Positions 1 through 64,000 of a stretch of 64,000 bases of DNA are shown one piece after another. The first letter of the stretch is position 1. Every line of letters begins with the position of its first letter. Under the pieces are notes generated by a model. It saw only the letters and a program-made list of their open reading frames with translations, was not told where the DNA came from and searched no databases. Location: contig NZ_JAUSXB010000001.1 in NCBI RefSeq assembly GCF_030823375.1, forward strand, positions 1,302,001-1,366,000, in the 5' to 3' direction. This DNA comes from Pseudarthrobacter siccitolerans. Its GTDB lineage: Bacteria; Actinomycetota; Actinomycetes; Actinomycetales; Micrococcaceae. Made by a program: the position numbers and the translations under genes.

Positions 1-321
1 GCGCCGGCCACCGCCGAAGCGGCCATTCCGGGGCTGCCGCCGGACGCCGTCGTCGAACTTCCCTGCGCAGTGACGGCCGACGGCGCGCTGCCGCTGCCCC
101 AGCAGGCTCCCCCGGCGGAGCAGCTTCACCTGCTGCAGCAGGTCAAGGAGGTGGAACGGCTGACGGTGCGGGCAGTGACGGACGGTGACCGGGATGCCGC
201 GCTGCAGGCCTTCGCCCGGCACCCGCTCGTGGCGTCCGAAGCACTCGGTGCGGCACTGTTGGCAGGTTACGAGCAGGCGTTTCCTGCCCTGGGGAAGATG
301 TGGCGGGGCGTTTGGCGTTGA
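1..321 (+). CDS. C-terminal part of a GH4-family 6-phospho-glycosidase (partial)
   Basis: The frame is open from base 1, so the gene begins outside the window; 106 codons remain and end with TGA at 319-321. The visible residues (LPPDAVVELPC, then ERLTVRA, GDRDAAL and HPLV) match the conserved tail of NAD/Mn-dependent family 4 glycosidases such as 6-phospho-beta-glucosidase, where this segment packs beside the substrate-binding domain. The NAD-binding N-terminal part is not visible, so the substrate cannot be told. It lies just upstream of mshA, separated by 77 bases. Family call is from the tail only. Confidence 0.7.
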   Translation, partial: APATAEAAIPGLPPDAVVELPCAVTADGALPLPQQAPPAEQLHLLQQVKEVERLTVRAVTDGDRDAALQAFARHPLVASEALGAALLAGYEQAFPALGKMWRGVWR

Positions 322-398
322 CACAGGAGTAGTGTTTTATCGAATGCCCAGCACTGATCCGGCGCGCTAATCCGCGCCGGCGGCCGGAAGGAGGTCCC

Positions 399-1664
399 GT
401 GGCGCCTGTCCGCAGGGTGGCGTTACTGTCCCTCCACACCTCCCCCATGGAGCAGCCCGGTTCCGGCGACGCCGGCGGGATGAACGTCTACATCCGTGAA
501 CTGGCCTCCGCGCTGGCCGAGGCAGGCGTGGAAGTGGAGATCTTCACCCGTGCCACCTCCTCCCACCAGCCCGCCGTCGAGCATCCGGACCCCGGCGTGT
601 GCGTCCACAACGTCCTGGCCGGGCCGCCGAAGAAGGTTCCCAAGGAAGAACTTCCCGGCCTCCTGCACCACATGGTGCAGGAGATCGACCGGATCCGGGG
701 CCGGCAGCCGCACGGGCATTACGACGTCATTCACTCGCACTATTGGGTGTCCGGGATCGCTGGCCTGGAGCTGTCCGAACTGTGGGGCGTGCCGCTGGTC
801 CACACCATGCACACCATGGCCAAGGTCAAGAACCTCCTGCTCGAGTCCGGGGAGCAGCCTGAGCCGCGGCGCCGCGAACTGGGTGAGCACCGGATCGTGG
901 ACGGGGCCGCGCGGCTGATCGCCAACACCAGTTCTGAAGCCGCAGAGCTAGTGTCCCATTACGGGGCCTCGTACGAGCGGATCGATATTGCGCCTCCCGG
1001 CGTGGACCTGAGTACCTTTACTCCTGCCTTCCGGGCCCGGTCCAGGACGGACCGGGGTATCAGCCCGGATACGTTCCATCTGGTCTTCGCGGGCCGGATC
1101 CAGCGGTTGAAGGGGCCGCAGGTCCTGGTGAAGGCGGCGGCCCTGCTGCGAAGCCGGCGCCCGGACATCGATCTCCGGCTCACCATCCTGGGCTCATTGA
1201 GCGGGAACAGGGAATTCAACCTGCGGCGCCTGATCGCGGAGGCGGACATGGACGACGTCGTCACGCAGCTTCCGCCGGTGAAGGCGCCTGAGCTTGCGGG
1301 CTGGTTCCGTTCGGCGGACGTGGTGGTGATGCCCTCCTACAGCGAATCCTTCGGGCTGGTGGCGCTGGAGGCCCAGGCCTGCGGGACGCCCGTGGTGGCC
1401 ACCCGGGTGGGCGGGCTGTCCCGCGCCATTTTCCATGGCAGGACGGGGCTGCTGGTGGACGGCCATCACGCCGCCGACTGGGCGGACGCGCTGGAGGCTT
1501 TGTACGACGATCCCGTGACCCGCGAGGACATGGGCCGGGCAGCGGCAATCCGGGCCCAGAACTCAGGGTGGCAGCGCACCGCCGCGATCACGCTGGAAAG
1601 CTACCATGCCGCCGTCGACAATTCTGTGCGGCCCCACCTGATCACTGCCCTGCCAGCGGTCTGA
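399..1664 (+). CDS. mshA: D-inositol-3-phosphate glycosyltransferase (mycothiol pathway)
   Basis: Likely transfers N-acetylglucosamine from UDP-GlcNAc to 1D-myo-inositol 3-phosphate, the first step of mycothiol synthesis in the cytosol. The 421-residue protein has the GT4 two-domain layout: GDAGGMN near residue 23 (donor/acceptor loop), HSHYW at 112, HTMAKVKN around 138-145, FAGRIQRLKGP at 230-240, and the E-x7-E motif (E316 and E324) inside a Y-S-E-S-F-G-L stretch. The GTG start is supported by GGAAGGAGG at 386-394. The inositol-phosphate substrate would come from ino1 at 4798-5883. A related GT4 sucrose-phosphate-synthase-like enzyme is possible, but the N-terminus reads as MshA. Confidence 0.85.
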   Translation: MAPVRRVALLSLHTSPMEQPGSGDAGGMNVYIRELASALAEAGVEVEIFTRATSSHQPAVEHPDPGVCVHNVLAGPPKKVPKEELPGLLHHMVQEIDRIRGRQPHGHYDVIHSHYWVSGIAGLELSELWGVPLVHTMHTMAKVKNLLLESGEQPEPRRRELGEHRIVDGAARLIANTSSEAAELVSHYGASYERIDIAPPGVDLSTFTPAFRARSRTDRGISPDTFHLVFAGRIQRLKGPQVLVKAAALLRSRRPDIDLRLTILGSLSGNREFNLRRLIAEADMDDVVTQLPPVKAPELAGWFRSADVVVMPSYSESFGLVALEAQACGTPVVATRVGGLSRAIFHGRTGLLVDGHHAADWADALEALYDDPVTREDMGRAAAIRAQNSGWQRTAAITLESYHAAVDNSVRPHLITALPAV

Positions 1665-1760
1665 ATCTGCCGCCGTCTGAGTCCGCAGCTGTTAGCTTAG
1701 GGGCAGGTGTCCCGGCTTGGGGCAGGTGTCCGGCTCCGGCCGGTGCAGGAAAGGACAAAG

Positions 1761-3437
1761 ATGTCTGGTCTTCCGACTGATCTTGAGATAGCCAGGGCTG
1801 CCCGGATCCGGCCCATCGACGAGATTGCCGCTGCCGCCGGAATCAACCCGGAAGCCCTGGAGCGGTACGGGCGGTACAAGGCGAAGATTGACCCGGCCAG
1901 GCTGGCTGCGCCCGCTCCGCACGGCAAGGTAGTGCTGGTCTCGGCCATGTCCCCCACGCCCGCAGGTGAAGGAAAGTCCACCACCACGGTAGGGCTCGGC
2001 GATTCCTTGGCGCGCGCCGGGCACCGGGTGATGATCGCCCTGCGGGAGCCGTCGCTGGGCCCTGTCCTGGGGATGAAGGGTGGAGCTACGGGCGGCGGTT
2101 ACTCGCAGGTGCTGCCCATGGATGAAATCAACCTGCACTTCACCGGCGACTTCCATGCCGTGACGTCAGCCAACAATGCGCTCATGGCCCTGGTGGACAA
2201 CCACATCTACCAGGGCAACGAGCTGAACATCGATCCCCGCCGGATGACCTTCAAACGGGTCCTGGACATGAACGACCGGGCCTTGCGTGAGGTGGTGATC
2301 GGCTTGGGCGGCCCGACGCAGGGCGTCCCCCGCGAGGACGGGTTCGACATCACGGTGGCATCCGAGATCATGGCCGTCTTCTGCCTCGCGACGGACCTGG
2401 CCGACCTCCGCGGGCGACTGGGACGGATCACCTTCGGCTACACGTTTGACCGAGCGCCTGTCACGGTGGCTGACCTCGGAGTGCAGGGGGCGCTGACCCT
2501 GCTCCTGAAGGAGGCCATCAAGCCCAACCTGGTGCAGACCATCGCCGGGACACCGGCGTTGGTCCATGGTGGTCCTTTCGCAAATATCGCCCACGGCTGC
2601 AACTCGCTGATTGCCACGCAGACGGCCAGGCGGTTGGCGGACATCGTTGTGACGGAAGCCGGTTTCGGTGCTGACCTGGGCGCTGAGAAGTTTATGGACA
2701 TCAAGGCGCGGTTTGGCGGGCTGGCCCCTTCCGCGGTGGTGGTGGTGGCGACGGTGCGGGCCCTGAAAATGCAAGGTGGAGTGGCGAAGGACCAGCTCAC
2801 CGCGCCCGACCTGGTGGCCCTTGAGGCCGGGGTGGCAAACCTCCGCCGGCACGTGCGGAACGTGGAGAAGTTCGGCGTGACACCGGTGGTGGCCATCAAC
2901 AGGTTCTCCTCCGACTTGCAGGAGGAACTGGACTGGCTGCTGGCGTGGTGTGCGGGCGAGGGCGTCCACGCCGCCGTCGCCGATGTGTGGGGTCGCGGCG
3001 GCGGGGGCGACGGCGGCGACGAACTCGCGGCCCTCGTGGCCCGGGTCGTGGCGGGCCCGAACAGCTTCCGGCACCTGTACCCGCTGGAGTTGCCGGTGGA
3101 GGAGAAGATCCGGACCATCGCGCAGGAAATCTACGGCGCCGACGGGGTTGAGTTTTCCGTGCCGGCCCTGAAGCGGCTCGCCGATATCGAGCGGAACGGC
3201 TGGTCCCACCTGCCGATCTGCATGGCCAAGACCCAGTACTCATTCACGGACGATGCCTCACGCCTCGGCGCGCCCAAAGGCTTCACCATCCATGTGCGGG
3301 ACCTCCTGCCCAAGACCGGCGCCGGATTCATCGTGGCGCTGACCGGGGCGGTCATGACCATGCCCGGCCTGCCCGCCGCTCCCGCGGCTATGCGCATGGA
3401 CGTGGACGACGCCGGCAACCCCGTCGGCCTCACCTAA
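1761..3437 (+). CDS. fhs: Formate--tetrahydrofolate ligase
   Basis: Makes 10-formyl-THF from formate, THF and ATP for one-carbon metabolism. The 558-residue product has the usual family length. TPAGEGKST at about 66-74 is the ATP-binding loop, and the signature [18 protein letters not shown] spans about 96-113. An in-frame start exists further upstream near 1707, but ATG 1761 is preferred because GGAAAGGA at 1748-1755 precedes it and the protein then begins at the conserved N-terminus. It stands alone; mshA upstream is on the same strand with a gap of about 96 bases. A near-tandem 32-bp repeat array begins right after its stop codon. Confidence 0.93.
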
Positions 3438-3440
3438 CCC

Positions 3441-3561
3441 AACGCCCCATCACCTCCCGCACCCTTCCCACCAACCCCCCACCACCTCCCGCACCCTTCC
3501 CACCACCAAACGCCCCATCTCCTCCCGCACCCTTCCCACCAACGCCCCACCACCTCCCGCA
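3441..3561 (+). repeat. 32-bp tandem repeat array A, about 3.7 copies
   Basis: Copies at 3441-3472, 3473-3504, 3509-3540 and a partial copy from 3541. Each begins AACGCCCCA and ends CCCTTCCCACC; a few extra bases sit between copies 2 and 3. The array follows the fhs stop codon almost directly. Its reverse complement matches array B (4597-4737) at 24 of 32 positions when aligned by hand. It is C-rich on this strand and shows no internal dyad. Confidence 0.85.
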
Positions 3562-3625
3562 GCCGCTTCGCCCTGCCTGTGGATAACTTCTGCAGCCGAA
3601 GCGCTTTTTGAGCCAAAATGCCAAC

Positions 3626-4576
3626 ATGCCCAATCCCAGTGACTTGCCCCAGCCCTTGGCCAATGCCCCATTCACTTTCACCTCGGCGCTGGCTTTGGGC
3701 GTACCGGCCAGCAGACTTCGCGGAAATGACGTAATCCATGTCAGCAGGGAGGTGTACCGTCCGGCGGACTGGAGCTTTGAACTGGAAACCGCGGCACGGG
3801 CGCTATCCGAAGTATCACCGGGAGCGTGGATTTCACACGTCACCGCAGCGCGTCTGCATTGTCAAATGCTGCCGGCCTGGCTGTCGGAGTCGACCGAACT
3901 GCACCTGAGCAAGCCCAAGCAGTTGCCCCAAGTGCGCAGGAAGGGCGTGACCGCACATAACGTCATCGCCAGGGAGGGCGAGATTGAATCCGTTGACGGT
4001 ATCCGGATTAGTACGCGCTCGCGAACTTGGCTCGACTTGGCCCGCCGGCTGTCACTGAGTGACTTGGTCTGCTTGGGAGATCAGATCATCCGCATCCCTC
4101 GAGCGCAGTTTGAAGGCAGATCTGAGCCCTTCGACACCTTGGACGGGCTCCGCGCCCTAGTTGGGCGACACCCCAACCTTCAAGGCGTCGTTCGCGCCCG
4201 GGAGGCACTCGAACTAATGAGGGTTGGGTCCGATTCGGCACCTGAATCCATGCTTCGGCTAGCCATGGCCGATGGGAACTTACCGGAGCCGGACCTACAA
4301 ATCGCGCTTCGGCCGGATGACGGCGCGTCCCCAACTGCCGACCTTGGCTACCGTCACCGGCGTCTGGCAATCCAGTACGACGGCGGGCATCACCTTCTTG
4401 ATGCACAGCAGTTTAGCGACCGACGGCGGGACAAGGCCTTCGAATCAGCTGGCTGGACCGTTCTGATAGTCACCAAAGACGACGCCACTGAGGGCTTCGA
4501 AGGGGCTATCAAATTTATAAAGCGGTACCTCCGCACAGCATGGATTGATCATCCGCACGCAGCAGGTTTTGCTTGA
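3626..4576 (+). CDS. AbiEi-like winged-helix plus DUF559/VSR-fold nuclease-like protein
   Basis: Function unknown. The 316-residue protein starts with a region resembling the AbiEi-type antitoxin winged helix (SALALGVPASRLR, then VSREVYRP), and ends with a DUF559-like endonuclease fold. In the latter, D239 of ADLGY, the strand LAIQYDGGHH (D252, H255, H256), Q262-region RRRDKA and GWTVLIV form the expected pattern. Such proteins are common single genes in Arthrobacter relatives; an antitoxin, defence or repair role is unproven. ATG 3626 is chosen; a TTG at 3608 is also in frame. Its base composition is less GC-rich than fhs and it is bracketed by two inverted 32-bp repeat arrays, which fits an inserted cassette. 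Confidence 0.65.
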   Translation: MPNPSDLPQPLANAPFTFTSALALGVPASRLRGNDVIHVSREVYRPADWSFELETAARALSEVSPGAWISHVTAARLHCQMLPAWLSESTELHLSKPKQLPQVRRKGVTAHNVIAREGEIESVDGIRISTRSRTWLDLARRLSLSDLVCLGDQIIRIPRAQFEGRSEPFDTLDGLRALVGRHPNLQGVVRAREALELMRVGSDSAPESMLRLAMADGNLPEPDLQIALRPDDGASPTADLGYRHRRLAIQYDGGHHLLDAQQFSDRRRDKAFESAGWTVLIVTKDDATEGFEGAIKFIKRYLRTAWIDHPHAAGFA

Positions 4577-4596
4577 CGGCGGCATCCCCCATTCTG

Positions 4597-4737
4597 TGAT
4601 GACGCGTCCTTGGAAAGGATGCAGGAGGTGATGGCGCGTCCTTTGAAAGGATGCAGGAGGTGATGGCGCGTCCCGGAAAACGACGCAGAAGGTGATGGCG
4701 CGTCCCGGAAAACGACGCAGGAGGTGATGGGGCGTGT
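4597..4737 (+). repeat. 32-bp tandem repeat array B, about 4.4 copies
   Basis: Exact 32-base period: copies start at 4597, 4629, 4661 and 4693, with a 13-base partial copy at 4725. Each copy starts TGATGGCGCGTCC and ends GCAGGAGG. Copies 1-2 carry TTGAAAGGATG-type centres, copies 3-4 carry CGGAAAACGACG-type centres, so the array has two sub-types arranged in pairs. The partial fifth copy (TGATGGGGCGT) resembles array A. There are no unique spacers between copies. Confidence 0.9.
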
Positions 4738-4746
4738 TAAGCCGCG

Positions 4747-4776
4747 ATGCTCCCCCACCCGAAGGTGAGGGAGCAT
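4747..4776 (-). terminator. Hairpin downstream of ino1
   Basis: ATGCTCCCCCACC, loop CGAA, GGTGAGGGAGCAT: 12 of 13 stem pairs form. It begins 21 bases past the ino1 stop. There is no U tract, so it may be a factor-dependent or stabilising end rather than a classical terminator. Confidence 0.55.
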
Positions 4777-4797
4777 ACGCAACAAGGGGGACCGGGG

Positions 4798-5883
4798 TTA
4801 GCGCTCGAGGTCGCCGCGGATGAAGGCTTCCACCTTTTCGCGGGCGAGGTCGTCGTTGAACTGCTCCGGCGGGGACTTCATGAAGTAGCTCGATGCGGAG
4901 AGCAGCGGGCCGCCGATGCCGCGGTCCAGGCCGATCTTCGCGGCGCGGATGGCGTCGATGATCACGCCGGCGGAGTTGGGTGAGTCCCAGACTTCCAGCT
5001 TGTACTCGAGCGAGACAGGGGCGTCACCGAAGTTGCGGCCCTCGAGGCGGACGAAGGCCCACTTGCGGTCATCCAGCCACTGGACGTAGTCGGACGGGCC
5101 GATGTGCACGTCTTTGGCAGCCAGTTCGGCTTCGACGTTGGACGTCACGGCCTGGGTCTTGGAGATCTTCTTGGACTCCAGCCGGTCACGCTCGAGCATG
5201 TTCTTGAAGTCCATGTTGCCGCCGACGTTCAGCTGGTACGTGCGGTCCAGGGTCACGCCGCGGTCTTCGAACAGCTTGGCCATAACGCGGTGCGTGATGG
5301 TGGCACCGATCTGGCTCTTGATGTCGTCGCCCACGATCGGCAGGCCTGCGGCGGTGAACTTGTCCGCCCATGCCTTGGTGCCGGCGATGAATACGGGCAG
5401 GGCGTTAACGAAGGCCACGCCGGCGTCGATGGCGCACTGGGCGTAGAACTCGGCAGCTTCCTGGGAGCCAACGGGCAGGTAGCAGACCATGACATCAACG
5501 GCAGCGTCCCTGAGCGCCTGCACCACATCAACGGGCTCTTCGGTGGACTGCTCGATGGTCTCGAGGTAGTACTTGCCCAGGCCGTCGAGGGTGTGGCCTC
5601 GCTGGACGGTGACGCCGGTGGGCGGCACGTCAGCGATCTTGATGGTGTTGTTTTCGCTCGCCAGGATGGCGTCGGCAAGATCAACGCCCACCTTCTTGCC
5701 GTCCACATCAAACGCGGCGACGAATTCAACGTCACCCACGTGATACTGGCCGAACTCAACGTGCATCAGGCCCGGAATCGTGGCCTTGGGGTCTGCGTCC
5801 TTGTAGTAGTGGACGCCCTGGACCAGCGAAGCGGCGCAGTTTCCTACGCCGACGATTGCAACACGAATCGGATGTGAAGACAC
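4798..5883 (-). CDS. ino1: Inositol-3-phosphate synthase
   Basis: Converts glucose 6-phosphate to 1D-myo-inositol 3-phosphate with NAD+, feeding phosphatidylinositol and mycothiol synthesis. The 361-residue actinobacterial-type protein shows VGVGNCAAS (11-19) for NAD binding, LPVGS near 136-140, [11 protein letters not shown] (185-195) and [11 protein letters not shown] (218-228), the latter two holding conserved active-site lysines and asparagines. Translation starts at GTG with AAAGGAG a few bases upstream. It is transcribed alone toward array B. The 162 bases upstream, before the aldo/keto reductase, are GC-rich and must hold its promoter; no confident -35/-10 was seen. Confidence 0.93.
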
Positions 5884-5992
5884 GGAACTCCTTTAGGACA
5901 AACGTCAGCCGGCCGGTTTCGGCTTCGAGCGAAGTACGACGTCGGCCGGCAGGCCCGGCGCCGCGCGGCGCCTTTTCATAGTACCCAACAGA

Positions 5993-6022
5993 GCGGGGCG
6001 GGGTCTTGTTCCCCCGTCCCGC
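5993..6022 (-). terminator. Hairpin downstream of the aldo/keto reductase
   Basis: GCGGGGCGGGG pairs with CCCCCGTCCCGC across a 7-base loop. An A-run lies on the upstream side and a weak TCTGTT tail follows on the minus strand. Position about 24 bases after the reductase stop supports a terminator role. Confidence 0.55.
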
Positions 6023-6045
6023 CTTTTGGAATGGGACGGTGGATA

Positions 6046-7086
6046 TCAGACCGGCTGTTTCCAGAGGTTGATGTCCGATTCGACGGCAAACTCGTCGATG
6101 GCAGTCAACTCGTCGGCAGTGAATTCGAGGTTGTTGATGGCGGACAGGGTGTCCTCCAACTGGGCAACGCTGGACGCACCAACCAGCGCCGAGGTCACCG
6201 GCGAGCCCTTTGGCTGGTTCCGCAGGATCCAGGCGACGGCCATCTGCGCCAGCGTCTGGCCGCGCCCCTTGGCGATGTCGTGCAGGCCGCGGATCCGCTC
6301 CAGCTTCTCGTCCGTGATGGCGTCCCCGGACAGGAACCGGGCCTTGGCGGCGCGCGAGTCAGCAGGAATCCCGTCCAGGTACCGGTTGGTGAGCATCCCC
6401 TGGGCCAGTGGCGAGAAGGCGATGCACCCGGCCCCCACCTGGTCCAGTGCCTCGTACAGGTTGGGGCTGCCGTCCTCGGTCCACCGGTTGAGCATGGAGT
6501 AGCTGGGCTGGTGGATCAGCAGTGGGGTGCCCAGTTCCTTCAGTATCCGGGCCGCCTCCAGGGTCTGCTCCGGGGTGTAGGAGGAGATGCCCGCGTAGAG
6601 CGCCTTGCCTGACCGCACTGCGTAGTCGAGGGCACCCATGGTCTCTTCCAGCGGGGTTTCGGGGTCAGGCCTGTGGCTGTAGAAGATGTCCACGTAGTCC
6701 AGGCCCATCCGCTGCAGCGACTGGTCCAGGCTGGAGATCAGGTACTTGCGGGAGCCCCATTCACCGTAGGGGCCCGGCCACATGTAGTAGCCGGCCTTGG
6801 TGGAGATGACCAGCTCATCGCGGTACGGCTTGAAGTCGTCCTTCAAGTGCCGGCCGAAGTTGGTCTCGGCGGAACCGTCCGGCGGGCCGTAGTTGTTGGC
6901 GAGGTCGAAGTGGTTGACGCCCAGGTCGCAGGCGCGCCGCAGGATGGCCCGCTGTTCGTCGAAGCGCTTGTCGTCGCCGAAGTTGTGCCAGAGCCCTAGC
7001 GAGATGGCCGGAAGCTTCAAGCCGCTGCGTCCGACGCGGCGGTAGGGCATGGAGTCGTAGCGGTTTTCCGCCGGGGAATAAGTCAT
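6046..7086 (-). CDS. Aldo/keto reductase, YghZ/GPR type
   Basis: NADPH-dependent reductase of the L-glyceraldehyde-3-phosphate reductase group (AKR14-like), a cytosolic enzyme thought to detoxify aldehydes such as methylglyoxal or L-GAP. In the 346-residue protein the catalytic tetrad reads D61, Y66, K97 and H138 (LANNYG, STKAG, YSHRPD). The YMWPGPYGEWGSRK segment after K97 is typical of this subgroup. An ATG nine bases further upstream is in frame, but the inner ATG has AGGATGGA at good spacing. Monocistronic, with hairpins on both sides. True substrate not deducible. Confidence 0.85.
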   Translation of the reverse strand: MTYSPAENRYDSMPYRRVGRSGLKLPAISLGLWHNFGDDKRFDEQRAILRRACDLGVNHFDLANNYGPPDGSAETNFGRHLKDDFKPYRDELVISTKAGYYMWPGPYGEWGSRKYLISSLDQSLQRMGLDYVDIFYSHRPDPETPLEETMGALDYAVRSGKALYAGISSYTPEQTLEAARILKELGTPLLIHQPSYSMLNRWTEDGSPNLYEALDQVGAGCIAFSPLAQGMLTNRYLDGIPADSRAAKARFLSGDAITDEKLERIRGLHDIAKGRGQTLAQMAVAWILRNQPKGSPVTSALVGASSVAQLEDTLSAINNLEFTADELTAIDEFAVESDINLWKQPV

Positions 7087-7136
7087 ACGTTCCATCCTGC
7101 CAGTTGTGACCGGGGCTACAGTTGATGGCCGGAAAA

Positions 7137-7183
7137 GTTACGCCGCGGGCTGACACACGGGCCAGGGCACCCCGCGGCGTAAC
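7137..7183 (-). terminator. Terminator of the glgX-treY-treZ operon
   Basis: Perfect 13-bp stem GTTACGCCGCGGG/CCCGCGGCGTAAC with a 21-base loop. On the minus strand it is followed by TTTTCC. It starts about 17 bases after the treZ stop. Confidence 0.8.
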
Positions 7184-7199
7184 CTTTGCAGCCAGGAAT

Positions 7200-8978
7200 T
7201 CAGGGCTTCAGTGACTTCAGGATCGCCGCACTCCCCGGCGCCAAGGCGAGGGCATCGCCATCAAGACTGGTTGCCTCATCGGTCGCCAGCAGGACCGCCC
7301 CGGAAACTTCGTCCAGCCGCAGCTTGGCGTCGGAGAAGTTCAACAGCACCTCGACGCTCCCCCGGCGGAACCGCAGCCAGCCCGCGTCGTCGTCGAACGC
7401 CACATCCGTCTCGCCGAAGCCCAGCCCGGCGAGCTCGGAATGCTCCCGGCGCAGTGCCGTGAGGGAGCGGTAGAGCTCCAGGAGCCGGGCGTGGTCGCCG
7501 CCCGCGGCTTCGTTCCAGTCCAGCTTGGACCGGCGGAACGTCTCGGGGTCCTGCGGATCGGGCACGACGGCGGGATCCCACCCCATGCGCTCGAATTCCT
7601 TGATGCGGCCTTCCGCGGTGGCCTTGCCCAGCTCCGGTTCAGGATGCGAGGTGAAGAACTGCCAGGGCGTGCTTGCGGCAAACTCCTCGCCCATAAACAG
7701 CATCGGCGTGAAGGGTGACGTCAGAGTGAGCACGGCAGCAACCGCCAACTGCCCGTAGGACAGCGACTGCGAGAGCCGGTCGCCGGTAGCCCTGTTGCCG
7801 ATCTGGTCGTGGTTCTGGTTGCACACCACCAGCGCTGCAGGGTGAACCAGGGCGGGATTGATGGGCCGGCCGTGGTGCCGCCCGCGGAAGCTGGAGTAGC
7901 TGCCATCGTGCAGGAAGCCGTCTTTGAGGACCTTTGCCAGGACCGCGAGGGATTGGAAGTCCCCGTAGTACCCGGTGGTCTCACCGCTGACGTTCACATG
8001 CACCGCATGATGGAAGTCGTCACTCCACTGGCCGGACAGCCCGTAGCCGTTGGCGTCGCGCGGGTAGATCAGGCGCGGGTTGTTCAGGTCCGACTCCGCG
8101 ATCAGGGTTTTAGGCAGCCCGGTTTCCGCCGAAATGGCCTCACCCAGGGCACCGAAGTCCTCCAGGATATGCACGGCACGCTCGTCGCGCAGGGCGTGCA
8201 CGGCATCGAGCCGGAGCCCGTCCACGTGGTAGTCCCGGAGCCACAGCGCGAGGTTGTCCAGGATGTACTCGCGCACCACATCCGAGCCGGGGCCGTCCAG
8301 GTTCACGGAGTCGCCCCACGTGTTCGCGTCCCCCTGCTTCAAGTACGGGCCGAACCTGGGCAGGTAGTTGCCGCTGGGGCCGAGGTGGTTGTACACCACG
8401 TCCTGGATGACGCCGAGCCCGGCGGCGTGGGCTGCGTCCACAAACCGCTGGTAGGCAGCCGGCCCGCCATACCCCTCGTGAACGGCGTACCACTGGACAC
8501 CGTCGTAGCCCCAGTTGTGCGTGCCGTTGAAGCCGTTGACCGGCAGCAACTCCACGAAGTCGACGCCCAGGTCCGCCAGGTAGCCCAGCTTTCCGGCGGC
8601 AGCCTCGAGAGTCCCTTCCGGGGTGAACGTGCCCACGTGCAGTTCGTAGATGACCGAGCCCTGCAGGTCCTTACCCTTCCAGCCCGCGTCCTGCCAGCGG
8701 TGGGCGGCCGGGTCAAAGGTCCTCGACAGCTCGTGGACACCGGCGGGCAGCCGCCGCGACCGCGGATCCGGCAGCGGGTGGCCGTCCCCGTCCAGCAGGT
8801 AGCCGTAGTCCACCTCGCCGTCGCCCGGAGCATCCGGCGCGGTCCACCACCCCTCCGTCCCGGGCGCCGTTTCCTTCTTCAGCATGGGATACTGCCGGCC
8901 GTTCGCCTGCAGGATCACCGATTGCGCGTCCGGGGCCCAGACGTCGAAACGCCCGGGCCCGCTGTTGACGAGGGTCAT
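7200..8978 (-). CDS. treZ: Malto-oligosyltrehalose trehalohydrolase
   Basis: Releases trehalose from maltooligosyl-trehalose, the last step of the TreY/TreZ route from glycogen. The 592-residue GH13 enzyme has an N-terminal beta-sandwich ([11 protein letters not shown]), the barrel entry YELHVGTFT near 111-119, nucleophile D258 in GLRLDAVH, acid E295 in LIAESD and D391 in NHDQIGNRA. Its ATG overlaps the treY stop by four bases (ATGA), so the genes are translationally coupled. Last gene of the operon; a strong terminator follows. Confidence 0.95.
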
Positions 8979-11302
8979 GCCTGTTCTCCATCCACCGGTA
9001 CCAGCAAAGCCACCGGGTAGGTACCCAGGACCTCCGCCGCCGAAACCGTCCCCGGACCGTAGGCGGTGCCCGTGAGCTGGTCACGCATGGCCGTGGAAAG
9101 TTCGACGGCGGTGTCCCGCCACCCGCCGTCGGCCGCCAGTCCGGCGGGCAGCCGGGTGGCCAGCGTCAGGGCCCCGGGAACACCTTCCGTGCCGCGGTGG
9201 AACGCGATCAGGTGCCCTGCAGCAGCACCGGACGCGGTCACCGGGGTGTAGCCCTGGAAGAGTTCCGGCCGGTCGCGGCGAAGCCGGAGTGCGCGCGAGG
9301 TGACCAGAAGCTTGCTGGCTTCCGTTCCCGCCGCAGGCAACGTCCCGCCGTCGAGCTTTGCCAGCTCCTCCTGGCGCGCCGCGAAATCCACCGGCCGCCG
9401 GTTGTCCGGGTCGGTCAGTGACCGTTCCCAGAACTCGCTGCCCTGGTACACGTCCGGGACGCCGGGCATGGTCAGCTGGACCAACTTGGCGGACACGGAG
9501 TTGGAAGCCGCATAGGAGTCGATCCGCGCAACGAAGTCCTCCACCACCGTGGTGACCCGGCCGTCGTCGAACACCGCGTCAACAGCGGCCTTGATCTGGG
9601 ACTCGAACTCCTCGTTGGGGTCCGTCCACTTGGTGGAGTTGCCGGCTTCCCGGGCCGCCTTTTCGGCATAGCCCTGCAGCCGTTCCCTGCTCGCCGGCCA
9701 GGCTCCGACGATGGCCTGCCACAGCAGGTTTTCGTACGGGCCGTCCGGAATCGGGGCCAGCTCGCGGAGCGTGTTCAGGGTAGCCGCCCACTCCTGGGGC
9801 AGTTCGGCGATGACCGAGATCCGGGCCCTGGCGTCCTCGCTGCGCTTGGTGTCGTGCGTGGACAACGTGGTCATCGACAGGGGAAGCCGCTCCTGCCGGC
9901 GCAGCATCCGCTGGTGGAACTCGTCAGGAGAAACCGCAAATTCGGTAGGTTCAGCCCCCACCTCCGTCAGCGTGCCTAGCCGGGTGTAGCGGTAAAAAGC
10001 GGTGTCCTCCACGCCTTTCGCCATCACCATGCCGGAGGTTTGCTGGAACCGGACCGCAATCGGATTGGCCGGGTCCAGGAGCAGCGGCAGCAGTGTCCCC
10101 ACCGCAACCTGCAGCTCAGGCCGGTAGGCAGCGGCGGACTCGCAAGCTTCCTTGAGGACGTCGGCGCCGGTGGGCAGGTACGACCGGTATACCGGGAAAG
10201 CGGCGATGATTTCCGCCAGGGCATCGGCAGCCTGTTCTACCGACAGCCCGTGGGAGTCCGGAACCAGGCGGGCCAGGCGAAGCACCTCGGACCGGAGGAT
10301 GCCGTCCGCAATCATCCGCTTGGTGCCCCGGATCATTTCGGCGTAGTCCGCCGGCGCCGCAGAGTCACGGAGCTTGGCATCAAGATCATTCAACGGCTGC
10401 TCGCCGGCCGGATCAACAAACACCCGGTCCACGTCAGCCAGTGCGTCGTACCCGGTGGTCCCTTCGGTGGCAAAATCCCCGGGCAGGGTTTCGCCCGGCT
10501 CCAGGATCTTTTCCACCAGGATGTAGGCCCCGCCGCTGATGTCTTTCAGCCAGCGCAGGTACCCGGCGGGATCGGCCAGGCCGTCCGGGTGGTCCACGCG
10601 CAGCCCGTCCACCAGCCCCTCGCGGGACCAGCGGCCCACCTCGGCATGGGCTTCCTCGAACACGCGAGGATTCTCCACCCGGATGCCGGCCAGCGTGGTC
10701 ACGGCGAAGAAGCGCCGGTAGTTCAGCTCGGCGTCCGCCCGGCGCCAGCCGATCAGCTCGTAGTGCTGGCGGCTGTGGACCTCCTGCGGCGAATCACCGT
10801 CCGAATACGTACCTTCGGCGATCGGAAAGCGGTGGTCGTAGTAGCGGAGTTCACCATCCTTGATCTCCAGCTTGTCCAGGTCCCCGTCCGAACCCAGCAT
10901 GGGCAGCCGGATCTTCCCGCCGGCCAGGTCCCACTCGACGTCGAAAGCGTCAGCGTAGGGTGAGCCCTGCCCTTCCTTCAGCAGGGACCACCACCAGGGG
11001 TTCTGTGCCGGAGTGGCAACACCCACGTGGTTGGGCACGATGTCCACCAGGACACCCATGCCGTGCTCGCGCGCAGCCCTGGAAAGGGCCAGCAGCCCTT
11101 CCGGACCGCCCCGTTCCGGGTCCACGGCGGAGGGGTCGGTCACGTCGTAACCGTGGTCCGAGCCCTGCTCTGCGGTGAGGATGGGCGAGAGGTAGACCCA
11201 ATCGGCTCCAAGCGATTTCAGGTACGGAACCTGTTCGGCGGCATCAAACAGGGTGAAGCTGCGCCGGATCTGGAGCCGGTAGGTGGAGGCGGGCACCTTC
11301 AT
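8975..11302 (-). CDS. treY: Malto-oligosyltrehalose synthase
   Basis: Isomerises the reducing-end alpha-1,4 bond of maltodextrins to an alpha,alpha-1,1 bond, making the TreZ substrate. The 775-residue GH13 protein shows STYRLQ at the start, [11 protein letters not shown] (48-57), VDIVPNHVG (86-94), nucleophile D237 in [10 protein letters not shown]264 in [11 protein letters not shown] and a late THDTKRSED carrying the third acidic residue. The start overlaps the glgX stop by four bases, and the stop overlaps treZ, giving a tightly coupled three-gene operon. Confidence 0.95.
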
Positions 11303-13554
11303 TTCTTCAGATCCTTCCGCGAGCCCACCTTCGTCGTCTTGCCGGGTTCAGCGACCGGGGGCGTGCTGATGGACTCGGCCTCGCTGCTCGCGGTCTGGGT
11401 CAGCGCCGCAAGGGATGCCGCCACGGAGTGGTCCGGCTCAACTTCCGGAACGCTGTGGGCGCGCAGGACCACCAGGGACTTGGCCTCCACCGGCAGCAGC
11501 TGCCCCGCGTTGACGGGCTCGGTGTCCGCGTTATGCCCCGCGGTGTCGATCATGACGTCCCAGGCTGGCGCGTACTCGTCTGACGGCAGGGTGAACTTGA
11601 CCGTATCGTCGTGCGCGTTGAAGTACAGCAGGAAGTTCACGTCGGTGATCCGCCGGCCCCGGCTGTCCTTGCCCTGGATGCCGTCGCCGTTCAGGAACAC
11701 ACCCACCGACCGGCCAAACCCGGCTTCCCAGGCCTCCGGTTTCATGTTTTCGCCCTCAGGGTCCAGCCATACGATGTCCGGCAGCCGCTCGCCCTCGCCC
11801 CGCAGGACGGGCCGGCCGTCGAAGAACCGGCTGCGGCGGAACGTCGGGTGCTTGGCGCGCAGCGCGTTCACCGCGGAGGTGAACTCCACCAGCGGCTGGT
11901 CGATGGATTCCCAGTTGATCCAGGTCAGCTCGGAGTCCTGGCAGTACCCGTTGTTGTTGCCCTGCTGGGTGCGGCCCATCTCGTCGCCGTGCAGGAGCAT
12001 GGGCACGCCCTGGGACAGCAGCAGCGAGGCGATGAAGTTCCGCTGCTGGCGGGCCCGCAGCCCCAGGACTTCGGGATCGTCCGTAGGGCCCTCCACGCCG
12101 CAGTTCCAGGAGCGGTTGTGGGATTCGCCGTCGTTGTTGTCCTCGCCGTTGGCGTCGTTGTGCTTCTCGTTATAGGACACCAGGTCCGAAAGGGTGAAGC
12201 CGTCGTGCGCGGTGACGAAGTTGATGGAGGCCACGGGGCGGCGGCCGGAGTGCTCGTAGAGGTCCGCAGAGCCGGTGATGCGGGACGCGAACTCGCCCAG
12301 GGTGGCGGGCTCGCCGCGCCAGAAGTCGCGGACGGTGTCGCGGTACTTGCCGTTCCATTCGGTCCACTGCGGCGGGAAGTTGCCCACCTGGTAGCCGCCG
12401 GGCCCAACGTCCCAGGGCTCGGCGATGAGCTTGACCTGGGAGACTACGGGGTCCTGCTGGATGAGTTCGAAGAAGGTGGAGAGCTTGTCCACGTCGTAGA
12501 ACTCACGGGCCAGCGTGGAGGCGAGGTCAAAGCGGAAGCCGTCCACGTGCATCTCTGAAACCCAGTAGCGCAGCGAGTCCATCAGCAGCTGCAGGGAGTG
12601 CGGCTGGCGGACGTTCAGCGAGTTGCCGGTGCCGGTGTAGTCCATGTAGTGCTTCTCGTCGCCCTCCATCAACCGGTAGTAGGCGGCGTTGTCGATGCCC
12701 TTGAAGGACAGGGTGGGGCCCAGGTGGTTGCCTTCGGCGGTGTGGTTGTACACCACATCCAGGATGACCTCGATGCCGGCCTTGTGCAGTGAACGGACCA
12801 TGGCTTTGAAGTCCTGGACCTGCTGTCCGGTGTCGCCGGTGGAGCTGTAGGTGTTCTGCGGGGCGAAGAAGCCAATGGTGTTGTAGCCCCAGTAGTTGTT
12901 CAGGCCCTTGTCCTGCAGGGTGCCGTCATTGACGAACTGGTGCACGGGCATGAGCTCGATGGCGGTGACGCCGAGTTTCTGCAGGTGCGAGATGACGGCC
13001 GGGTGCGCCACGCCGGCATACGTGCCGCGCTGTTCCTCGGGGATCTCCGGGTGCAGCTGGGTGAGGCCCTTGACGTGGGCTTCGTAGATCACCGACTGGT
13101 GGTAGGGAATCCGCAGGTTCTGGTCACCGTCCCAGTCGAAGAACGGGTTGATCACCACGCCCATCATCATGTGGCTGGCCGAGTCGTCGTTGTTGATGGA
13201 CTCCGGCTCGCCCAGGTTGTACGTGAACAGCGACGGGTCCCAGTCCACCTGGCCGTGGATGGCCTTGGCGTAAGGGTCCAGCAGAAGTTTGTTGGGGTTG
13301 AAGCGGTTGCCGGAAGCAGGATCGTAGGGGCCGTGGACCCGGTAGCCGTACTTCTGGCCGGGCTGGATCTGCGGGATGTAGCAGTGCCAGACGTACCCGT
13401 CCACTTCGTCCAGCGTGATGCGGGTTTCCTTGCCGTCGTCGTCGAAGAGGCACAGTTCCACTTTTTCTGCTCGTTCGCTGAACAGGGCAAAGTTGGTGCC
13501 GGTCCCGTTGTACGTGGCGCCAAGGGGATAAGCCGATCCAGGCCAGACTTCCAT
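11299..13554 (-). CDS. glgX: Glycogen debranching enzyme (isoamylase type)
   Basis: Hydrolyses alpha-1,6 branches of glycogen or limit dextrins, supplying linear maltodextrins to TreY. The 751-residue protein has the N-terminal CBM48-like domain ([20 protein letters not shown] type), [13 protein letters not shown] near 263-275, nucleophile D343 in [10 protein letters not shown]379 in LIAEPWD and D451 in [14 protein letters not shown] 13554 has AAAGAGGAG upstream; an in-frame start 36 bases further up lacks this. First gene of the trehalose operon. The C-terminal tail beyond about residue 700 is Ser/Ala-rich and ends in lysines, probably disordered. Confidence 0.93.
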
Positions 13555-13573
13555 AATGCTCCTCTTTGTGATT

Positions 13574-13606
13574 CGGCAGCAGAAGGGCAAGTGCCCCCTG
13601 CTGCCG
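13574..13606 (-). other. Intercistronic hairpin between nnr and glgX
   Basis: CGGCAGCAG and CTGCTGCCG form a 9-bp stem, with an inner GGGC/GCCC continuation. It lies 15-47 bases after the nnr stop and just upstream of the glgX ribosome-binding site. No U tract, so a processing or partial termination site is as likely as a full terminator. Confidence 0.5.
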
Positions 13607-13620
13607 GTGCGAACTACTGC

Positions 13621-15216
13621 CTACCGTAGCGGCTGGCTGTGACTATTACGTTTCCGGATCCCACCGTTACTAAGCGTGCTTACTTTACCCCAGACATGGG
13701 GTAGGGAGTCTGCAATTCCGCCAGCAGCGATCGGCCCGCCGAGGCAGGCGTCCGACGCCGCCCTCCCGGCTTTGCCGTGCAGTGCGGCTCCCAGCGCGGC
13801 CACCGCTGCCCAGCGCGCGCCTGGTTCCACGCCAGCCTTACCGAAGTGTTCGACGTCGGAACCCAGCTGTGCGAGCAGCGCGCCAATGATGCCGGCCAGG
13901 ACATCGCCGCTGCCGGCGGTGGCGAGCCACGGGGTGCCGTCTGACTGGCCGAACACGCCCCCGGCGGGCGCGGCCACCAGCGTAGTGGCCCCCTTGAGCA
14001 GGACGGTGGCGCCGGTCAGTGCGGCTGCCCGGCGGACGGCGGCCAGCGTGCCCGCTTCCACAGCGGCCCGGTCCTCGTCGCCGCCCAGCCTCTGCAGGAG
14101 TGCGGCGAGCTCGCCGGCGTGCGGGGTCAGGACCACATGCGGAGCCAGAGCGTCGGGAAGGGCGGGCAGCGCACCGGCGTCGGCTACCACGGGCAGGCCG
14201 GACTCGACGGCGTCGCGGGCGCGCTGCAGCTGCTCGTGGTCACCGGGCCCCATTCCCGAACCCACCAGCCAGGCCTGCACCCGGTTGTCGGCCGCGGCGC
14301 CGGTACTGCACACAACTTCGGGGCAGGACTCCCGCACCAGGTCAGCGACCTCCGGCGGTCCCAGGTAGCGGACCATGCCGACCCCCGCGGCCAGGGCGCC
14401 CCGGCACGCGAGGACGGCCGCGCCGGGATAGTCGGCGGATCCGGCCACCACACCCAGGACTCCACGCGAGTACTTGTGCGCCCGCCGCTCGGGGCGCGGC
14501 AGGAGGGCCGCGATGTCGCCGTCGTCCAGCCGGCGCAGGGCGGGACGCTCGAAGTTTTCCTCAATGCCGATGGGCACTACTTCCACCCGGCCGGAGAAGT
14601 CGGCGCCGGGATCGGCCAGCAGCCCGGCCTTGGCTGCGCCGAACGTCACCGTCAGGTCGGCAGCAAGTACCGGCTGGGCCACCTCACCCGTATCGGCGTC
14701 AACGCCGCTCGGCAGGTCGCATGCCACAACAAATCCCGGGGCGGCGCTCCCGGTCCTGGCCTCAGCAATGGCGGCGATCAACGCGGCGGCACTCCCCCGC
14801 AGCCCGCCTTTCGCGCCCGTTCCCAGCACGGCATCAATGACGACGTCGGCGCGCGCCGTATCTGCCGCAAGCCCGCCGGGTGCCGCGTCGCTAAGGTGCC
14901 GGACGCGGCCGCCGGCCCGCTCAAAAGCAGCCAAAGCCTGGGGATGGGCGGAGTCTGCGGTGAGTATCGCCGTCGTGCGCATGCCCCGGGCGGCGAGGAA
15001 GGCGGCGGCGTAAAGGCCGTCCCCGCCGTTGTTGCCTTTGCCGGTGAGCACCGCAACGGAGGAGCCGTAGACCCGCAGCCCGCGGGCCTTTAGTTCGCGG
15101 ATGACCGCGACGGCCAGCCCGTGTGCCGCGCGCTGCATGAGGACATCGCCGAGCCCGGCAGCGAGGAGTGGTTCCTCGGCATGCCGGACCTGCGTTCCGG
15201 TGTAGGCGCTGATCAC
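13621..15216 (-). CDS. nnr: Bifunctional NAD(P)H-hydrate epimerase / ADP-dependent dehydratase
   Basis: Repairs hydrated NADH and NADPH. The 531-residue protein fuses an N-terminal YjeF_N epimerase domain (about 1-215; GKGNNGGDGL at 59-68 and a later CDLPSGVDADTG) to a C-terminal ribokinase-like dehydratase domain (from about 225; HKYSRGVLGVVAGS and the catalytic-site motif LATAGSGDVLAG). Start is GTG. It lies 25 bases downstream of acpS on the same strand, a common pairing in actinobacteria, so the two are probably cotranscribed. The final 25 residues are divergent and basic. Confidence 0.92.
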   Translation of the reverse strand: MISAYTGTQVRHAEEPLLAAGLGDVLMQRAAHGLAVAVIRELKARGLRVYGSSVAVLTGKGNNGGDGLYAAAFLAARGMRTTAILTADSAHPQALAAFERAGGRVRHLSDAAPGGLAADTARADVVIDAVLGTGAKGGLRGSAAALIAAIAEARTGSAAPGFVVACDLPSGVDADTGEVAQPVLAADLTVTFGAAKAGLLADPGADFSGRVEVVPIGIEENFERPALRRLDDGDIAALLPRPERRAHKYSRGVLGVVAGSADYPGAAVLACRGALAAGVGMVRYLGPPEVADLVRESCPEVVCSTGAAADNRVQAWLVGSGMGPGDHEQLQRARDAVESGLPVVADAGALPALPDALAPHVVLTPHAGELAALLQRLGGDEDRAAVEAGTLAAVRRAAALTGATVLLKGATTLVAAPAGGVFGQSDGTPWLATAGSGDVLAGIIGALLAQLGSDVEHFGKAGVEPGARWAAVAALGAALHGKAGRAASDACLGGPIAAGGIADSLPHVWGKVSTLSNGGIRKRNSHSQPLR

Positions 15217-15241
15217 GGTGTCAGTGGCGGAGGACGCCGGC

Positions 15242-15589
15242 TCAGCCTTCGGCCAGGACCGTGGCGGTGGCGATGCCGCCGTCGTGGCTGATGGAGAGGT
15301 GCCAGCGTTTGACGCCCTTGGCCTCGGCGACGGCCAGCACAGTGCCCTTGACCTGGACGGTAGGGCCGTTATGGTCCAGCCCGATCCAGCAGTCCTGCCA
15401 GTTCATGCCGGCCGGGGCGCCGAGGACCTTGGCCACAGCTTCCTTCGCGGCGAACCGTGCGGCGAGGGAGCGGATGTTCAGCTCGCGCTCGGCGGGAACG
15501 AACAAACGGTCCCGGAGGCCGGGGGTGCGCTCAAGCTGGCGGCCGAACCGCTCGATGTCTACAACGTCTACGCCAATGCCAACAATCAT
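15242..15589 (-). CDS. acpS: Holo-[acyl-carrier-protein] synthase
   Basis: Transfers 4'-phosphopantetheine from CoA to apo-ACP, activating fatty acid synthesis. The 115-residue product begins [15 protein letters not shown], with Mg-binding D8, and carries [13 protein letters not shown] with E50, the second metal ligand. Length is normal for AcpS. Longer in-frame starts exist upstream, but this ATG gives the conserved N-terminus. CoA supply links it to coaA at 17735. Probably cotranscribed with nnr. Confidence 0.93.
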
Positions 15590-15655
15590 GCGGCTTATTC
15601 TACGGTGACGCATGTTACTGGCCGGACCACAAAGCAAGCGCAGGAGAGGTTAAAT

Positions 15656-15691
15656 GCTGAAACCCCGGGCGGTTAAACCCGGGGTTTCAGC
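15656..15691 (-). terminator. Terminator after glmS
   Basis: Perfect 14-bp stem GCTGAAACCCCGGG/CCCGGGGTTTCAGC with an 8-base loop, starting 18 bases after the glmS stop. No long U tract follows, but stem strength and position argue for termination. Confidence 0.7.
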
Positions 15692-15709
15692 TGTCGGAGG
15701 ACAAACCGC

Positions 15710-17596
15710 TTACTCGACCGTGACGCTCTTGGCGAGGTTGCGGGGCTGGTCCACGTCGTAGCCCTTGGCCGCGGCGAGTTCCGCGGCGAAGATCTGCAGC
15801 GGGACGGTGGTCAGCAGCGGCATCAGCAGCACCGGTGTTTCGGGGACGTAGAAGACGTGCTCGGCGTAGGCCTTGACGGCTTCGTCGCCTTCCTCGGCGA
15901 TGACCAGGGTGCGGGCGCCGCGGGCGCGGACTTCCTGGATGTTGCTGATCACCTTGGCATGCAGCGATTCGCGGCCGCGGGGGGACGGGACCACCACGAA
16001 CACCGGCTGGCCTTCATCGATCAGGGCGATCGGGCCGTGCTTGAGCTCGCCGGCGGCGAAGCCTTCCGCATGGATGTACGCGATTTCCTTCAGCTTCAAC
16101 GCACCCTCAAGGGCCACCGGGTAGCCGACGTGGCGGCCCAGGAACAGCACCGACTTCTCGTTGGCCATGCTCCGGGCAAGCTCGCGCAGCGGACCCGCAT
16201 TGTCCAGGACGGTCTGGATCTTCGCGGGGATCTTGTTCAGGTCCGCGAGGACGTCCTTGATCTGGCCGGAGAAGATGTTTCCGCGCAGCTGGGCCAGGTA
16301 GAGGCCCAGCAGGTATGCGGCGGTGATCTGGGCCAGGAACGCCTTGGTGGACGCCACCGCGATTTCCGGACCGGCGTGCGTGTACAGCACGGCGTCGGAT
16401 TCGCGCGGAATGGTGGAGCCGTTGGTGTTGCAGATGGAGATGGTCTTCGCGCCCTGTTCCCGGGCGTAGCGGACGGCCATCAGGGTGTCCATGGTTTCGC
16501 CGGACTGGCTGATGGACACCACCAGGGTGTTCGCGTCCAGGATCGGGTCCCGGTAGCGGAACTCGTGGGCGAGTTCCACCTCGGTGGGGATCCGGCACCA
16601 GTTTTCGATGGCGTACTTGGCCACGGTGCCGGCGTAGGCTGCGGTGCCGCAGGCCAGGACGATGATTTTGTTGACCTGCTTCAGCAGTTCGGGGTCGATC
16701 CGGACCTCGTCCAGGGTCAGTTTGCCGTTGATGTCCGAACGGCCCAGCAGGGTCTGCGCCACGGCGTCGGGCTGGTCATGGATTTCCTTCTCCATGAACG
16801 AGCTGAACCCGCCCTTCTCCGCGGAGGCAGGGTCCCAGTCCACGTGGTATTCCTTGCCCTCAGCCGGCTTGCCGTAGAAGTCGGTGATCTCCACGGTGTC
16901 CGCGGTGATGGTGACGATCTGGTCCTGGCCCAGCTCCACGGCCCGGCGGGTGTAGTCGATGAACCCGGACACGTCCGAGCCCAGGAAGTTCTCCCCCTCG
17001 CCCAGGCCCACCACCAGGGGTGAGTTGCGGCGGGCGGCGACGACGACGTCGGGCTGGTCAGCGTGGACAGCGAGTAGGGTGAAGGCGCCCTCCAGGCGCT
17101 GGCAGGCCAGCTCCATGGCACGGGTCAGGCCACCGTTGGAGACATCACCGCCGAGCTTGTTGCGGAAAATGTCACCCAGCAGCGCAGCGGCCACTTCGGT
17201 GTCCGTCTCGGACAGGAACTTCACGCCCTTGTCCAGCAGCTCCAGCTTGAGCTCGGCGAAGTTTTCGATGATCCCGTTGTGGATCACGGCGAGCCTGCCC
17301 TCATCGGCCAGGTGCGGGTGGGCGTTCCGGTCCGTCGGCCCGCCATGGGTGGCCCAGCGCGTGTGGCCGATCCCGGTGACGGTCTCCGGCAGCGGGTGTT
17401 CTTCCAGCTCGGCAATCAGGTTGCTCAGCTTGCCTGATTTTTTCCGCGATTCAATTAAGCCCTGGGACACAACAGCGACCCCTGCGGAGTCATAGCCCCG
17501 GTACTCGAGGCGGCGCAGTCCTTCCAGGACCACGTCCAGCGCACTGTGACTTCCGCCGTTACCAGAACGGCCCACGTATCCTACGATTCCACACAT
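15710..17596 (-). CDS. glmS: Glutamine--fructose-6-phosphate aminotransferase (isomerising)
   Basis: Makes glucosamine 6-phosphate from fructose 6-phosphate and glutamine, the entry to UDP-GlcNAc for peptidoglycan and for MshA. The 628-residue protein starts MCGIVGYVG, with Cys2 as the N-terminal nucleophile of the glutaminase domain; RWATHGGP and GIIENF follow. Two SIS domains occupy the C-terminal half (SISQSGETMDTL, later GRHVGYPVALEGALKLKE), ending DQPRNLAKSVTVE as in canonical GlmS. Divergent from coaA across about 138 bases. It works with glmM at 24423. Confidence 0.96.
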   Translation of the reverse strand: MCGIVGYVGRSGNGGSHSALDVVLEGLRRLEYRGYDSAGVAVVSQGLIESRKKSGKLSNLIAELEEHPLPETVTGIGHTRWATHGGPTDRNAHPHLADEGRLAVIHNGIIENFAELKLELLDKGVKFLSETDTEVAAALLGDIFRNKLGGDVSNGGLTRAMELACQRLEGAFTLLAVHADQPDVVVAARRNSPLVVGLGEGENFLGSDVSGFIDYTRRAVELGQDQIVTITADTVEITDFYGKPAEGKEYHVDWDPASAEKGGFSSFMEKEIHDQPDAVAQTLLGRSDINGKLTLDEVRIDPELLKQVNKIIVLACGTAAYAGTVAKYAIENWCRIPTEVELAHEFRYRDPILDANTLVVSISQSGETMDTLMAVRYAREQGAKTISICNTNGSTIPRESDAVLYTHAGPEIAVASTKAFLAQITAAYLLGLYLAQLRGNIFSGQIKDVLADLNKIPAKIQTVLDNAGPLRELARSMANEKSVLFLGRHVGYPVALEGALKLKEIAYIHAEGFAAGELKHGPIALIDEGQPVFVVVPSPRGRESLHAKVISNIQEVRARGARTLVIAEEGDEAVKAYAEHVFYVPETPVLLMPLLTTVPLQIFAAELAAAKGYDVDQPRNLAKSVTVE

Positions 17597-17734
17597 AGGC
17601 TCAAGACTATCGGCAGGGGTGCTTGAGATCTAAACCGGGACGTTGTGCACGGGGCCGCTTTTGTTGCATTCCTCCAGCGTGTTCCAGCGCACATGCATTT
17701 CGCTCTCAGCCGGGCTAAGGGCAGAATCTCTAGG

Positions 17735-18700
17735 GTGACTGTGCAACGCAATGACGCGAACGGCGAAGGTGTCTCCCCGTTCGTTGAGCTGGACCGGCAG
17801 ACCTGGTCCCGGCTCGCAGATGAGATGGAACAGCCTCTTAACGAAGAGGATATCTTCCGTCTCCGCGGCCTTGGCGACCCCCTGGATTTGAAGGAAGTCC
17901 GGGAGGTCTACCTTCCGCTTTCCAGGCTCCTGCACCTGTATGTTGAGGCCGCGGGCCAGCTGCATGCCGCCACCACCACGTTCCTGGGCGAACAGACCCA
18001 GCGCACCCCGTTTGTGATTGGCGTGGCAGGGTCCGTCGCCGTGGGCAAGTCCACCATTGCCCGTGTGCTCCGCGAAATGCTCCGGCGCTGGCCCGGCACC
18101 CCGAATGTGGAACTCATCACCACGGACGGTTTCCTGTATCCGCTCGCGGAGTTGAAGCGCCGGCAGCTGCTGGAGCGCAAGGGCTTCCCGGAGTCCTACG
18201 ACCGGCGCGCGCTGCTGCGTTTTGTGAGCGAAATCAAGAGCGGCGCCGAGGAAGTGCGGGCGCCCTGGTACTCGCACGTCACGTACGACATCGTTCCGGG
18301 GAAGGAAGTGGTGGTCCGCCGCCCTGACGTGCTGATCGTGGAAGGGCTCAACGTCCTGGCCCCGGCCCGGCCCCGGCATGACGGCAAGCAGGGGCTGGCC
18401 CTGAGCGATTTCTTCGACTTCTCCATCTATGTGGACGCCAAGACCTCCTTTATTGAAGAGTGGTACGTGGACAGGTTCCGCAAGCTGCGCAGCACGGCCT
18501 TCGCCCAGCCGGAGTCCTACTTCCACCGGTATGCGAGCCTGTCCGATGACGAGGCGGAGAGCACCGCGCGCGACATCTGGAAGCGCATCAACGAGCCCAA
18601 CCTGGAGGAGAACGTCCTCCCCACGCGCGGCCGGGCCCAGCTGGTGCTCACCAAAGACATGGACCATTCCATCCGCCGCATGCTGCTTCGGAAGGTCTAG
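17735..18700 (+). CDS. coaA: Type I pantothenate kinase
   Basis: Phosphorylates pantothenate, the controlling first step of CoA synthesis. The 321-residue protein has the P-loop [12 protein letters not shown] (96-107), TTDGFLYP, and [13 protein letters not shown], all hallmarks of bacterial type I (CoaA). The GTG at 17735 is chosen; it gives the usual N-terminus (about 12 residues before SPFVELDR). A second GTG six bases on and a longer upstream frame are possible. Divergent from glmS, followed after five bases by the carboxypeptidase gene, so those two may be cotranscribed. Confidence 0.93.
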
Positions 18701-18705
18701 CACAG

Positions 18706-19581
18706 GTGTGCTACGACTGCGCTCCTGCCGCCGAACCTGCACTCACGACGACCAGCCGGCGCAGCTTTGCCCGCTTCCTCGCAGCGGGAGCAGGGCTCAC
18801 TGTCCTGGCTGCCTGCACGCCGGCGGCACCCGAGGCGGCGGCGCCGTCGTCGGCCTCCCCTGCTGCCTCACCGTCGCCTTCCGTCCCGCCGGCAACCACG
18901 ACGGCGGAGGGCACCACGGCGGCTCCCCCACCTCCTGAGCCGTCCCCCACGCCGTCGCCCTCCTCGGCGCTGCCACGGCAGTTCTCCCTCACTGATCCAG
19001 TGAGCCCCTGGCTGGTAGTGAACAAGCACCGGCCACTGGTTCCGGCGGACTATGTGCCGGCTGACCTGGTGCAGCCCGCCGTCACGGCGACTGCGTCCGG
19101 CGAGTCCGCGCTGCTGAACAGCACGACGGCGGCAGCGGCCGAGGCGATGTTCGCGGCCGCCGCGCAGGAAGGGGTGGCTATGGTCCTGGCGAGCGGGTAC
19201 CGTTCCTACGGGACGCAGGTGACGACCTACGGCGGTTATGTTGCCTCGCGCGGCCAGGCCGACGCGGACACGGCCAGCGCGCGTCCCGGCTACTCGGAGC
19301 ACCAGACGGGCTGGGCGTTCGATATCGCCGACGGCGGGGGCGCGTGCAGCTTCCAGCCGTGCTTCGAGGACCAGCCAGCGGCCGTGTGGGCCAAGGCTAA
19401 CGGGCACCGGTTCGGGTTCGTGGTGCGGTATCCGTTGATGTTCCATCCCATCACCGGGTACTACTACGAGCCGTGGCACCTGCGATACATCGGGGTGGAG
19501 GCAGCCACGGACATGGTGAACCGCGGCATCAACACGCTCGAGGAGTACTTCGCCGTGGAGGCGGCGCCGGGGTATGCGTGA
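18706..19581 (+). CDS. Secreted M15B D-alanyl-D-alanine carboxypeptidase, probable Tat lipoprotein
   Basis: Likely trims D-Ala from peptidoglycan stem peptides outside the cell. The 291-residue protein has SRRSFAR at 17-23 (twin-arginine motif), a hydrophobic stretch and a lipobox LAAC with Cys37, then a Pro/Ser/Thr-rich linker to about residue 90. The VanY/M15B catalytic domain follows: SGYRSYGTQ (163-171), GYSEHQTGWAFDI with H199 and D206, and EPWHLRY with H258, the zinc ligands. The GTG start has only a weak ribosome site, and it lies five bases after coaA. Confidence 0.85.
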   Translation: MCYDCAPAAEPALTTTSRRSFARFLAAGAGLTVLAACTPAAPEAAAPSSASPAASPSPSVPPATTTAEGTTAAPPPPEPSPTPSPSSALPRQFSLTDPVSPWLVVNKHRPLVPADYVPADLVQPAVTATASGESALLNSTTAAAAEAMFAAAAQEGVAMVLASGYRSYGTQVTTYGGYVASRGQADADTASARPGYSEHQTGWAFDIADGGGACSFQPCFEDQPAAVWAKANGHRFGFVVRYPLMFHPITGYYYEPWHLRYIGVEAATDMVNRGINTLEEYFAVEAAPGYA

Positions 19582-19988
19582 GGCGATGCCGAAGGGCAGG
19601 CTCTCCGTCTACCGGGCTCATGACTGAGCACAACGGTGAAGGCATACTGACAGAGCGTGCAGACCGAGCCCCGCGCGACTTCCAGTTGCGCATTGACGAC
19701 TTCGACCGCGAATAGGCGGAGCGGACAGCGGCCATCCCAGAAGATGACACCGCAGCCATGCAAGACCATGTACTTCGTCTCAAGCCTGGGCGAAGCGCCA
19801 GCTCTCAGGGCCTACCTCCCTGCTGGCGTAGCAGATGACGATGGCAGGCAGGGCCGTCGCATCGGAAAACACGAAGAGCGAGGGGCGAGCCCCTTAGTCA
19901 TCCCGCCCCATAACGCACCACGTGATGGCGGCGCGCGAGGTTCGGTCGTCGCAGCTATCGCTGGTGCGGATCGGCGGCGCCAAGGGTT
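19582..19988 (+). other. Intergenic stretch, no gene recognised
   Basis: About 407 bases between the carboxypeptidase and the convergent small lipoprotein gene. A 31-codon frame (ATG 19620 to TAG 19715) is open but resembles nothing known and lacks a convincing ribosome site. Composition is ordinary. No clear terminator was found for either convergent gene. Confidence 0.5.
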
Positions 19989-20618
19989 TCAGTCGATGGC
20001 TGCCAGGATCGTATTCAACGCATCCTCTGGCCTGGATCCCGGAACGTTCAGCAACGCGGCGCTGAATCGGTGACCGTCTGTACAAAGCATTGCTTGCTGA
20101 GCCCCGTCCTTAGTGGCGGTCCATCCGGACCATCCGCGGGCCAGGACCCATTCCGCCTTGATTGTGACCCCGCCTGGCACGAGCTCGGGGTCGTTGGCGC
20201 AGATTCGCTTGACCATGGGCAGCTCATCTCCGTCACCCGCGAGGTCCCCTCCGGCGAGAGTGGCGGCCGGGGCAGCAGATATGTCACCGGTTACCGCGGT
20301 GTATACGCACATGCTGGTTGCCGACTCTGAAGTTGAACCGGCTGGCGGCTGTACTCGCGGCAGGGCCGGAAACTTCACGAGGTACTTCTCGCCGGCGTCG
20401 CAGAACTGCGCAGACGGCAGCCCCGTTGTTGGTACTCGACTTGTTTCTTCGGAAGAAGGGCTTGCTGCGGCCGTAAGGGGCGACGACGGAGATGTCACTG
20501 CTGTGGATTCGGCACTGGGTTCGCTGGGAACAAGGGCGGCAGGTTGTTCGCTTCCGCATCCGTTCAAGGCAAGTGCTGTCAGTACGGCGGTAAGTACCGT
20601 GGCGAAGCTTTTGCGCAT
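19989..20618 (-). CDS. Small lipoprotein of unknown function
   Basis: A 209-residue predicted lipoprotein: MRKSFATVLTAVLTALAL followed by lipobox LNGC with Cys21. A Ser/Pro/Thr-rich, probably disordered stretch runs to about residue 80, then a small globular domain with four cysteines (FCDAG, SMCVY, RICAN, MLCTDG), which may form two disulfides. The C-terminal part resembles small cell-surface DUF3558-like lipoproteins in general layout, but no family can be named. ATG 20618 is chosen because GGGGGA precedes it; a TTG-type start further up is in frame. Faces the carboxypeptidase gene convergently. Confidence 0.65.
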   Translation of the reverse strand: MRKSFATVLTAVLTALALNGCGSEQPAALVPSEPSAESTAVTSPSSPLTAAASPSSEETSRVPTTGLPSAQFCDAGEKYLVKFPALPRVQPPAGSTSESATSMCVYTAVTGDISAAPAATLAGGDLAGDGDELPMVKRICANDPELVPGGVTIKAEWVLARGWSGWTATKDGAQQAMLCTDGHRFSAALLNVPGSRPEDALNTILAAID

Positions 20619-20784
20619 TGTGTCCCCCAAGTCATTCGCAATGATCCACAGTAACAGCACGGCTTGACCTGAAGCGCTGATTCGGTTATCTCAGGACAGT
20701 CTCCGCCAGGGATAACAGCTTCACGTCTTCACTGAGCCCTCCGACCAGTCCTAAGCGCATTTCAAATGGGTTACTTTGGTTCCT

Positions 20785-21189
20785 ATGCTGACTGGATTCA
20801 AGAACTTCATCATGAAGGGCAACGTTGTTGACCTTGCCGTCGCCGTCGTCATTGGCACCGCCTTCGGCGCGGTGGTCACCGCGCTGGTGAACAAGGTGCT
20901 GATGCCCTTCGTTGCCGCGATTGTGGGCTCCCCTAACTTCGACAGTTTCGCGAAGATTGAGCTAAACGGCAACGCCATCGAGTTCGGCGTCCTCCTGACA
21001 GCGATCGTGAATTTCCTCTTGATTTCGGCGGCCATCTACTTTGTAGTGGTGATGCCGATGAACCTTATGATCGAGCGTCGCAACCGCCGCCTCGGCATCA
21101 ACCAGGACGTGAAGAAGGACTCGGCGGAGGACCCGCAGATCGCGCTGCTAACCGAAATCCGGGATTCATTGCAGAGCCGGAGCCGTTAA
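20785..21189 (+). CDS. mscL: Large-conductance mechanosensitive channel
   Basis: Opens under membrane tension to release solutes on osmotic downshock; may complement trehalose accumulation by the glgX operon. The 134-residue protein begins MLTGFKNFIMKGNVVDLAVAVV, the conserved amphipathic helix and first membrane helix with the glycine-rich pore (IGTAFGAVVTALVNKVLMPF). A second helix lies near 75-100, and a charged cytosolic helix ends the protein (EDPQIALLTEIRDSL). ATG 20785 is chosen by homology; the ribosome site is weak. Confidence 0.95.
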   Translation: MLTGFKNFIMKGNVVDLAVAVVIGTAFGAVVTALVNKVLMPFVAAIVGSPNFDSFAKIELNGNAIEFGVLLTAIVNFLLISAAIYFVVVMPMNLMIERRNRRLGINQDVKKDSAEDPQIALLTEIRDSLQSRSR

Positions 21190-21213
21190 TCTTTGCCCCT
21201 TGCATCCAAAAAG

Positions 21214-21246
21214 CTGTGGCCCGTCTCCGTTGAAGGCGGGCCACAG
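21214..21246 (+). terminator. Hairpin after mscL
   Basis: CTGTGGCCCG and CGGGCCACAG form a perfect 10-bp stem with a 13-base loop, 25 bases after the mscL stop. Only a weak TTGCGTT tail follows. Confidence 0.65.
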
Positions 21247-21610
21247 TTGCGTTCACTATGTGGTTGGGCGGGCATTCATTGACACACTTACCCAGGACAT
21301 ACAGTGATTGCGCTATGGGGATGCAACGACAGCTCATGTCGTATCAACAGTACGATCCCTCACCGGCCTCGCCATTGCCATTTCCATTGATATAACGGTG
21401 ATTGCCCGTCTTGCGAATGCTTCGCCTCCTCAGCGGAGGCCGCCACATATTTCTGGTGCTGGGTGTTAATGCAACAGTCGCCCGAATTTCGGCTGCACAT
21501 TCTGACAACCCCTAATTTCCGTCTGCTCGTATGCCGTTGCTTCCTCAAGTCTTGCGAAGGATTTGCGCACCTACATCGTTATTGATAGCTGCGTCTCATA
21601 GATTGACGGC
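21247..21610 (+). other. Intergenic stretch upstream of the nitroreductase-like gene
   Basis: About 364 bases without a supported gene, visibly less GC-rich than the sequence to the left. It contains a small GCCTCC/GGAGGC hairpin near 21424-21440. It must hold the promoter of the 21611-24284 gene pair, but no confident -35/-10 pair was identified. Confidence 0.45.
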
Positions 21611-22693
21611 ATGGTTATGGATGCCGGAGCCCTTTGGCTCGACCTCGTTGATGACGTTCGCTGGTATCCCTCACCCCATAACTCCCAGCCGATCAAGCTG
21701 AGGGCCATCAGTGAGACGGTGGCAGTTGTTTACTACGACCTTGATCTTGGGCTACCTGCCGAATCGTTTGGTATCCCCTTTGGCCATGTCTGCGCAGGTG
21801 TCTTCCTGGAGTCCTTATCTGTGGTCGCGGCAGCCCGCGGCTACAGGACAATAGAATTCCTCGAACATTCGGAAATGGATTTCGCTGCCGCAGCCCGCTT
21901 GCATCGTATCGGGACAGTGCGATTGGAACCCATCCCCGAGGACGACGACGAGTTACAGTCCGCGGCTCACCGTCGATTGGCTGCATTCCGATCGAGACGA
22001 ACTTCCCGGCGGCCCTATGACAGCAGGCTTGTTGGCACAGAGTTACTGGCGTCAGCTTCTTCAATCGCCGCCGCGCAAGGATACGAATTCCGCTCGACCA
22101 CCGACGGCCGCATTGTTTCTTTACTTGTGCAAATCAATCAGAAGACCTTGTTTTCCGACTTGCGCAATGACGCCGTTTACGCCGAGATTATGCATTGGCT
22201 GCGGTTTTCGAAGGATGAAGCGGCCGCACTTGCCGATGGTCTTAGCGCAGAAACCATGATCATGCCGGGTCCTGTCCTTCGTTTCGCCATGCGGCACCGC
22301 GGCTTGTGGTCCTTCCCCGTAATCGGCGGCTTAATCAGAGCCATCTATTTGCGCACGATGCGTGGGGTACGCCAGCTCGGGTGGCTCGAAGGCCCGTTCG
22401 ACGAACCCGCGGATTACTTGGAAGCCGGGCGTACCTTCATGCGGGTCTGGCTATTCTTCTCTGAAAAAGGCGTTTGCCTTCATCCCTTCGGCACTGTCAT
22501 CACCAACCCGGTCTCTCACGCCGAATTCGTTCGGGCGGCGGGAATTAATGAAACCGCGGGCAGAATGGCCTGGATGCTCTTCAGGTTCGGATACAGCGCC
22601 ACCCCTCCAGCAGCGCACCGCCGCCCGGCCAGCTCGACCCTGCTTAGTCCATTGCCTGAGGACACACCACTACAGGAGCCCCTCCGTGAATAA
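21611..22693 (+). CDS. Nitroreductase-fold flavoprotein (probable)
   Basis: A 360-residue protein with the scattered marks of the FMN-binding nitroreductase superfamily: SPHNSQP near 21-27 (FMN-ribityl phosphate loop), SRRTSRRPYD near 128-137, and GVCLHPFGTVITN near 300, the C-terminal dimer/FMN strand. It is longer than classical nitroreductases and closer in size to the Acg-like branch. Its stop overlaps the next gene by eight bases (GTGAATAA), so both are translated together; a redox step on a compound activated by the neighbouring ligase is plausible but inferred. Two in-frame ATGs (21611, 21617) compete; neither has a strong ribosome site. Confidence 0.6.
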   Translation: MVMDAGALWLDLVDDVRWYPSPHNSQPIKLRAISETVAVVYYDLDLGLPAESFGIPFGHVCAGVFLESLSVVAAARGYRTIEFLEHSEMDFAAAARLHRIGTVRLEPIPEDDDELQSAAHRRLAAFRSRRTSRRPYDSRLVGTELLASASSIAAAQGYEFRSTTDGRIVSLLVQINQKTLFSDLRNDAVYAEIMHWLRFSKDEAAALADGLSAETMIMPGPVLRFAMRHRGLWSFPVIGGLIRAIYLRTMRGVRQLGWLEGPFDEPADYLEAGRTFMRVWLFFSEKGVCLHPFGTVITNPVSHAEFVRAAGINETAGRMAWMLFRFGYSATPPAAHRRPASSTLLSPLPEDTPLQEPLRE

Positions 22694-24284
22694 AGCGTTC
22701 GTATTCGCATTCGTTTTTCTGATGGACAGGTTCGTTGGCCTGTTCACCCCAAGGATTTCCACGCACCGGATACTGCTCATGCCTGGGATCGAACCTTTCC
22801 GGTGGACCGCCGGGCGGTGGAGGGCGTGGCGGACCTTTGAAATGGCGGCCAAACGAGTGCCTGCCTATCGCGAGTTCCTCGCCGAACATGGGGTACCTGT
22901 AAAGCTCTCCCTCAGAGGCAATACCCTTACGCAGGCGTTCGCAGGGCTCCCGGAAATGGATAAGGACAGCTATATCAAGCGCTGGACCATTCCTGCCCGC
23001 AGCGTGGGTGGCGTTCTTCCCCGCCACGGTGTCGTAGTGGATGAATCGTCCGGAAGCTCTGGTGTTCCCACCAGCTGGGTGCGTGGCCTGGAGGAACGCC
23101 TCGCCACTCGGCAGTTGCTCCAGGTTGGTTTTTCGCGGACTGCTGAGACGCTCAAGAAGCAACCGTTCGTGCTCAACTGCTTCTCCCTTGGCGCATGGGC
23201 AACGGGGATGAACGTCAGCACTTCTCTCACGGACGTCACAATGATCAAATCCATCGGGCCGGACCGTGACAAGGTCATCGCCACGATGCTCGAATTCGGG
23301 ACGGACTACACCTACATCATCCTCAGTTACCCGCCCTTCCTGAAGGCTTTGTTCGAAGATGAACGCATCGATTGGGAAGACTACGACATCGTCGCGGCGT
23401 TCGGTGGCGAGGGCATCAGCGAGAACATGCGCGGGCACATCACAAAGTACGCCCACAGCGCTTTCGGCTCCTACGGGGCCTCCGACCTGGAAATCAACAT
23501 TGCAATAGAGACTGACTACACAGTGGCGCTCCGTCAGGCCATCGCCGCGGATCCGGCGCTGTCGGCGCGGCTCACCAAGCAGGACGAGTACGGTGTGCTC
23601 CCGATGATCTTCCAGTTCAACCCCTACGACTACCTCCTTGAAACAAATGCGGATGGCGAACTGATCGTCACGATCGTACGGAAAGAGAACGTCAACCCGC
23701 GCATCCGCTACAACATCCATGACCGCGGGCACGTGCTGCGCGTCCGCGACCTCAACGCCGTACTCAAGGAATTCGGACTCGACCACATCATTCGCCAACA
23801 GTTCCTCGATTTGCCCTTGCTGTTCCATTACGGCAGGAGCGACCTGTCCGTCGACTTCAACGGCGCGGTTGTTGCACCGGATGCCCTCCGGGACGTCCTC
23901 AGCAGCGACCGCAGGCTTCTCGCAGCCGTAGAAAACCACCGACTTGTTAGTTTCGAGGACGAGCAAGGAAACCGGCAGCTGCACATCGCGCTGCAGCTCA
24001 CCGCAAAAGCCACCCAAGAGCGCACCTTGGACCGGGTCGCGTACAGGAACTACATCCTTGCGCAACTGAGAGAGATGAACGGCGATTTCAACAACGCGAT
24101 CCTCACATCACCCGAGACAAGCTTGCCCACGGTTGCGTTCTATCCGCTGCGAACCGGCCCGTTCAAGTCTGACGGCGCAAAACTCAAAAACGAGTACGTT
24201 TGGCAACTCGGCCCCTCAGCTCCCCAAGACTGGGCCCTGGACCTAACCTTCCGAGCCCAGAAGAATTCCGCAACCGCTCCCTGA
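22686..24284 (+). CDS. PaaK/CapK-like adenylate-forming enzyme
   Basis: Resembles phenylacetate-CoA ligase-type acyl adenylases. The 532-residue protein has VVDESSGSSGVPTSW (117-131), matching the Ser/Gly-rich ATP-phosphate loop; GSYGASDLEI (261-270) in place of the YG-x-T/S-E motif; and NPRIRYNIHDRG, matching the hinge region ahead of the C-terminal lid. The N-terminus has a short hydrophobic stretch (VFAFVFLMDRFVGLF) unusual for soluble PaaK. GTG 22686 has AGGAG seven bases upstream and overlaps the preceding gene. Acid substrate unknown; CapK-like members occur in polysaccharide clusters, which would suit the neighbouring envelope genes. Confidence 0.7.
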   Translation: MNKAFVFAFVFLMDRFVGLFTPRISTHRILLMPGIEPFRWTAGRWRAWRTFEMAAKRVPAYREFLAEHGVPVKLSLRGNTLTQAFAGLPEMDKDSYIKRWTIPARSVGGVLPRHGVVVDESSGSSGVPTSWVRGLEERLATRQLLQVGFSRTAETLKKQPFVLNCFSLGAWATGMNVSTSLTDVTMIKSIGPDRDKVIATMLEFGTDYTYIILSYPPFLKALFEDERIDWEDYDIVAAFGGEGISENMRGHITKYAHSAFGSYGASDLEINIAIETDYTVALRQAIAADPALSARLTKQDEYGVLPMIFQFNPYDYLLETNADGELIVTIVRKENVNPRIRYNIHDRGHVLRVRDLNAVLKEFGLDHIIRQQFLDLPLLFHYGRSDLSVDFNGAVVAPDALRDVLSSDRRLLAAVENHRLVSFEDEQGNRQLHIALQLTAKATQERTLDRVAYRNYILAQLREMNGDFNNAILTSPETSLPTVAFYPLRTGPFKSDGAKLKNEYVWQLGPSAPQDWALDLTFRAQKNSATAP

Positions 24285-24376
24285 AACGTGGGATGACGTT
24301 TTGCAACGCCCCCTGCCAGCGTCTGCACCACCAGGCATCAGGCTGTTGGCTTGCCGCTCTTCGGTTACTTAAACCA

Positions 24377-24406
24377 GCGGGCCGTCTCCTGATGGAGACG
24401 GCCCGC
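24377..24406. terminator. Bidirectional terminator between the PaaK-like gene and glmM
   Basis: Perfect 13-bp stem GCGGGCCGTCTCC, loop TGAT, GGAGACGGCCCGC. TTTGCGTT follows on the plus strand and TGGTTTAAG on the minus strand. It sits between convergent genes, 16 bases from the glmM stop. Confidence 0.85.
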
Positions 24407-24422
24407 TTTGCGTTGGTACTGG

Positions 24423-25784
24423 TTACTCGCTGACGAGCTCCAGGGCGAGTTCGGAACGGACCACCTGGGCCAAGTGTTCCGCAATGGACTGAGCCGTCTC
24501 TTCGTCTGCAGCTTCCACCATAACCCGGACCACGGGTTCGGTGCCGGAGGGGCGGAGGAGAACGCGGCCGGTGTCACCCAGCGCAGCTTCCGCCGCGGCC
24601 ACGGCCTGGGCCAGGACTTCGTTGCTGCCTGCCTTGGTGCGGTCCACACCTTTGACGTTGATGAGAACCTGGGGAAGCTTGGTCATCACGGTGGCGAGTT
24701 CCTTGAGCGGTTTCCCGGTCAGGGCTATCTGGGCAGCAAGCTGCAGGCCGGTGAGGACGCCGTCGCCGGTGGTGGCATGGTCGGCGAAGATCACGTGGCC
24801 GGACTGTTCGCCGCCCAGGTTGAAGCCGCCGTCGCGCATTTCCTCGAGAACGTACCGGTCCCCCACGGCGGTTTCGCGGATGCTGATGCCGGCTTCCCGG
24901 AGGGCGATCTTCAGGCCGAGGTTGCTCATCACGGTGGCCACGAGGACATCGTCCCTCAGCTTGCCTGATGCTTTGAGGGCGACCGCGAGGATGGCCATAA
25001 TCTGGTCACCGTCCACCTCAGTCCCCTCATGGTCCACTGCGAGGCAGCGGTCGGCATCGCCGTCGTGGGCGATGCCAAGGTCTGCGCTGTACTTCAAGAC
25101 CGCTTCCTTGAGGGGCCCCAGGTGGGTTGAGCCGACGCCGTCGTTGATGTTGTGGCCGTCCGGGTCAGCACCGATGACAATGACGTTCGCGCCAGCGTCC
25201 TTGAAGACCTGGGGTGAGCAGCCACTGGCGGCACCGTGGGCGCAGTCGAGGACGACGGTGAGGCCGTCCAGGTTGTGCGGCAGCGTCTGGAGGAGGTGGA
25301 CGATGTAGCGGTCCTCGGCGTCCGAGAAGCGCTGGATGCGGCCTACGTCCGCGCCGACCGGCCGCACTGCTTCCTTGGACATCTGGGCCTCGATGGCGTC
25401 CTCCACCTCGTCGGGCAGCTTCTGGCCGCCTCGAGCGAAGAACTTGATGCCGTTGTCCGGTGCGGGGTTGTGCGAGGCGGAGATCATCACCCCAAAATCC
25501 GCGTCCAGGTCGGCCACGAGGTAGGCGGCTGCGGGAGTGGGGAGGACGCCGGCGTCGTACACGTCAACGCCCGAGCTGGAGAGCCCGGCCTCCACGGCGG
25601 CGGCGATGAACTCGCCGCTGGCGCGCGGGTCGCGGGCCACCACGGCGCGCGGCCGGGAGCCGTTGGAGTTGCGGTCGTGGCCGAGCACGACGGCGGCCGC
25701 CTGGGCCAGCTGCATCGCCAGCTCCGCGGTCAACAGACCGTTCGCCAGCCCCCGGACACCATCAGTTCCAAATAATCTAGACAC
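24423..25784 (-). CDS. glmM: Phosphoglucosamine mutase
   Basis: Interconverts glucosamine 6-phosphate and 1-phosphate on the way to UDP-GlcNAc, following GlmS. The 453-residue protein starts [12 protein letters not shown] and carries the phosphoserine loop ISASHNP with S104, the metal loop DGDADRC and the substrate-specific GEQSGHVIF, ending with [15 protein letters not shown] for phosphate binding. GTG start. In related genomes glmM follows rpsI; here an acyltransferase and glycosyltransferases lie between them. Confidence 0.96.
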
Positions 25785-25916
25785 CGGTCAAGTGTATGGG
25801 ATGCGGCTCTTCTACCCGCGGCCGGGATCAAAAGGTGCCCAAGAATTCGGGCCGACACGAGGACGGTTCATATGTCATTGCGTGAGGATCTCCGGCAACG
25901 ACTCATTTCGGCACGG

Positions 25917-27008
25917 CTAGCGTCGTGCCACTGCGGCGGCCTTCGCGGAGCGCATGCGATCCGTGATGATTTGGCCAGCGCCGCCCGCCAACCGCTGGCT
26001 CGGCCTTTCCACCAGACGGAAGAAGATCTCGGCTGCCAGCAGCGACAAGGGGAAGGCGATGAGTGCGACGTACAAGGGGTTTGTCGCGTGAAGAAGGAAG
26101 GCGACGGACACAACGATCGGTTCATGGACCAAGTAGAGGCTGAATGACCGTATTCCTAGCCAGTGAATCACGGAATTATTGCCTATTGCGATTGTTGGCG
26201 ACCACGCGATGAATGCAAAGATCAGCAGTGCGCCGCCAATGGAAGCCGTGGCGATGAAAACCGGCAGCTGAGGGAAAAGCCACTGCGAACACAGCAGAAC
26301 TATGGATGCGACAAGCAGGCCGGCCCATCCGAAGGCTCCTACTTTCCCTCCCCACCGCTCCAAGACATCGCGCCTTGCGGCCATGAGAACACCGACTCCG
26401 AACATCGGAAGGTATACCGGAAGCGCCACGTACAGCAGGTTCCCGACCGCGATAAAGAGAAAAAGGCCCACAATGCCGGGAACCCACGTGCGCCGCACGC
26501 GAATGGCGACCACGACGTAAAGGGGCAAAAGTAGAGAAAAAAGCATCTCCCACTGGAGCGACCAGAGCGGCGAGTTGAGCGAACCGGCACCTCGTAGCAA
26601 GAAGGCATCAACGAGTACATTAGACGCCTCATCATGCAGGTTCACCCACGAGCTGAGTTCTGGGCTCGCCACCCGCGGAACTGTCCAGGCCATCAGTAGC
26701 GCGAGAATCAGGGAAGCCCAGACGGGTAAATAGATCCTGACCATACGCTTCGGGAAGTAGGCCCGCCATCGTGGTCGAGAGGCGCCAGTAAAGGGAATAG
26801 TCAGGACGAATCCTGACAGGATGAAGAAAACGTAAACTGCTTCTTTGCCGGCCCAGAGCAGGTGAAGCGGTGTGAAAGTTGCCCACCAGACCCACCAGTC
26901 CATCGGTGCCACGCCGCCGCTTTCGATAGCTCCAACAAGCTGCGGCGATACGAGGAGGCAGTGGTGTATGAGCACTACCAGCGCGGCAAGGCCCCTCAAC
27001 CCATTCAA
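25917..27008 (-). CDS. Membrane O-acyltransferase, acyltransferase-3 (OafA-like) family
   Basis: A 363-residue integral membrane protein with about ten hydrophobic helices. NGLRGLAALVVLIHHC at the N-terminus holds the family's invariant RG and the catalytic His of the HH pair; VFFILSGFVLTIPF is the second family motif. Such enzymes O-acylate cell-surface sugars or lipids. The start is unclear: TTG 27008 gives an N-terminus already at the motif, the frame is open to about 27090 with no ATG or GTG, and no good ribosome site was seen. It diverges from the GT2-GtrA gene and probably shares a regulatory gap of about 204 bases. Confidence 0.8.
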   Translation of the reverse strand: MNGLRGLAALVVLIHHCLLVSPQLVGAIESGGVAPMDWWVWWATFTPLHLLWAGKEAVYVFFILSGFVLTIPFTGASRPRWRAYFPKRMVRIYLPVWASLILALLMAWTVPRVASPELSSWVNLHDEASNVLVDAFLLRGAGSLNSPLWSLQWEMLFSLLLPLYVVVAIRVRRTWVPGIVGLFLFIAVGNLLYVALPVYLPMFGVGVLMAARRDVLERWGGKVGAFGWAGLLVASIVLLCSQWLFPQLPVFIATASIGGALLIFAFIAWSPTIAIGNNSVIHWLGIRSFSLYLVHEPIVVSVAFLLHATNPLYVALIAFPLSLLAAEIFFRLVERPSQRLAGGAGQIITDRMRSAKAAAVARR

Positions 27009-27212
27009 GCGCAGTGTAGCGCGAGTGTACGCGGATGTTTTCGGACTCCCCCATGCGCCAACATTAGGGTCCGGGCGAATTCGTGCACCTCAGTAGTGAC
27101 TACGTGTATCCCAGCACACCCATAAACGTGGACTACTTGGTTTTTTGAGCGGGTACTTGTCTTTCGTGAAAAGCCTCGCCACCGGTCATGAACCACCCCT
27201 ACCATTCGATGC

Positions 27213-28451
27213 ATGACACCTAGCTATGGGGGCTTGGCGCTCGAAATTGTGGTACCGGTTTTCAATGAGGAAGCCGTACTCAAAAACAGCATCTCAAGGC
27301 TCGCCGAATATCTGACGCTCGAAATGCCGTCGACGTGGAAAATCACTATTGCGGACAATGCAAGCACCGACCGAACCCCGGAGATTGCTGCTCGACTCAG
27401 CGAGCAATTGCCCAACGTCGAGTACCGCCGTCTGGAAGTAAAGGGACGAGGGTACGCTCTCCGGGATGCCTGGGGAGCTTCTGAGGCAAAAGTTCTTGCC
27501 TACTTGGATGTAGACCTATCGACTGACCTCGCTGCGCTTCCGCCTTTGGTGGCGCCCCTCCTGTCAGGGCACTCCGATATTTCTATAGGCACCCGATTGG
27601 GACAGAGCTCTCGGGTCAGCCGCGGTGCTAAGCGGGAATTCATTTCGCGTTCGTACAATTTCCTGCTGCGTCGGACCATGCAGGTGCGCTTTTCGGATGC
27701 GCAGTGTGGCTTTAAGGCAATTCGGGCGGATGTGGCAAAACGCTTGCTTCCACATGTTGAGGACAATGGCTGGTTCTTTGATACTGAGCTGCTCATCATT
27801 GCGGAACGTTCTGGACTCCGTATCCACGAAATTCCGGTGGACTGGATCGACGATCCCGACAGCCGGGTAGATATCAAGCAGACAGCTTACGACGACCTCC
27901 GAGGAATGGTCCGGGTGGCCAGCTCGCTAATAAAAGGGTTAATTCCAGTTCAGGCGATTTACGCCGAGCTCGGCCGGCGCCCCATCGTGCCGCCTGGCCG
28001 TCCCAGCTTCTTCGGGCAAGTTATCCGGTTTGGCCTCGTTGGTGTTGTCTCCACGCTCGCTTTCGCACTGCTCTATCTGGTGCTCCAAGGTCCGTTCGGC
28101 GCCCAGCAGGCCAACTTTCTAGCCCTGCTCATGACAGCTGTCGGTAACACGGCCGCCAACCGACGATTCACATTTGGCATCAGCGGACCGGCCAAATTGA
28201 TTACCCAGCAATTCCAGGGTTTGGTCGTATTTTTGATGGCTTGGGGAATTAGTTCATCGTCGCTTCTTGTACTCCATGCAGTCAACGGCGACGCCTCACC
28301 TAGCTCGGAGCTGCTAACCCTGACGGCCGCCAACATCTTCGCAACGCTGATGCGGTTCGTTCTACTCCGGATCTGGGTCTTCCGAGTACGACTCAGTGCA
28401 GGCCGGTCCGCGGTGCTTGCGCTCCGCCCAGCAGGACAGTCCGTTCGTTGA
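27213..28451 (+). CDS. GT2 polyprenyl-phosphate sugar transferase fused to GtrA
   Basis: A 412-residue fusion. Residues 10-240 form a DPM1/DpgS-like GT-A domain (IVVPVFNEE, ADNASTDRT, metal site YLDVDLSTD at 97-105, then CGFKAIR), which would load a sugar on polyprenyl phosphate. Residues about 255-385 form a GtrA domain with four membrane helices (FGQVIRFGLVGVVSTLAFALLYL, GNTAANRRFTF), a family implicated in moving such lipid-linked sugars outward. Its stop overlaps the next gene's TTG start, so the three GT genes form one operon. The fusion puts donor synthesis and translocation in one chain; sugar unknown. Confidence 0.85.
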   Translation: MTPSYGGLALEIVVPVFNEEAVLKNSISRLAEYLTLEMPSTWKITIADNASTDRTPEIAARLSEQLPNVEYRRLEVKGRGYALRDAWGASEAKVLAYLDVDLSTDLAALPPLVAPLLSGHSDISIGTRLGQSSRVSRGAKREFISRSYNFLLRRTMQVRFSDAQCGFKAIRADVAKRLLPHVEDNGWFFDTELLIIAERSGLRIHEIPVDWIDDPDSRVDIKQTAYDDLRGMVRVASSLIKGLIPVQAIYAELGRRPIVPPGRPSFFGQVIRFGLVGVVSTLAFALLYLVLQGPFGAQQANFLALLMTAVGNTAANRRFTFGISGPAKLITQQFQGLVVFLMAWGISSSSLLVLHAVNGDASPSSELLTLTAANIFATLMRFVLLRIWVFRVRLSAGRSAVLALRPAGQSVR

Positions 28452-30331
28452 GCGTCACCGAGGCGAGCCGCACAGCCGCTGCGCTTGCCGTGCGCGCTGC
28501 CCACAGGCCACTGCGGTGGGAGCAGTTTGGACTTGCAGTTCTCCTGGTGGCGACGTCCGTGACGTTCCTGTGGGGGTTGGACCGCAATGGCTGGGCGAAC
28601 CCGTACTACTCCGCGGCGGCCCAAGCAGGTTCCCAGGACTGGAAAGCATTCTTCTTCGGATCCCTCGATGCCGGCAACCTCATTACCATCGACAAACCGC
28701 CGCTCAGCATCTGGATCATGTCGCTCTCCGTCCGGCTCTTCGGACTCAACTCCTGGGCTCTTCTAGTCCCCCAAGCCCTCATGGGTATCGCCACAACGTG
28801 GCTGATCTACAAAATCATTCGCCGCAGCCACCCCACCGCCCCAGCGTTACTGGGCGGCCTGATCTACGCAAGCACCCCCGTGGTGTTTCTAATGTCACGG
28901 TTCAACAACCCTGAGCCATTGATGGGACTCCTGACAGCTGCCGCGGTCTATTTCACACTCAGGGCCATGGATGATAACCACTGGGTCTGGTACCTGCTGG
29001 CAGGCGCCGCTCTGGGCCTCGGGTTCATGGCAAAGCAGATCCAGGCATTCCTCGTTATTCCCGCACTAGTACTTACTGTGCTTCTGTTCGGAGCGGGCAC
29101 CTTGGGCTCCCGATTTGTCCGGCTGTTGGCCGCGCTCACAACATTGATTATCGCCGGCGGTTGGTGGATGGCCGTGGTGGATCTGACTCCGGCCGGGAAC
29201 CGGCCTTACGTTGGCGGCTCTGCAACGAACAGCATGCTGGAATTGACTCTCGATTACAACGGGCTGGCACGCTTTCTCCGGTTTGGCGCAGACCCTCAGT
29301 CCGGAAGACCAGTCCCGCTAGCCTTATCGGAAGCCATTTACGACGGCGGCCCCGGTCGCCTCTTCAATGCGAATTTTGCACCCGAAGGTGCGTGGCTGCT
29401 TTTCACTGCGCTGATTTCCGCTCTGGCCCTGATTCTGCTCTGGCGGCAGTCCGGCAACGGCGGTCCAGCAACACGTCTAATGACCGTTGGTGTCGTTTGG
29501 CTGGTCTCCGTCTACGTTGTCGTGAGCTACATGGGCACGATGACTCACTCTTACTACATATTTTCAGTCGCGGCTCCGGTGGCGATCGTAGTCCCTCTGG
29601 GGCTCAATCTGCTATGGAATCAACGGCAGAGGTTAGTCCCCCGGATGATTGGCGCCGTTCTTGTTGCCGGGACCGGATACATAGGATTCCGGATTTTCCA
29701 GTACAGCAACGAGTGGGGGTTCTGGCCGCTCGTTGTAGTTTGTACAACCTGCCTTGCGTCTGCCGCGTGGCTAGCCCCCAAAAAAACGATCCCTCGTACG
29801 ATGACTTTAGCGCTAGTAACGGTAGCAATAGTAATGTCGCCAGTTTCAACCGACATGATCACGTTGTCGAAACCCCAGTCGGGGACAAATCCCCTATCAG
29901 GGCCAACGAGCAACAACGCTAATGCACTTTCTGCTCATCTTGATGCTGCCCGCCTCGGGAATCCACCCTTGGCACGCCACATGGGATTCGGCGTTCAGCC
30001 TTCAACGAATGTAACGACGCTACTCAAGGAAGCAGGCAATTCGAAATGGGCGGCCGCAACTTATACGGCGCAAAATGCCGCTCAGTATCAGCTCGCATCG
30101 CAAAGACCCGTAGTTGCGCTGGGTGGGTGGCTTGGTCATGATCCAGCACCTACATTTGAACGGTTCAAGATGCTTGTTGAGGAAAGAGAGATCGGTTACT
30201 TCATCTGGCAGCAACCGATCGTGGATGGAGTACCGCTTGGAAGGGATGCCGCCGCCATTACTGATTGGGTCCAGGCCAATTTCAAGGCGAAGGATGTTGA
30301 CGGTGTCAGAATCTACGATCTTAGAAAATAA
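28448..30331 (+). CDS. ArnT/PMT-like GT-C glycosyltransferase 1
   Basis: A 627-residue multi-pass protein of the GT39/GT83 (PMT_2) type. The first extracytoplasmic loop carries GLDRNGWANPYYSAAAQAG (42-60) and DKPPLSIW (81-88), the catalytic-acid region of ArnT-like enzymes; a large extracellular C-terminal domain of about 130 residues follows the last helix. It would move a sugar from a polyprenyl-phosphate donor to an envelope acceptor. The TTG start overlaps the preceding stop and is the only nearby candidate. Paralogous to the next gene across its length, including the closing VQANFKAKDVDGVRIYDL motif. Confidence 0.82.
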   Translation: MSVTEASRTAAALAVRAAHRPLRWEQFGLAVLLVATSVTFLWGLDRNGWANPYYSAAAQAGSQDWKAFFFGSLDAGNLITIDKPPLSIWIMSLSVRLFGLNSWALLVPQALMGIATTWLIYKIIRRSHPTAPALLGGLIYASTPVVFLMSRFNNPEPLMGLLTAAAVYFTLRAMDDNHWVWYLLAGAALGLGFMAKQIQAFLVIPALVLTVLLFGAGTLGSRFVRLLAALTTLIIAGGWWMAVVDLTPAGNRPYVGGSATNSMLELTLDYNGLARFLRFGADPQSGRPVPLALSEAIYDGGPGRLFNANFAPEGAWLLFTALISALALILLWRQSGNGGPATRLMTVGVVWLVSVYVVVSYMGTMTHSYYIFSVAAPVAIVVPLGLNLLWNQRQRLVPRMIGAVLVAGTGYIGFRIFQYSNEWGFWPLVVVCTTCLASAAWLAPKKTIPRTMTLALVTVAIVMSPVSTDMITLSKPQSGTNPLSGPTSNNANALSAHLDAARLGNPPLARHMGFGVQPSTNVTTLLKEAGNSKWAAATYTAQNAAQYQLASQRPVVALGGWLGHDPAPTFERFKMLVEEREIGYFIWQQPIVDGVPLGRDAAAITDWVQANFKAKDVDGVRIYDLRK

Positions 30332-32198
30332 AGGCCCGGTTAGCGTAGGCGAAGATCCCGGGGGGCTTCGCCGAACTATTTGGGAGGCCGGCACCCTGGT
30401 CGTCATCCTGCTCGCAGCCGCCGTCCTTTATGTCTGGGGATTGGCTGGGAACGGCTGGGCTAACGCATATTACTCCGCTGCCGTCCAAGCTGGGCTTCAT
30501 GACCCCGTCTCGTACTTCTTCGGATCCGCGGACTGGGGAAACTCCGTATCAGTCGATAAGCCGCCTCTGAGTCTGTGGATCGTGGGACTGTCCGTCCGCA
30601 TCTTTGGGCTGAACACGTGGGCCCTGCTGCTCCCTCAAGCCGCGATGACGATGGGGAGTACCTTTTTGATCTACCGTTTGGCCCGGAGATATTTGCCCGC
30701 CCACGCCGCACTCCTTTCTGGCGCCGTTTTTGCCACCACGCCCATCACCGTTCTGCTGGCACGATACAACAACCCCGATCCATTGATGGTGTTGATGATG
30801 CTCTCGGCGCTTTATGCAGGGATGCGGGCCACAGAATCGGGACGAGTCCGATGGCTATACGTGGCGGCGGGATTCCTTACCCTCGGATTCCTTACGAAAC
30901 AACTTCAGGCATTCATGGTGTTGCCAGCTATCGTATTGGTCTACTGCCTCTACATCCGAAAGTCCTGGAAGCAGCGGACCGTCGCACTTGCCATGGCTGG
31001 TCTCCTTCTGGCTGCAGGCTCCATGTCTTTGCCGATCGCCGTGGACCTCTCACCTCCTGGCTCGCGCCCATATGTGGGGGGTTCAATGACCAACAGCATG
31101 CTTGAACTGACGCTCGGTTACAACGGAATTGACCGCATCATGCAAAAGGATGACGGTCGGTCTGCGGCGCTGACACCTCAAGAATTCCAGGGCGATGCTT
31201 CGGACGCGGGCCCGTTTCGCCTATTCAACTCAAACTACGGCCAAGAGTCCGGCTGGCTGTTGCTGCCTGCATTCATGGTCTGCGTCGTTATCGTTGCCCA
31301 AGCGCTTCGGCGGCGCAGCACCGTCACCCCGGTCTTCGCCTTGGGCGTAGCGGTCTGGATGCTCACGACATACTTCGTGCTCAGTTTCATGGGTAACAGC
31401 ATCCATTCGTATTACACGGCTGCGATTGCGGCGCCTCTGGCTCTTTGTATCGGCATAGGCAGCCACATGCTCATTTCATCATCCAGGTCGATGCGGTGGC
31501 GCATCGGAAGCGCCGCGGTGGTGGTGTTGAGCGCCATTTTCTCAAACGCAATGTGGCAACTGAGTGATTCCTATCCAGAAGCCGCAGGAAGGGCATTGTT
31601 GATGGCCGGTCTGGCCGCCGGTGCAGTGCTCTCCGTTCCAGCCCCTTTCACGTGGGCGAAGCCCGCTGCGGCGTCGCTGGGCATCGCTAGCCTGCTTGTT
31701 GGACCCCTCGTGTGTTCATTCCTTACCCTGTCCAATCCGCAGCAGGGCTCGAACCCCCTTTCCGGAGGGCTCACGCGAAGCCCAACCAGCCTCAGCCGCT
31801 TCCTAGACGAGGTGAAGAAGAATAATCCCCCGGCTGTTACCGGACTGGCCATCGGCGTTACCCCAAGCGCGGCAGTGGCCGAATATCTCAGGAACGCTCC
31901 GCCAGGCTGCACGTGGGTCGCGGCTACATATCCAGGACAGACTGCTGCACGCTTCCAACTGGACTTGGGGCGGCCAGTCATGCCACTCAGCGGATTTGCG
32001 GCGATGGACCCCAGCCCAACAATCGGCCAATTCAAGGAGCTGGTCGAAGCCAACCGCCTTTGCTATCTGGTTGTGCAACCCGAGCAGCTCAGGGTGCCTG
32101 GGACCAGCGGCGAGCTCTTGGCGATCCATAAGTGGGTCACTGAGAACTTCAAGGCCGAACAGATTGACGGCGTGACCATCTACGACCTCCATGGATAG
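30294..32198 (+). CDS. ArnT/PMT-like GT-C glycosyltransferase 2
   Basis: A 634-residue paralogue of the preceding protein with the same marks: AGNGWANAYYSAAVQAG, DKPPLSLWIVGLSVRIFGLN and a C-terminal extracellular domain ending EQIDGVTIYDLHG. Note that the D-R of the first loop in paralogue 1 (GLDRNGW) reads GLAGNGW here, so one acidic residue differs. ATG 30294 overlaps the previous gene by 38 bases; GTG 30303 is an alternative. Acceptor and sugar unknown. Last gene of the operon. Confidence 0.82.
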   Translation: MLTVSESTILENKGPVSVGEDPGGLRRTIWEAGTLVVILLAAAVLYVWGLAGNGWANAYYSAAVQAGLHDPVSYFFGSADWGNSVSVDKPPLSLWIVGLSVRIFGLNTWALLLPQAAMTMGSTFLIYRLARRYLPAHAALLSGAVFATTPITVLLARYNNPDPLMVLMMLSALYAGMRATESGRVRWLYVAAGFLTLGFLTKQLQAFMVLPAIVLVYCLYIRKSWKQRTVALAMAGLLLAAGSMSLPIAVDLSPPGSRPYVGGSMTNSMLELTLGYNGIDRIMQKDDGRSAALTPQEFQGDASDAGPFRLFNSNYGQESGWLLLPAFMVCVVIVAQALRRRSTVTPVFALGVAVWMLTTYFVLSFMGNSIHSYYTAAIAAPLALCIGIGSHMLISSSRSMRWRIGSAAVVVLSAIFSNAMWQLSDSYPEAAGRALLMAGLAAGAVLSVPAPFTWAKPAAASLGIASLLVGPLVCSFLTLSNPQQGSNPLSGGLTRSPTSLSRFLDEVKKNNPPAVTGLAIGVTPSAAVAEYLRNAPPGCTWVAATYPGQTAARFQLDLGRPVMPLSGFAAMDPSPTIGQFKELVEANRLCYLVVQPEQLRVPGTSGELLAIHKWVTENFKAEQIDGVTIYDLHG

Positions 32199-32273
32199 AA
32201 ACATCCTATAAACCTGAAGCAGCAGCACCGCCGTGCGCCGGCTCGACGGCCGTTTTCCAAGGTCCATAACAAA

Positions 32274-32303
32274 AGCCCGCCCCGCCGAATGGCGGGACGG
32301 GCT
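32274..32303 (-). terminator. Terminator of the rplM-rpsI operon
   Basis: AGCCCGCCCCGCC, loop GAAT, GGCGGGACGGGCT: 12 of 13 pairs. On the minus strand it is followed by TTTTGTTATGG, a classical U tract, 15 bases after the rpsI stop. Confidence 0.88.
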
Positions 32304-32318
32304 TCTGTGCAAGCGGAT

Positions 32319-32825
32319 TTAGCGCTTGGAGTACTGCTGAGCCTTACGGGCCTTCTTAAGACCGGCCTTCTTACGCTCGATGACGCGGGCGTCACGGGAG
32401 AGGTAACCGGCCTTCTTCAGGGTGGCGCGGTTGTTCTCGACGTCGATCTCGTTCAGCGAACGGGCGATGCCGAGGCGCAGGGCACCGGCCTGGCCCGAGA
32501 TGCCGCCACCGTGGATACGGGCGATGACGTCGTAGGCGCCTTCGAGATCAAGGATCTTGAAGGGCTCGTTGACGTCCTGCTGGTGCAGCTTGTTCGGGAA
32601 GTAGTTGTCCAACGCGCGGCCGTTGATGGTCCACTTGCCGGAGCCGGGGACAACGCGGACGCGTGCAACGGCTTCCTTGCGGCGGCCAACAGCTGCGCCG
32701 GCAACGGTCAGGGCCGGACGCTCCTTCTTCGGCGCAGCGGCGTCAGCAGCTGAGCTTTCAGAGGTGTAGCTGGTCAGGGTTTCCTCGGCCTCGACGGCCT
32801 CGGTGGTCTCTTCGTTCTGAGCCAC
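32319..32825 (-). CDS. rpsI: 30S ribosomal protein S9
   Basis: The 168-residue protein has an acidic, Ala/Thr-rich N-terminal extension of about 35 residues, common in actinobacteria, before the S9 core ([38 protein letters not shown]). It ends in the basic tail [12 protein letters not shown] that reaches the tRNA site. GTG start with AAGGAG upstream. Cotranscribed with rplM, 38 bases upstream. Confidence 0.97.
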
Positions 32826-32863
32826 GGTTCTCCTTGTATAGATAAGTTGTTTGGTGGCCAGGA

Positions 32864-33307
32864 CTACTGGGCGACCTGGGTGATTTCGAAAGTCTTGGGC
32901 TGCTGGGCGGCGTGCGGGTGCTCAGCACCGCGGTACACCTTCAGCTTGCCCAGCTGCTGTGCAGCGAGGGAGTTCTTGGGAAGCATGCCCTTGATGGCCT
33001 TCTCAACGGCGCGGACCGGGTTGGATTCCAGGAGTTCCGCGTAGTTGACGGAGGTCAGGCCGCCCGGGTAGCCGGAGTGGCGGTATGCGCGCTTCTGCTC
33101 CAGCTTGGCGCCGGTGAGGGCTACCTTTTCAGCGTTGATGATGATGACGAAGTCGCCCATGTCCATGTGGGATGCATAGGTGGCCTTGTGCTTGCCGCGC
33201 AGCAGGATTGCGGTCTGGCTTGCAAGACGACCAAGGACAACGTCTGTGGCGTCAATGACGTGCCACTGGCGGTTGATATCGCCGGGCTTCGGGGTGTACG
33301 TACGCAC
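32864..33307 (-). CDS. rplM: 50S ribosomal protein L13
   Basis: The 147-residue protein contains the L13 core: [52 protein letters not shown], and [25 protein letters not shown] 33307 gives the normal N-terminus ([10 protein letters not shown]) and has GAGG upstream; longer in-frame starts are not needed. First gene of the rplM-rpsI pair; its promoter lies in the 294-base gap shared with the divergent prepilin peptidase gene. Confidence 0.97.
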
Positions 33308-33601
33308 GGTGTTTGCCTCGTTCTTGTTCTGGCGTTCTTGTTTAGGTGTCACTAGCTCGTGCACCTACTGTCTGCGCGCTACCGGAACAGAGGTGAGGGC
33401 TCTATGTAACCAGTCATCCTGAGGTTCCGAATGTGCACGTTGAGTAGTCATCCTGCAACCGGATTCTCAAGCGGGCACGCACCATCGGAATAGGACACGC
33501 ACAACGACTACCAAGATTAGCGCGTAAGGGGGTTCGGGGTCAAAATGGGGTAGCCGGAGGCGACTCAGCGCCTGCCGGCCTGGCGGACGCAGGGGGTCTC
33601 G

Positions 33602-34267
33602 GTGTTGGGAATGGGAAATGATGGTTCGCCCGAGTGGCTCTGGGTCCTTGGCGCCGGCGTCGCGGGGTTCATCCTCTCCCCCATTACCGAGATCCTTATC
33701 GCCAGGTGCATGCCCAGACTGGGCGAACTGCCCATTGTCCCCGTCAGAATCACGACGGCGGCACTTACCGCCCTCGTGTGCGCGGCCTTTGGTATGCGAT
33801 TTGGAATGAGCTTTGCCCTGCCGGCTTTCATATTCCTGGGCGTGCTAAGCATACAACTCGCCAGGATTGACATTTCACTGCATTTGTTGCCCAATCCCCT
33901 TGTATTAGCCCTCCTCGCGGGGGGCTTCGTTTTGTTTCTGATACCGGGGGTATTTGGCAAGCAGGCTGATAACCTGCTGCGCGCGGCGCTCGGAGCCGTC
34001 ATTTTGTTTCTTGGCTACCTTATTCTGGGACTAATCTCCCCCAGGGGCATCGGAATGGGCGACGTGAAGCTCGCTGCGCCCGTCGGCCTCTTTCTGGGAT
34101 ACCTAGGTTGGAGCCAAGTGCTCTATGGGGGACTCCTCGGATTCGTTCTGAATGGCCTAACTACAGTCGTGATCCTTAGCCGAAGAAGCCAGAATAGAGC
34201 GACAGAGGTGGCCCATGGCCCCTCGATGCTGAGCGCTACTGTGGCAACCGCCATCTTCCTCCTATAG
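33602..34267 (+). CDS. Prepilin peptidase (A24 family, TadV/CpaA-like)
   Basis: Integral membrane aspartyl protease expected to cleave the leader of the Flp pilins and TadE-type pseudopilins. The 221-residue protein has about six membrane helices and both catalytic aspartates: D90 in ARIDISLHLLPNPL and D154 in the GMGDVKL motif. No N-terminal methylase-type cysteine domain is seen, as usual for TadV. GTG start with AGGGGG upstream; an ATG nine bases on is possible. It is the only such enzyme beside the two Tad loci and presumably serves both. An inverted repeat (33553-33579) precedes the gene. Confidence 0.85.
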   Translation: MLGMGNDGSPEWLWVLGAGVAGFILSPITEILIARCMPRLGELPIVPVRITTAALTALVCAAFGMRFGMSFALPAFIFLGVLSIQLARIDISLHLLPNPLVLALLAGGFVLFLIPGVFGKQADNLLRAALGAVILFLGYLILGLISPRGIGMGDVKLAAPVGLFLGYLGWSQVLYGGLLGFVLNGLTTVVILSRRSQNRATEVAHGPSMLSATVATAIFLL

Positions 34268-34332
34268 CTAGGTCTGGCGGCCTTTCCGGCCTGCCCTTGG
34301 TCAGCTACGCCCCTCGATCCAAGTAGTCCGGC

Positions 34333-34411
34333 TAGTACCCATCTCCCTTTCTGAGTACTGACCCAACCCTTCGAGTACGTACTTCTGGTGCTTCTTGAAA
34401 AAGTCGAGTAC
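34333..34411 (+). promoter_or_regulatory. Phased AGTAC motifs upstream of the first flp gene
   Basis: AGTAC occurs at 34334, 34354 and 34374, spaced exactly 20 bases, and again at 34407. The last three copies read GAGTAC. The group lies in the 279-base gap between the prepilin peptidase and flp1. Two-turn phasing suggests cooperative binding of a regulator, but no regulator is known. An inverted repeat TTGAA-N5-TTCAA at 34503-34517 lies closer to the start codon. Confidence 0.35.
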
Positions 34412-34546
34412 CACTACGCATTGTTGCCCCTACCCCCCGAATGACAATCTCTTCTTAGCGAAATCCAGCCGCTAAAGATTTATGGGGGCAGCTGGAAATT
34501 CGTTGAAATCAATTCAATCCATTTCACCGAATTAAAGGAAAATACA

Positions 34547-34753
34547 ATGACTTCTCTCATGGTCTCAATGACTGCTTTCATCGCCGGCATTAAGGATCGT
34601 TTTGAATCCGAAAAGGGTGCGACTGCAACTGAATACTCCCTGCTAATCGCATTCATCGCTTTCCTCATCATCGCCGGCGTCACCCTGTTCGGTAACGCCC
34701 TCAGCGACTGGTTCTCAACCCTCGGTTCGACCGTCACGGCTTGGACAGTCTGA
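34547..34753 (+). CDS. flp: Flp-type pilin, locus 1
   Basis: Likely the main subunit of the first Tad pilus. The 68-residue prepilin has a basic/charged leader ending at G24, the processing motif GATATEY (G24 to Y30, with E29 as the +5 glutamate) and a hydrophobic helix SLLIAFIAFLIIAGVTLF. AAAGGAAAA is a clear ribosome site. The gene is separated from its neighbours by a long leader and a strong hairpin, which fits higher expression than the assembly genes. Confidence 0.92.
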   Translation: MTSLMVSMTAFIAGIKDRFESEKGATATEYSLLIAFIAFLIIAGVTLFGNALSDWFSTLGSTVTAWTV

Positions 34754-34774
34754 CCCATTCCAAGGCGTTGTACC

Positions 34775-34814
34775 GTGGGGGCCGCTTTTCGCCGGTGGCG
34801 GAGGCGGCCCCCAC
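34775..34814 (+). terminator. Hairpin between flp1 and tadE1
   Basis: GTGGGGGCCGC and GCGGCCCCCAC form a perfect 11-bp stem with an 18-base loop, 21 bases after the flp1 stop. Partial termination or 3' protection of the pilin message is likely. A GTG at its first base is in frame with tadE1 but is unlikely to be used as a start. Confidence 0.7.
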
Positions 34815-34849
34815 CCTCTTACAAGGCAGTACCTAATTCAGGGGGCACG

Positions 34850-35269
34850 TTGAGGAAGCGCGGAAAACGCAAAACAGAGCATTCGCTCGGCGCGGTCGCT
34901 GTCGAGTTTGCACTCGTAGCACCTGTTCTTCTCTTGTTGATCGCCGGCATTGTGGAGTTTGCCCACGGGTACAACATACAGATTTCTGTAACCCAAGCAG
35001 CGCGCGAAGCGGCGCGAAACTTTGCCATCACCAGCGATCTGACCGAGGCATCCAAGGCCGGAAGGGATGGTGCACCGGGCCTCACGCCGGCCAAATTTGC
35101 CTTCACCCCAAGTCTTTCAGCATGTGAAACAGGAAAGAACGTAACTATGACGGTCACGTACGCAGCAAACTCCATCACGGGATTTGCACTTGTAATGCAG
35201 GGTAAGTCCGTGGCGGTTGCGAAGAACTTCACGGTGACCGGAGTAGGAGCAATGGCATGCGGCGGTTAA
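34850..35269 (+). CDS. tadE: TadE-like pseudopilin, locus 1
   Basis: Minor pilus or assembly component with a single N-terminal membrane helix. In the 139-residue form, a basic leader (RKRGKRK) is followed by the prepilin-like site GAVAVEF (from G14) and the helix ALVAPVLLLLIAGIVEFAHGY, then QAAREAARNFA as in TadE domains. The C-terminal extracellular part has two cysteines (SACETG, AMACGG). TTG 34850 with AGGGGG upstream is preferred over GTG 34775, which sits inside a hairpin. It overlaps the next gene by 13 bases. Confidence 0.8.
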   Translation: MRKRGKRKTEHSLGAVAVEFALVAPVLLLLIAGIVEFAHGYNIQISVTQAAREAARNFAITSDLTEASKAGRDGAPGLTPAKFAFTPSLSACETGKNVTMTVTYAANSITGFALVMQGKSVAVAKNFTVTGVGAMACGG

Positions 35270-36288
35270 TTCCAGCGCGAAGAGTTGCGACCGGAAGTGA
35301 CAACGAGCGGGGAGTAGCCGGCGTCCTGGTCGCGCTGATGATGCTCGTTCTTATTGGGGCCGGCGCCATGGCCGTCGACGTAGGACAGATTTACGCCGAA
35401 AGGGCGCAATTGCAAAACGGGGCAGACGCCGCTGCCTTGGCAGTTGCGTACAAATGCCATAAGTCCGGTTGTGACCAAGACAGCGCCAACACCATTGCAA
35501 AAGAACTTTCGAACGCAAACGCAAACGACGGCGGATCTAAGGTGCTTATCCCTGTTGAACTAGACGTAGAACATCAGGTGACCGTCCGAACATCAACGGC
35601 TCAAGGCAAAGACGGACCTGGCTTTCTCAGCAAAATGTTTGCCAGCGCCCTGCCTGCTCCAGCCGTAAACGTTGGAGCACACGCAACGGCGATCGTTGAT
35701 TTCCCCTCCAGCGGCTCAGGGTTTCCGCTGGCATTGTCGGACAAGTGCTTCAACCTGTCCAAAGGCAGCCAAACCGCTCAAGTGCAAAAGATCTCCTACG
35801 CACCCGGTGGAACATGCACTGGCCCTTCTGGGACCCAGATTCCGGGCGGTTGGGGTTGGCTAGATCAAGACTCACCGTGCGTTGCCGATACGACTCTTGG
35901 CAGCAACCTCCTCGGCTCGGATCCAGGCAAAGACCCACCATTCGGATGCGCGGCAATTCTTCTGGAATGGAAGGCCACCATCCTTGCGGGCGGGGAAGTC
36001 AAGGTCGCCTTCCCTGTCTTCAGCGATGCCAGCAATAAAGGACAAAACGGATATTTCACGATTATTGGTTATGCAACTTTCAAAATATGGGGATGGAAGT
36101 TCGGACAGAACAAAGAATTTGAATTTCGGAATACAAAAGATGACCCGGATATGACCAACAGCCTTGCCTGTGACATACCGGCAAATCAGCGATGCATTAT
36201 CGGCCAATTCGTCAAGTTCGATTCAATCAAATCCAGCGGCGGTGGCGGTAAAGACTTCGGCACCTCCGAGATCCGTCTGATCCACTAG
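35257..36288 (+). CDS. TadG-like pilus assembly protein, locus 1
   Basis: The 343-residue protein has the N-terminal TadG domain: RGVAGVLVALMMLVLIGAGAMAVDVG, then YAERAQLQNGADAAALA. There is one membrane helix and a large extracellular part. It lacks the von Willebrand domain of longer TadG proteins. A motif PGGWGWL and several cysteines in the outer part recur in the locus 2 paralogue (PGGFGWL). ATG 35257 overlaps tadE1, with TAGGAGC upstream. Likely a cell-wall-spanning anchor of the pilus. Confidence 0.8.
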   Translation: MRRLIPARRVATGSDNERGVAGVLVALMMLVLIGAGAMAVDVGQIYAERAQLQNGADAAALAVAYKCHKSGCDQDSANTIAKELSNANANDGGSKVLIPVELDVEHQVTVRTSTAQGKDGPGFLSKMFASALPAPAVNVGAHATAIVDFPSSGSGFPLALSDKCFNLSKGSQTAQVQKISYAPGGTCTGPSGTQIPGGWGWLDQDSPCVADTTLGSNLLGSDPGKDPPFGCAAILLEWKATILAGGEVKVAFPVFSDASNKGQNGYFTIIGYATFKIWGWKFGQNKEFEFRNTKDDPDMTNSLACDIPANQRCIIGQFVKFDSIKSSGGGGKDFGTSEIRLIH

Positions 36289-36306
36289 AAGACAAAAGGG
36301 GATAAA

Positions 36307-37098
36307 GTGAAAACTCGCCTACTGGGAGGCATCGCGGCGCTGCTTGTGGCCATAATTGGGACCGTCTTATTGGTCACATATGTCCAGGGTGCAGACAAGC
36401 GGGCACTCGCCAACACAGAAACCGAAGACGTTTATGTTGTTCAGAAACCGATCGCGGCGGGAACGCCGGCCACTGAGCTGGGTGATGCAGTTCGCCGGCA
36501 GTCCGTCCCAAAGGCGGCGCTTGCGTCCGGAATCGTGACTGACATCGCTAACCTCGGCTCCAGGGTAACGGCCCTCACGCTGGTACCTGGTGAACAGTTA
36601 TTGGACAGCCGCATGGTTGATCCGGGCTCATTTATGGGACCTGCCCGAGTAGCGGTACCTGACGGTATGCAGGAATTCACCCTTCGCCTACCGATCGAAC
36701 GTGTCGCCGGTGGCAAGATCACCGCCGGCGATACGGCGGGTATCTTCATATCCCTGGACGAATCCTCCACCGATCCGGCGAACGGCGCAGTGACCACCAA
36801 ATCCAGTGGGACGCAACTTACGTTCCACAAGGTTCTTGTGACGGCGGCCCAATTCAGCGACGGAGCCGCAGCGCAGCCCGAGTCCACAAACCAGTCCACG
36901 GCTTCCGATGGAGCCCTCACCAAAGCATCTGAGACTAAGAGTGACGGGACCTATCTCATTACGCTCGCCAGGAACTCCGTGGACGCTGAGAAGATCATTT
37001 ACGCCGTCGAATACGGCAAGGTCTATCTCTCCAAGGAGCCCGCTGATGCGGCGGAAGGCAATGCCGGTGTTGTTGACAAGACGAAGGTGTTCCGATGA
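36307..37098 (+). CDS. CpaB/RcpC-like pilus assembly protein, locus 1
   Basis: The 263-residue protein has an N-terminal signal-anchor (TRLLGGIAALLVAIIGTVLLVTYVQG), a SAF-like domain from about 42 to 110 (VVQKPIAAGTPATEL, LVPGEQLLDSRM) and an RcpC-type second domain (FTLRLPIERVAGGKITAGDTAGIFI). In Gram-negatives the family helps the secretin; here, without an outer membrane, it may guide pili through the wall. GTG start with AAGGGG upstream. Overlaps the ATPase gene by four bases. Confidence 0.82.
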   Translation: MKTRLLGGIAALLVAIIGTVLLVTYVQGADKRALANTETEDVYVVQKPIAAGTPATELGDAVRRQSVPKAALASGIVTDIANLGSRVTALTLVPGEQLLDSRMVDPGSFMGPARVAVPDGMQEFTLRLPIERVAGGKITAGDTAGIFISLDESSTDPANGAVTTKSSGTQLTFHKVLVTAAQFSDGAAAQPESTNQSTASDGALTKASETKSDGTYLITLARNSVDAEKIIYAVEYGKVYLSKEPADAAEGNAGVVDKTKVFR

Positions 37099-38300
37099 GC
37101 CGTTTTGTAGCCATCACGTCAGATGCTGACTTCGAGAGGCGAGTACGTCTAGCTGCTGCTGGCATGCGCGGGTCACTCCACCACTTCAACGCCGACTATC
37201 TTCCGGAGAGCCCCGACGAAGTGCTCCGTCAGTTGGTAGGCGAGCCCCCCGAAATCTTCGTTCTAGGACCCGGCCTTCCAATTGCTGACTCCCTAAAGTT
37301 CGCAGCCGTCCTGGACCTCCAGTACCCGGAGATCAGCGTCGTTCTGGTCGCCGACGAGGATCCGGAGGTGGTAATCCAAGCCTTGCGCGCCGGCGTCAGG
37401 GACGTGGTGCGCCCGGACTCGGACGTGGACACGCTACGCATCATCATGGAGCGCGCCAGTCTCGCAGCCGCCGGACGCCGTCGAGGTCTCATGCCGAGCA
37501 GCTCCGAACATCAGGAACACGATCGCGGCGGCCGCATCGTCGCAGTCATGTCCCCGAAAGGTGGTGTGGGCAAAACAACGATCGCCACAAACCTCGCCGT
37601 GGGGCTCGGCAAGACGTACCCGATGGGCGTGGTTATCGTCGATCTGGATCTGCAGTTCGGCGATGTGGCCAGCGGCCTCCTAGTGGAGCCTGAACACACC
37701 ATTACCGAAGCGGTGGTGGGCGCCGCTAGCCAAGATTCGATGGTCCTCAAAACATACCTGAGCGTTCACCCTGCCGGCATCTATGCTTTGTGCGGACCCC
37801 GGAATCCGATTGAGATGGATAAGATCTCAGGCGAGCATGTGTCTCATCTTCTGACGCAACTCCAACAGGAATTTCAGTTCGTCATTGTAGACACCGCGCC
37901 GGGACTGGGAGAGCACGTGCTTGCCACCCTCGAGCTGGCCACCGATGCCGTCTGGGTCTGCGGTATGGACATTCCGAGCATTCGTGGATTGAGGACCGGA
38001 ATCAAGATCCTGTCCGAACTCGATCTGTTGCCTGAACGCAGGCATGTTGTCCTCAACATGGCCGACCGCAGAGCGGGCCTCTCGCTCCAGGATGTGGAGG
38101 CCACGATCGGCGCTCCCGTCGACGTTGTCCTGCCCCGGTCACGTAGCCTTCCCTTCTCAACAAACAAGGGGGTCCCCCTTCTCCAGGATGGCACTCGCGA
38201 CCCCGCCACTAAGGGCTTGCGGCAATTGGTGGATCGGTTCAAACCGGATTGGGAAGCCAGACCACACAAAAAGCTCCACAGAAGGGCGGTAGTACAGTGA
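37095..38300 (+). CDS. CpaE/TadZ-like ATPase, locus 1
   Basis: Likely positions the pilus machine. The 401-residue protein has an N-terminal receiver-like domain (about 1-125) without a clear phosphoacceptor set, followed by a MinD/ParA-type ATPase: deviant Walker A SPKGGVGKTT (153-162), VDLDLQFGD (182-190) and VDTAPGL. TadZ proteins localise at poles and recruit the other Tad parts. Its stop overlaps the next gene's GTG (38297), so the two are coupled. Confidence 0.85.
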   Translation: MSRFVAITSDADFERRVRLAAAGMRGSLHHFNADYLPESPDEVLRQLVGEPPEIFVLGPGLPIADSLKFAAVLDLQYPEISVVLVADEDPEVVIQALRAGVRDVVRPDSDVDTLRIIMERASLAAAGRRRGLMPSSSEHQEHDRGGRIVAVMSPKGGVGKTTIATNLAVGLGKTYPMGVVIVDLDLQFGDVASGLLVEPEHTITEAVVGAASQDSMVLKTYLSVHPAGIYALCGPRNPIEMDKISGEHVSHLLTQLQQEFQFVIVDTAPGLGEHVLATLELATDAVWVCGMDIPSIRGLRTGIKILSELDLLPERRHVVLNMADRRAGLSLQDVEATIGAPVDVVLPRSRSLPFSTNKGVPLLQDGTRDPATKGLRQLVDRFKPDWEARPHKKLHRRAVVQ

Positions 38301-39775
38301 ACCTCGCACGCCGGCTCGAACAGCTGAGGGGCAGCAACATAGATGCTGCCAATACCGCAATTGCCGAAACGCATTCTGCTGAGAGTGTCTATGCTGCACC
38401 GGCCACGTTGGGCAAGATCCATGAAGCTATGGCAGCGGAGACGGCGAGCTCCGTGCAAGTTCTGGAGCTGCCCCAAACTGCGGCCAATGCCAGTGAAGCA
38501 CTTGGAGCGCTGAAGGAGCGCGCCAGCCAGGCACTTTTCGAACGCCTGGGCTCGCGCATCACCGACTCGTCTTTGGAAGACACGGAACTTCACCAGTACG
38601 TGAAAGACGAGCTCAAGATCGTCGTCGACGAGGAGCAGGTCCCCCTCTCGAGCAGTGAGCGGCAGCGGCTCATCCGCGAAATTACGGATGATGTCCTGGG
38701 CCATGGACCAATCCAGCGCTTCCTTGACGACCCCTCAGTCACCGAAGTGATGGTGAACCGCTTTGATCAGGTTTACATCGAGCGCGGTGGACAGCTCCAT
38801 AAGACGGATGTGAAGTTCACTTCAGACGAGGCTCTGCGTCGTGTCATCGAACGCATCGTCTCCAGGATCGGACGGCGCATTGATGAATCCTCGCCGCTAG
38901 TCGACGCACGCCTGGCTGACGGCTCTCGTGTCAATGCGATCATTCCGCCGTTGGCCGTCAACGGGCCCGCCCTGACGATTCGAAAATTTGGCGGGGATGC
39001 CCTGACTGTTCAAAAGCTGATCTCCTATGGCAGCCTCTCGCCAGAAATGGCTGAACTATTGCAGGCGTGCGTGCTTGCACGGATGAACATTATTGTGTCC
39101 GGCGGTACGGGCACCGGCAAGACGACGTTGCTGAATGCACTGTCATCCTTCATTCCGGCTTCGGATCGAATCGTCACCATCGAAGATGCTGTTGAGCTCC
39201 AGTTGCAGCAAGACCACGTCATTCGACTTGAAAGCCGGCCTCCGAATATTGAAGGCAAGGGTGAAATCGCTATCCGTGACCTGGTGCGAAACTCCCTTCG
39301 GATGAGGCCCGACCGTATTGTGGTGGGCGAAGTCCGGGGTGGTGAGTGCCTGGACATGCTGCAGGCGATGAACACCGGTCACGATGGCTCGCTCTCCACT
39401 GTCCACGCTAACTCGCCTCGTGACGCCATCTCCCGCCTCGAGACTCTCGTACTGATGGCCGGAATGGACATCCCGCTTCGCGCCGTGCGGGAGCAGGTAT
39501 CTTCAGCCGTGAACTTGATTGTTCACATTTCGCGTCTCCGCGACGGGTCGCGTCGAATTACCCATATCACCGAGGTTCAGGGCATGGAAGGAGAGATCGT
39601 AACTCTCCAGGACGCCTTCGTCTTCGACTACTCGGCTGGGGTCGACGCGAACGGCAAGTTCCTCGGCAAACCAGTTCCCACCGGCGTTCGGCCACGGTTC
39701 ACCGATAGGTTCATAGAACTTGGCATTCACATCTCACCGAACGTTTTCGGTGCGGCTGCAGCCAGGGGGCGGTAG
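38297..39775 (+). CDS. tadA: TadA/CpaF secretion ATPase, locus 1
   Basis: Hexameric ATPase powering pilus assembly. The 492-residue protein has a variable, Ala-rich N-terminus, the N-domain ([30 protein letters not shown]), Walker [11 protein letters not shown] (268-277), Asp box [11 protein letters not shown], Walker [15 protein letters not shown] and the His box [14 protein letters not shown] 38297 overlaps the preceding stop. The C-terminal third is nearly the same as that of the locus 2 paralogue. Confidence 0.93.
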
Positions 39776-39777
39776 CG

Positions 39778-40728
39778 GTGCTGCCTGAATTACCTTCAGG
39801 AATCCTAGTCACTGGACTAGTCCTCGTTTACGTTGCGGCCGGACTCGTATTCACCGTCGTCCTTAAGCCGAAGCAGGGCGTGCCTCTTTCAAGGCGCAGG
39901 CCAGACGCCGAGGATAGGCCGTCCGGTCTGACAAGGCTTACGGCTCAGGCAGTGGGCCGCCTGAACAAGCGACTCAGACGGCGTGGAACAGGACGTCTCT
40001 CAGTTGAGCGGTTCGAGCAGGCCGGTCTGAAGCGGCAACCTGGCGACTACCTCCTGCTGGCCGGAGCGATCACTTTCACCACCACCGTCATTGGTTTCCT
40101 CATGGGCGGACTCTTCATGGCACTGATGTTTTGCTTGGCCACGCCAGCCGGCCTTTACGCGCTATTGAACCTGCTTCGCTCGCGTCGGCGGCGTAAATTC
40201 GACGATCAGGTGCCGGACACACTGCAAATGTTCACGGGCGGTCTTCGCGCGGGCCACAGCTTGCTCCGTTCCATCGATGCCGCCGCGCAGGAGAATCAGG
40301 CACCGATGTCCGAGGAACTCAGCAGGATAGTGAACGAAACAAGAATCGGTCGAGACCTCGGAGAATCAATTACAGATGTTGCCGAGCGGACTCAGAGCGA
40401 AGACTTCCACTGGATCGCCCAAGCTATTGATATCCATCGCGAAGTAGGCGGCGACCTCGCTGAAGTTCTTGATCACCTGGGTGAAACCATTCGTGACCGC
40501 AACCAACTTCGGGGGCAAGTTCGAGCACTTAGTGCTGAAGGCCGAATGTCGGCCATAGTCCTCATGGCTCTCCCCATCGTCATGTTTTTTGGACTCCTAT
40601 TCACGAATGAGCTATTTGCCCATACCTTCACGGCCACCGTGCCGGGATACATCATGATCGCAGCAGTCATCGTCTTGTTGAGCGCTGGCGGGTTCTGGCT
40701 CAACCGGCTCATTCAGCCGAAGTTCTAG
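39778..40728 (+). CDS. tadB: TadB-like platform protein, locus 1
   Basis: Inner-membrane platform for Flp assembly. The 316-residue GspF-type protein has an N-terminal helix (about 8-28), a helix pair near 85-120, the cytosolic F domain (KFDDQVPDTLQMFTGGLRAGHSLLRSIDAAA, then REVGGDLAEVLDHLGETIRDR) and two C-terminal helices. GTG start two bases after tadA with AGGGGG upstream. Pairs with TadC to form the platform. Confidence 0.88.
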   Translation: MLPELPSGILVTGLVLVYVAAGLVFTVVLKPKQGVPLSRRRPDAEDRPSGLTRLTAQAVGRLNKRLRRRGTGRLSVERFEQAGLKRQPGDYLLLAGAITFTTTVIGFLMGGLFMALMFCLATPAGLYALLNLLRSRRRRKFDDQVPDTLQMFTGGLRAGHSLLRSIDAAAQENQAPMSEELSRIVNETRIGRDLGESITDVAERTQSEDFHWIAQAIDIHREVGGDLAEVLDHLGETIRDRNQLRGQVRALSAEGRMSAIVLMALPIVMFFGLLFTNELFAHTFTATVPGYIMIAAVIVLLSAGGFWLNRLIQPKF

Positions 40729-40737
40729 GAGGAAAAG

Positions 40738-41616
40738 ATGCAGCCGATTGCATATGCGGCGATTCTTGCCATTATCGTCCCTATTTCCCTGATGATGTGG
40801 CTAGCCGTCACGGCCGACCGTGCCGGGATTCGAAACATCCAGACCAATCTGGGTCTTGGGCGAAAGATGAATACAGCACGCACTGCTAATGAGCAGTATT
40901 CGACGGTGGCCCGCAAGCTCACACCGAAGAGTTATGAGGCTTGGCTGGACCAGCAGCTCGCCGGTGCAGGAAGGCCCAAAGATTGGCCGTTGGCGAGAAT
41001 TATCATGGTCAAGCCCCTGCTGGCCTTCGCGGGCATGGTCCTTGGATACCTTACCTTCATCGCAGACCCTTCAACTGGTCGGTTCGTTCTTGGCATAGCC
41101 ATCACGGCGCTTTGCTATTTCCTCCCAGACATATTGATCCGAAATAGAGCGACGAAACGGCGGGCGGCCATTCGGTTAGAGCTCCCGAACGCTCTGGACC
41201 AGATGCTGATCTCTGTTCAGGCTGGCCTGGGATTTGAAACCGCAATGGGGCGGGCAGCGGAAAACAGCACCGGCCCGTTTTCAGAGGAGCTGGTAAGGAC
41301 TCTCCAGGACATCCAGGTGGGGCGTTCCCGAAAGGAAGCCTATTTGGCAATGTCCGATCGAGTTGATGTACCCGACGTACGCAGTTTTGTGCGTGCCGTG
41401 GTACAGGCTGACACCTACGGCATTGGAATAGCGGGGGTCCTTAAGGCCCAGGCGAAGGACATGCGGATCAAGCGCAAACAACGTGCCGAAGAGCACGCGA
41501 TGAAGATGCCCGTCAAGATGCTCTTCCCGTTGATCTTCTTCATCCTCCCCGCACTGTTCATCGTCGTGCTTGGACCGGCTGTACTAAGCATCCTGTCCAT
41601 GTTCAGCAACCAGTAG
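40738..41616 (+). CDS. tadC: TadC-like platform protein, locus 1
   Basis: Second platform protein. The 292-residue product has an N-terminal helix (AAILAIIVPISLMMWL), a helix pair near 85-125, the GspF domain (LPNALDQMLISVQAGLGFETAMGRAAEN, VQADTYGIGIAGVLKAQAKDMR) and a C-terminal helix rich in Pro and Phe (MLFPLIFFILPALFIVVLGPAV). AGGAGG sits just upstream of ATG 40738. Lies nine bases after tadB. Confidence 0.88.
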   Translation: MQPIAYAAILAIIVPISLMMWLAVTADRAGIRNIQTNLGLGRKMNTARTANEQYSTVARKLTPKSYEAWLDQQLAGAGRPKDWPLARIIMVKPLLAFAGMVLGYLTFIADPSTGRFVLGIAITALCYFLPDILIRNRATKRRAAIRLELPNALDQMLISVQAGLGFETAMGRAAENSTGPFSEELVRTLQDIQVGRSRKEAYLAMSDRVDVPDVRSFVRAVVQADTYGIGIAGVLKAQAKDMRIKRKQRAEEHAMKMPVKMLFPLIFFILPALFIVVLGPAVLSILSMFSNQ

Positions 41617-41651
41617 CAGCTGGTACGAGCTAGCGATTCTAGGGGGACCAA

Positions 41652-41867
41652 ATGATCGAATTGTTGTCAGGACTGGGCCTGCGTCTCCGCCAGAGGGCAC
41701 TACGACTCCTTCCTGACGAAGTGGGAGCGACTGCGACAGAGTATGGCATCTTGATGGCTTTCATTGTGGTCATAGCGTTCGCTGGAGTGTCACTCTTTGG
41801 GCTTGCATTGAGCGGCTGGTATGACGAGTTAACCGCACACTTGAAAGTTGTTCTAGGTATCCCCTAA
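41652..41867 (+). CDS. flp: Second Flp-type pilin, end of locus 1
   Basis: A 71-residue prepilin with a long basic leader (LRLRQRALRLLPDEVG, G25), the processing motif GATATEY and the helix GILMAFIVVIAFAGVSLFGLAL. It differs in leader and tail from the first Flp and may be a minor subunit or an alternative pilin. AGGGGG precedes ATG 41652. The gene follows tadC by 35 bases and precedes the locus 1 terminator. Confidence 0.88.
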   Translation: MIELLSGLGLRLRQRALRLLPDEVGATATEYGILMAFIVVIAFAGVSLFGLALSGWYDELTAHLKVVLGIP

Positions 41868-41928
41868 TTCGGCTCGCTATGCGGCCCTGAAGGCCTCACC
41901 CATGGTGCCAGTTGGCGCCCCAAAGACC

Positions 41929-41961
41929 GGACCCCCTCGGCACCCAGAACCGAGGGGGTCC
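41929..41961 (+). terminator. Terminator of Tad locus 1
   Basis: Perfect 12-bp stem GGACCCCCTCGG/CCGAGGGGGTCC with a 9-base loop, followed by GTTTGTGTG. It lies 61 bases after the second flp stop and separates the two Tad loci. Confidence 0.85.
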
Positions 41962-42153
41962 GTTTGTGTGCCCGAACGTTTCGGATTCCAAGGTCCAGCG
42001 CAGTGCTAGCGAAGGAAAAGCGCAGGAACAGGGCTCATTGGGAAGGCTTAGCACAGGATGCTGCAAATTCCGGTCAATGTGCCATCAAGCGTTGCTATGT
42101 TTTTTTCAGAGCTGGTGCAGGGCCAGCTTCCCCCACTCGCTCAGGAGTCTCAA

Positions 42154-42384
42154 ATGCTTTCTCTCTACACGAACCTCATGATCCGCCTCCAGACCAACGA
42201 AAAGGGCGCCACAGCCGTCGAATACGGCATCATGGTCGCCCTCATCGCCGTGGTCATCATCGTCGCCGTCACTTTTCTCGGCGATACTTTGACCACCCTG
42301 TTTGGCCAAGTTTCTTGTGATGTTCAGGGCAAGGGCGCCTACATTCCACCTGCTGGTACAGCAGGGAGCAGCTGCGCCCCCTAG
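42154..42384 (+). CDS. flp: Flp-type pilin with Cys-containing tail, locus 2
   Basis: A 76-residue prepilin. The short leader ends at G18, with the motif GATAVEY and the helix GIMVALIAVVIIVAVTFLG. The tail (SCDVQGKGAYIPPAGTAGSSCAP) holds two cysteines, absent from the two locus 1 pilins; a disulfide-closed outer loop is possible. ATG 42154 has CAGGAG upstream; an in-frame ATG about 96 bases earlier lacks one. Likely the main subunit of the second pilus. Confidence 0.9.
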   Translation: MLSLYTNLMIRLQTNEKGATAVEYGIMVALIAVVIIVAVTFLGDTLTTLFGQVSCDVQGKGAYIPPAGTAGSSCAP

Positions 42385-42405
42385 CCATCGCGGGCAGGAA
42401 GGGAC

Positions 42406-42439
42406 GGGGTGGTGGTGGGCTCGAAGCCTCCACCACCCC
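42406..42439 (+). terminator. Hairpin between flp3 and tadE2
   Basis: GGGGTGGTGG and CCACCACCCC form a perfect 10-bp stem, followed by ATCTTTTGGG. It begins 21 bases after the flp3 stop, the same placement as the hairpin after flp1. Confidence 0.75.
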
Positions 42440-42492
42440 ATCTTTTGGGCCATCCATTTTCATGTCCCCAACGCAGTAGGAAAGGTGCCACC

Positions 42493-42885
42493 ATGCCCAG
42501 GACATCCGAGCGTGGAGCCGTCGCGGTCGAGTTCGCGATTGTGGCACCCGTTCTCGTCATGCTGCTCCTAGGCATCATGGAGTTCAGCCGCGCCTACAAC
42601 GCGCAGGCAACGCTATCGGCAGCCGCCCGCGAAGCGGTCCGGGTGATGGCCATCTCCAACAGCCCAACAGATGCTAAAAACGCCGCCAAGGCGGCAGCGG
42701 CATCGCTGCGGCCAGGGCTGGAGGACGCAAAGATTGTCTTCACGAATCTCAGCGTCCCCACCTCGGCTACTTGTGCAGCGGGCACTCAGATTGGCGTCAC
42801 CATCACGTACACCCAGTCCACATTGACAGGGATAGCCGGCGCATTCCCCATGACGGGCAAAGGGGCCATGCTGTGCGGCGGATGA
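42493..42885 (+). CDS. tadE: TadE-like pseudopilin, locus 2
   Basis: A 130-residue paralogue of the locus 1 TadE. The prepilin-like site GAVAVEF starts at G8 and is followed by the helix AIVAPVLVMLLLGIMEFSRAY and AAREAVRVMA. The outer part carries two cysteines (SATCAAG, AMLCGG), matching those of the paralogue and pointing to a conserved disulfide. ATG 42493 follows AGGAAAGG. It overlaps the TadG gene by four bases (ATGA). Confidence 0.85.
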   Translation: MPRTSERGAVAVEFAIVAPVLVMLLLGIMEFSRAYNAQATLSAAAREAVRVMAISNSPTDAKNAAKAAAASLRPGLEDAKIVFTNLSVPTSATCAAGTQIGVTITYTQSTLTGIAGAFPMTGKGAMLCGG

Positions 42886-43925
42886 CAACAGGACCGCGTA
42901 AACACGACAGCGAACGCGGCGCCGTGAGCGTGATCGTAGCCCTGATGCTGGTCGCGCTGCTCGGGTTCGGCGCCATGGCTGTGGACGTCGGCATGATGTA
43001 CGCCGAACGGACCCAGCTCCGAAACGGGGCCGACGCAGCCGCTTTGGCGATAGCGCAGAAGTGCGCCAGGAGCGCGGCCGATCCGGACTGCATAAAAGCT
43101 AAACCACTTGCGACAACATTTGCCAATCAGAATGCCAACGACAGTCTCAGCAACATCAAGTCGTTTGTGCTCGACACGGACAACCGCTCAGTTGCTTTGA
43201 CGGTGGGAGCTCAGGAGGGCGTCCACACGCCTAACCAGGTTTCGCTCTTCTTCGCCCGTGCCCTGGGAATAAATGCTACGGAAGTCACGGCACCCTCGTC
43301 TGCCCGCTGGGGCAGCCCGCTAGAAGGCCCGACCCTTTTCCCCCTTACGTTTTCGCTCTGCCAAGTCAATGGGATGGTTGGGGCGGGCCAACAGCTTCTG
43401 GAAAGCCGGGGTTCAACGCTGACGTCAAAGAAGACTAGTAGCTGCGTCGTGGACGGCAAGACCGTACCAGGTGGTTTTGGGTGGCTCAAGCAGATTGACG
43501 GTCAATGCGGTGGCTACATCAACCTCAGTCTCGGTGCCAGCGGCAGTGAGACAGGCAACGACGCACCCTCTAATTGTGAACAAACGCTGACGAAGTGGGC
43601 CACGACGCTCACGTCTGGCGGCAAGATAACTCTTCTTCTCCCGGTCTACACGTCAGTCACGGGCACCGGAACGTCGGCGGTCTACAGCCTGTCCGCATTC
43701 GCTGCATTTGACGTTGTGGGCTGGCGGTTTGCGTCAGGAGATAACGGCACCAACGCCGCCCTGATATTTCACAACAAAGTCGCCGATGTGGGTGCTGGCC
43801 TTGCCTGTACCGGCGACTGCCGAGGCATCATTGGGGGCTTCGTCAAGTACGTCTCCCTAGCAGAGGGTTACAAACTTGGGCCGGTTAATTCCTACGGTGC
43901 CACCGTCGTCGAACTCACAAGTTAG
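42882..43925 (+). CDS. TadG-like pilus assembly protein, locus 2
   Basis: A 347-residue paralogue of the locus 1 TadG with the same layout: RGAVSVIVALMLVALLGFGAMAVDVG, YAERTQLRNGADAAALA, and a large extracellular part with PGGFGWLKQ and paired cysteines (SSCVVDG, GQCGG, LACTGDC). No von Willebrand domain is present. ATG 42882 overlaps the tadE stop. It is followed by cpaB2 after 45 bases. Confidence 0.8.
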   Translation: MTTGPRKHDSERGAVSVIVALMLVALLGFGAMAVDVGMMYAERTQLRNGADAAALAIAQKCARSAADPDCIKAKPLATTFANQNANDSLSNIKSFVLDTDNRSVALTVGAQEGVHTPNQVSLFFARALGINATEVTAPSSARWGSPLEGPTLFPLTFSLCQVNGMVGAGQQLLESRGSTLTSKKTSSCVVDGKTVPGGFGWLKQIDGQCGGYINLSLGASGSETGNDAPSNCEQTLTKWATTLTSGGKITLLLPVYTSVTGTGTSAVYSLSAFAAFDVVGWRFASGDNGTNAALIFHNKVADVGAGLACTGDCRGIIGGFVKYVSLAEGYKLGPVNSYGATVVELTS

Positions 43926-43970
43926 TCCTTCCTTGGAAATCGTTGATCTGAAATACAACAGGAGCAGTCA

Positions 43971-44741
43971 GTGAAGTCACGTTTGTTGGCCGGTGTGGTG
44001 GCAGTGCTGCTGGCCATCGTCGGGGCGGTCATCGTTGTTTCGTACGCTCAGGGCGCAGACCAGCGGGCCGTCAGTGGCCTGGATCCCGTCGGGGTCCTCG
44101 TAGTCAGCACGGCAGTGCCCGCGGGATCGTCCCTTGAAACTTTGAAGGCAGCCGTGGCCCTTAAACAACTGCCTGGCACCGCCGTCGCAAAAACAGCACT
44201 AAATACGCTGGACGGAGTTGTTGGAAAAGTAACCGCCGCGGACCTTGTCCCCGGTGAGCAACTTCTGGCCGAACGCCTCGTCTCCCCCGAAGAACTGAAG
44301 ACCTCAGGCTCTGTGCCCGTGCCTGCAGGCCTGCAGGAAGTCACTTTCCAGCTTGAACCTCAGCGCGTCGTGGGCGGCCGGCTGGCACCCGGAGACACGG
44401 TGGGCATCTTCATCTCCCTGCTAAACGGCGGCCTGGAGGCGAAGCCGGACAAGGAAACGGTCCAGCTCTCGATCCACAAAGCCCTGGTCACGGCAGTTCA
44501 GCGGGCGCCCGAAGCAACAGCCGCAAACCCCTCCGCCACGGCAACCGACCCCGCCCAGCCCAACCCGCAGGACGTGAACCTACCCACTGGGATGCTCATG
44601 GTCACGGTAGCCGTAAACGATGTGAACTCGAACAAGATCGTTTTCGCGGCAGAATACGCTTCCCTCTGGCTCAGCCGTGAACCAGTCGACGCCCAGGACA
44701 GCGGACCCCGAGTAATGACCCGGCAGGACCTCTATAAATGA
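43971..44741 (+). CDS. CpaB/RcpC-like pilus assembly protein, locus 2
   Basis: A 256-residue paralogue of the locus 1 protein: signal-anchor SRLLAGVVAVLLAIVGAVIVVSYAQGA, SAF-like domain (VVSTAVPAGSSLETL, LVPGEQLLAERL) and RcpC-type domain (VTFQLEPQRVVGGRLAPGDTVGIFI). A Pro/Ala/Thr-rich insert lies near residues 180-205. GTG start with AGGAG upstream. Overlaps the next gene by four bases. Confidence 0.82.
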   Translation: MKSRLLAGVVAVLLAIVGAVIVVSYAQGADQRAVSGLDPVGVLVVSTAVPAGSSLETLKAAVALKQLPGTAVAKTALNTLDGVVGKVTAADLVPGEQLLAERLVSPEELKTSGSVPVPAGLQEVTFQLEPQRVVGGRLAPGDTVGIFISLLNGGLEAKPDKETVQLSIHKALVTAVQRAPEATAANPSATATDPAQPNPQDVNLPTGMLMVTVAVNDVNSNKIVFAAEYASLWLSREPVDAQDSGPRVMTRQDLYK

Positions 44742-45934
44742 GCCGCTTCGTCCTTATCACCCCCGACACAGGATTCGACTCCCGCCTCCGAGAGGCGGTG
44801 GCTGGCGGCCTGCACGGCGGCGTGCAAACCTTCGCCACGAGTTTGCTCCCTGCTGACCCGCACCAGCTCTTCGCGAGCCTGGACCAGGAGCAGCCGGAGG
44901 TCCTGCTCCTGGGACCCGAGGTTCCTTTGGACGAGGCACTACGTTTCGCCACAGTTCTGAAGGTCAGCTTCCCGGAGCTCGCCGTGATTGTTGTCGCCGA
45001 ACCCGAACCCGAATTCCTTCTGCAGGCAATGCGGGCAGGCATCACCGACATCGCCGCCCCCGGTTCGGACGCCGCCCAACTGCGGGTCCTCCTGGAGCGC
45101 GCCAGCCAGTCCTACGCCAGCCGCCACCGCACACTTGCGCCCCAGCAGGTCGTCGAGAGCAACAAGGGCCTGGTCATCGGCGTATTCTCGCCCAAGGGCG
45201 GCGTAGGCAAAACCACCATCGCCACCAACATCGCCATCGGGCTGGGCAAGATCGCTCCCATGAGCGTGGTGATTGTTGACCTGGATCTCCAGTTCGGGGA
45301 CGTTGCCTCAGGGCTGTATCTGGACCCCGAGCACACCGTGACGGATGCGGTGTCTCCGGCCGCGAGCCAGGATTCCCTGGTCCTCAAAGCCTTCCTCACC
45401 GTCCATCCGGGCAGCATCTATGCGCTTTGCGCTCCCACAACCCCCGTGGACGCAGACGAGATAACACCGGACCAGATCGGGCGGCTGATCGAACAGCTGG
45501 CAGAGCAGTTCCAGTACGTTGTGGTGGACACCGCGCCAGGACTGCCGGAAATAGGGCTCGCAGCCATGGAAAAGTGCACCGACGTGGTGTGGGTCAGCGG
45601 CATGGACATTCCGAGCGTCCGCGGATTGCGTTCGGGGCTGGATGTCCTGCGCCAGCTGGATATCCTCCCAGAGACGCGGCACGTGGTGCTGAACATGGCC
45701 GACTCCAAGACAGGACTCACCGTCCAGGACCTCGAATCCACCATCGGTGCGCCCGTTGACGTGAGTATCCCGCGTTCGCGCGCCGTGGCCCTGTCCACCA
45801 ACCGCGGGGTCCCTGTGCTCCAGGCGACTGTGAAGGATCCGGCAACCAAAGGCCTCAACCAGCTCGTAGAACGCTTCAACCCGGCGTGGCGGGCAAAATC
45901 GCAGCGCAAGCTGCACCGAAGGGTAGTGGTCTAA
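44738..45934 (+). CDS. CpaE/TadZ-like ATPase, locus 2
   Basis: A 398-residue paralogue of the locus 1 ATPase. It has an N-terminal receiver-like domain lacking a convincing phosphoacceptor Asp, Walker A SPKGGVGKTT (151-160), VDLDLQFGDVASG, and VDTAPGLPEIGL. It ends in the basic tail SQRKLHRRVVV, matching [11 protein letters not shown] of the paralogue; such tails may bind membrane or partner. Its ATG overlaps cpaB2 and its stop abuts tadA2. Confidence 0.85.
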   Translation: MSRFVLITPDTGFDSRLREAVAGGLHGGVQTFATSLLPADPHQLFASLDQEQPEVLLLGPEVPLDEALRFATVLKVSFPELAVIVVAEPEPEFLLQAMRAGITDIAAPGSDAAQLRVLLERASQSYASRHRTLAPQQVVESNKGLVIGVFSPKGGVGKTTIATNIAIGLGKIAPMSVVIVDLDLQFGDVASGLYLDPEHTVTDAVSPAASQDSLVLKAFLTVHPGSIYALCAPTTPVDADEITPDQIGRLIEQLAEQFQYVVVDTAPGLPEIGLAAMEKCTDVVWVSGMDIPSVRGLRSGLDVLRQLDILPETRHVVLNMADSKTGLTVQDLESTIGAPVDVSIPRSRAVALSTNRGVPVLQATVKDPATKGLNQLVERFNPAWRAKSQRKLHRRVVV

Positions 45935-47479
45935 GTGAAACTTTCAGAGCGCATCAGCGCCGCCCAAGCCAAAACCCAGCCTGCATCCGCTAAGGCGTCG
46001 GCGCCTGCGCTCCCTCAGCCTCGCCCCGAAATCCCCACCCAGCGCGTGCAGTGGTTGGAACAGCCCCCCGGACAAGCGACGACGACGGCGGTACCGCCTG
46101 CCGCCGCCGTCGTTCCTGCCCACGCACATCCGGAAGAGACGCGGTCAAAACCTCTACAGCCCGTGGACGTTTTCGCCGCGCTCAAGGAAAGGGCCGCCAC
46201 CGCGCTGTTCGTGCGCCTGGGTGCGCGATTCAACGACTCCGGGATCACCGAGCACGAGCTGAAAACCTCGGCGCGGGAAGAACTGACCCGCATCATCGAT
46301 GCCGAGCAGGTTCCGCTGTCCGCGGAGGAGCGGACGCGCCTTGTCCAGGACGTCGCCGACGACGTCCTCGGCTACGGTCCGCTGCAGCGGCTGCTGGATG
46401 ACCCCGCCGTTACGGAAATCATGGTCAACCGCATGGACCAGATCTACGTCGAACGGAAAGGCCACCTCACACTCGCGGACTCGCGCTTCAGCTCCGAGGA
46501 GCACCTACGCAAGGTCATTGAACGCATTGTGTCCAAGGTGGGCCGCCGCATTGACGAGTCCTCCCCCTTGGTGGATGCGCGCCTCGAAGACGGTTCGCGT
46601 GTCAACGCCGTCATTCCGCCGCTCGCGGTGGGCGGCTCATCGCTGACCATCCGAAAGTTCAGCAAGACTCCGCTGACGGTGCGGAACCTGATCGATTTCG
46701 GAACCTTGACGCCGGAGATGGCCGAGCTGCTTAATGCCTGCGTCAAAGCCAAACTCAACATCATCGTGTCCGGCGGTACGGGCACCGGCAAGACCACACT
46801 CCTCAATGTGCTGTCCTCCTTCCTGCCCTCGGACGAACGAATCGTCACCATCGAGGACGCAGTGGAACTCCAAATCCAGCAGGACCACGTGGTCCGGCTG
46901 GAAAGCCGTCCCCCTAACACCGAGGGCAAAGGTGAGGTCACCATCCGCGAACTCCTTAGGAACTCACTGCGTATGCGCCCCGACCGCATTGTTGTCGGCG
47001 AAGTCCGTGGCGGCGAATCCCTGGACATGCTCCAAGCCATGAACACCGGCCACGACGGTTCCCTCTCCACGGTCCACTCCAACTCTCCGCGAGACGCTGT
47101 TGCCCGCCTGGAGACGCTGGTACTCATGGCTGGGATGGACTTGCCGCTGCGTGCCATCCGGGAGCAGATCGCCTCCGCAGTGAACCTGATTGTCCAGATC
47201 TCGCGCCTGCGTGACGGTTCCCGGCGGATCACACACGTCACTGAGGTCCAAGGCATGGAAGGGGACATTGTCACCCTCCAGGACGCCTTCGTCTTCGACT
47301 ACTCCGCGGGCGTTGACCAACACGGGCGCTTCCTCGGCAAGCCAGTGGCCACCGGCATCCGCCCACGATTCATCGACCGGTTCGAGGACCTCGGGATTCA
47401 TGTGTCGCCAGCCGTTTTCGCCACCTCGGCCGGCCCGGGTACGGCTGCGACGAGCACAACTCGCACCGGAAAGGCCTAG
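45935..47479 (+). CDS. tadA: TadA/CpaF secretion ATPase, locus 2
   Basis: A 514-residue paralogue of the locus 1 ATPase. A Pro/Ala-rich N-terminal region of about 75 residues precedes the N-domain (VPLSAEERTRLVQDV, VTEIMVNRMDQIYVE). Walker [11 protein letters not shown] lies at 279-288, Walker B at [14 protein letters not shown], His box STVHSNSPRDA. The C-terminus is extended by an Ala/Thr-rich tail absent from locus 1. GTG start directly after the cpaE2 stop. Confidence 0.93.
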   Translation: MKLSERISAAQAKTQPASAKASAPALPQPRPEIPTQRVQWLEQPPGQATTTAVPPAAAVVPAHAHPEETRSKPLQPVDVFAALKERAATALFVRLGARFNDSGITEHELKTSAREELTRIIDAEQVPLSAEERTRLVQDVADDVLGYGPLQRLLDDPAVTEIMVNRMDQIYVERKGHLTLADSRFSSEEHLRKVIERIVSKVGRRIDESSPLVDARLEDGSRVNAVIPPLAVGGSSLTIRKFSKTPLTVRNLIDFGTLTPEMAELLNACVKAKLNIIVSGGTGTGKTTLLNVLSSFLPSDERIVTIEDAVELQIQQDHVVRLESRPPNTEGKGEVTIRELLRNSLRMRPDRIVVGEVRGGESLDMLQAMNTGHDGSLSTVHSNSPRDAVARLETLVLMAGMDLPLRAIREQIASAVNLIVQISRLRDGSRRITHVTEVQGMEGDIVTLQDAFVFDYSAGVDQHGRFLGKPVATGIRPRFIDRFEDLGIHVSPAVFATSAGPGTAATSTTRTGKA

Positions 47480-47483
47480 GACA

Positions 47484-48416
47484 GTGCTGATCATTCTTGG
47501 AGCCGCGTTACTGTTCCTCGCCCCCATCATGCTGGGCGTGGCGCTGGTACTGCCACGCACTCCCGAAATTGCCCTGGACCGGCGCCGCCCCTACGAGGCG
47601 GACCCGCCGTCGCGCCTTACCCGTCTCGCAGATGCCACGGTGGGTGGCCTGGGACGATTCCTGGGCAGCAGGAACGTCCGTCTCTACAACCGCGAAGCTT
47701 TGGAAAATGCAGGACTCCGGCTGAGCCAGACTGAATACATGGTGCTGGTCATCGCCGGCGCCACCGTGGGCGCATTGGTGGGGCTGGTGATCGGAATTCC
47801 TGCGATCTCCGTCCTGCTGGTTGTCCTGGCGCCGTTCGTGGGCCACCTGGTGCTCGGATTCCTGGCAAGCAAGCGGCGCTCAAAGTTCGATGAACAACTG
47901 GGCGACACCCTCCAGCTGCTCTCCGGCGGCCTGCGGGCAGGCCACAGCATCCTTCGGGCCATCGATGCGGCGGCCGCTGAATCCCAGAGCCCCACGTCGG
48001 AGGAGATGCGACGCGTCATCACCGAGACGAGCCTTGGCCGTGACTTGCTCGCCTCATTGACTGACACCTCTGAGCGCATGCGGAACGAAGACTTCGTTTG
48101 GATAGCCCAGGCCATCCAGATCAACCGTGAAGTGGGCGGCAACCTGGCGGAGGTGCTGGACCAAGTGAACGAGACCATCCGTGAGCGTTCCGAAATCAAG
48201 GGGCACATCAAGTCCCTTGCCGCAGAGGGGAAATTCTCGGCGTACATCCTCATCGCCATGCCCTTCGGCATCGTGCTGATGCTGATGACTGTGAATCCCG
48301 GGTACATGAATTCGATGTTCACGCACCCGCTCGGTTGGGGCATGATTGGTGCGTCGGTTGTGCTGATGACGATTGGCAGCCTGTGGATGCGCAAAATCAT
48401 TGATCTGAAGTTCTGA
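47484..48416 (+). CDS. tadB: TadB-like platform protein, locus 2
   Basis: A 310-residue GspF-type membrane protein: N-terminal helix (LIILGAALLFLAPIMLGVALVL), helix pair near 85-125, F domain (KFDEQLGDTLQLLSGGLRAGHSILRAIDAAA, REVGGNLAEVLDQVNETIRER) and two C-terminal helices. GTG 47484 follows tadA2 by four bases; the frame is open far upstream inside tadA2, but that part is not homologous. The F domain is very close to the locus 1 TadB. Confidence 0.88.
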   Translation: MLIILGAALLFLAPIMLGVALVLPRTPEIALDRRRPYEADPPSRLTRLADATVGGLGRFLGSRNVRLYNREALENAGLRLSQTEYMVLVIAGATVGALVGLVIGIPAISVLLVVLAPFVGHLVLGFLASKRRSKFDEQLGDTLQLLSGGLRAGHSILRAIDAAAAESQSPTSEEMRRVITETSLGRDLLASLTDTSERMRNEDFVWIAQAIQINREVGGNLAEVLDQVNETIRERSEIKGHIKSLAAEGKFSAYILIAMPFGIVLMLMTVNPGYMNSMFTHPLGWGMIGASVVLMTIGSLWMRKIIDLKF

Positions 48417-48423
48417 GCCCGTC

Positions 48424-49308
48424 ATGAGCCCTCTGATAATTTCCTCGCTCCTGCTGGTTTCGGTTCCCGTTGGCGTCCTTGCCTGGTCCATCCTGTCCGT
48501 CGACCGGAAGGCGAGGACTGCCACCGTCGCCATCCTCACCCGAGGGCGCCAAACTGCCGAAGCACCAGAGAAACAATCCCGGGGCTTCCTGGCAAGGCTC
48601 GGTCACCGCCTGACTCCCCCTGCCTATGTCCGCAAGCTCGATCGCTTGCTGTCCCTCGCCGGCAGGCCGCTGTCCATGCCCCTCGAAAAGGTTCTCGGCG
48701 CCAAGATAGCCCTCGGCGTGGCCGGCGCGTCCCTCGGCCTCTACCTGAGTGCCGTCGGCGGTACGCCCATCATGAAACTGGCCGGGCTGTTCCTGCTGTT
48801 CCTGGGATACTTCATCCCGGACCTCCTGCTGTACAGCAAAGGCAAGGAGCGCCAGAAGGCCATGCAGCTGGAACTGGCCAATACCTTGGACCAGATGCTG
48901 ATTTCCGTGGAGGCCGGCCTTGGCTTCGAGGGCGCCATGGCCCGTGCCGGGGAAAACGGCAAGGGACCACTCGCAGAGGAACTGGTCCGTACCCTGCAGG
49001 ACATGCAGGTGGGCCGAAGCCGCCGGGAATCGTACCAGGCTCTCGCCGAGCGGACCAGCATCCCGGAGCTGAGGAGCTTTGTCCAGGCGGTGATCCAAGC
49101 AGACACCTACGGTATTGCCATCAGCCGGGTACTGCGGATCCAGGCAAAGGTCATGAGGGTAAAACGCCGCCAGCGCGCCGAGGAAAAAGCCATGAAACTT
49201 CCGGTGATGATCCTGTTTCCGCTGCTCTTCTTCATTTTCCCGGTCCTCTTCATCGCCATTCTCGGTCCCGCTGTTATCAACACCGTTGTCACGTTCAGCG
49301 GGCAGTAA
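48424..49308 (+). CDS. tadC: TadC-like platform protein, locus 2
   Basis: A 294-residue platform protein: N-terminal helix (SSLLLVSVPVGVLAWSIL), helix pair near 90-135, F domain (LANTLDQMLISVEAGLGFEGAMARAGEN, IQADTYGIAISRVLRIQAKVMR) and a final hydrophobic helix (LPVMILFPLLFFIFPVLFIAILG). ATG 48424 lies seven bases after tadB2. Unlike locus 1, no pilin gene follows. Confidence 0.88.
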   Translation: MSPLIISSLLLVSVPVGVLAWSILSVDRKARTATVAILTRGRQTAEAPEKQSRGFLARLGHRLTPPAYVRKLDRLLSLAGRPLSMPLEKVLGAKIALGVAGASLGLYLSAVGGTPIMKLAGLFLLFLGYFIPDLLLYSKGKERQKAMQLELANTLDQMLISVEAGLGFEGAMARAGENGKGPLAEELVRTLQDMQVGRSRRESYQALAERTSIPELRSFVQAVIQADTYGIAISRVLRIQAKVMRVKRRQRAEEKAMKLPVMILFPLLFFIFPVLFIAILGPAVINTVVTFSGQ

Positions 49309-49403
49309 TTCACAACGACGCGGGTTCCTCAAGCACCCGCAAGGTTTCCACAGGATCGGCTTAATTCAGTCCCTCGACGAAAATCAGGAAGTAGCCTTAA
49401 AGC

Positions 49404-49868
49404 ATGGACATCGCAGATCCGCAGCCCAGCGGCAAGGGCACACCCCCAGCCGCCGTGTCGGCGGAATCAGCGGTGACTGAAGCCACTGGGATGACGCCTG
49501 ATTATGAGGTGCTGCTCCCCCTCGTCGACACCGACATTCTTGAGGAGCTCGAAGAGCAGCTGGACGGGCCCGCACTGGCGGTACGCTTCGCGCGCGACTA
49601 CGCAGCCATGTGGGACCAGCGGTGCGCGAAGCTGGCAGCGGCCGTGCACAACCAGGACATGGACGCCGCGCTGGACGCCGTCATCAGTCTGAAGATCACC
49701 TCGGCCATGGTGGGCGGACTGCGGTTGTCACGCCTGGCGGAACTCCTGGAAAGCGTCATTCGCCAAGGCAACTTTGGCCAGGGCCAGATCCTGATGAAGC
49801 GCGTTGCCGAAGACGGCAACCAGACGGTTTCGGAACTCCAGGCCAGTTACATCCTCAAAAACGATTGA
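49404..49868 (+). CDS. HPt-like protein lacking the phosphoacceptor histidine
   Basis: A 154-residue protein. After a Pro/Ala-rich N-terminus it has the helical pattern of an HPt domain (TDILEELEEQLDGPALAVRFARDYAAMWDQR, then the motif helix near 88-118). The usual H-x-L-K reads I94-S95-L96-K97; ATC encodes the isoleucine, so the phosphorylated His is absent while the LK and following small residues (ITSAMVGG) remain. It probably acts as a docking or inhibitory partner, by analogy with other pseudo-HPt proteins. Lies 95 bases after tadC2, convergent with the response regulator. Confidence 0.7.
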   Translation: MDIADPQPSGKGTPPAAVSAESAVTEATGMTPDYEVLLPLVDTDILEELEEQLDGPALAVRFARDYAAMWDQRCAKLAAAVHNQDMDAALDAVISLKITSAMVGGLRLSRLAELLESVIRQGNFGQGQILMKRVAEDGNQTVSELQASYILKND

Positions 49869-49889
49869 CGGCCCCACGTCCAGCGTCCG

Positions 49890-50681
49890 TCAGCTCTGTT
49901 GGTCCGCCCGTTTCGGCGCCAGCCGGTAACCTACGCCGCGCACAGTTTGTAGCCATCGCGGAGATTGTGGATCCTCCTGGAGTTTACGGCGGAGGTTTCC
50001 GATGTGCACTTCCACGGCCCGTTCGTCGGCCTCACTGATATAGGCATCTGCCTCGTAGAGGTCCCCCCGGACCGCGCGCACGAGGTGGGATCTGGTACAA
50101 ACGGCCCCCGCCCCTTTCAAGAGTGTGTGGAGCAGGTCAAATTCGCTGCGGGTGAGACCGAGGTTTTCACCGTCCATGGTTACGGTTCGGGTCCGAGGAT
50201 TCAGGGCGAGTCCGTTGTGGCGCAGCACGCCTGTATCCGCCAGTTGCGCCGGTGCAGCAGGCGGCGCTGCCCACGCGGCCGGCGCAAGGGCCTGCTGGCC
50301 TTGGATCTCGTGCCGAGGCCTGCGCAGCATGGCCGCGACCCTTGCCCGGAGCTCACGCGGCCGGAAGGGTTTGGCGATGTAATCATCCGCCCCGGCGTTC
50401 AAAGCGGACAGCAGGTCCGGCTCTTCAGTCCGGCCGGTCAGCATCACCACGTAAGCGTCACTGAAACCGCGGATCCGCCTGAGCACTTCAAACCCGTCAA
50501 TATCCGGAAGGCCGATGTCCAGCGTGACCACGCTGGCCTGCCGGTGGCGCACTACTTCGACGCCCTCCCTTCCATCCGCAGCGGTGTGGACCTCGAAACC
50601 AGCCTGGGTCAGGACCCCTTCTAAAAGATTCCTGATGTCAACGTCATCTTCGATTACTACTGCTACGCCAAGATCATCCAT
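49890..50681 (-). CDS. OmpR-family response regulator
   Basis: A 263-residue DNA-binding response regulator. The receiver domain (about 1-118) shows E11-D12-D13, phosphoacceptor D55 in TLDIGLPD, T82 and K104 in IAKPFRP. A Pro/Ala-rich linker (about 125-148) leads to a winged-helix domain with LTRSEFDLLHTLL, VEVHIGNLRRKL and TVRGVGYRL. It diverges from the sensor kinase across about 257 bases and is its probable partner. Targets are not deducible; the Tad loci and fibre operon on either side are natural candidates. Confidence 0.92.
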   Translation of the reverse strand: MDDLGVAVVIEDDVDIRNLLEGVLTQAGFEVHTAADGREGVEVVRHRQASVVTLDIGLPDIDGFEVLRRIRGFSDAYVVMLTGRTEEPDLLSALNAGADDYIAKPFRPRELRARVAAMLRRPRHEIQGQQALAPAAWAAPPAAPAQLADTGVLRHNGLALNPRTRTVTMDGENLGLTRSEFDLLHTLLKGAGAVCTRSHLVRAVRGDLYEADAYISEADERAVEVHIGNLRRKLQEDPQSPRWLQTVRGVGYRLAPKRADQQS

Positions 50682-50938
50682 TCGCCATCCCCAACGCCAG
50701 GCAGATATGGCCCCCCATCAGCCCAGCGCCAATGCCATACCCGCTCCAACTCTTTATACGCTACAAGTAAGCAGGGCCGATGACACCTGTTTCAACATTG
50801 CATTTGAAAAGTCAATTATTATGACAGAACATGTGGATTACCAACCGGAGAGGATGTGTGCCAGGTTGCCCCATAGGAATTCGGACGCATCTGCGCCGGA
50901 AATTCGACTCATGGCCCCCTATGGCCAGGGCAGGATTC

Positions 50939-52606
50939 ATGGCTGAGCGCCTATTTCCCCGCGGATCCGCAAGGGTCTTCCAGCGGCTCGGGCCGCGTTC
51001 GCAGGTGGCCCTGTGCCAGCTGCCCCTCACCCTGATCGTGGCTGCGCTCGCCGTTGCCACCCCCTTTGCATGGCCCACGCTGCTGCACAGCCCCCTGTAT
51101 CTGGCCGGAATTATCCTTTCCGGTGCGCTCTTCCTCGGTTGTCTGTTGGTCCCGTGGGAACGGCTTGCGCACCGCCCCTACCTGCTGATTCCCATCCTGG
51201 ACTTTGTCTCCATCGGGCTGCTTCGGAACGGCGCCGCTCCCCTGCTCCCGGGCCTGGCCGTCCTCGCCGTATTCCCGGTCATCTGGCTTTCCGCCTCCGG
51301 GATGCTCACCCGCAGCAGCCTTGTGCTCAGCTTCTTCGGCCCCATGTTCATCATGGTTCCCACGCTCGCCGGCCGCTTCCCCAACCTCACGGCCGCGGAC
51401 ATCACCAGCACGTTCCTCTTTCCCCTCATGACGCTCGCGGTGTCCCTCGCCATCAGGTTCGCGAGTGCGCACGTCCGGCTGCAGCAGCGTGAGCTGGCGG
51501 AGAAGGACAGGGAACTCCGCGAGCTGCTGCGCGAGAGCAGGGAGCGGGAAAAGCTGCTGGAGACGGTTCTGGACGCCACCGACGTCGGAATAGCCGCCGT
51601 CGACAGGTCCGGCCACTTCCTGGTGTCCAACAGCCGGCAGCGGAACTTCCGCCAGGCCACTCACGCCGACGACGCGGTCCCCGGGCAGGGGCACCAGCTG
51701 ATCTTCGGCCAGGACAGGCGGACCCTGCTGCCTCCGGAAAAGCGGCCTATCAGCCGGGCCATCGCCGGGGAGTCCTTCGCGGACTATCTGGTGTGGGCCG
51801 GGGAGGGAGCTGACCAGCGGGCGGTGACTACCGCCGCCCGTCCACTGGTGGGTGAGGACGGCCAGCTGACAGGCGCCGTGGTTGTTTACAGCGACGTGAC
51901 CGGCTGGGTGGAGGCGCTGGCGGCCAACCAGGAGCTGGTTTCCAACGTGACCCACGAGTTCAAGACGCCGTTGAACTCCATCATCGGCAATGTGGACCTG
52001 GTGCTCGACGAGGTTGCCGCCTTACCGCCGCAGATAGCCCAGCGCCTCCTGGTAGTCGAGCGGAATGCCGAGCGGCTGCTGGCCCTGGTAGCCGACCTGT
52101 CGGCTTCGGCGTCGGCAGCGCTCAACGTCCATCCCAAGCGGACGGACCTGGCGAGTCTGGTGGAAACCAGCATCGGCTCCGCCCAGGCACAGGCCGAGCT
52201 GGCGAATATCCACCTTTCAGCGGACGTTCCCTCGCCTCTGTGGGCTTACGCGGACCCGCTCCGGATCGGCCAGGCGCTGGACAACCTGGTATCAAACGCC
52301 ATCAAGTATTCGCCCGACGGCGGCAACGTCAGCATCAGCGCCCGCAGCACCGATAAGTGGGTGCAGCTCACCGTCAGCGACACCGGAATGGGCATCAGCA
52401 GTGAGGACAGGGACAGGATCTTCAAGCGCTTCTTCCGGACCGACGCCGCCCGGGACGCGGCCATCACCGGCGCCGGCCTGGGCCTGTCCATCACCAAGAT
52501 GATTGTGGAACGGCACGGCGGGCAAATATCCTGCGTGAGCAATCAAGGGGAAGGCAGCACATTCACTGTGACACTGCCCGCGGAAGGTCCTCCCCCAGCG
52601 TTCTAA
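50939..52606 (+). CDS. Membrane sensor histidine kinase with PAS-like domain
   Basis: A 555-residue kinase. Residues about 22-175 hold six or so hydrophobic helices with short loops (a membrane-embedded sensor). A charged coiled coil (about 180-208) leads to a PAS-like domain (ETVLDATDVGIAAVDRSGHFLVSN). The HisKA H-box NVTHEFKTPLNS carries H339, then N-box DNLVSNAIKYS, DTGMGISS and GLGLSITK of the ATPase. ATG 50939 has GGCAGGA upstream; in-frame ATGs exist at 50921 and 50831. The last 108 bases of the frame before 50939 do not look domain-like. Confidence 0.9.
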   Translation: MAERLFPRGSARVFQRLGPRSQVALCQLPLTLIVAALAVATPFAWPTLLHSPLYLAGIILSGALFLGCLLVPWERLAHRPYLLIPILDFVSIGLLRNGAAPLLPGLAVLAVFPVIWLSASGMLTRSSLVLSFFGPMFIMVPTLAGRFPNLTAADITSTFLFPLMTLAVSLAIRFASAHVRLQQRELAEKDRELRELLRESREREKLLETVLDATDVGIAAVDRSGHFLVSNSRQRNFRQATHADDAVPGQGHQLIFGQDRRTLLPPEKRPISRAIAGESFADYLVWAGEGADQRAVTTAARPLVGEDGQLTGAVVVYSDVTGWVEALAANQELVSNVTHEFKTPLNSIIGNVDLVLDEVAALPPQIAQRLLVVERNAERLLALVADLSASASAALNVHPKRTDLASLVETSIGSAQAQAELANIHLSADVPSPLWAYADPLRIGQALDNLVSNAIKYSPDGGNVSISARSTDKWVQLTVSDTGMGISSEDRDRIFKRFFRTDAARDAAITGAGLGLSITKMIVERHGGQISCVSNQGEGSTFTVTLPAEGPPPAF

Positions 52607-52768
52607 ACGCGTTTGCTTGGACTGCACTGCGGAAAAACTGTGGTTCATCTCCCAACCCTTGGCCAAGGCTGGCCGAAACCCGCCGCTTTTCCTGTGGAAG
52701 GGATGACAGGATTCTTTTGGCGGCAAACGAGCCGCAACAATCACTTATGGTCTCAGGGGGACTCCATC

Positions 52769-53308
52769 ATGAACAAAGCTACTAAAGGCGCCATCGCAGC
52801 AGGCGCAGCCGGCATCCTTCTCGCAGGCGGAGCAGGCACTTTCGCTCTCTGGTCAGACAGCCAGAACGTCAACGCCGGCACGGTTTCGACGGGTAAACTT
52901 GACCTCGCTGTAAACCCGAACGGCGTTTGGTCCGAGGACCTGGCGACGATCGTTCCCGGCGACAGCCTCACCTACACGACAGCGGTAACCGTTAGCGCGA
53001 CGGGCGACAATCTCACTGGGGAACTTGTAATCAGCAAGGCTTCTTTCGATACCGCTTTCGCAGGGCTGGGAAGCGATTACGTTAGTGCTACGGTCGCACA
53101 CAGTGCAGTTGACGGACCAGATCTCGTCGTGGACGACGTCAACACGAATCTCATGACGTTCACCGACAAAGGCGAAGAGCACACGTTCAACGTGACCATC
53201 ACAATTGAGTTTGATGCAGAGACTCCGCTGCAGGAAGACCAGAACCTGAACCTTCTTCTGCCGGCACTGGCCGTGACCCTGGACCAGAAGAGCCCAGCTG
53301 TAGTCTGA
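52769..53308 (+). CDS. TasA/camelysin-like secreted protein 1
   Basis: A 179-residue secreted protein, first gene of the fibre operon. The signal segment (AIAAGAAGILLAGGAGTFALW, to about residue 28) and the mature start WSDSQNVNAGTVSTGKLDLAVN follow the pattern of SipW-processed TasA/CalY-like proteins; the rest is beta-rich with TYTTAVTVSATGDNL and HTFNVTITIEFD. TasA relatives assemble into matrix fibres. ATG 52769 has CAGGGGGAC upstream. A 162-base gap after the kinase gene must hold the promoter. Confidence 0.75.
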   Translation: MNKATKGAIAAGAAGILLAGGAGTFALWSDSQNVNAGTVSTGKLDLAVNPNGVWSEDLATIVPGDSLTYTTAVTVSATGDNLTGELVISKASFDTAFAGLGSDYVSATVAHSAVDGPDLVVDDVNTNLMTFTDKGEEHTFNVTITIEFDAETPLQEDQNLNLLLPALAVTLDQKSPAVV

Positions 53309-53322
53309 TCTGAGCTATCACC

Positions 53323-53874
53323 ATGAAAAATAGACTGTGGCTGACTCTTGCTGGGGGGGTGGTGCTCGTCATGCTGAGCTCGATGAGCACCACCGGAGCC
53401 CTCTGGCATGACGAGGCCACAGTCGACGCTGGGACCGTTACCACCGGCAGCCTCGTGCTGCTGGTGGGCGGCCAGCCTGAAGTTTATTCGTTTGATGCCC
53501 TTAGTACCGGTAATCTCACCCCCGGCAGAACCGTCAGGGCTCCGCTGACTATCACCAACGGTGGAAGCACGGACATGACGTACGGTCTGAGGTCAGTTGT
53601 TGCGAGCGCAGTCAATCCTGCCGATCAGGTATTGGTCAGCGCATTACGGCTGGCCGTGACTGCAGACACTGTATGCGGGGAACTGCCGGCCGAAGATCCT
53701 TTCCTCGGTCCGGTTCCGCTTGATGAAACGGCGTCCTTCGCTGGCCGGAAGCTGGAGCCGTTGCAGGCCGAGACGCTTTGCATGGAAATCACTCTCGCCG
53801 CCGACGCTCCAATCGCCGCAGCCGCTGGCACCACCGCCGTGACCTTCACCTTCAGAGGGGACCAGACATCATGA
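53323..53874 (+). CDS. TasA/camelysin-like secreted protein 2
   Basis: A 183-residue secreted protein with the same signature: signal helix WLTLAGGVVLVMLSSMSTTG, mature start ALWHDEATVDAGTVTTGSLVLL, then beta-rich sequence with PLTITNGGSTDMTYGLR. Two cysteines (TVCGEL, TLCMEI) could form a disulfide. It lies 14 bases after protein 1 and overlaps the signal peptidase start by four bases, so both are coupled. No strong ribosome site before ATG 53323. Confidence 0.7.
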   Translation: MKNRLWLTLAGGVVLVMLSSMSTTGALWHDEATVDAGTVTTGSLVLLVGGQPEVYSFDALSTGNLTPGRTVRAPLTITNGGSTDMTYGLRSVVASAVNPADQVLVSALRLAVTADTVCGELPAEDPFLGPVPLDETASFAGRKLEPLQAETLCMEITLAADAPIAAAAGTTAVTFTFRGDQTS

Positions 53875-54464
53875 CCCGCGGGAAGCGCCGCTCCACCCCT
53901 GACGACACCAACTTGGGCTGGTGGGTCCGGCAGACCGCCTCATGGGTGCTTCTCCTGTCAGTGTTCGCACTGCTGACGGCGACCATCATTGTTCCCAAGG
54001 TTGCCGGCGCCACACCGTACACAGTGCTCACGGGTTCCATGCGGCCAGGGATGCCTCCCGGGAGCTTAGTGGTCACGCTCCCAGTGGAGCCCGGGCAGCT
54101 AAAGACGGGCGAGGCCATTACGTACCAACTCCGTTCGGGGGAACCGGGGGTGGTTACGCACCGCATCACCTCCGTCTCCACCACCTTCAAAGGCGAGCGG
54201 CTGTTCACCACCCAAGGGGACGCCAACCCGAGCCCGGACGACAAGCCGGTTAAGGCCGGCCAGATCCGCGGCGTCGTCTGGTACAGCCTGCCTCTGCTCG
54301 GCTACGTCAACGGCTGGCTAACTGGCGAACAGCACATCTGGGCGGTCGGCATCACGGTGGTTGGTTTACTCGGATATGCGGCATTCATGTACACCTCTGC
54401 GCTGATCGAGGCGCGGCGCCGCCGACGTCCGCATCCTGCCAACACCCTTACGGAGGCGTCGTGA
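53871..54464 (+). CDS. SipW-like signal peptidase I (Ser/His type)
   Basis: A 197-residue membrane protease predicted to remove the signal peptides of the neighbouring TasA-like proteins. It has two helices (about 22-42 and 155-176), catalytic S56 in LTGSMRPGMPPG and H97 in VVTHRIT; a His in place of the usual bacterial Lys marks the ER/SipW branch. ATG 53871 overlaps the preceding stop (ATGA); its stop overlaps the next GTG. A basic C-terminal tail (RRRRRP) faces the cytosol. Confidence 0.88.
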   Translation: MTRGKRRSTPDDTNLGWWVRQTASWVLLLSVFALLTATIIVPKVAGATPYTVLTGSMRPGMPPGSLVVTLPVEPGQLKTGEAITYQLRSGEPGVVTHRITSVSTTFKGERLFTTQGDANPSPDDKPVKAGQIRGVVWYSLPLLGYVNGWLTGEQHIWAVGITVVGLLGYAAFMYTSALIEARRRRRPHPANTLTEAS

Positions 54465-55153
54465 AAAGCCGCCAGCCAGGGCTGATCGTCACGGGATCTG
54501 TTTCCGCTTTGCTCCTCATGGCTTCGCCCGCCGCGGCAGCCGATGAGTTGCTGTTCAGTGCCGACGGCGAAACGTGGGGCCCGGCACTGAATCAACCAAT
54601 GTTTGAAGATACTGTCTTGGTTCCCGGTGACCAGGTCAGCCGGAGTTTCTGGGTCCGCAACGGCAGCGGCTACAACGCTGACCTCGCTGTGGGCATCGAC
54701 GGTGAGGTTCTTTCTCCAGCGGCCTCACCGGCATCCCTATGGGTCATTGCATCTGTTGGGGAGAGCTCCGCACGGGTGCCGGGCGCGAGCGGGGAAGACC
54801 GGCTGATCCTGGCGATGCCGGCCATGGGCGCGGCAGAAAGTCAAAAGATCACAATCACGGTCGGGCTCGGTGACCAGGCCGCGAACGTAATGCAGGAGCA
54901 GGCCATACCTGTGCAGTTTCGGGTCAACATGACTGAATCATCCTTGCAGGCCTCTCCTACCGGACCCGATGGTTCCGTTCGCCACACTGGCGGGGAGGGC
55001 CCCCAGCCTGGGGCACCTCTCGCAAACACCGGGCTTATCGGGTTATGGATTGCAACCCTCGGCGCCTCGCTCGTTGCAGGCGGCTGGCTTGCAGTGACGC
55101 GAAGCCGTTCACAAAAGATTATTAGCGAAGGAGTTCCGAATGGGACGGCGTAG
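54461..55153 (+). CDS. Secreted protein with LANTG wall-sorting-like C-terminus
   Basis: A 230-residue protein with a classical signal peptide (LIVTGSVSALLLMASPAAAA, cleavage near 26). The middle is beta-rich (VPGDQVSRSFWVRNGSG, ADLAVGIDGEVL). The C-terminus has LANTG (187-191), a hydrophobic helix (LIGLWIATLGASLVAGGWLAV) and basic residues RSRSQK. LAxTG is the motif of class E sortases in high-GC Gram-positives, so covalent wall anchoring is plausible; no sortase gene is in this window. GTG start overlaps the peptidase stop. Confidence 0.7.
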   Translation: MKSRQPGLIVTGSVSALLLMASPAAAADELLFSADGETWGPALNQPMFEDTVLVPGDQVSRSFWVRNGSGYNADLAVGIDGEVLSPAASPASLWVIASVGESSARVPGASGEDRLILAMPAMGAAESQKITITVGLGDQAANVMQEQAIPVQFRVNMTESSLQASPTGPDGSVRHTGGEGPQPGAPLANTGLIGLWIATLGASLVAGGWLAVTRSRSQKIISEGVPNGTA

Positions 55154-55763
55154 CGCAGCCTCACGGAAGGACACCTCCACCGAAAGGAGCGTGCGTCTTC
55201 GGGCGCTCCTGTCCGCCGGAATGGTCCTCGGGCTCGGAGCCGTGGGGACGCTGGCAGCGTGGACCGACGAATCGAAAGCAACTGCGACCTTCAGCGCGGG
55301 CACCCTTGACCTGAAGCTCAAGGAGTTGCCCGGTGGCACTTACGCGGACTCCGCAACCATCACCTCACTGAACATGACAGACATGTACCCAGGAGTGAGC
55401 AAGGCCGCCATGCTCCAAGTCTCCAATTCGGGCACGGTCCCGCTTTCCTACACGCTAACGGGCTCAGCCATGGCCGGACTTGTCGGCCAGGGCGGGGATC
55501 TCGGCGGAGCCCTGCTGGTCGGCGTCTATTCCGGCGGCTCTGCCAGCAACAACTCAGCGACGACAGGTTCATGCACTGGCACGCGAATCGGGACTGCAGA
55601 CGTTCCTCTCAACACTTCATTGATTGCCACTGCCCGAGCCCTTGCGCCCGCCGGAACCGAAGACCTCTGCCTGCTCGTCTCGTTGCCATTGAACGCCGCC
55701 ACAAACCTCCAGGGCACAAGCACGACGGCGACGTTCACATTCAACGCCAGCATGGGAAGCTGA
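55140..55763 (+). CDS. TasA/camelysin-like secreted protein 3
   Basis: A 207-residue protein with a basic N-terminus, signal helix RALLSAGMVLGLGAVGTLAAW (21-41) and mature start WTDESKATATFSAGTLDLKL, the same signature as proteins 1 and 2. The body has YPGVSKAAMLQVSNSGTVPLSYTLTG, as in camelysin domains. Two cysteines (GSCTGT, DLCLLV). ATG 55140 overlaps the LANTG protein gene by 14 bases; the signal peptidase fusion follows after three bases. Confidence 0.75.
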   Translation: MGRRSAASRKDTSTERSVRLRALLSAGMVLGLGAVGTLAAWTDESKATATFSAGTLDLKLKELPGGTYADSATITSLNMTDMYPGVSKAAMLQVSNSGTVPLSYTLTGSAMAGLVGQGGDLGGALLVGVYSGGSASNNSATTGSCTGTRIGTADVPLNTSLIATARALAPAGTEDLCLLVSLPLNAATNLQGTSTTATFTFNASMGS

Positions 55764-55766
55764 TCA

Positions 55767-56834
55767 ATGATGCGCAGGCTCTCACGCCTTCAGAACAATG
55801 TGCTGACACTCGGCGCCGTTCTCGGCGCCCTCTGTCTGGTCGTCGCCATCGCAGCGGTCCTCACCGGCGCAAAGCCGCTGGTCTTCCGTTCAGGGTCCAT
55901 GGCCCCGTCCATCCCGACAGGCGCATTAGGCATCAGTATCCCGGTAGAGGCCAAAAGCATCAGCATCGGTGATGTCATCAGCGTCGAGAACGCCGCCGGG
56001 GTCCGGATCACCCACAGGGTTGTCCAGGCCGACATCGCCGGGGAAACGGCAACGGTGAAGCTGAAAGGTGACGCAAATTCGGTCGCCGACGCAGCACCCT
56101 ACGTTCTCCACGAGACCGACCGGGTAGTGGCGCACTTTCCATTCCTGGGTTACGCCGTAGCCTGGCTCAGCAGTTCCGCGGCGGTATTTGCCGGCGGCCT
56201 TTTGACCGCCTACCTGCTCTACGTCGCTTTTGGCTCTTCACGACGCCGGGGTTGCAGTTCCCGTACGTCCCAGGTTGGGGTTAGTCCTTTGATCGGACAT
56301 CGTGTCGCTGAGCGCCGATCATTGAGGACCCGTCGTGCACAACGTCACGGCCGCCGTGCCACTAGGCTAACTGCCATGGCGCTGGCGTGCGTTGGCGTCC
56401 TCACGGGCGGGGCGATTCACACCGCCGCTCCCAGCCAGGCCGCATTCACTGATAATGCGACCGGAGCTGTCCAGTACAACGCGCGGTCGCTGGCCGCACC
56501 AACGTTTGCGTGCAAGCAAGCCATTGACGCTTTTCTTTTCGTGAATCTTGGCAAAATAGACCTGTCCTGGAACGACAACAACGGATCCCTTGAAGCAACG
56601 GGCTACAGGCTCTCCACGCAAATCGGAAACAGTACTGCAACCGAAGAAAGCGTCACAGCCGCTACCCGGACACGTACGGTAGCGGCCAGCGACATTAATT
56701 CGTCGGTTGCGACGACAGTCACCTTTACTCTTCATTCCTACTATCAGAACTGGGAGTCGGCGGCAACCGTTGCGGCAGACTACCGGCCGGCCGGGTTCCT
56801 GACTGCCGCCACTTTGCAGTGCTCAGCCGGGTAA
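55767..56834 (+). CDS. Signal peptidase I fused to a secreted FnIII-like domain
   Basis: A 355-residue fusion. Residues 1-155 are a second SipW-like signal peptidase: helix 13-33, S44 in RSGSMAPSIPTG, H83 in ITHRVV and a C-terminal helix near 130-155. Residues 160-200 are a long basic linker. Residues about 201-225 look like another signal segment (LTAMALACVGVLTGG, then PSQAAFTDNA), and the rest resembles a secreted FnIII-like domain (KIDLSWND, ATGYRLST, VTFTLHSYYQNW). No stop or frame break is seen across the junction. An internal ATG at 56376 could give the second half alone but lacks a ribosome site. Confidence 0.75.
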   Translation: MMRRLSRLQNNVLTLGAVLGALCLVVAIAAVLTGAKPLVFRSGSMAPSIPTGALGISIPVEAKSISIGDVISVENAAGVRITHRVVQADIAGETATVKLKGDANSVADAAPYVLHETDRVVAHFPFLGYAVAWLSSSAAVFAGGLLTAYLLYVAFGSSRRRGCSSRTSQVGVSPLIGHRVAERRSLRTRRAQRHGRRATRLTAMALACVGVLTGGAIHTAAPSQAAFTDNATGAVQYNARSLAAPTFACKQAIDAFLFVNLGKIDLSWNDNNGSLEATGYRLSTQIGNSTATEESVTAATRTRTVAASDINSSVATTVTFTLHSYYQNWESAATVAADYRPAGFLTAATLQCSAG

Positions 56835-56853
56835 TCCAACGGCCAACCTCGGG

Positions 56854-57747
56854 TCAGTATTGCCGCACCGCCCGCGTCAGCTCGGCGCGGGCCAGCAGCT
56901 CGTCGTCGGACGGGTAGGCCACTTCCTCCAGCACCAGCGGGTGCGGCGCAGCCAGCACGGACTTTGCGTCGCGCTTCCGGGCCAGCAGCCGCTCGTACAG
57001 CCAGCCCGGCTCCTCCACGCCCTCCCCCACGTACAGGGCAGAGCCGATCAGGGCGCGCACCATGTTGTGGCAGAAGGCGTCAGCCTGGACGGTGGCCACG
57101 ATGACGCCGTCTTCCGCGCGCCCGAACTCGAAGCGCTGCAGCTCGCGGATTGTGGTGGCACCTTCCCGGGGTTTACAGAAGGACAGGAAGTTCTGTAGCC
57201 CCAGCAGCTTGGAGGCACCCTCGTTCAGCAGCGAAACATCCAGCGGGTTTTTGTGCCACAGCGTTGAGTACCGGCCCAGCGGATCCCAGAGCGCGGCTCC
57301 GTCCGCGATGCGGTAGCTGTAGCGCCGCCAGAGGGCCGAGAACCGGGCATCGAAGCCTGCCGGCGCCAGCGAGATCCGGTGCACCTCGACTGCCCCGGTA
57401 AGATCCCCGAGAATTCGGCTGAGGGCGCCGCGGAGACGGCGCTGCAAGGCGACGGCGGGATCCAGTTCGTGCCCGCGCGGGAGTCCCTGCCACTCGGCGT
57501 CTGTCAGGTCCAGGTGCACCACCTGGCCGCGCGCGTGCACCCCGGCGTCCGTTCGGCCGGCGACGGTCACGCGGACCGGGCGCCGGATCAACATGTGCAG
57601 GGCTTCCTCCAGGACTCCCTGGACGGTCCGCCTGCCTGGCTGCAATGCCCAGCCGCTGAAGGGGCCGCCGTCGTACGACAAATCCAGCCGGACACGCAAA
57701 AACCCGCCGCCCCCAATTACGGGGGCCGCGGGTTTTTGGTCGTTCAT
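56854..57747 (-). CDS. truA: tRNA pseudouridine(38-40) synthase
   Basis: A 297-residue enzyme isomerising uridines 38-40 in the tRNA anticodon stem. [25 protein letters not shown] and AGRTDAGVHARGQV (catalytic D67) are diagnostic; later QADAFCHNMVRALIG. The ATG at 57747 places the rplQ terminator hairpin inside codons 4-17. A TTG at codon 17 (57699) would start just past the hairpin, immediately before the conserved core. Lies 33 bases after rplQ, same strand; likely low-level read-through product of the ribosomal operon. Confidence 0.92.
   Translation of the reverse strand: MNDQKPAAPVIGGGGFLRVRLDLSYDGGPFSGWALQPGRRTVQGVLEEALHMLIRRPVRVTVAGRTDAGVHARGQVVHLDLTDAEWQGLPRGHELDPAVALQRRLRGALSRILGDLTGAVEVHRISLAPAGFDARFSALWRRYSYRIADGAALWDPLGRYSTLWHKNPLDVSLLNEGASKLLGLQNFLSFCKPREGATTIRELQRFEFGRAEDGVIVATVQADAFCHNMVRALIGSALYVGEGVEEPGWLYERLLARKRDAKSVLAAPHPLVLEEVAYPSDDELLARAELTRAVRQY
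57698..57737 (-). terminator. rplQ terminator embedded in the start of truA
   Basis: AAAAACCCGC pairs with GCGGGTTTTT, and inner CCCCC with GGGGG around a 6-base loop. On the minus strand it ends in TTTTTGCG. It lies 43 bases after the rplQ stop and inside the first 17 codons of truA as read from ATG 57747. Confidence 0.85.
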
Positions 57748-57779
57748 AGACTCAAGTCTATGCGAAGAAAATCAGCGAA

Positions 57780-58364
57780 TTACTTCGCGTCCTTCTCTTC
57801 GGCAGCCGGAGCTTCAGCTTCCTCAGCGGCCGGAGCCTCTTCGGTTGCAGCCTCTTCGGTTGCGGCCTCTTCGGCGGCGGGAGCCTCGGCAGCTTCGGTC
57901 TCAACGACCTCAGCTTCGGGAGCTTCCTCGGCAGCCGGAGCAGCCTTGTCTGCATCGCGCTTGGCAGCAGCAGTAGCCTCGGCTACAACAGCCTGCTTGG
58001 CGGAAACGGGCTCAAGGACGAGCTCGATGACAGCCATGGGAGCGTTGTCGCCCTTGCGGTTGCCGATCTTGGTGATGCGGGTGTAGCCGCCGTCGCGGTT
58101 CTCCACTGCCTGGGCAATGTCGGTGAACAGCTCGTGGACGACGCCCTTGTTGCTGATCAGGCCGAGCACGCGGCGGCGGGAAGCGAGGTCGCCGCGCTTG
58201 GCGAAGGTCACCAGGCGCTCTGCGTACGGCTTCAGGCGCTTGGCCTTGGTCACCGTGGTGGTGATCCGCTTGTGCTCGAACAGGGATGCTGCCAGGTTCG
58301 CGAGCATGAGGCGCTCGTGAGCCGGGCCGCCTCCGAGGCGCGGACCCTTAGTGGGGGTAGGCAT
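57780..58364 (-). CDS. rplQ: 50S ribosomal protein L17
   Basis: The 194-residue product has the normal L17 core of about 125 residues ([67 protein letters not shown]). A C-terminal extension of about 65 residues follows, made of imperfect Ala/Glu repeats ([18 protein letters not shown]), a feature of actinobacterial L17. GAGGAG precedes the ATG. The gene is cotranscribed with rpoA. Confidence 0.97.
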
Positions 58365-58432
58365 AATTGTTTCTCCTCATGTGGAAGCCGTGGGCGGCAC
58401 ACCATGGTGCTGCCCGCCGGCCAAGGTCTGGT

Positions 58433-59443
58433 TTAGAGTTCGTCGTCGCCGAAGGCGGCGTCGTCCTCTTCGATTGCTGCGGCGCGTGCTGCGAGGTCAA
58501 AACCGGGAGGCGAGTCCTTGAGGGACAGGCCCAGTTCAACCAGCTTTGCCTTGACCTCGTCAATGGACTTGGCACCGAAGTTGCGGATGTCCATCAGGTC
58601 AGCCTCGGAGCGGGCAACGAGTTCACCCACGGTGTGGATGCCCTCACGCTTGAGGCAGTTGTAGGAACGGACGGTGAGGTCCAGATCCTCGATCGGCAGT
58701 GCCATGTCGGCTGCCAGGGCAGCGTCGGTGGGCGACGGGCCGATCTCGATACCTTCAGCTGCGGTGTTCAGCTCACGTGCCAGACCGAAGAGCTCCACCA
58801 GGGTGGTGCCTGCGGAAGCAACAGCATCGCGCGGGGCGATAGCCTGCTTGGTCTCGACGTCGACAATCAGCTTGTCGAAGTCAGTGCGCTGCTCAACACG
58901 GGTTGCTTCCACGCGGAAAGTAACCTTCAGTACCGGCGAGTAGATGGAGTCGACCGGGATACGGCCGATCTCTGCATCGCCGGACTTGTTCTGAGCTGCC
59001 GAAACGTAGCCGCGGCCGCGCTCGATGGTCAGTTCGAGTTCGAACTTGCCCTTCGAGTTCAGCGTGGCGATGTGCAGATCCGGGTTGTGGAATTCGACGC
59101 CGGCCGGCGGAGCAATGTCCGCGGCGGTGACGACTCCGGGGCCCTGCTTGCGCAGGTAGGCAACAACCGGCTCATCGTGCTCAGAGGAGACCGACAGGCT
59201 CTTGATGTTCAGGATGATCTCAGTGACATCTTCCTTGACACCCGGAACCGTGGTGAACTCGTGCAGCACGCCATCGATCCGGATGCTGGTTACAGCAGCA
59301 CCGGGGATGGAGGAGAGCAGGGTACGGCGGAGGGAGTTTCCGAGGGTGTAGCCGAAGCCCGGTTCCAGCGGTTCAATGATGAAACGCGAACGGTTTTCGG
59401 AGACTACCTCTTCGGAGAGGGTGGGGCGCTGTGCAATGAGCAC
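58433..59443 (-). CDS. rpoA: RNA polymerase alpha subunit
   Basis: A 336-residue alpha subunit. The N-terminal assembly domain starts [21 protein letters not shown], with [31 protein letters not shown]. The C-terminal DNA-contact domain follows a linker near 235-250: [22 protein letters not shown] and [18 protein letters not shown] start with AAAGGAAA upstream. A perfect palindrome sits in the leader between rpsK and rpoA. Confidence 0.98.
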
Positions 59444-59523
59444 TTAGGTTTCCTTTCGGCGAGCATCCGCTATATGACGCAACACAGGTGGTGGAAATTC
59501 GGTCTGAAGACTTAACGCGCTGG

Positions 59524-59555
59524 GCTTGCCCGGACCATCGATGGTCCGGGCAAGC
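59524..59555 (-). other. Perfect 32-nt palindrome between rpsK and rpoA
   Basis: GCTTGCCCGGACCATC followed by its exact reverse complement. It begins 20 bases after the rpsK stop and 81 bases before the rpoA start. No U tract follows. It may act as a partial terminator, an RNA-processing site, or a translational element tuning rpoA. Confidence 0.75.
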
Positions 59556-59574
59556 TCAAGCGGCGCTGGAAGCC

Positions 59575-59976
59575 TTAGACGCGGCGGCGCTTCGGCGGAC
59601 GGCAGCCGTTGTGGGCAGCGGGGGTGACGTCCTGGATGGAGCCAACCTCGAGGCCGGCGGCCTGCAGCGAACGGATCGCGGTTTCGCGTCCTGAGCCCGG
59701 GCCCTTCACGAAAACGTCAACCTTGCGCATGCCGTGCTCCTGGGCGCGCTTTGCAGCAGCCTCGGCAGCCATCTGGGCAGCGAACGGAGTGGACTTACGC
59801 GAGCCCTTGAAGCCAACCTCACCTGAGGAAGCCCAAGAGATAACAGCGCCGTTCGGATCCGTGATGGAAACGATGGTGTTGTTAAAAGTACTCTTGATGT
59901 GCGCCTGGCCAAGCGCGATATTCTTCTTGTCCTTCTTACGCGGCTTGCGAACCGCGCCACGAGTCTTCGGGGGCAT
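59575..59976 (-). CDS. rpsK: 30S ribosomal protein S11
   Basis: The 133-residue protein has the S11 core: [62 protein letters not shown] and the C-terminal [14 protein letters not shown] start with AGGAGAAA upstream. Lies 54 bases after rpsM in the alpha-operon order. Confidence 0.98.
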
Positions 59977-60030
59977 TATTTCTCCTACAGAAAGTTATTG
60001 GGGAAAAGTCCGTTAATCCCGGCGGGGATT

Positions 60031-60405
60031 TTAACGGGCCTTCTTCTTGCCGGCGACGGTACGCTTCGGGCCCTTGCGGGTACGTGCGTTGGTCTTCGTA
60101 CGCTGCCCGTGTACGGGCAGGCCTTTGCGGTGGCGAATACCTTCGTAGCTGCCGATTTCAACCTTGCGGCGGATATCAGCTGCCACTTCGCGGCGAAGGT
60201 CACCCTCAACCTTGTAGTTGCCTTCAATGTAGTCACGCAGCTCAACCAGCTGGGTATCAGTGAGGTCCTTGACGCGGACGTCAGCGCTGATGCCAGTGGC
60301 AGCCAGGGTTTCGTGTGCACGGGTCTTACCCACGCCGTAGATGTAAGTAAGCGCAATTTCCAGCCGCTTTTCGCGGGGAATGTCTACGCCAGCGAGACGA
60401 GCCAT
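60031..60405 (-). CDS. rpsM: 30S ribosomal protein S13
   Basis: The 124-residue protein begins [30 protein letters not shown] and contains [43 protein letters not shown] split over the normal S13 core, ending in a basic tail. AAGGAG lies upstream of the ATG. Follows rpmJ by about 176 bases. Confidence 0.98.
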
Positions 60406-60581
60406 AGTGGCAGTACTCCTTGATAAACCGGAGGTCGTAGGCAGTACACCCGCACGTTCTGTGCGGCCCCAGCCTCCGACCGGGGGTCAGCTGTCCGGGC
60501 TCCATTCGTCCCAGATCAGCTTGTGCTGCCTTTATTTACTTGCGTGGGTTAGCAACCCAGGATTTCCTTCAGGAAAGGAAA

Positions 60582-60695
60582 TTAGCCCTGGCGCTGCTTG
60601 TGGCGCGGGTTCTCGCAGATCACCATGACCCGGCCATTACGGCGGATCACTTTGCACTTTTCGCAGATCTGCTTGACGCTCGGCTTGACCTTCAT
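60582..60695 (-). CDS. rpmJ: 50S ribosomal protein L36
   Basis: A 37-residue protein too short for most gene tracks: [15 protein letters not shown], then [22 protein letters not shown]. Three cysteines and one histidine (C11, C14, C27, H32) form the zinc site of the zinc-binding L36 type. AAAGGAATGCC provides the ribosome site ahead of ATG 60695. It sits between infA and rpsM, as expected. Confidence 0.97.
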
Positions 60696-60765
60696 GGCAT
60701 TCCTTTGCGTGTAACAGTTGGTCAACTGGAGCGGCGTTCAGTTCGCACTGAGGCCGCCCAGCAAT

Positions 60766-60987
60766 TTACTTGTAGCGGTAGACGATACGACCACGGGTGA
60801 GGTCGTACGGGCTGAGCTCCACCACTACGCGGTCCTCAGGGAGAATCCTGATGTAGTGCTGACGCATCTTTCCAGAGATGTGTGCCAGTACGATGTGCTT
60901 GTTGGTGAGCTCAACGCGAAACATCGCGTTAGGCAGCGCCTCGGTCACAACGCCTTCGATCTCAATGACCCCGTCCTTCTTGGCCAT
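60766..60987 (-). CDS. infA: Translation initiation factor IF-1
   Basis: A 73-residue OB-fold protein: [68 protein letters not shown] 60987 has GGAGG upstream; longer in-frame readings are leader sequence. First gene of the infA-rpmJ-rpsM-rpsK-rpoA-rplQ operon. Confidence 0.98.
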
Positions 60988-61115
60988 ACCCTCCGCTAAC
61001 TGTTGTTGCCGCAGTCCTGCCGGATTGCACCGGGCATGACCACGAACGTTTTTGTTGGATCGATTGCCAGTTCCAGGCCCCAAAAGGGCGTGGCAGTCCA
61101 GACAACCAACAAACA

Positions 61116-61144
61116 ACACTACTCTGTATCGCTGTAAAAGTTAA
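61116..61144 (-). promoter_or_regulatory. Candidate promoter of the infA operon
   Basis: On the minus strand TTAACT (61144-61139) and TAGTGT (61121-61116) are 17 bases apart, matching a sigma-70-type actinobacterial promoter with a TAnnnT -10. The stretch is AT-rich against a GC-rich background and leaves a leader of about 120 bases before infA. A nearby alternative uses TTGCCG as -35. Confidence 0.4.
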
Positions 61145-61159
61145 ATCGGCAATAGTAAC

Positions 61160-62164
61160 CTACGCGGCACCGTACGCACCATAATCCCCTGCCGGAGTGC
61201 TCACGGCCTCAGCGCTGGCCACGCCATCGAGGATGGCCAGGCGTACGACGTCGGCTGCCGCGCTCTGCAGCGTAATAAGGCTGATCTGCCGGGCAGCTTC
61301 GTCCGAGCGGTCAAGTGGGACAGCGCCAGTTGCAAGGCAAAAGACGGTGTCCCCATCAGCCAACGTATGACTCGGATTCAGAGCCCTCGCAATACCGGCG
61401 TGGGAAGCAGCAGCAGTCCGCTTACACTCGGCCACATCCAGGAGAGCGTTCGTAGCAACGACGACAAGGGTGGTGTTGAGCGGTGGACCGTGGTGGGCTT
61501 CCGCCCCACCAGCCGAAGCCCTCGGCGTGCTCGCTCGTTCCTCGCTTAGACGCACGCTGCCGGGCTCCGCCCGCTGGGTCGTTGTGCCGAACGGGAGTCC
61601 CAGGGCATTCACCACCGCCAGTGCTCCAACAACAACGCCGTTCTCGAAAATGACCGAGGCCGTCCCTACCCCGCCTTTGTACGTTCTGGCGATGACCGCT
61701 CCGGTGCCGGCCCCTACGTTGCCGCGTCCGACGTCATGCCCGTCCTCCGCGGCAGCAGCGGCGGCAGTTGCCGCGTATCCCATGTCCGCGGTCGGACGCG
61801 CTGAAAAGTCGCCGCCCCGGCCCAGGTCGAAGATTGCGGCCGCCGGGACAATCGGTACTACTCCCCCGGGAACGGCGAAACCCCGGTTGTTCTCCTCGCA
61901 CCAGCGCTGGGCGCCGGACGCCGATGCCAGGCCGTAAGCACTTCCGCCGGTAAGAACCACGGCGTCCACGGCACTGACAAGCGTGGTGGGGTCGAGCGCG
62001 TCGGTCTCGTGGGTGGCGGGTCCCCCGCCCTGGACGTCCACCGATCCGACGGTGCCCGGCGGCGGCAGGACCACCGTTACCCCGCTCAGCCAGCCGTCGT
62101 CGTTCTTCTGTACGTGGCCAACCCGAATCCCGGGCACATCGGTGATTGCTCCCATGGCACCCAT
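61160..62164 (-). CDS. P1-family Ntn hydrolase (DmpA/NylC-like)
   Basis: A 334-residue protein of the self-processing DmpA/BapA/NylC peptidase family. It starts AITDVPGIRVGHVQ and has LTGGSAYGL, PIVPAAAIFDLG and GNVGAGTGA. The expected autocleavage site is N230-T231 in PPLNTTLVVVATNA, with Thr as the new N-terminal nucleophile, as in nylon-oligomer hydrolase NylC rather than the Gly-Ser site of DmpA. Natural substrate unknown. ATG 62164 has GGAGGGGG upstream. An Ala-rich stretch lies near 131-140. It lies downstream of map and may be cotranscribed in part. Confidence 0.83.
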   Translation of the reverse strand: MGAMGAITDVPGIRVGHVQKNDDGWLSGVTVVLPPPGTVGSVDVQGGGPATHETDALDPTTLVSAVDAVVLTGGSAYGLASASGAQRWCEENNRGFAVPGGVVPIVPAAAIFDLGRGGDFSARPTADMGYAATAAAAAAEDGHDVGRGNVGAGTGAVIARTYKGGVGTASVIFENGVVVGALAVVNALGLPFGTTTQRAEPGSVRLSEERASTPRASAGGAEAHHGPPLNTTLVVVATNALLDVAECKRTAAASHAGIARALNPSHTLADGDTVFCLATGAVPLDRSDEAARQISLITLQSAAADVVRLAILDGVASAEAVSTPAGDYGAYGAA

Positions 62165-62186
62165 TGTTCCCCCTCCCCCAACTAAG

Positions 62187-62232
62187 TAGCGCCAAGTGTC
62201 GTTTTGAAGGGTCAAAACGACACTTGGCGCTA
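62187..62232. repeat. Perfect 21-bp inverted repeat between map and the P1 peptidase gene
   Basis: TAGCGCCAAGTGTCGTTTTG(A) at 62187-62207 and its exact complement at 62212-62232, with a 4-base loop. It lies 25-70 bases after the map stop. It lacks a trailing U run but contains TTTTGA in the stem; it can act as a terminator and may be a copy of a dispersed repeat. Confidence 0.85.
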
Positions 62233-62256
62233 CCTGGTTGGCTGGGCGAGCGGAAA

Positions 62257-63084
62257 CTACGGGATCGGGACCGGGGTGACGCCCAGGGGCACCAGGTGCT
62301 CCGCACCGCCGTCGGGCGCTGACAGAACCCAGATGCCCTTCTCGTGAACGGCAACGGAGTGCTCCCACTGACAGGAGCGGGCGCCGTCGGTGGTGATCAC
62401 GGTCCAGTCGTCCTCCAGGACCGCTGTCTCGATGCCGCCGCGGACCAGCATGGGTTCGATCGCCAGGCAGAGGCCCGGCCGGATCTTGGGGCCGCGGTGG
62501 CTGGTGCGGTAGTTGAGGACGTCCGGAGCCATGTGCATTTCGGAGCCGATGCCGTGGCCCACGTAGTCCTCGAGGATGCCCAGCGGCTTGCCGGGCACGG
62601 AGGAAACGTAGTCGTCAATGGCGGCACCGATGTCACCCACGTGCCTGCCGCTGTCCAGTGCCGCGATCCCCCGCCACAGGGCTGCGTGCGTCACGTCGGA
62701 GAGGCGCTGGTCCTCGGGATCAGCGGTGCCCACGATGACTGTCCGCGCCGAGTCAGAGTGCCAGCCGTTGACAATGGCGCCGCCGTCGATCGAGATGATG
62801 TCGCCGTCGTTCAGGACGCGGCTGCCGGGGATGCCGTGGACCACTTCCTCGTTGACGGAGGTGCAGATGGTGGCGGGGAACCCGTGATAGCCCAGGAAGT
62901 TGGACTTGGCGCCGGCCTCGTTCAGGACGGCGGCGAAGACGTCATCCAGGTGCTTGGTGGTGACGCCGGGAACGGCGGCTGCCACAGCGGCGTCCAGGGC
63001 ACGGCTGAGGACCAGGCCTGCTTCGTGCATGGTGCGCATCTGGGCGTTGGTCTTGTATTCGATACGGGGCTGGCCGAAGGCCAT
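62257..63084 (-). CDS. map: Type I methionine aminopeptidase
   Basis: Removes the initiator Met from nascent proteins. The 275-residue protein has metal ligands D100 (ISIDGG) and D111 (GWHSDSAR), later GHGIGSEMHMAP, AIEPML and EHS, and the substrate His H83 (EEVVHGIPG). ATG 63084 has AAGGAAG upstream; another ATG 15 bases earlier is weaker. Follows adk after a strong hairpin. Confidence 0.96.
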   Translation of the reverse strand: MAFGQPRIEYKTNAQMRTMHEAGLVLSRALDAAVAAAVPGVTTKHLDDVFAAVLNEAGAKSNFLGYHGFPATICTSVNEEVVHGIPGSRVLNDGDIISIDGGAIVNGWHSDSARTVIVGTADPEDQRLSDVTHAALWRGIAALDSGRHVGDIGAAIDDYVSSVPGKPLGILEDYVGHGIGSEMHMAPDVLNYRTSHRGPKIRPGLCLAIEPMLVRGGIETAVLEDDWTVITTDGARSCQWEHSVAVHEKGIWVLSAPDGGAEHLVPLGVTPVPIP

Positions 63085-63105
63085 GGTGCTTCCTTTCAAA
63101 TGGCT

Positions 63106-63136
63106 GAGGCTCCTCCCGTGTACCGGGAGGAGCCTC
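63106..63136 (-). terminator. Hairpin between adk and map
   Basis: Perfect 13-bp stem GAGGCTCCTCCCG/CGGGAGGAGCCTC with a 5-base loop, 17 bases after the adk stop. No U tract on the minus strand, so partial termination or processing ahead of map is likely. Confidence 0.65.
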
Positions 63137-63153
63137 GGAAAAACTTGCCTGGA

Positions 63154-63732
63154 TCAGGCAGCCTGTGCGGCCTTGATGGCCTGCATCACGCGGTCCGTCA
63201 CTTCGTCGATGGCGCCGATGCCGTCCACCTGGGTGAGGATGCCGCGCTCGGCATACTTGGCCACCACTGCTTCGGTCTGCTCGTGGTAGAGGTCAAGGCG
63301 GTGGCGGATGACGGCTTCGTTGTCGTCGCTCCGGCCCGTCTCCTTGGCCCGGCCGAGGAGCCGGTGGACCAGTTCCTCGTCGTCGGCAGTCAGCTGCAGG
63401 ACGACGTCGAGCTTTTCCTGGCCCTTGGCAAGGATCTCGTCGAGGTAATCAACCTGCGCGGTGGTGCGGGGGTACCCGTCCAGCAGGAAGCCGTTTTCGA
63501 CGTCGGACTCACTCAGGCGGTCACGCACCATCTTGTTGGTGACGCTGTCCGGAACGAAGTCGCCGTTGTCCATGTACTTCTTGGCCTCAATGCCAAGCGG
63601 CGTCTCGCCCTTCACGTTCGCACGGAAGATATCGCCGGTGGAGATGGCCACAACGCCAAGGCGCTCTGAAATCCGCTCCGCCTGCGTTCCTTTTCCGGAA
63701 CCGGGAGGTCCAATAATCAGCATTCTCGTCAT
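63154..63732 (-). CDS. adk: Adenylate kinase
   Basis: Interconverts ATP+AMP and 2 ADP. The 192-residue protein has P-loop GPPGSGKGT (8-16), STGDIFR, GFLLDGYPRTTAQ and a short LID without zinc cysteines (RAKETGRSDDNEAVIRHRL), typical of actinobacteria. Its ATG overlaps the secY stop by four bases. Confidence 0.97.
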   Translation of the reverse strand: MTRMLIIGPPGSGKGTQAERISERLGVVAISTGDIFRANVKGETPLGIEAKKYMDNGDFVPDSVTNKMVRDRLSESDVENGFLLDGYPRTTAQVDYLDEILAKGQEKLDVVLQLTADDEELVHRLLGRAKETGRSDDNEAVIRHRLDLYHEQTEAVVAKYAERGILTQVDGIGAIDEVTDRVMQAIKAAQAA

Positions 63733-64000
63733 CGCAAAAGCCCTTCGTAGTGACGTTGTTGTAGCTGCGCATCAATCTGCTTGACGGTCTCCAGGCCAAC
63801 GCCCACCATGATCAGGATCGAGGTGCCACCGAACGGGAAGTTCTGGTTTGCGTTGATCAGTACCAGTGCCACCAGCGGAATCAGCGCAACGAAGCCCAGG
63901 TACAGGGCACCGGGCAGCGTGATCCGGGACAGCACATACTGCAGGTAGTCAGCGGTCGGTTTACCGGCGCGGATACCTGGAATGAAGCCGCCGTACTTCT
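63729..64000 (-). CDS. secY: Protein translocase subunit SecY, C-terminal part (partial)
   Basis: The frame is open to the window edge. It reads KYGGFIPGIRAGKPTADYLQ, YVLSRITLPGALYLGFVALIPLVAL and ILIMVGVGLETVKQIDAQLQ, the conserved last third of SecY covering the final two helices and cytosolic tail that contacts SecA and the ribosome. Stop overlaps adk. Upstream genes lie outside the window. Confidence 0.96.
   Translation of the reverse strand, partial: KYGGFIPGIRAGKPTADYLQYVLSRITLPGALYLGFVALIPLVALVLINANQNFPFGGTSILIMVGVGLETVKQIDAQLQQRHYEGLLR

Follow-up and report, generated by a model that had tools for sequence, protein, structure and literature searches.

The gene at 55767..56834 on the forward strand of the window, the 64,000-nucleotide stretch of DNA that was analysed as a whole, encodes a protein of 355 amino acids that joins a SipW-type signal peptidase to a SipW-type signal segment and an FnIII-like domain. 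The fusion architecture is confirmed as real and conserved, and the protease appears to carry a likely substrate of its own. Evidence comes from conservation among relatives, the surrounding gene cluster, counterparts encoded by two genes and the putative cleavage site between the halves.

Domain architecture and reading frame

The first half of the protein is, judged by its sequence, an ER/SipW-type signal peptidase with a Ser-His catalytic pair. It shows the catalytic fold of ER/archaeal-type signal peptidase I, with the fusion scoring 59.8 bits against TIGR02228 (cut-off 51.85), and the same profile matches 68/68 fusions at E up to 1. Against the Bacillus SipW equivalog NF046067 the score is 46.6 bits, below the cut-off of 190. 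The 68 fusions are the rows of alignment A3, hand-picked from the 106 fusions described below. The catalytic serine S44 (55896..55898) lies in an SGSM motif and the catalytic histidine H83 (56013..56015) in an HRV motif, both aligned with SEC11A/C and both present in all 68. D102 and D108 (56070..56090), acidic residues that may belong to the active site, are each equally invariant. The original prediction of a full SipW-like peptidase with S44 and H83 at the N-terminus is thus borne out by the profile cut-off and by the conservation of both residues.

Three predicted membrane segments organize the chain. TM1 (residues 7-33; 55785..55865) coincides with an AlphaFold2 helix, and the TM2 region (residues 127-158; 56145..56240) is modelled as helices 127-134 and 137-158. 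The basic linker (residues 159-200; 56241..56366) is predicted to be cytoplasmic, free of stops and net positive; model confidence is low at residues 173-185, and residues 190-200 are helical. TM3 (residues 201-219; 56367..56423) would be the h-region of the second signal and belongs to a helix spanning residues 190-219. The predicted SipW-type cleavage site follows at 56436..56453, with the cut after A225 in Q224 A225 / A226 F227 T228 D229. The domain predicted to be released would begin with a stretch (residues 226-245; 56442..56501) that is probably flexible, as low pLDDT at residues 219-238 suggests, and that resembles the early mature regions of TasA-like proteins by hhalign. The FnIII-like beta sandwich (residues 246-355; 56502..56831) contains the invariant residues C249, W329 and C352. 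A first AlphaFold model of the fusion was poor (pLDDT 55) and a second one good (pLDDT 83), with the relative placement of the domains uncertain (pTM 0.49). The modelled helix and the sandwich behind it agree with the earlier proposal of a second signal-like segment followed by an FnIII-like remainder. The proposal that the frame continues uninterrupted across the basic linker likewise held, as the same frame is free of stops in other genomes, which also rules out a frameshift or assembly artefact. A compensated frameshift within the linker, suspected from a drop in GC3 there, was rejected: both other frames hold stops, and the linker of a relative likewise loses the codon-position pattern.

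Distribution of the fusion

Besides the window's own protein, a query with residues 190-355 recovered ten relatives, 338-355 amino acids long and all fused. A wider profile search with a threshold of E 1e-8 yielded 638 proteins, of which 120 were listed and 518 were not. Of the listed homologues, 106 are fused (the window's own included) and 14 lack the tail, a proportion that overstates the fused share. The search accepted only proteins of about the query's length, which favours fusions and leaves short free peptidases under-represented, and it scored only the 7998 candidates with the most words in common. Proteins were called fused with at least 90 residues beyond the peptidase; the label split, used for the tree below, means fewer and does not imply a partner gene.

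The original prediction had proposed a search of related genomes for the same architecture, with separate genes in all close relatives counting against it. A contig scan found 11 related loci, of which nine are fused (two in Arthrobacter, five in Rhodococcus or Prescottella, one in Nocardia and one in Nocardioides) and two are not (Speluncibacter L023 and Dietzia L029). With fused relatives at hand, this refuting condition fails. Within the window's genus, a full-length match free of stops occurs in 5/206 genomes, the window's included, and the fusion is therefore an accessory trait there. Some match at 1e-15 is found in 66/206 of these genomes, mostly to other SipW paralogues. At the level of the class, 67/394 genomes match the peptidase profile at 1e-12, with other SipW types included.

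A conserved cleavage site between the two halves

The junction between TM3 and the exported domain is highly conserved. A225 is found in 67/68 fusions, and position 227 is aromatic in all 68 (F in 63, W in 5). D229 is kept in 60 and P245 in 66 of the 68. Basic residues precede TM3, with the last 15 residues net positive in 66/68. An aromatic P2' is the distinguishing mark of TasA: TasA, which is cut by SipW, has Phe at this position, whereas an aromatic residue there is absent from all 143 verified LepB substrates (PMC10269814). The window's site, A225/A226-F227, agrees with this rule for SipW substrates, an aromatic P2' after an AxA-like site.

A scripted test recovered an AxA-like site with aromatic P2' in 104/106 fusions, against 17/93 N-terminal controls and 62/339 internal hydrophobic segments. 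Any AxA-like site in a segment was counted, for fusions and controls alike, and a 400-kb portion of the window's genome, with 231 predicted genes, supplied the controls. The two failing fusions (P0012, P0067) are one misplaced segment and one truncated protein. Adding an acidic P4' left 94/106 fusions, 1/93 N-terminal and 2/339 internal controls. The 106 fusions are mutually related and not independent and were therefore collapsed into 30 clusters at <40% identity. At this level the AxA site with aromatic P2' was present in 30/30 by script and in 29/30 by eye, since the P0081 cluster passes on a wrongly placed segment; 23/30 clusters retained the acidic P4'. The site in 104/106 fusions and, by eye, in 29/30 clusters, together with a fitting topology, gives good support to the earlier suggestion that the protease carries a likely substrate.

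Length-matched segments were also scored with profile HMMs of the signals of TasA-like proteins. With the profile of all TasA-like signals (from the window and the 11 related loci), 44/106 fusion segments outscored every one of the 432 controls and 75 outscored 95% of the controls; when the profile was built from TasA-like protein 3 only, the counts were 36 and 83. The window's own segment is weak: 3 of the 432 controls reach its 3.0 bits with the first profile, and 4 reach its 4.8 bits with the second. With an ungapped position matrix, 3/78 controls scored as high as the window's segment for all substrates and 18/78 for TasA-like protein 3 alone. One mis-anchored training segment of 36 was dropped, and TasA-like protein 3 of L028 yielded no segment. 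An aromatic residue served as the anchor for the training segments, which makes the aromatic P2' in them uninformative; an acidic P4' occurs in 23/36 of them. Local hhalign comparison with TasA-like signals gave E 3.6e-6 (probability 87) for all fusions, 8e-4 (probability 24) for Arthrobacter-sized fusions and 0.0046 (probability 7.5) for the window's 15-member clade, against E 0.38-0.57 for three control sets. TIGR04088, the NCBIfam model of SipW-dependent signals, has no match in the window's fusion protein at E up to 1 and matches only 2/68 fusions at that threshold.

The exported domain

The C-terminal domain is modelled with an FnIII-like fold, and the fold matches listed for it are FnIII. 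A comparison with Pfam fn3 at E up to 1 hit neither P0001 nor its C-terminal half. No sequence match to TapA was obtained at E up to 0.1, and TapA is not among the fold matches listed. Among proteins sharing exact words, none at E up to 0.01 was a free-standing relative of the C-terminal half. The domain holds exactly two cysteines in 68/68 fusions, one in the first strand and one in the last, and C249-C352 is a probable disulfide.

The two halves appear to evolve very differently. Relative to L062, the 155 codons of the protease half show 24/12/71 differences at codon positions 1/2/3, and the 98 codons of the FnIII half show 56/50/62. Judged from these substitutions, the protease half is strongly constrained and the exported half is fast-changing except for the cysteines, the tryptophan and the cleavage site. 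Such change is expected of a part that is surface-exposed or that covaries with a partner. The C-terminal half is, by eye, much longer in the Rhodococcus-type and Nocardia loci L024, L025, L026, L027, L028 and L031. These long halves contain a Thr/Pro-rich stretch (Glu/Pro-rich in L026), and a short, similar-looking end segment follows the rich stretch in all but L028.

A gene cluster with TasA-like proteins and a second SipW

The fusion is the last gene of a run of overlapping or nearly touching genes on the forward strand, and the stretch from TasA-like protein 1 to the fusion is predicted to form one operon. A promoter and terminator scan of the cluster found sites no more numerous than in shuffled sequences. 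TasA-like protein 1 (52769..53308) matches TIGR04089 and TIGR04088. TasA-like protein 2 (53323..53874) matches TIGR04089 weakly, at 20.3 bits against a cut-off of 60, and has matches in 10/11 related loci, with L030 lacking it. An unfused second signal peptidase, SipW1, follows at 53871..54464 (TIGR02228, 77.8 bits; the start was read by eye and the stretch scored was 53865-54464) and is present in 11/11 related loci. The gene at 54461..55153 encodes a secreted protein with a LANTG-like C-terminus, read by eye as a possible wall anchor, and occurs at the same place in only three of the 11 loci (L022, L027, L030). TasA-like protein 3 (55140..55763; TIGR04088) lies directly upstream of the fusion, and a counterpart lies directly upstream of SipW2, the peptidase type of the fusion, in 11/11 loci. 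The LANTG gene aside, gene order is kept in 8/11 loci; L026 and L031 are rearranged, and L030 is the locus without TasA-like protein 2.

Several observations concern the surroundings. Two different SipW-type peptidases, at 53871-54464 and 55767-56834, lie within one cluster. By eye, the 54461-55153 product ends like a sortase sorting signal, with a LANTG-like motif, then a hydrophobic stretch and then a basic tail. A response regulator (49890-50681, reverse strand) and a sensor histidine kinase (50831-52606, forward strand), both recognized by eye, stand back to back just before the cluster, and this pair might control it. Membrane proteins of a Tad-type pilus (TadB/TadC-like, by eye) are encoded at 47190-49308, a few kilobases ahead of the TasA-like genes.

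Two-gene counterparts and the peptidase tree

In both unfused loci, the ATG of the next gene lies 8 bases before the end of the peptidase gene, in another frame, and the partner gene encodes a protein with a signal-like N-terminus. Without its Thr/Pro-rich part, the Speluncibacter partner matches 7/109 fused tails at E up to 1e-3; an earlier count of 17/109 was inflated by that part. Its best match has an E of 2e-17 and is collinear across most of the partner. The Dietzia partner, without its repetitive part, matches two of the 109 tails (E 3e-10 and 5e-10). With the signal region also removed, six and one tail matches remain for the two partners. The halves of the fusion are therefore a pair kept as overlapping genes in some lineages. 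Neither this two-gene state, which shows what the fusion joins, nor the operon context figured in the original prediction.

A quick tree of 138 peptidase domains, built without bootstrap, contains 66 fused and 71 unfused rows and one (L081) that was not counted. Several long rows are unsure, among them L060, L089, L048, L047 and L044, and L010 was hand-labelled split because its extension has no signal-like helix. The fused or unfused state changes about 11 times on the tree, at least five changes being forced by well-supported branches, and the tree by itself does not distinguish fusion events from fission events. Fusions make up 57/75 rows in the branch of SipW2 and its closest relatives, and all 26 rows of the branch holding SipW1 are unfused. 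A third SipW branch has an unrelated secreted partner, which is fused in L052, L054, L057 and L069 and a separate gene in L051, L053 and L055, with partner matches at E down to 1e-28. The separate partners of this branch lie directly 3' of the peptidase with overlapping start and stop codons. By eye, the partner signal in the L051-L055, L057 and L069 loci lacks an aromatic P2' site. A third kind of SipW fusion, with another exported domain, is seen in the window's genus (L004, L067, L086); these proteins carry TEASWQRSNPAPA after the helix, with an aromatic P2' by eye.

Comparison with known systems

The human signal peptidase complex proteins SEC11A and SEC11C are not known to have a linked substrate and work in a complex. 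SipW of Bacillus subtilis and B. cereus, which serves TasA, TapA and CalY, shares with the fusion the Ser-His ER type, the TIGR02228 match and TasA-like neighbours. Only the fusion, however, runs on into a substrate-like domain, and its cluster holds a second, unfused SipW. The TIGR04088/TIGR04089 proteins (TasA, camelysin) have the aromatic P2' and a similar early mature sequence in common with the fused half, which differs in its FnIII-like body and is as a rule unrecognized by these two models.

TapA offers a functional analogy. Its flexible N-terminus is described as homologous to that of TasA and as donated to start the filament; it has an Ig fold with a C92-C188 disulfide and a low abundance similar to that of SipW, and the stop codon of B. 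subtilis tapA overlaps the start of sipW (PMC10151520). As far as this description goes, TapA and the exported domain share a beta sandwich, a cysteine pair, a flexible N-terminus after the signal and a gene linked to sipW. TapA has a V-set Ig fold and is a separate protein encoded before sipW, whereas the domain here is FnIII-like and fused behind the protease. Given these folds and the lack of a sequence link, the likeness is an analogy and not membership. CapP of Bacillus cereus, which controls TasA-CalY fibre assembly, is reported to be processed by SipW (PMC13082335). As a secreted assembly factor processed by SipW, CapP resembles, by description, what is proposed for the exported domain, and it differs, in the same account, in being a separate gene with its own transcription.

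A proposed mechanism and its alternatives

Orientation of membrane proteins is governed by the positive-inside rule, and the predicted topology of the fusion follows from it. TM1 would carry the protease outside, TM2 would return the chain, and the basic linker would stay inside. The C-terminal end of TM3 and the cleavage site would then emerge on the outer side of the membrane, which is also the expected location of the active site. The cut after A225 could be made by the SipW active site of the same molecule in cis, by a second copy of the protein or by SipW1. It would free a domain that is produced in a one-to-one ratio with the protease and already lies next to it. Once freed, this domain would probably start, cap or anchor TasA-like fibres where subunits are released, by analogy with TapA. 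On balance we favour a precursor that combines protease and substrate and crosses the membrane three times. Its FnIII domain would be cut off and would then serve TasA-like fibres as a TapA-like starter or anchor. The starter or anchor role is favoured because TapA shares the general plan of a flexible TasA-like N-terminus, a sandwich and a cysteine pair, and this analogy to a fibre starter is the least certain part of the explanation. A more elaborate version, which we raise only tentatively, is a self-processing start site. The cut would occur in cis, and the freed TapA-like domain would offer its N-terminal strand to TasA-like subunits released by the fusion enzyme and SipW1, so that protease, starter and growing fibre might form one membrane machine in actinobacteria.

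The C-terminal domain might instead never be cut off, with TM3 as an anchor and the FnIII-like domain as a docking platform for subunits or wall partners. The fusion would itself be a permanent tether, and TM3 forms a full helix in the model. We consider this unlikely, as A225 and the aromatic residue at 227 are among the best-kept features of the C-terminal half, which would be odd in an uncut protein. The stretch around the site is predicted to be flexible, and the separate-gene partners have their own signal-like N-terminus. It also seems rather improbable that overlapping neighbours were merely joined or split by small indels, leaving an ordinary substrate for any SipW and a linkage that only fixes a one-to-one ratio. 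The overlapping genes of Speluncibacter and Dietzia, whose partners match fused tails, would fit such a convenience, as would the alternation between fused and separate states with an unrelated partner in another SipW branch and the presence of SipW1 in every related locus. The exported half nevertheless stays with one type of protease: fusion is common in the SipW2 branch and absent from the SipW1 branch, which suggests more than convenience.

Bacillus subtilis SipW is said to be bifunctional, with a second role in surface-attached biofilm, and the C-terminal domain could by the same token mainly regulate or aim the protease. The domain is, however, predicted to lie on the outer side, separated from the protease by a third helix and a cleavage site, and it is far more variable than the protease, unlike a conserved regulator, which makes such a role very improbable. 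We give hardly any credence to the idea that the gene yields two proteins through an internal start, which the original prediction had named as a way to fail, or that the frame is a sequencing error. An in-frame ATG does exist at 56376, yet the corresponding M204 is Met in only 22/68 fusions, which rejects a conserved internal start, and a start there would omit the basic residues before the helix. The uninterrupted frame in the five genomes of the genus and in many other proteins stands against a sequencing error.

Implications

A signal peptidase normally acts on its substrates in trans. As far as titles and the openings of abstracts among the papers listed show, a fusion of SipW and substrate is not described in the literature, and the constituent families are known. 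Where databases name such fusions, they are called signal peptidase or hypothetical protein, so the second half is easily overlooked. The fusion provides a natural single-chain system for substrate recognition by ER-type signal peptidases and for possible cutting in cis. It also points to an actinobacterial fibre system of the TasA type with a built-in candidate starter. The start and anchoring of TasA-type fibres outside Bacillus thereby become testable.
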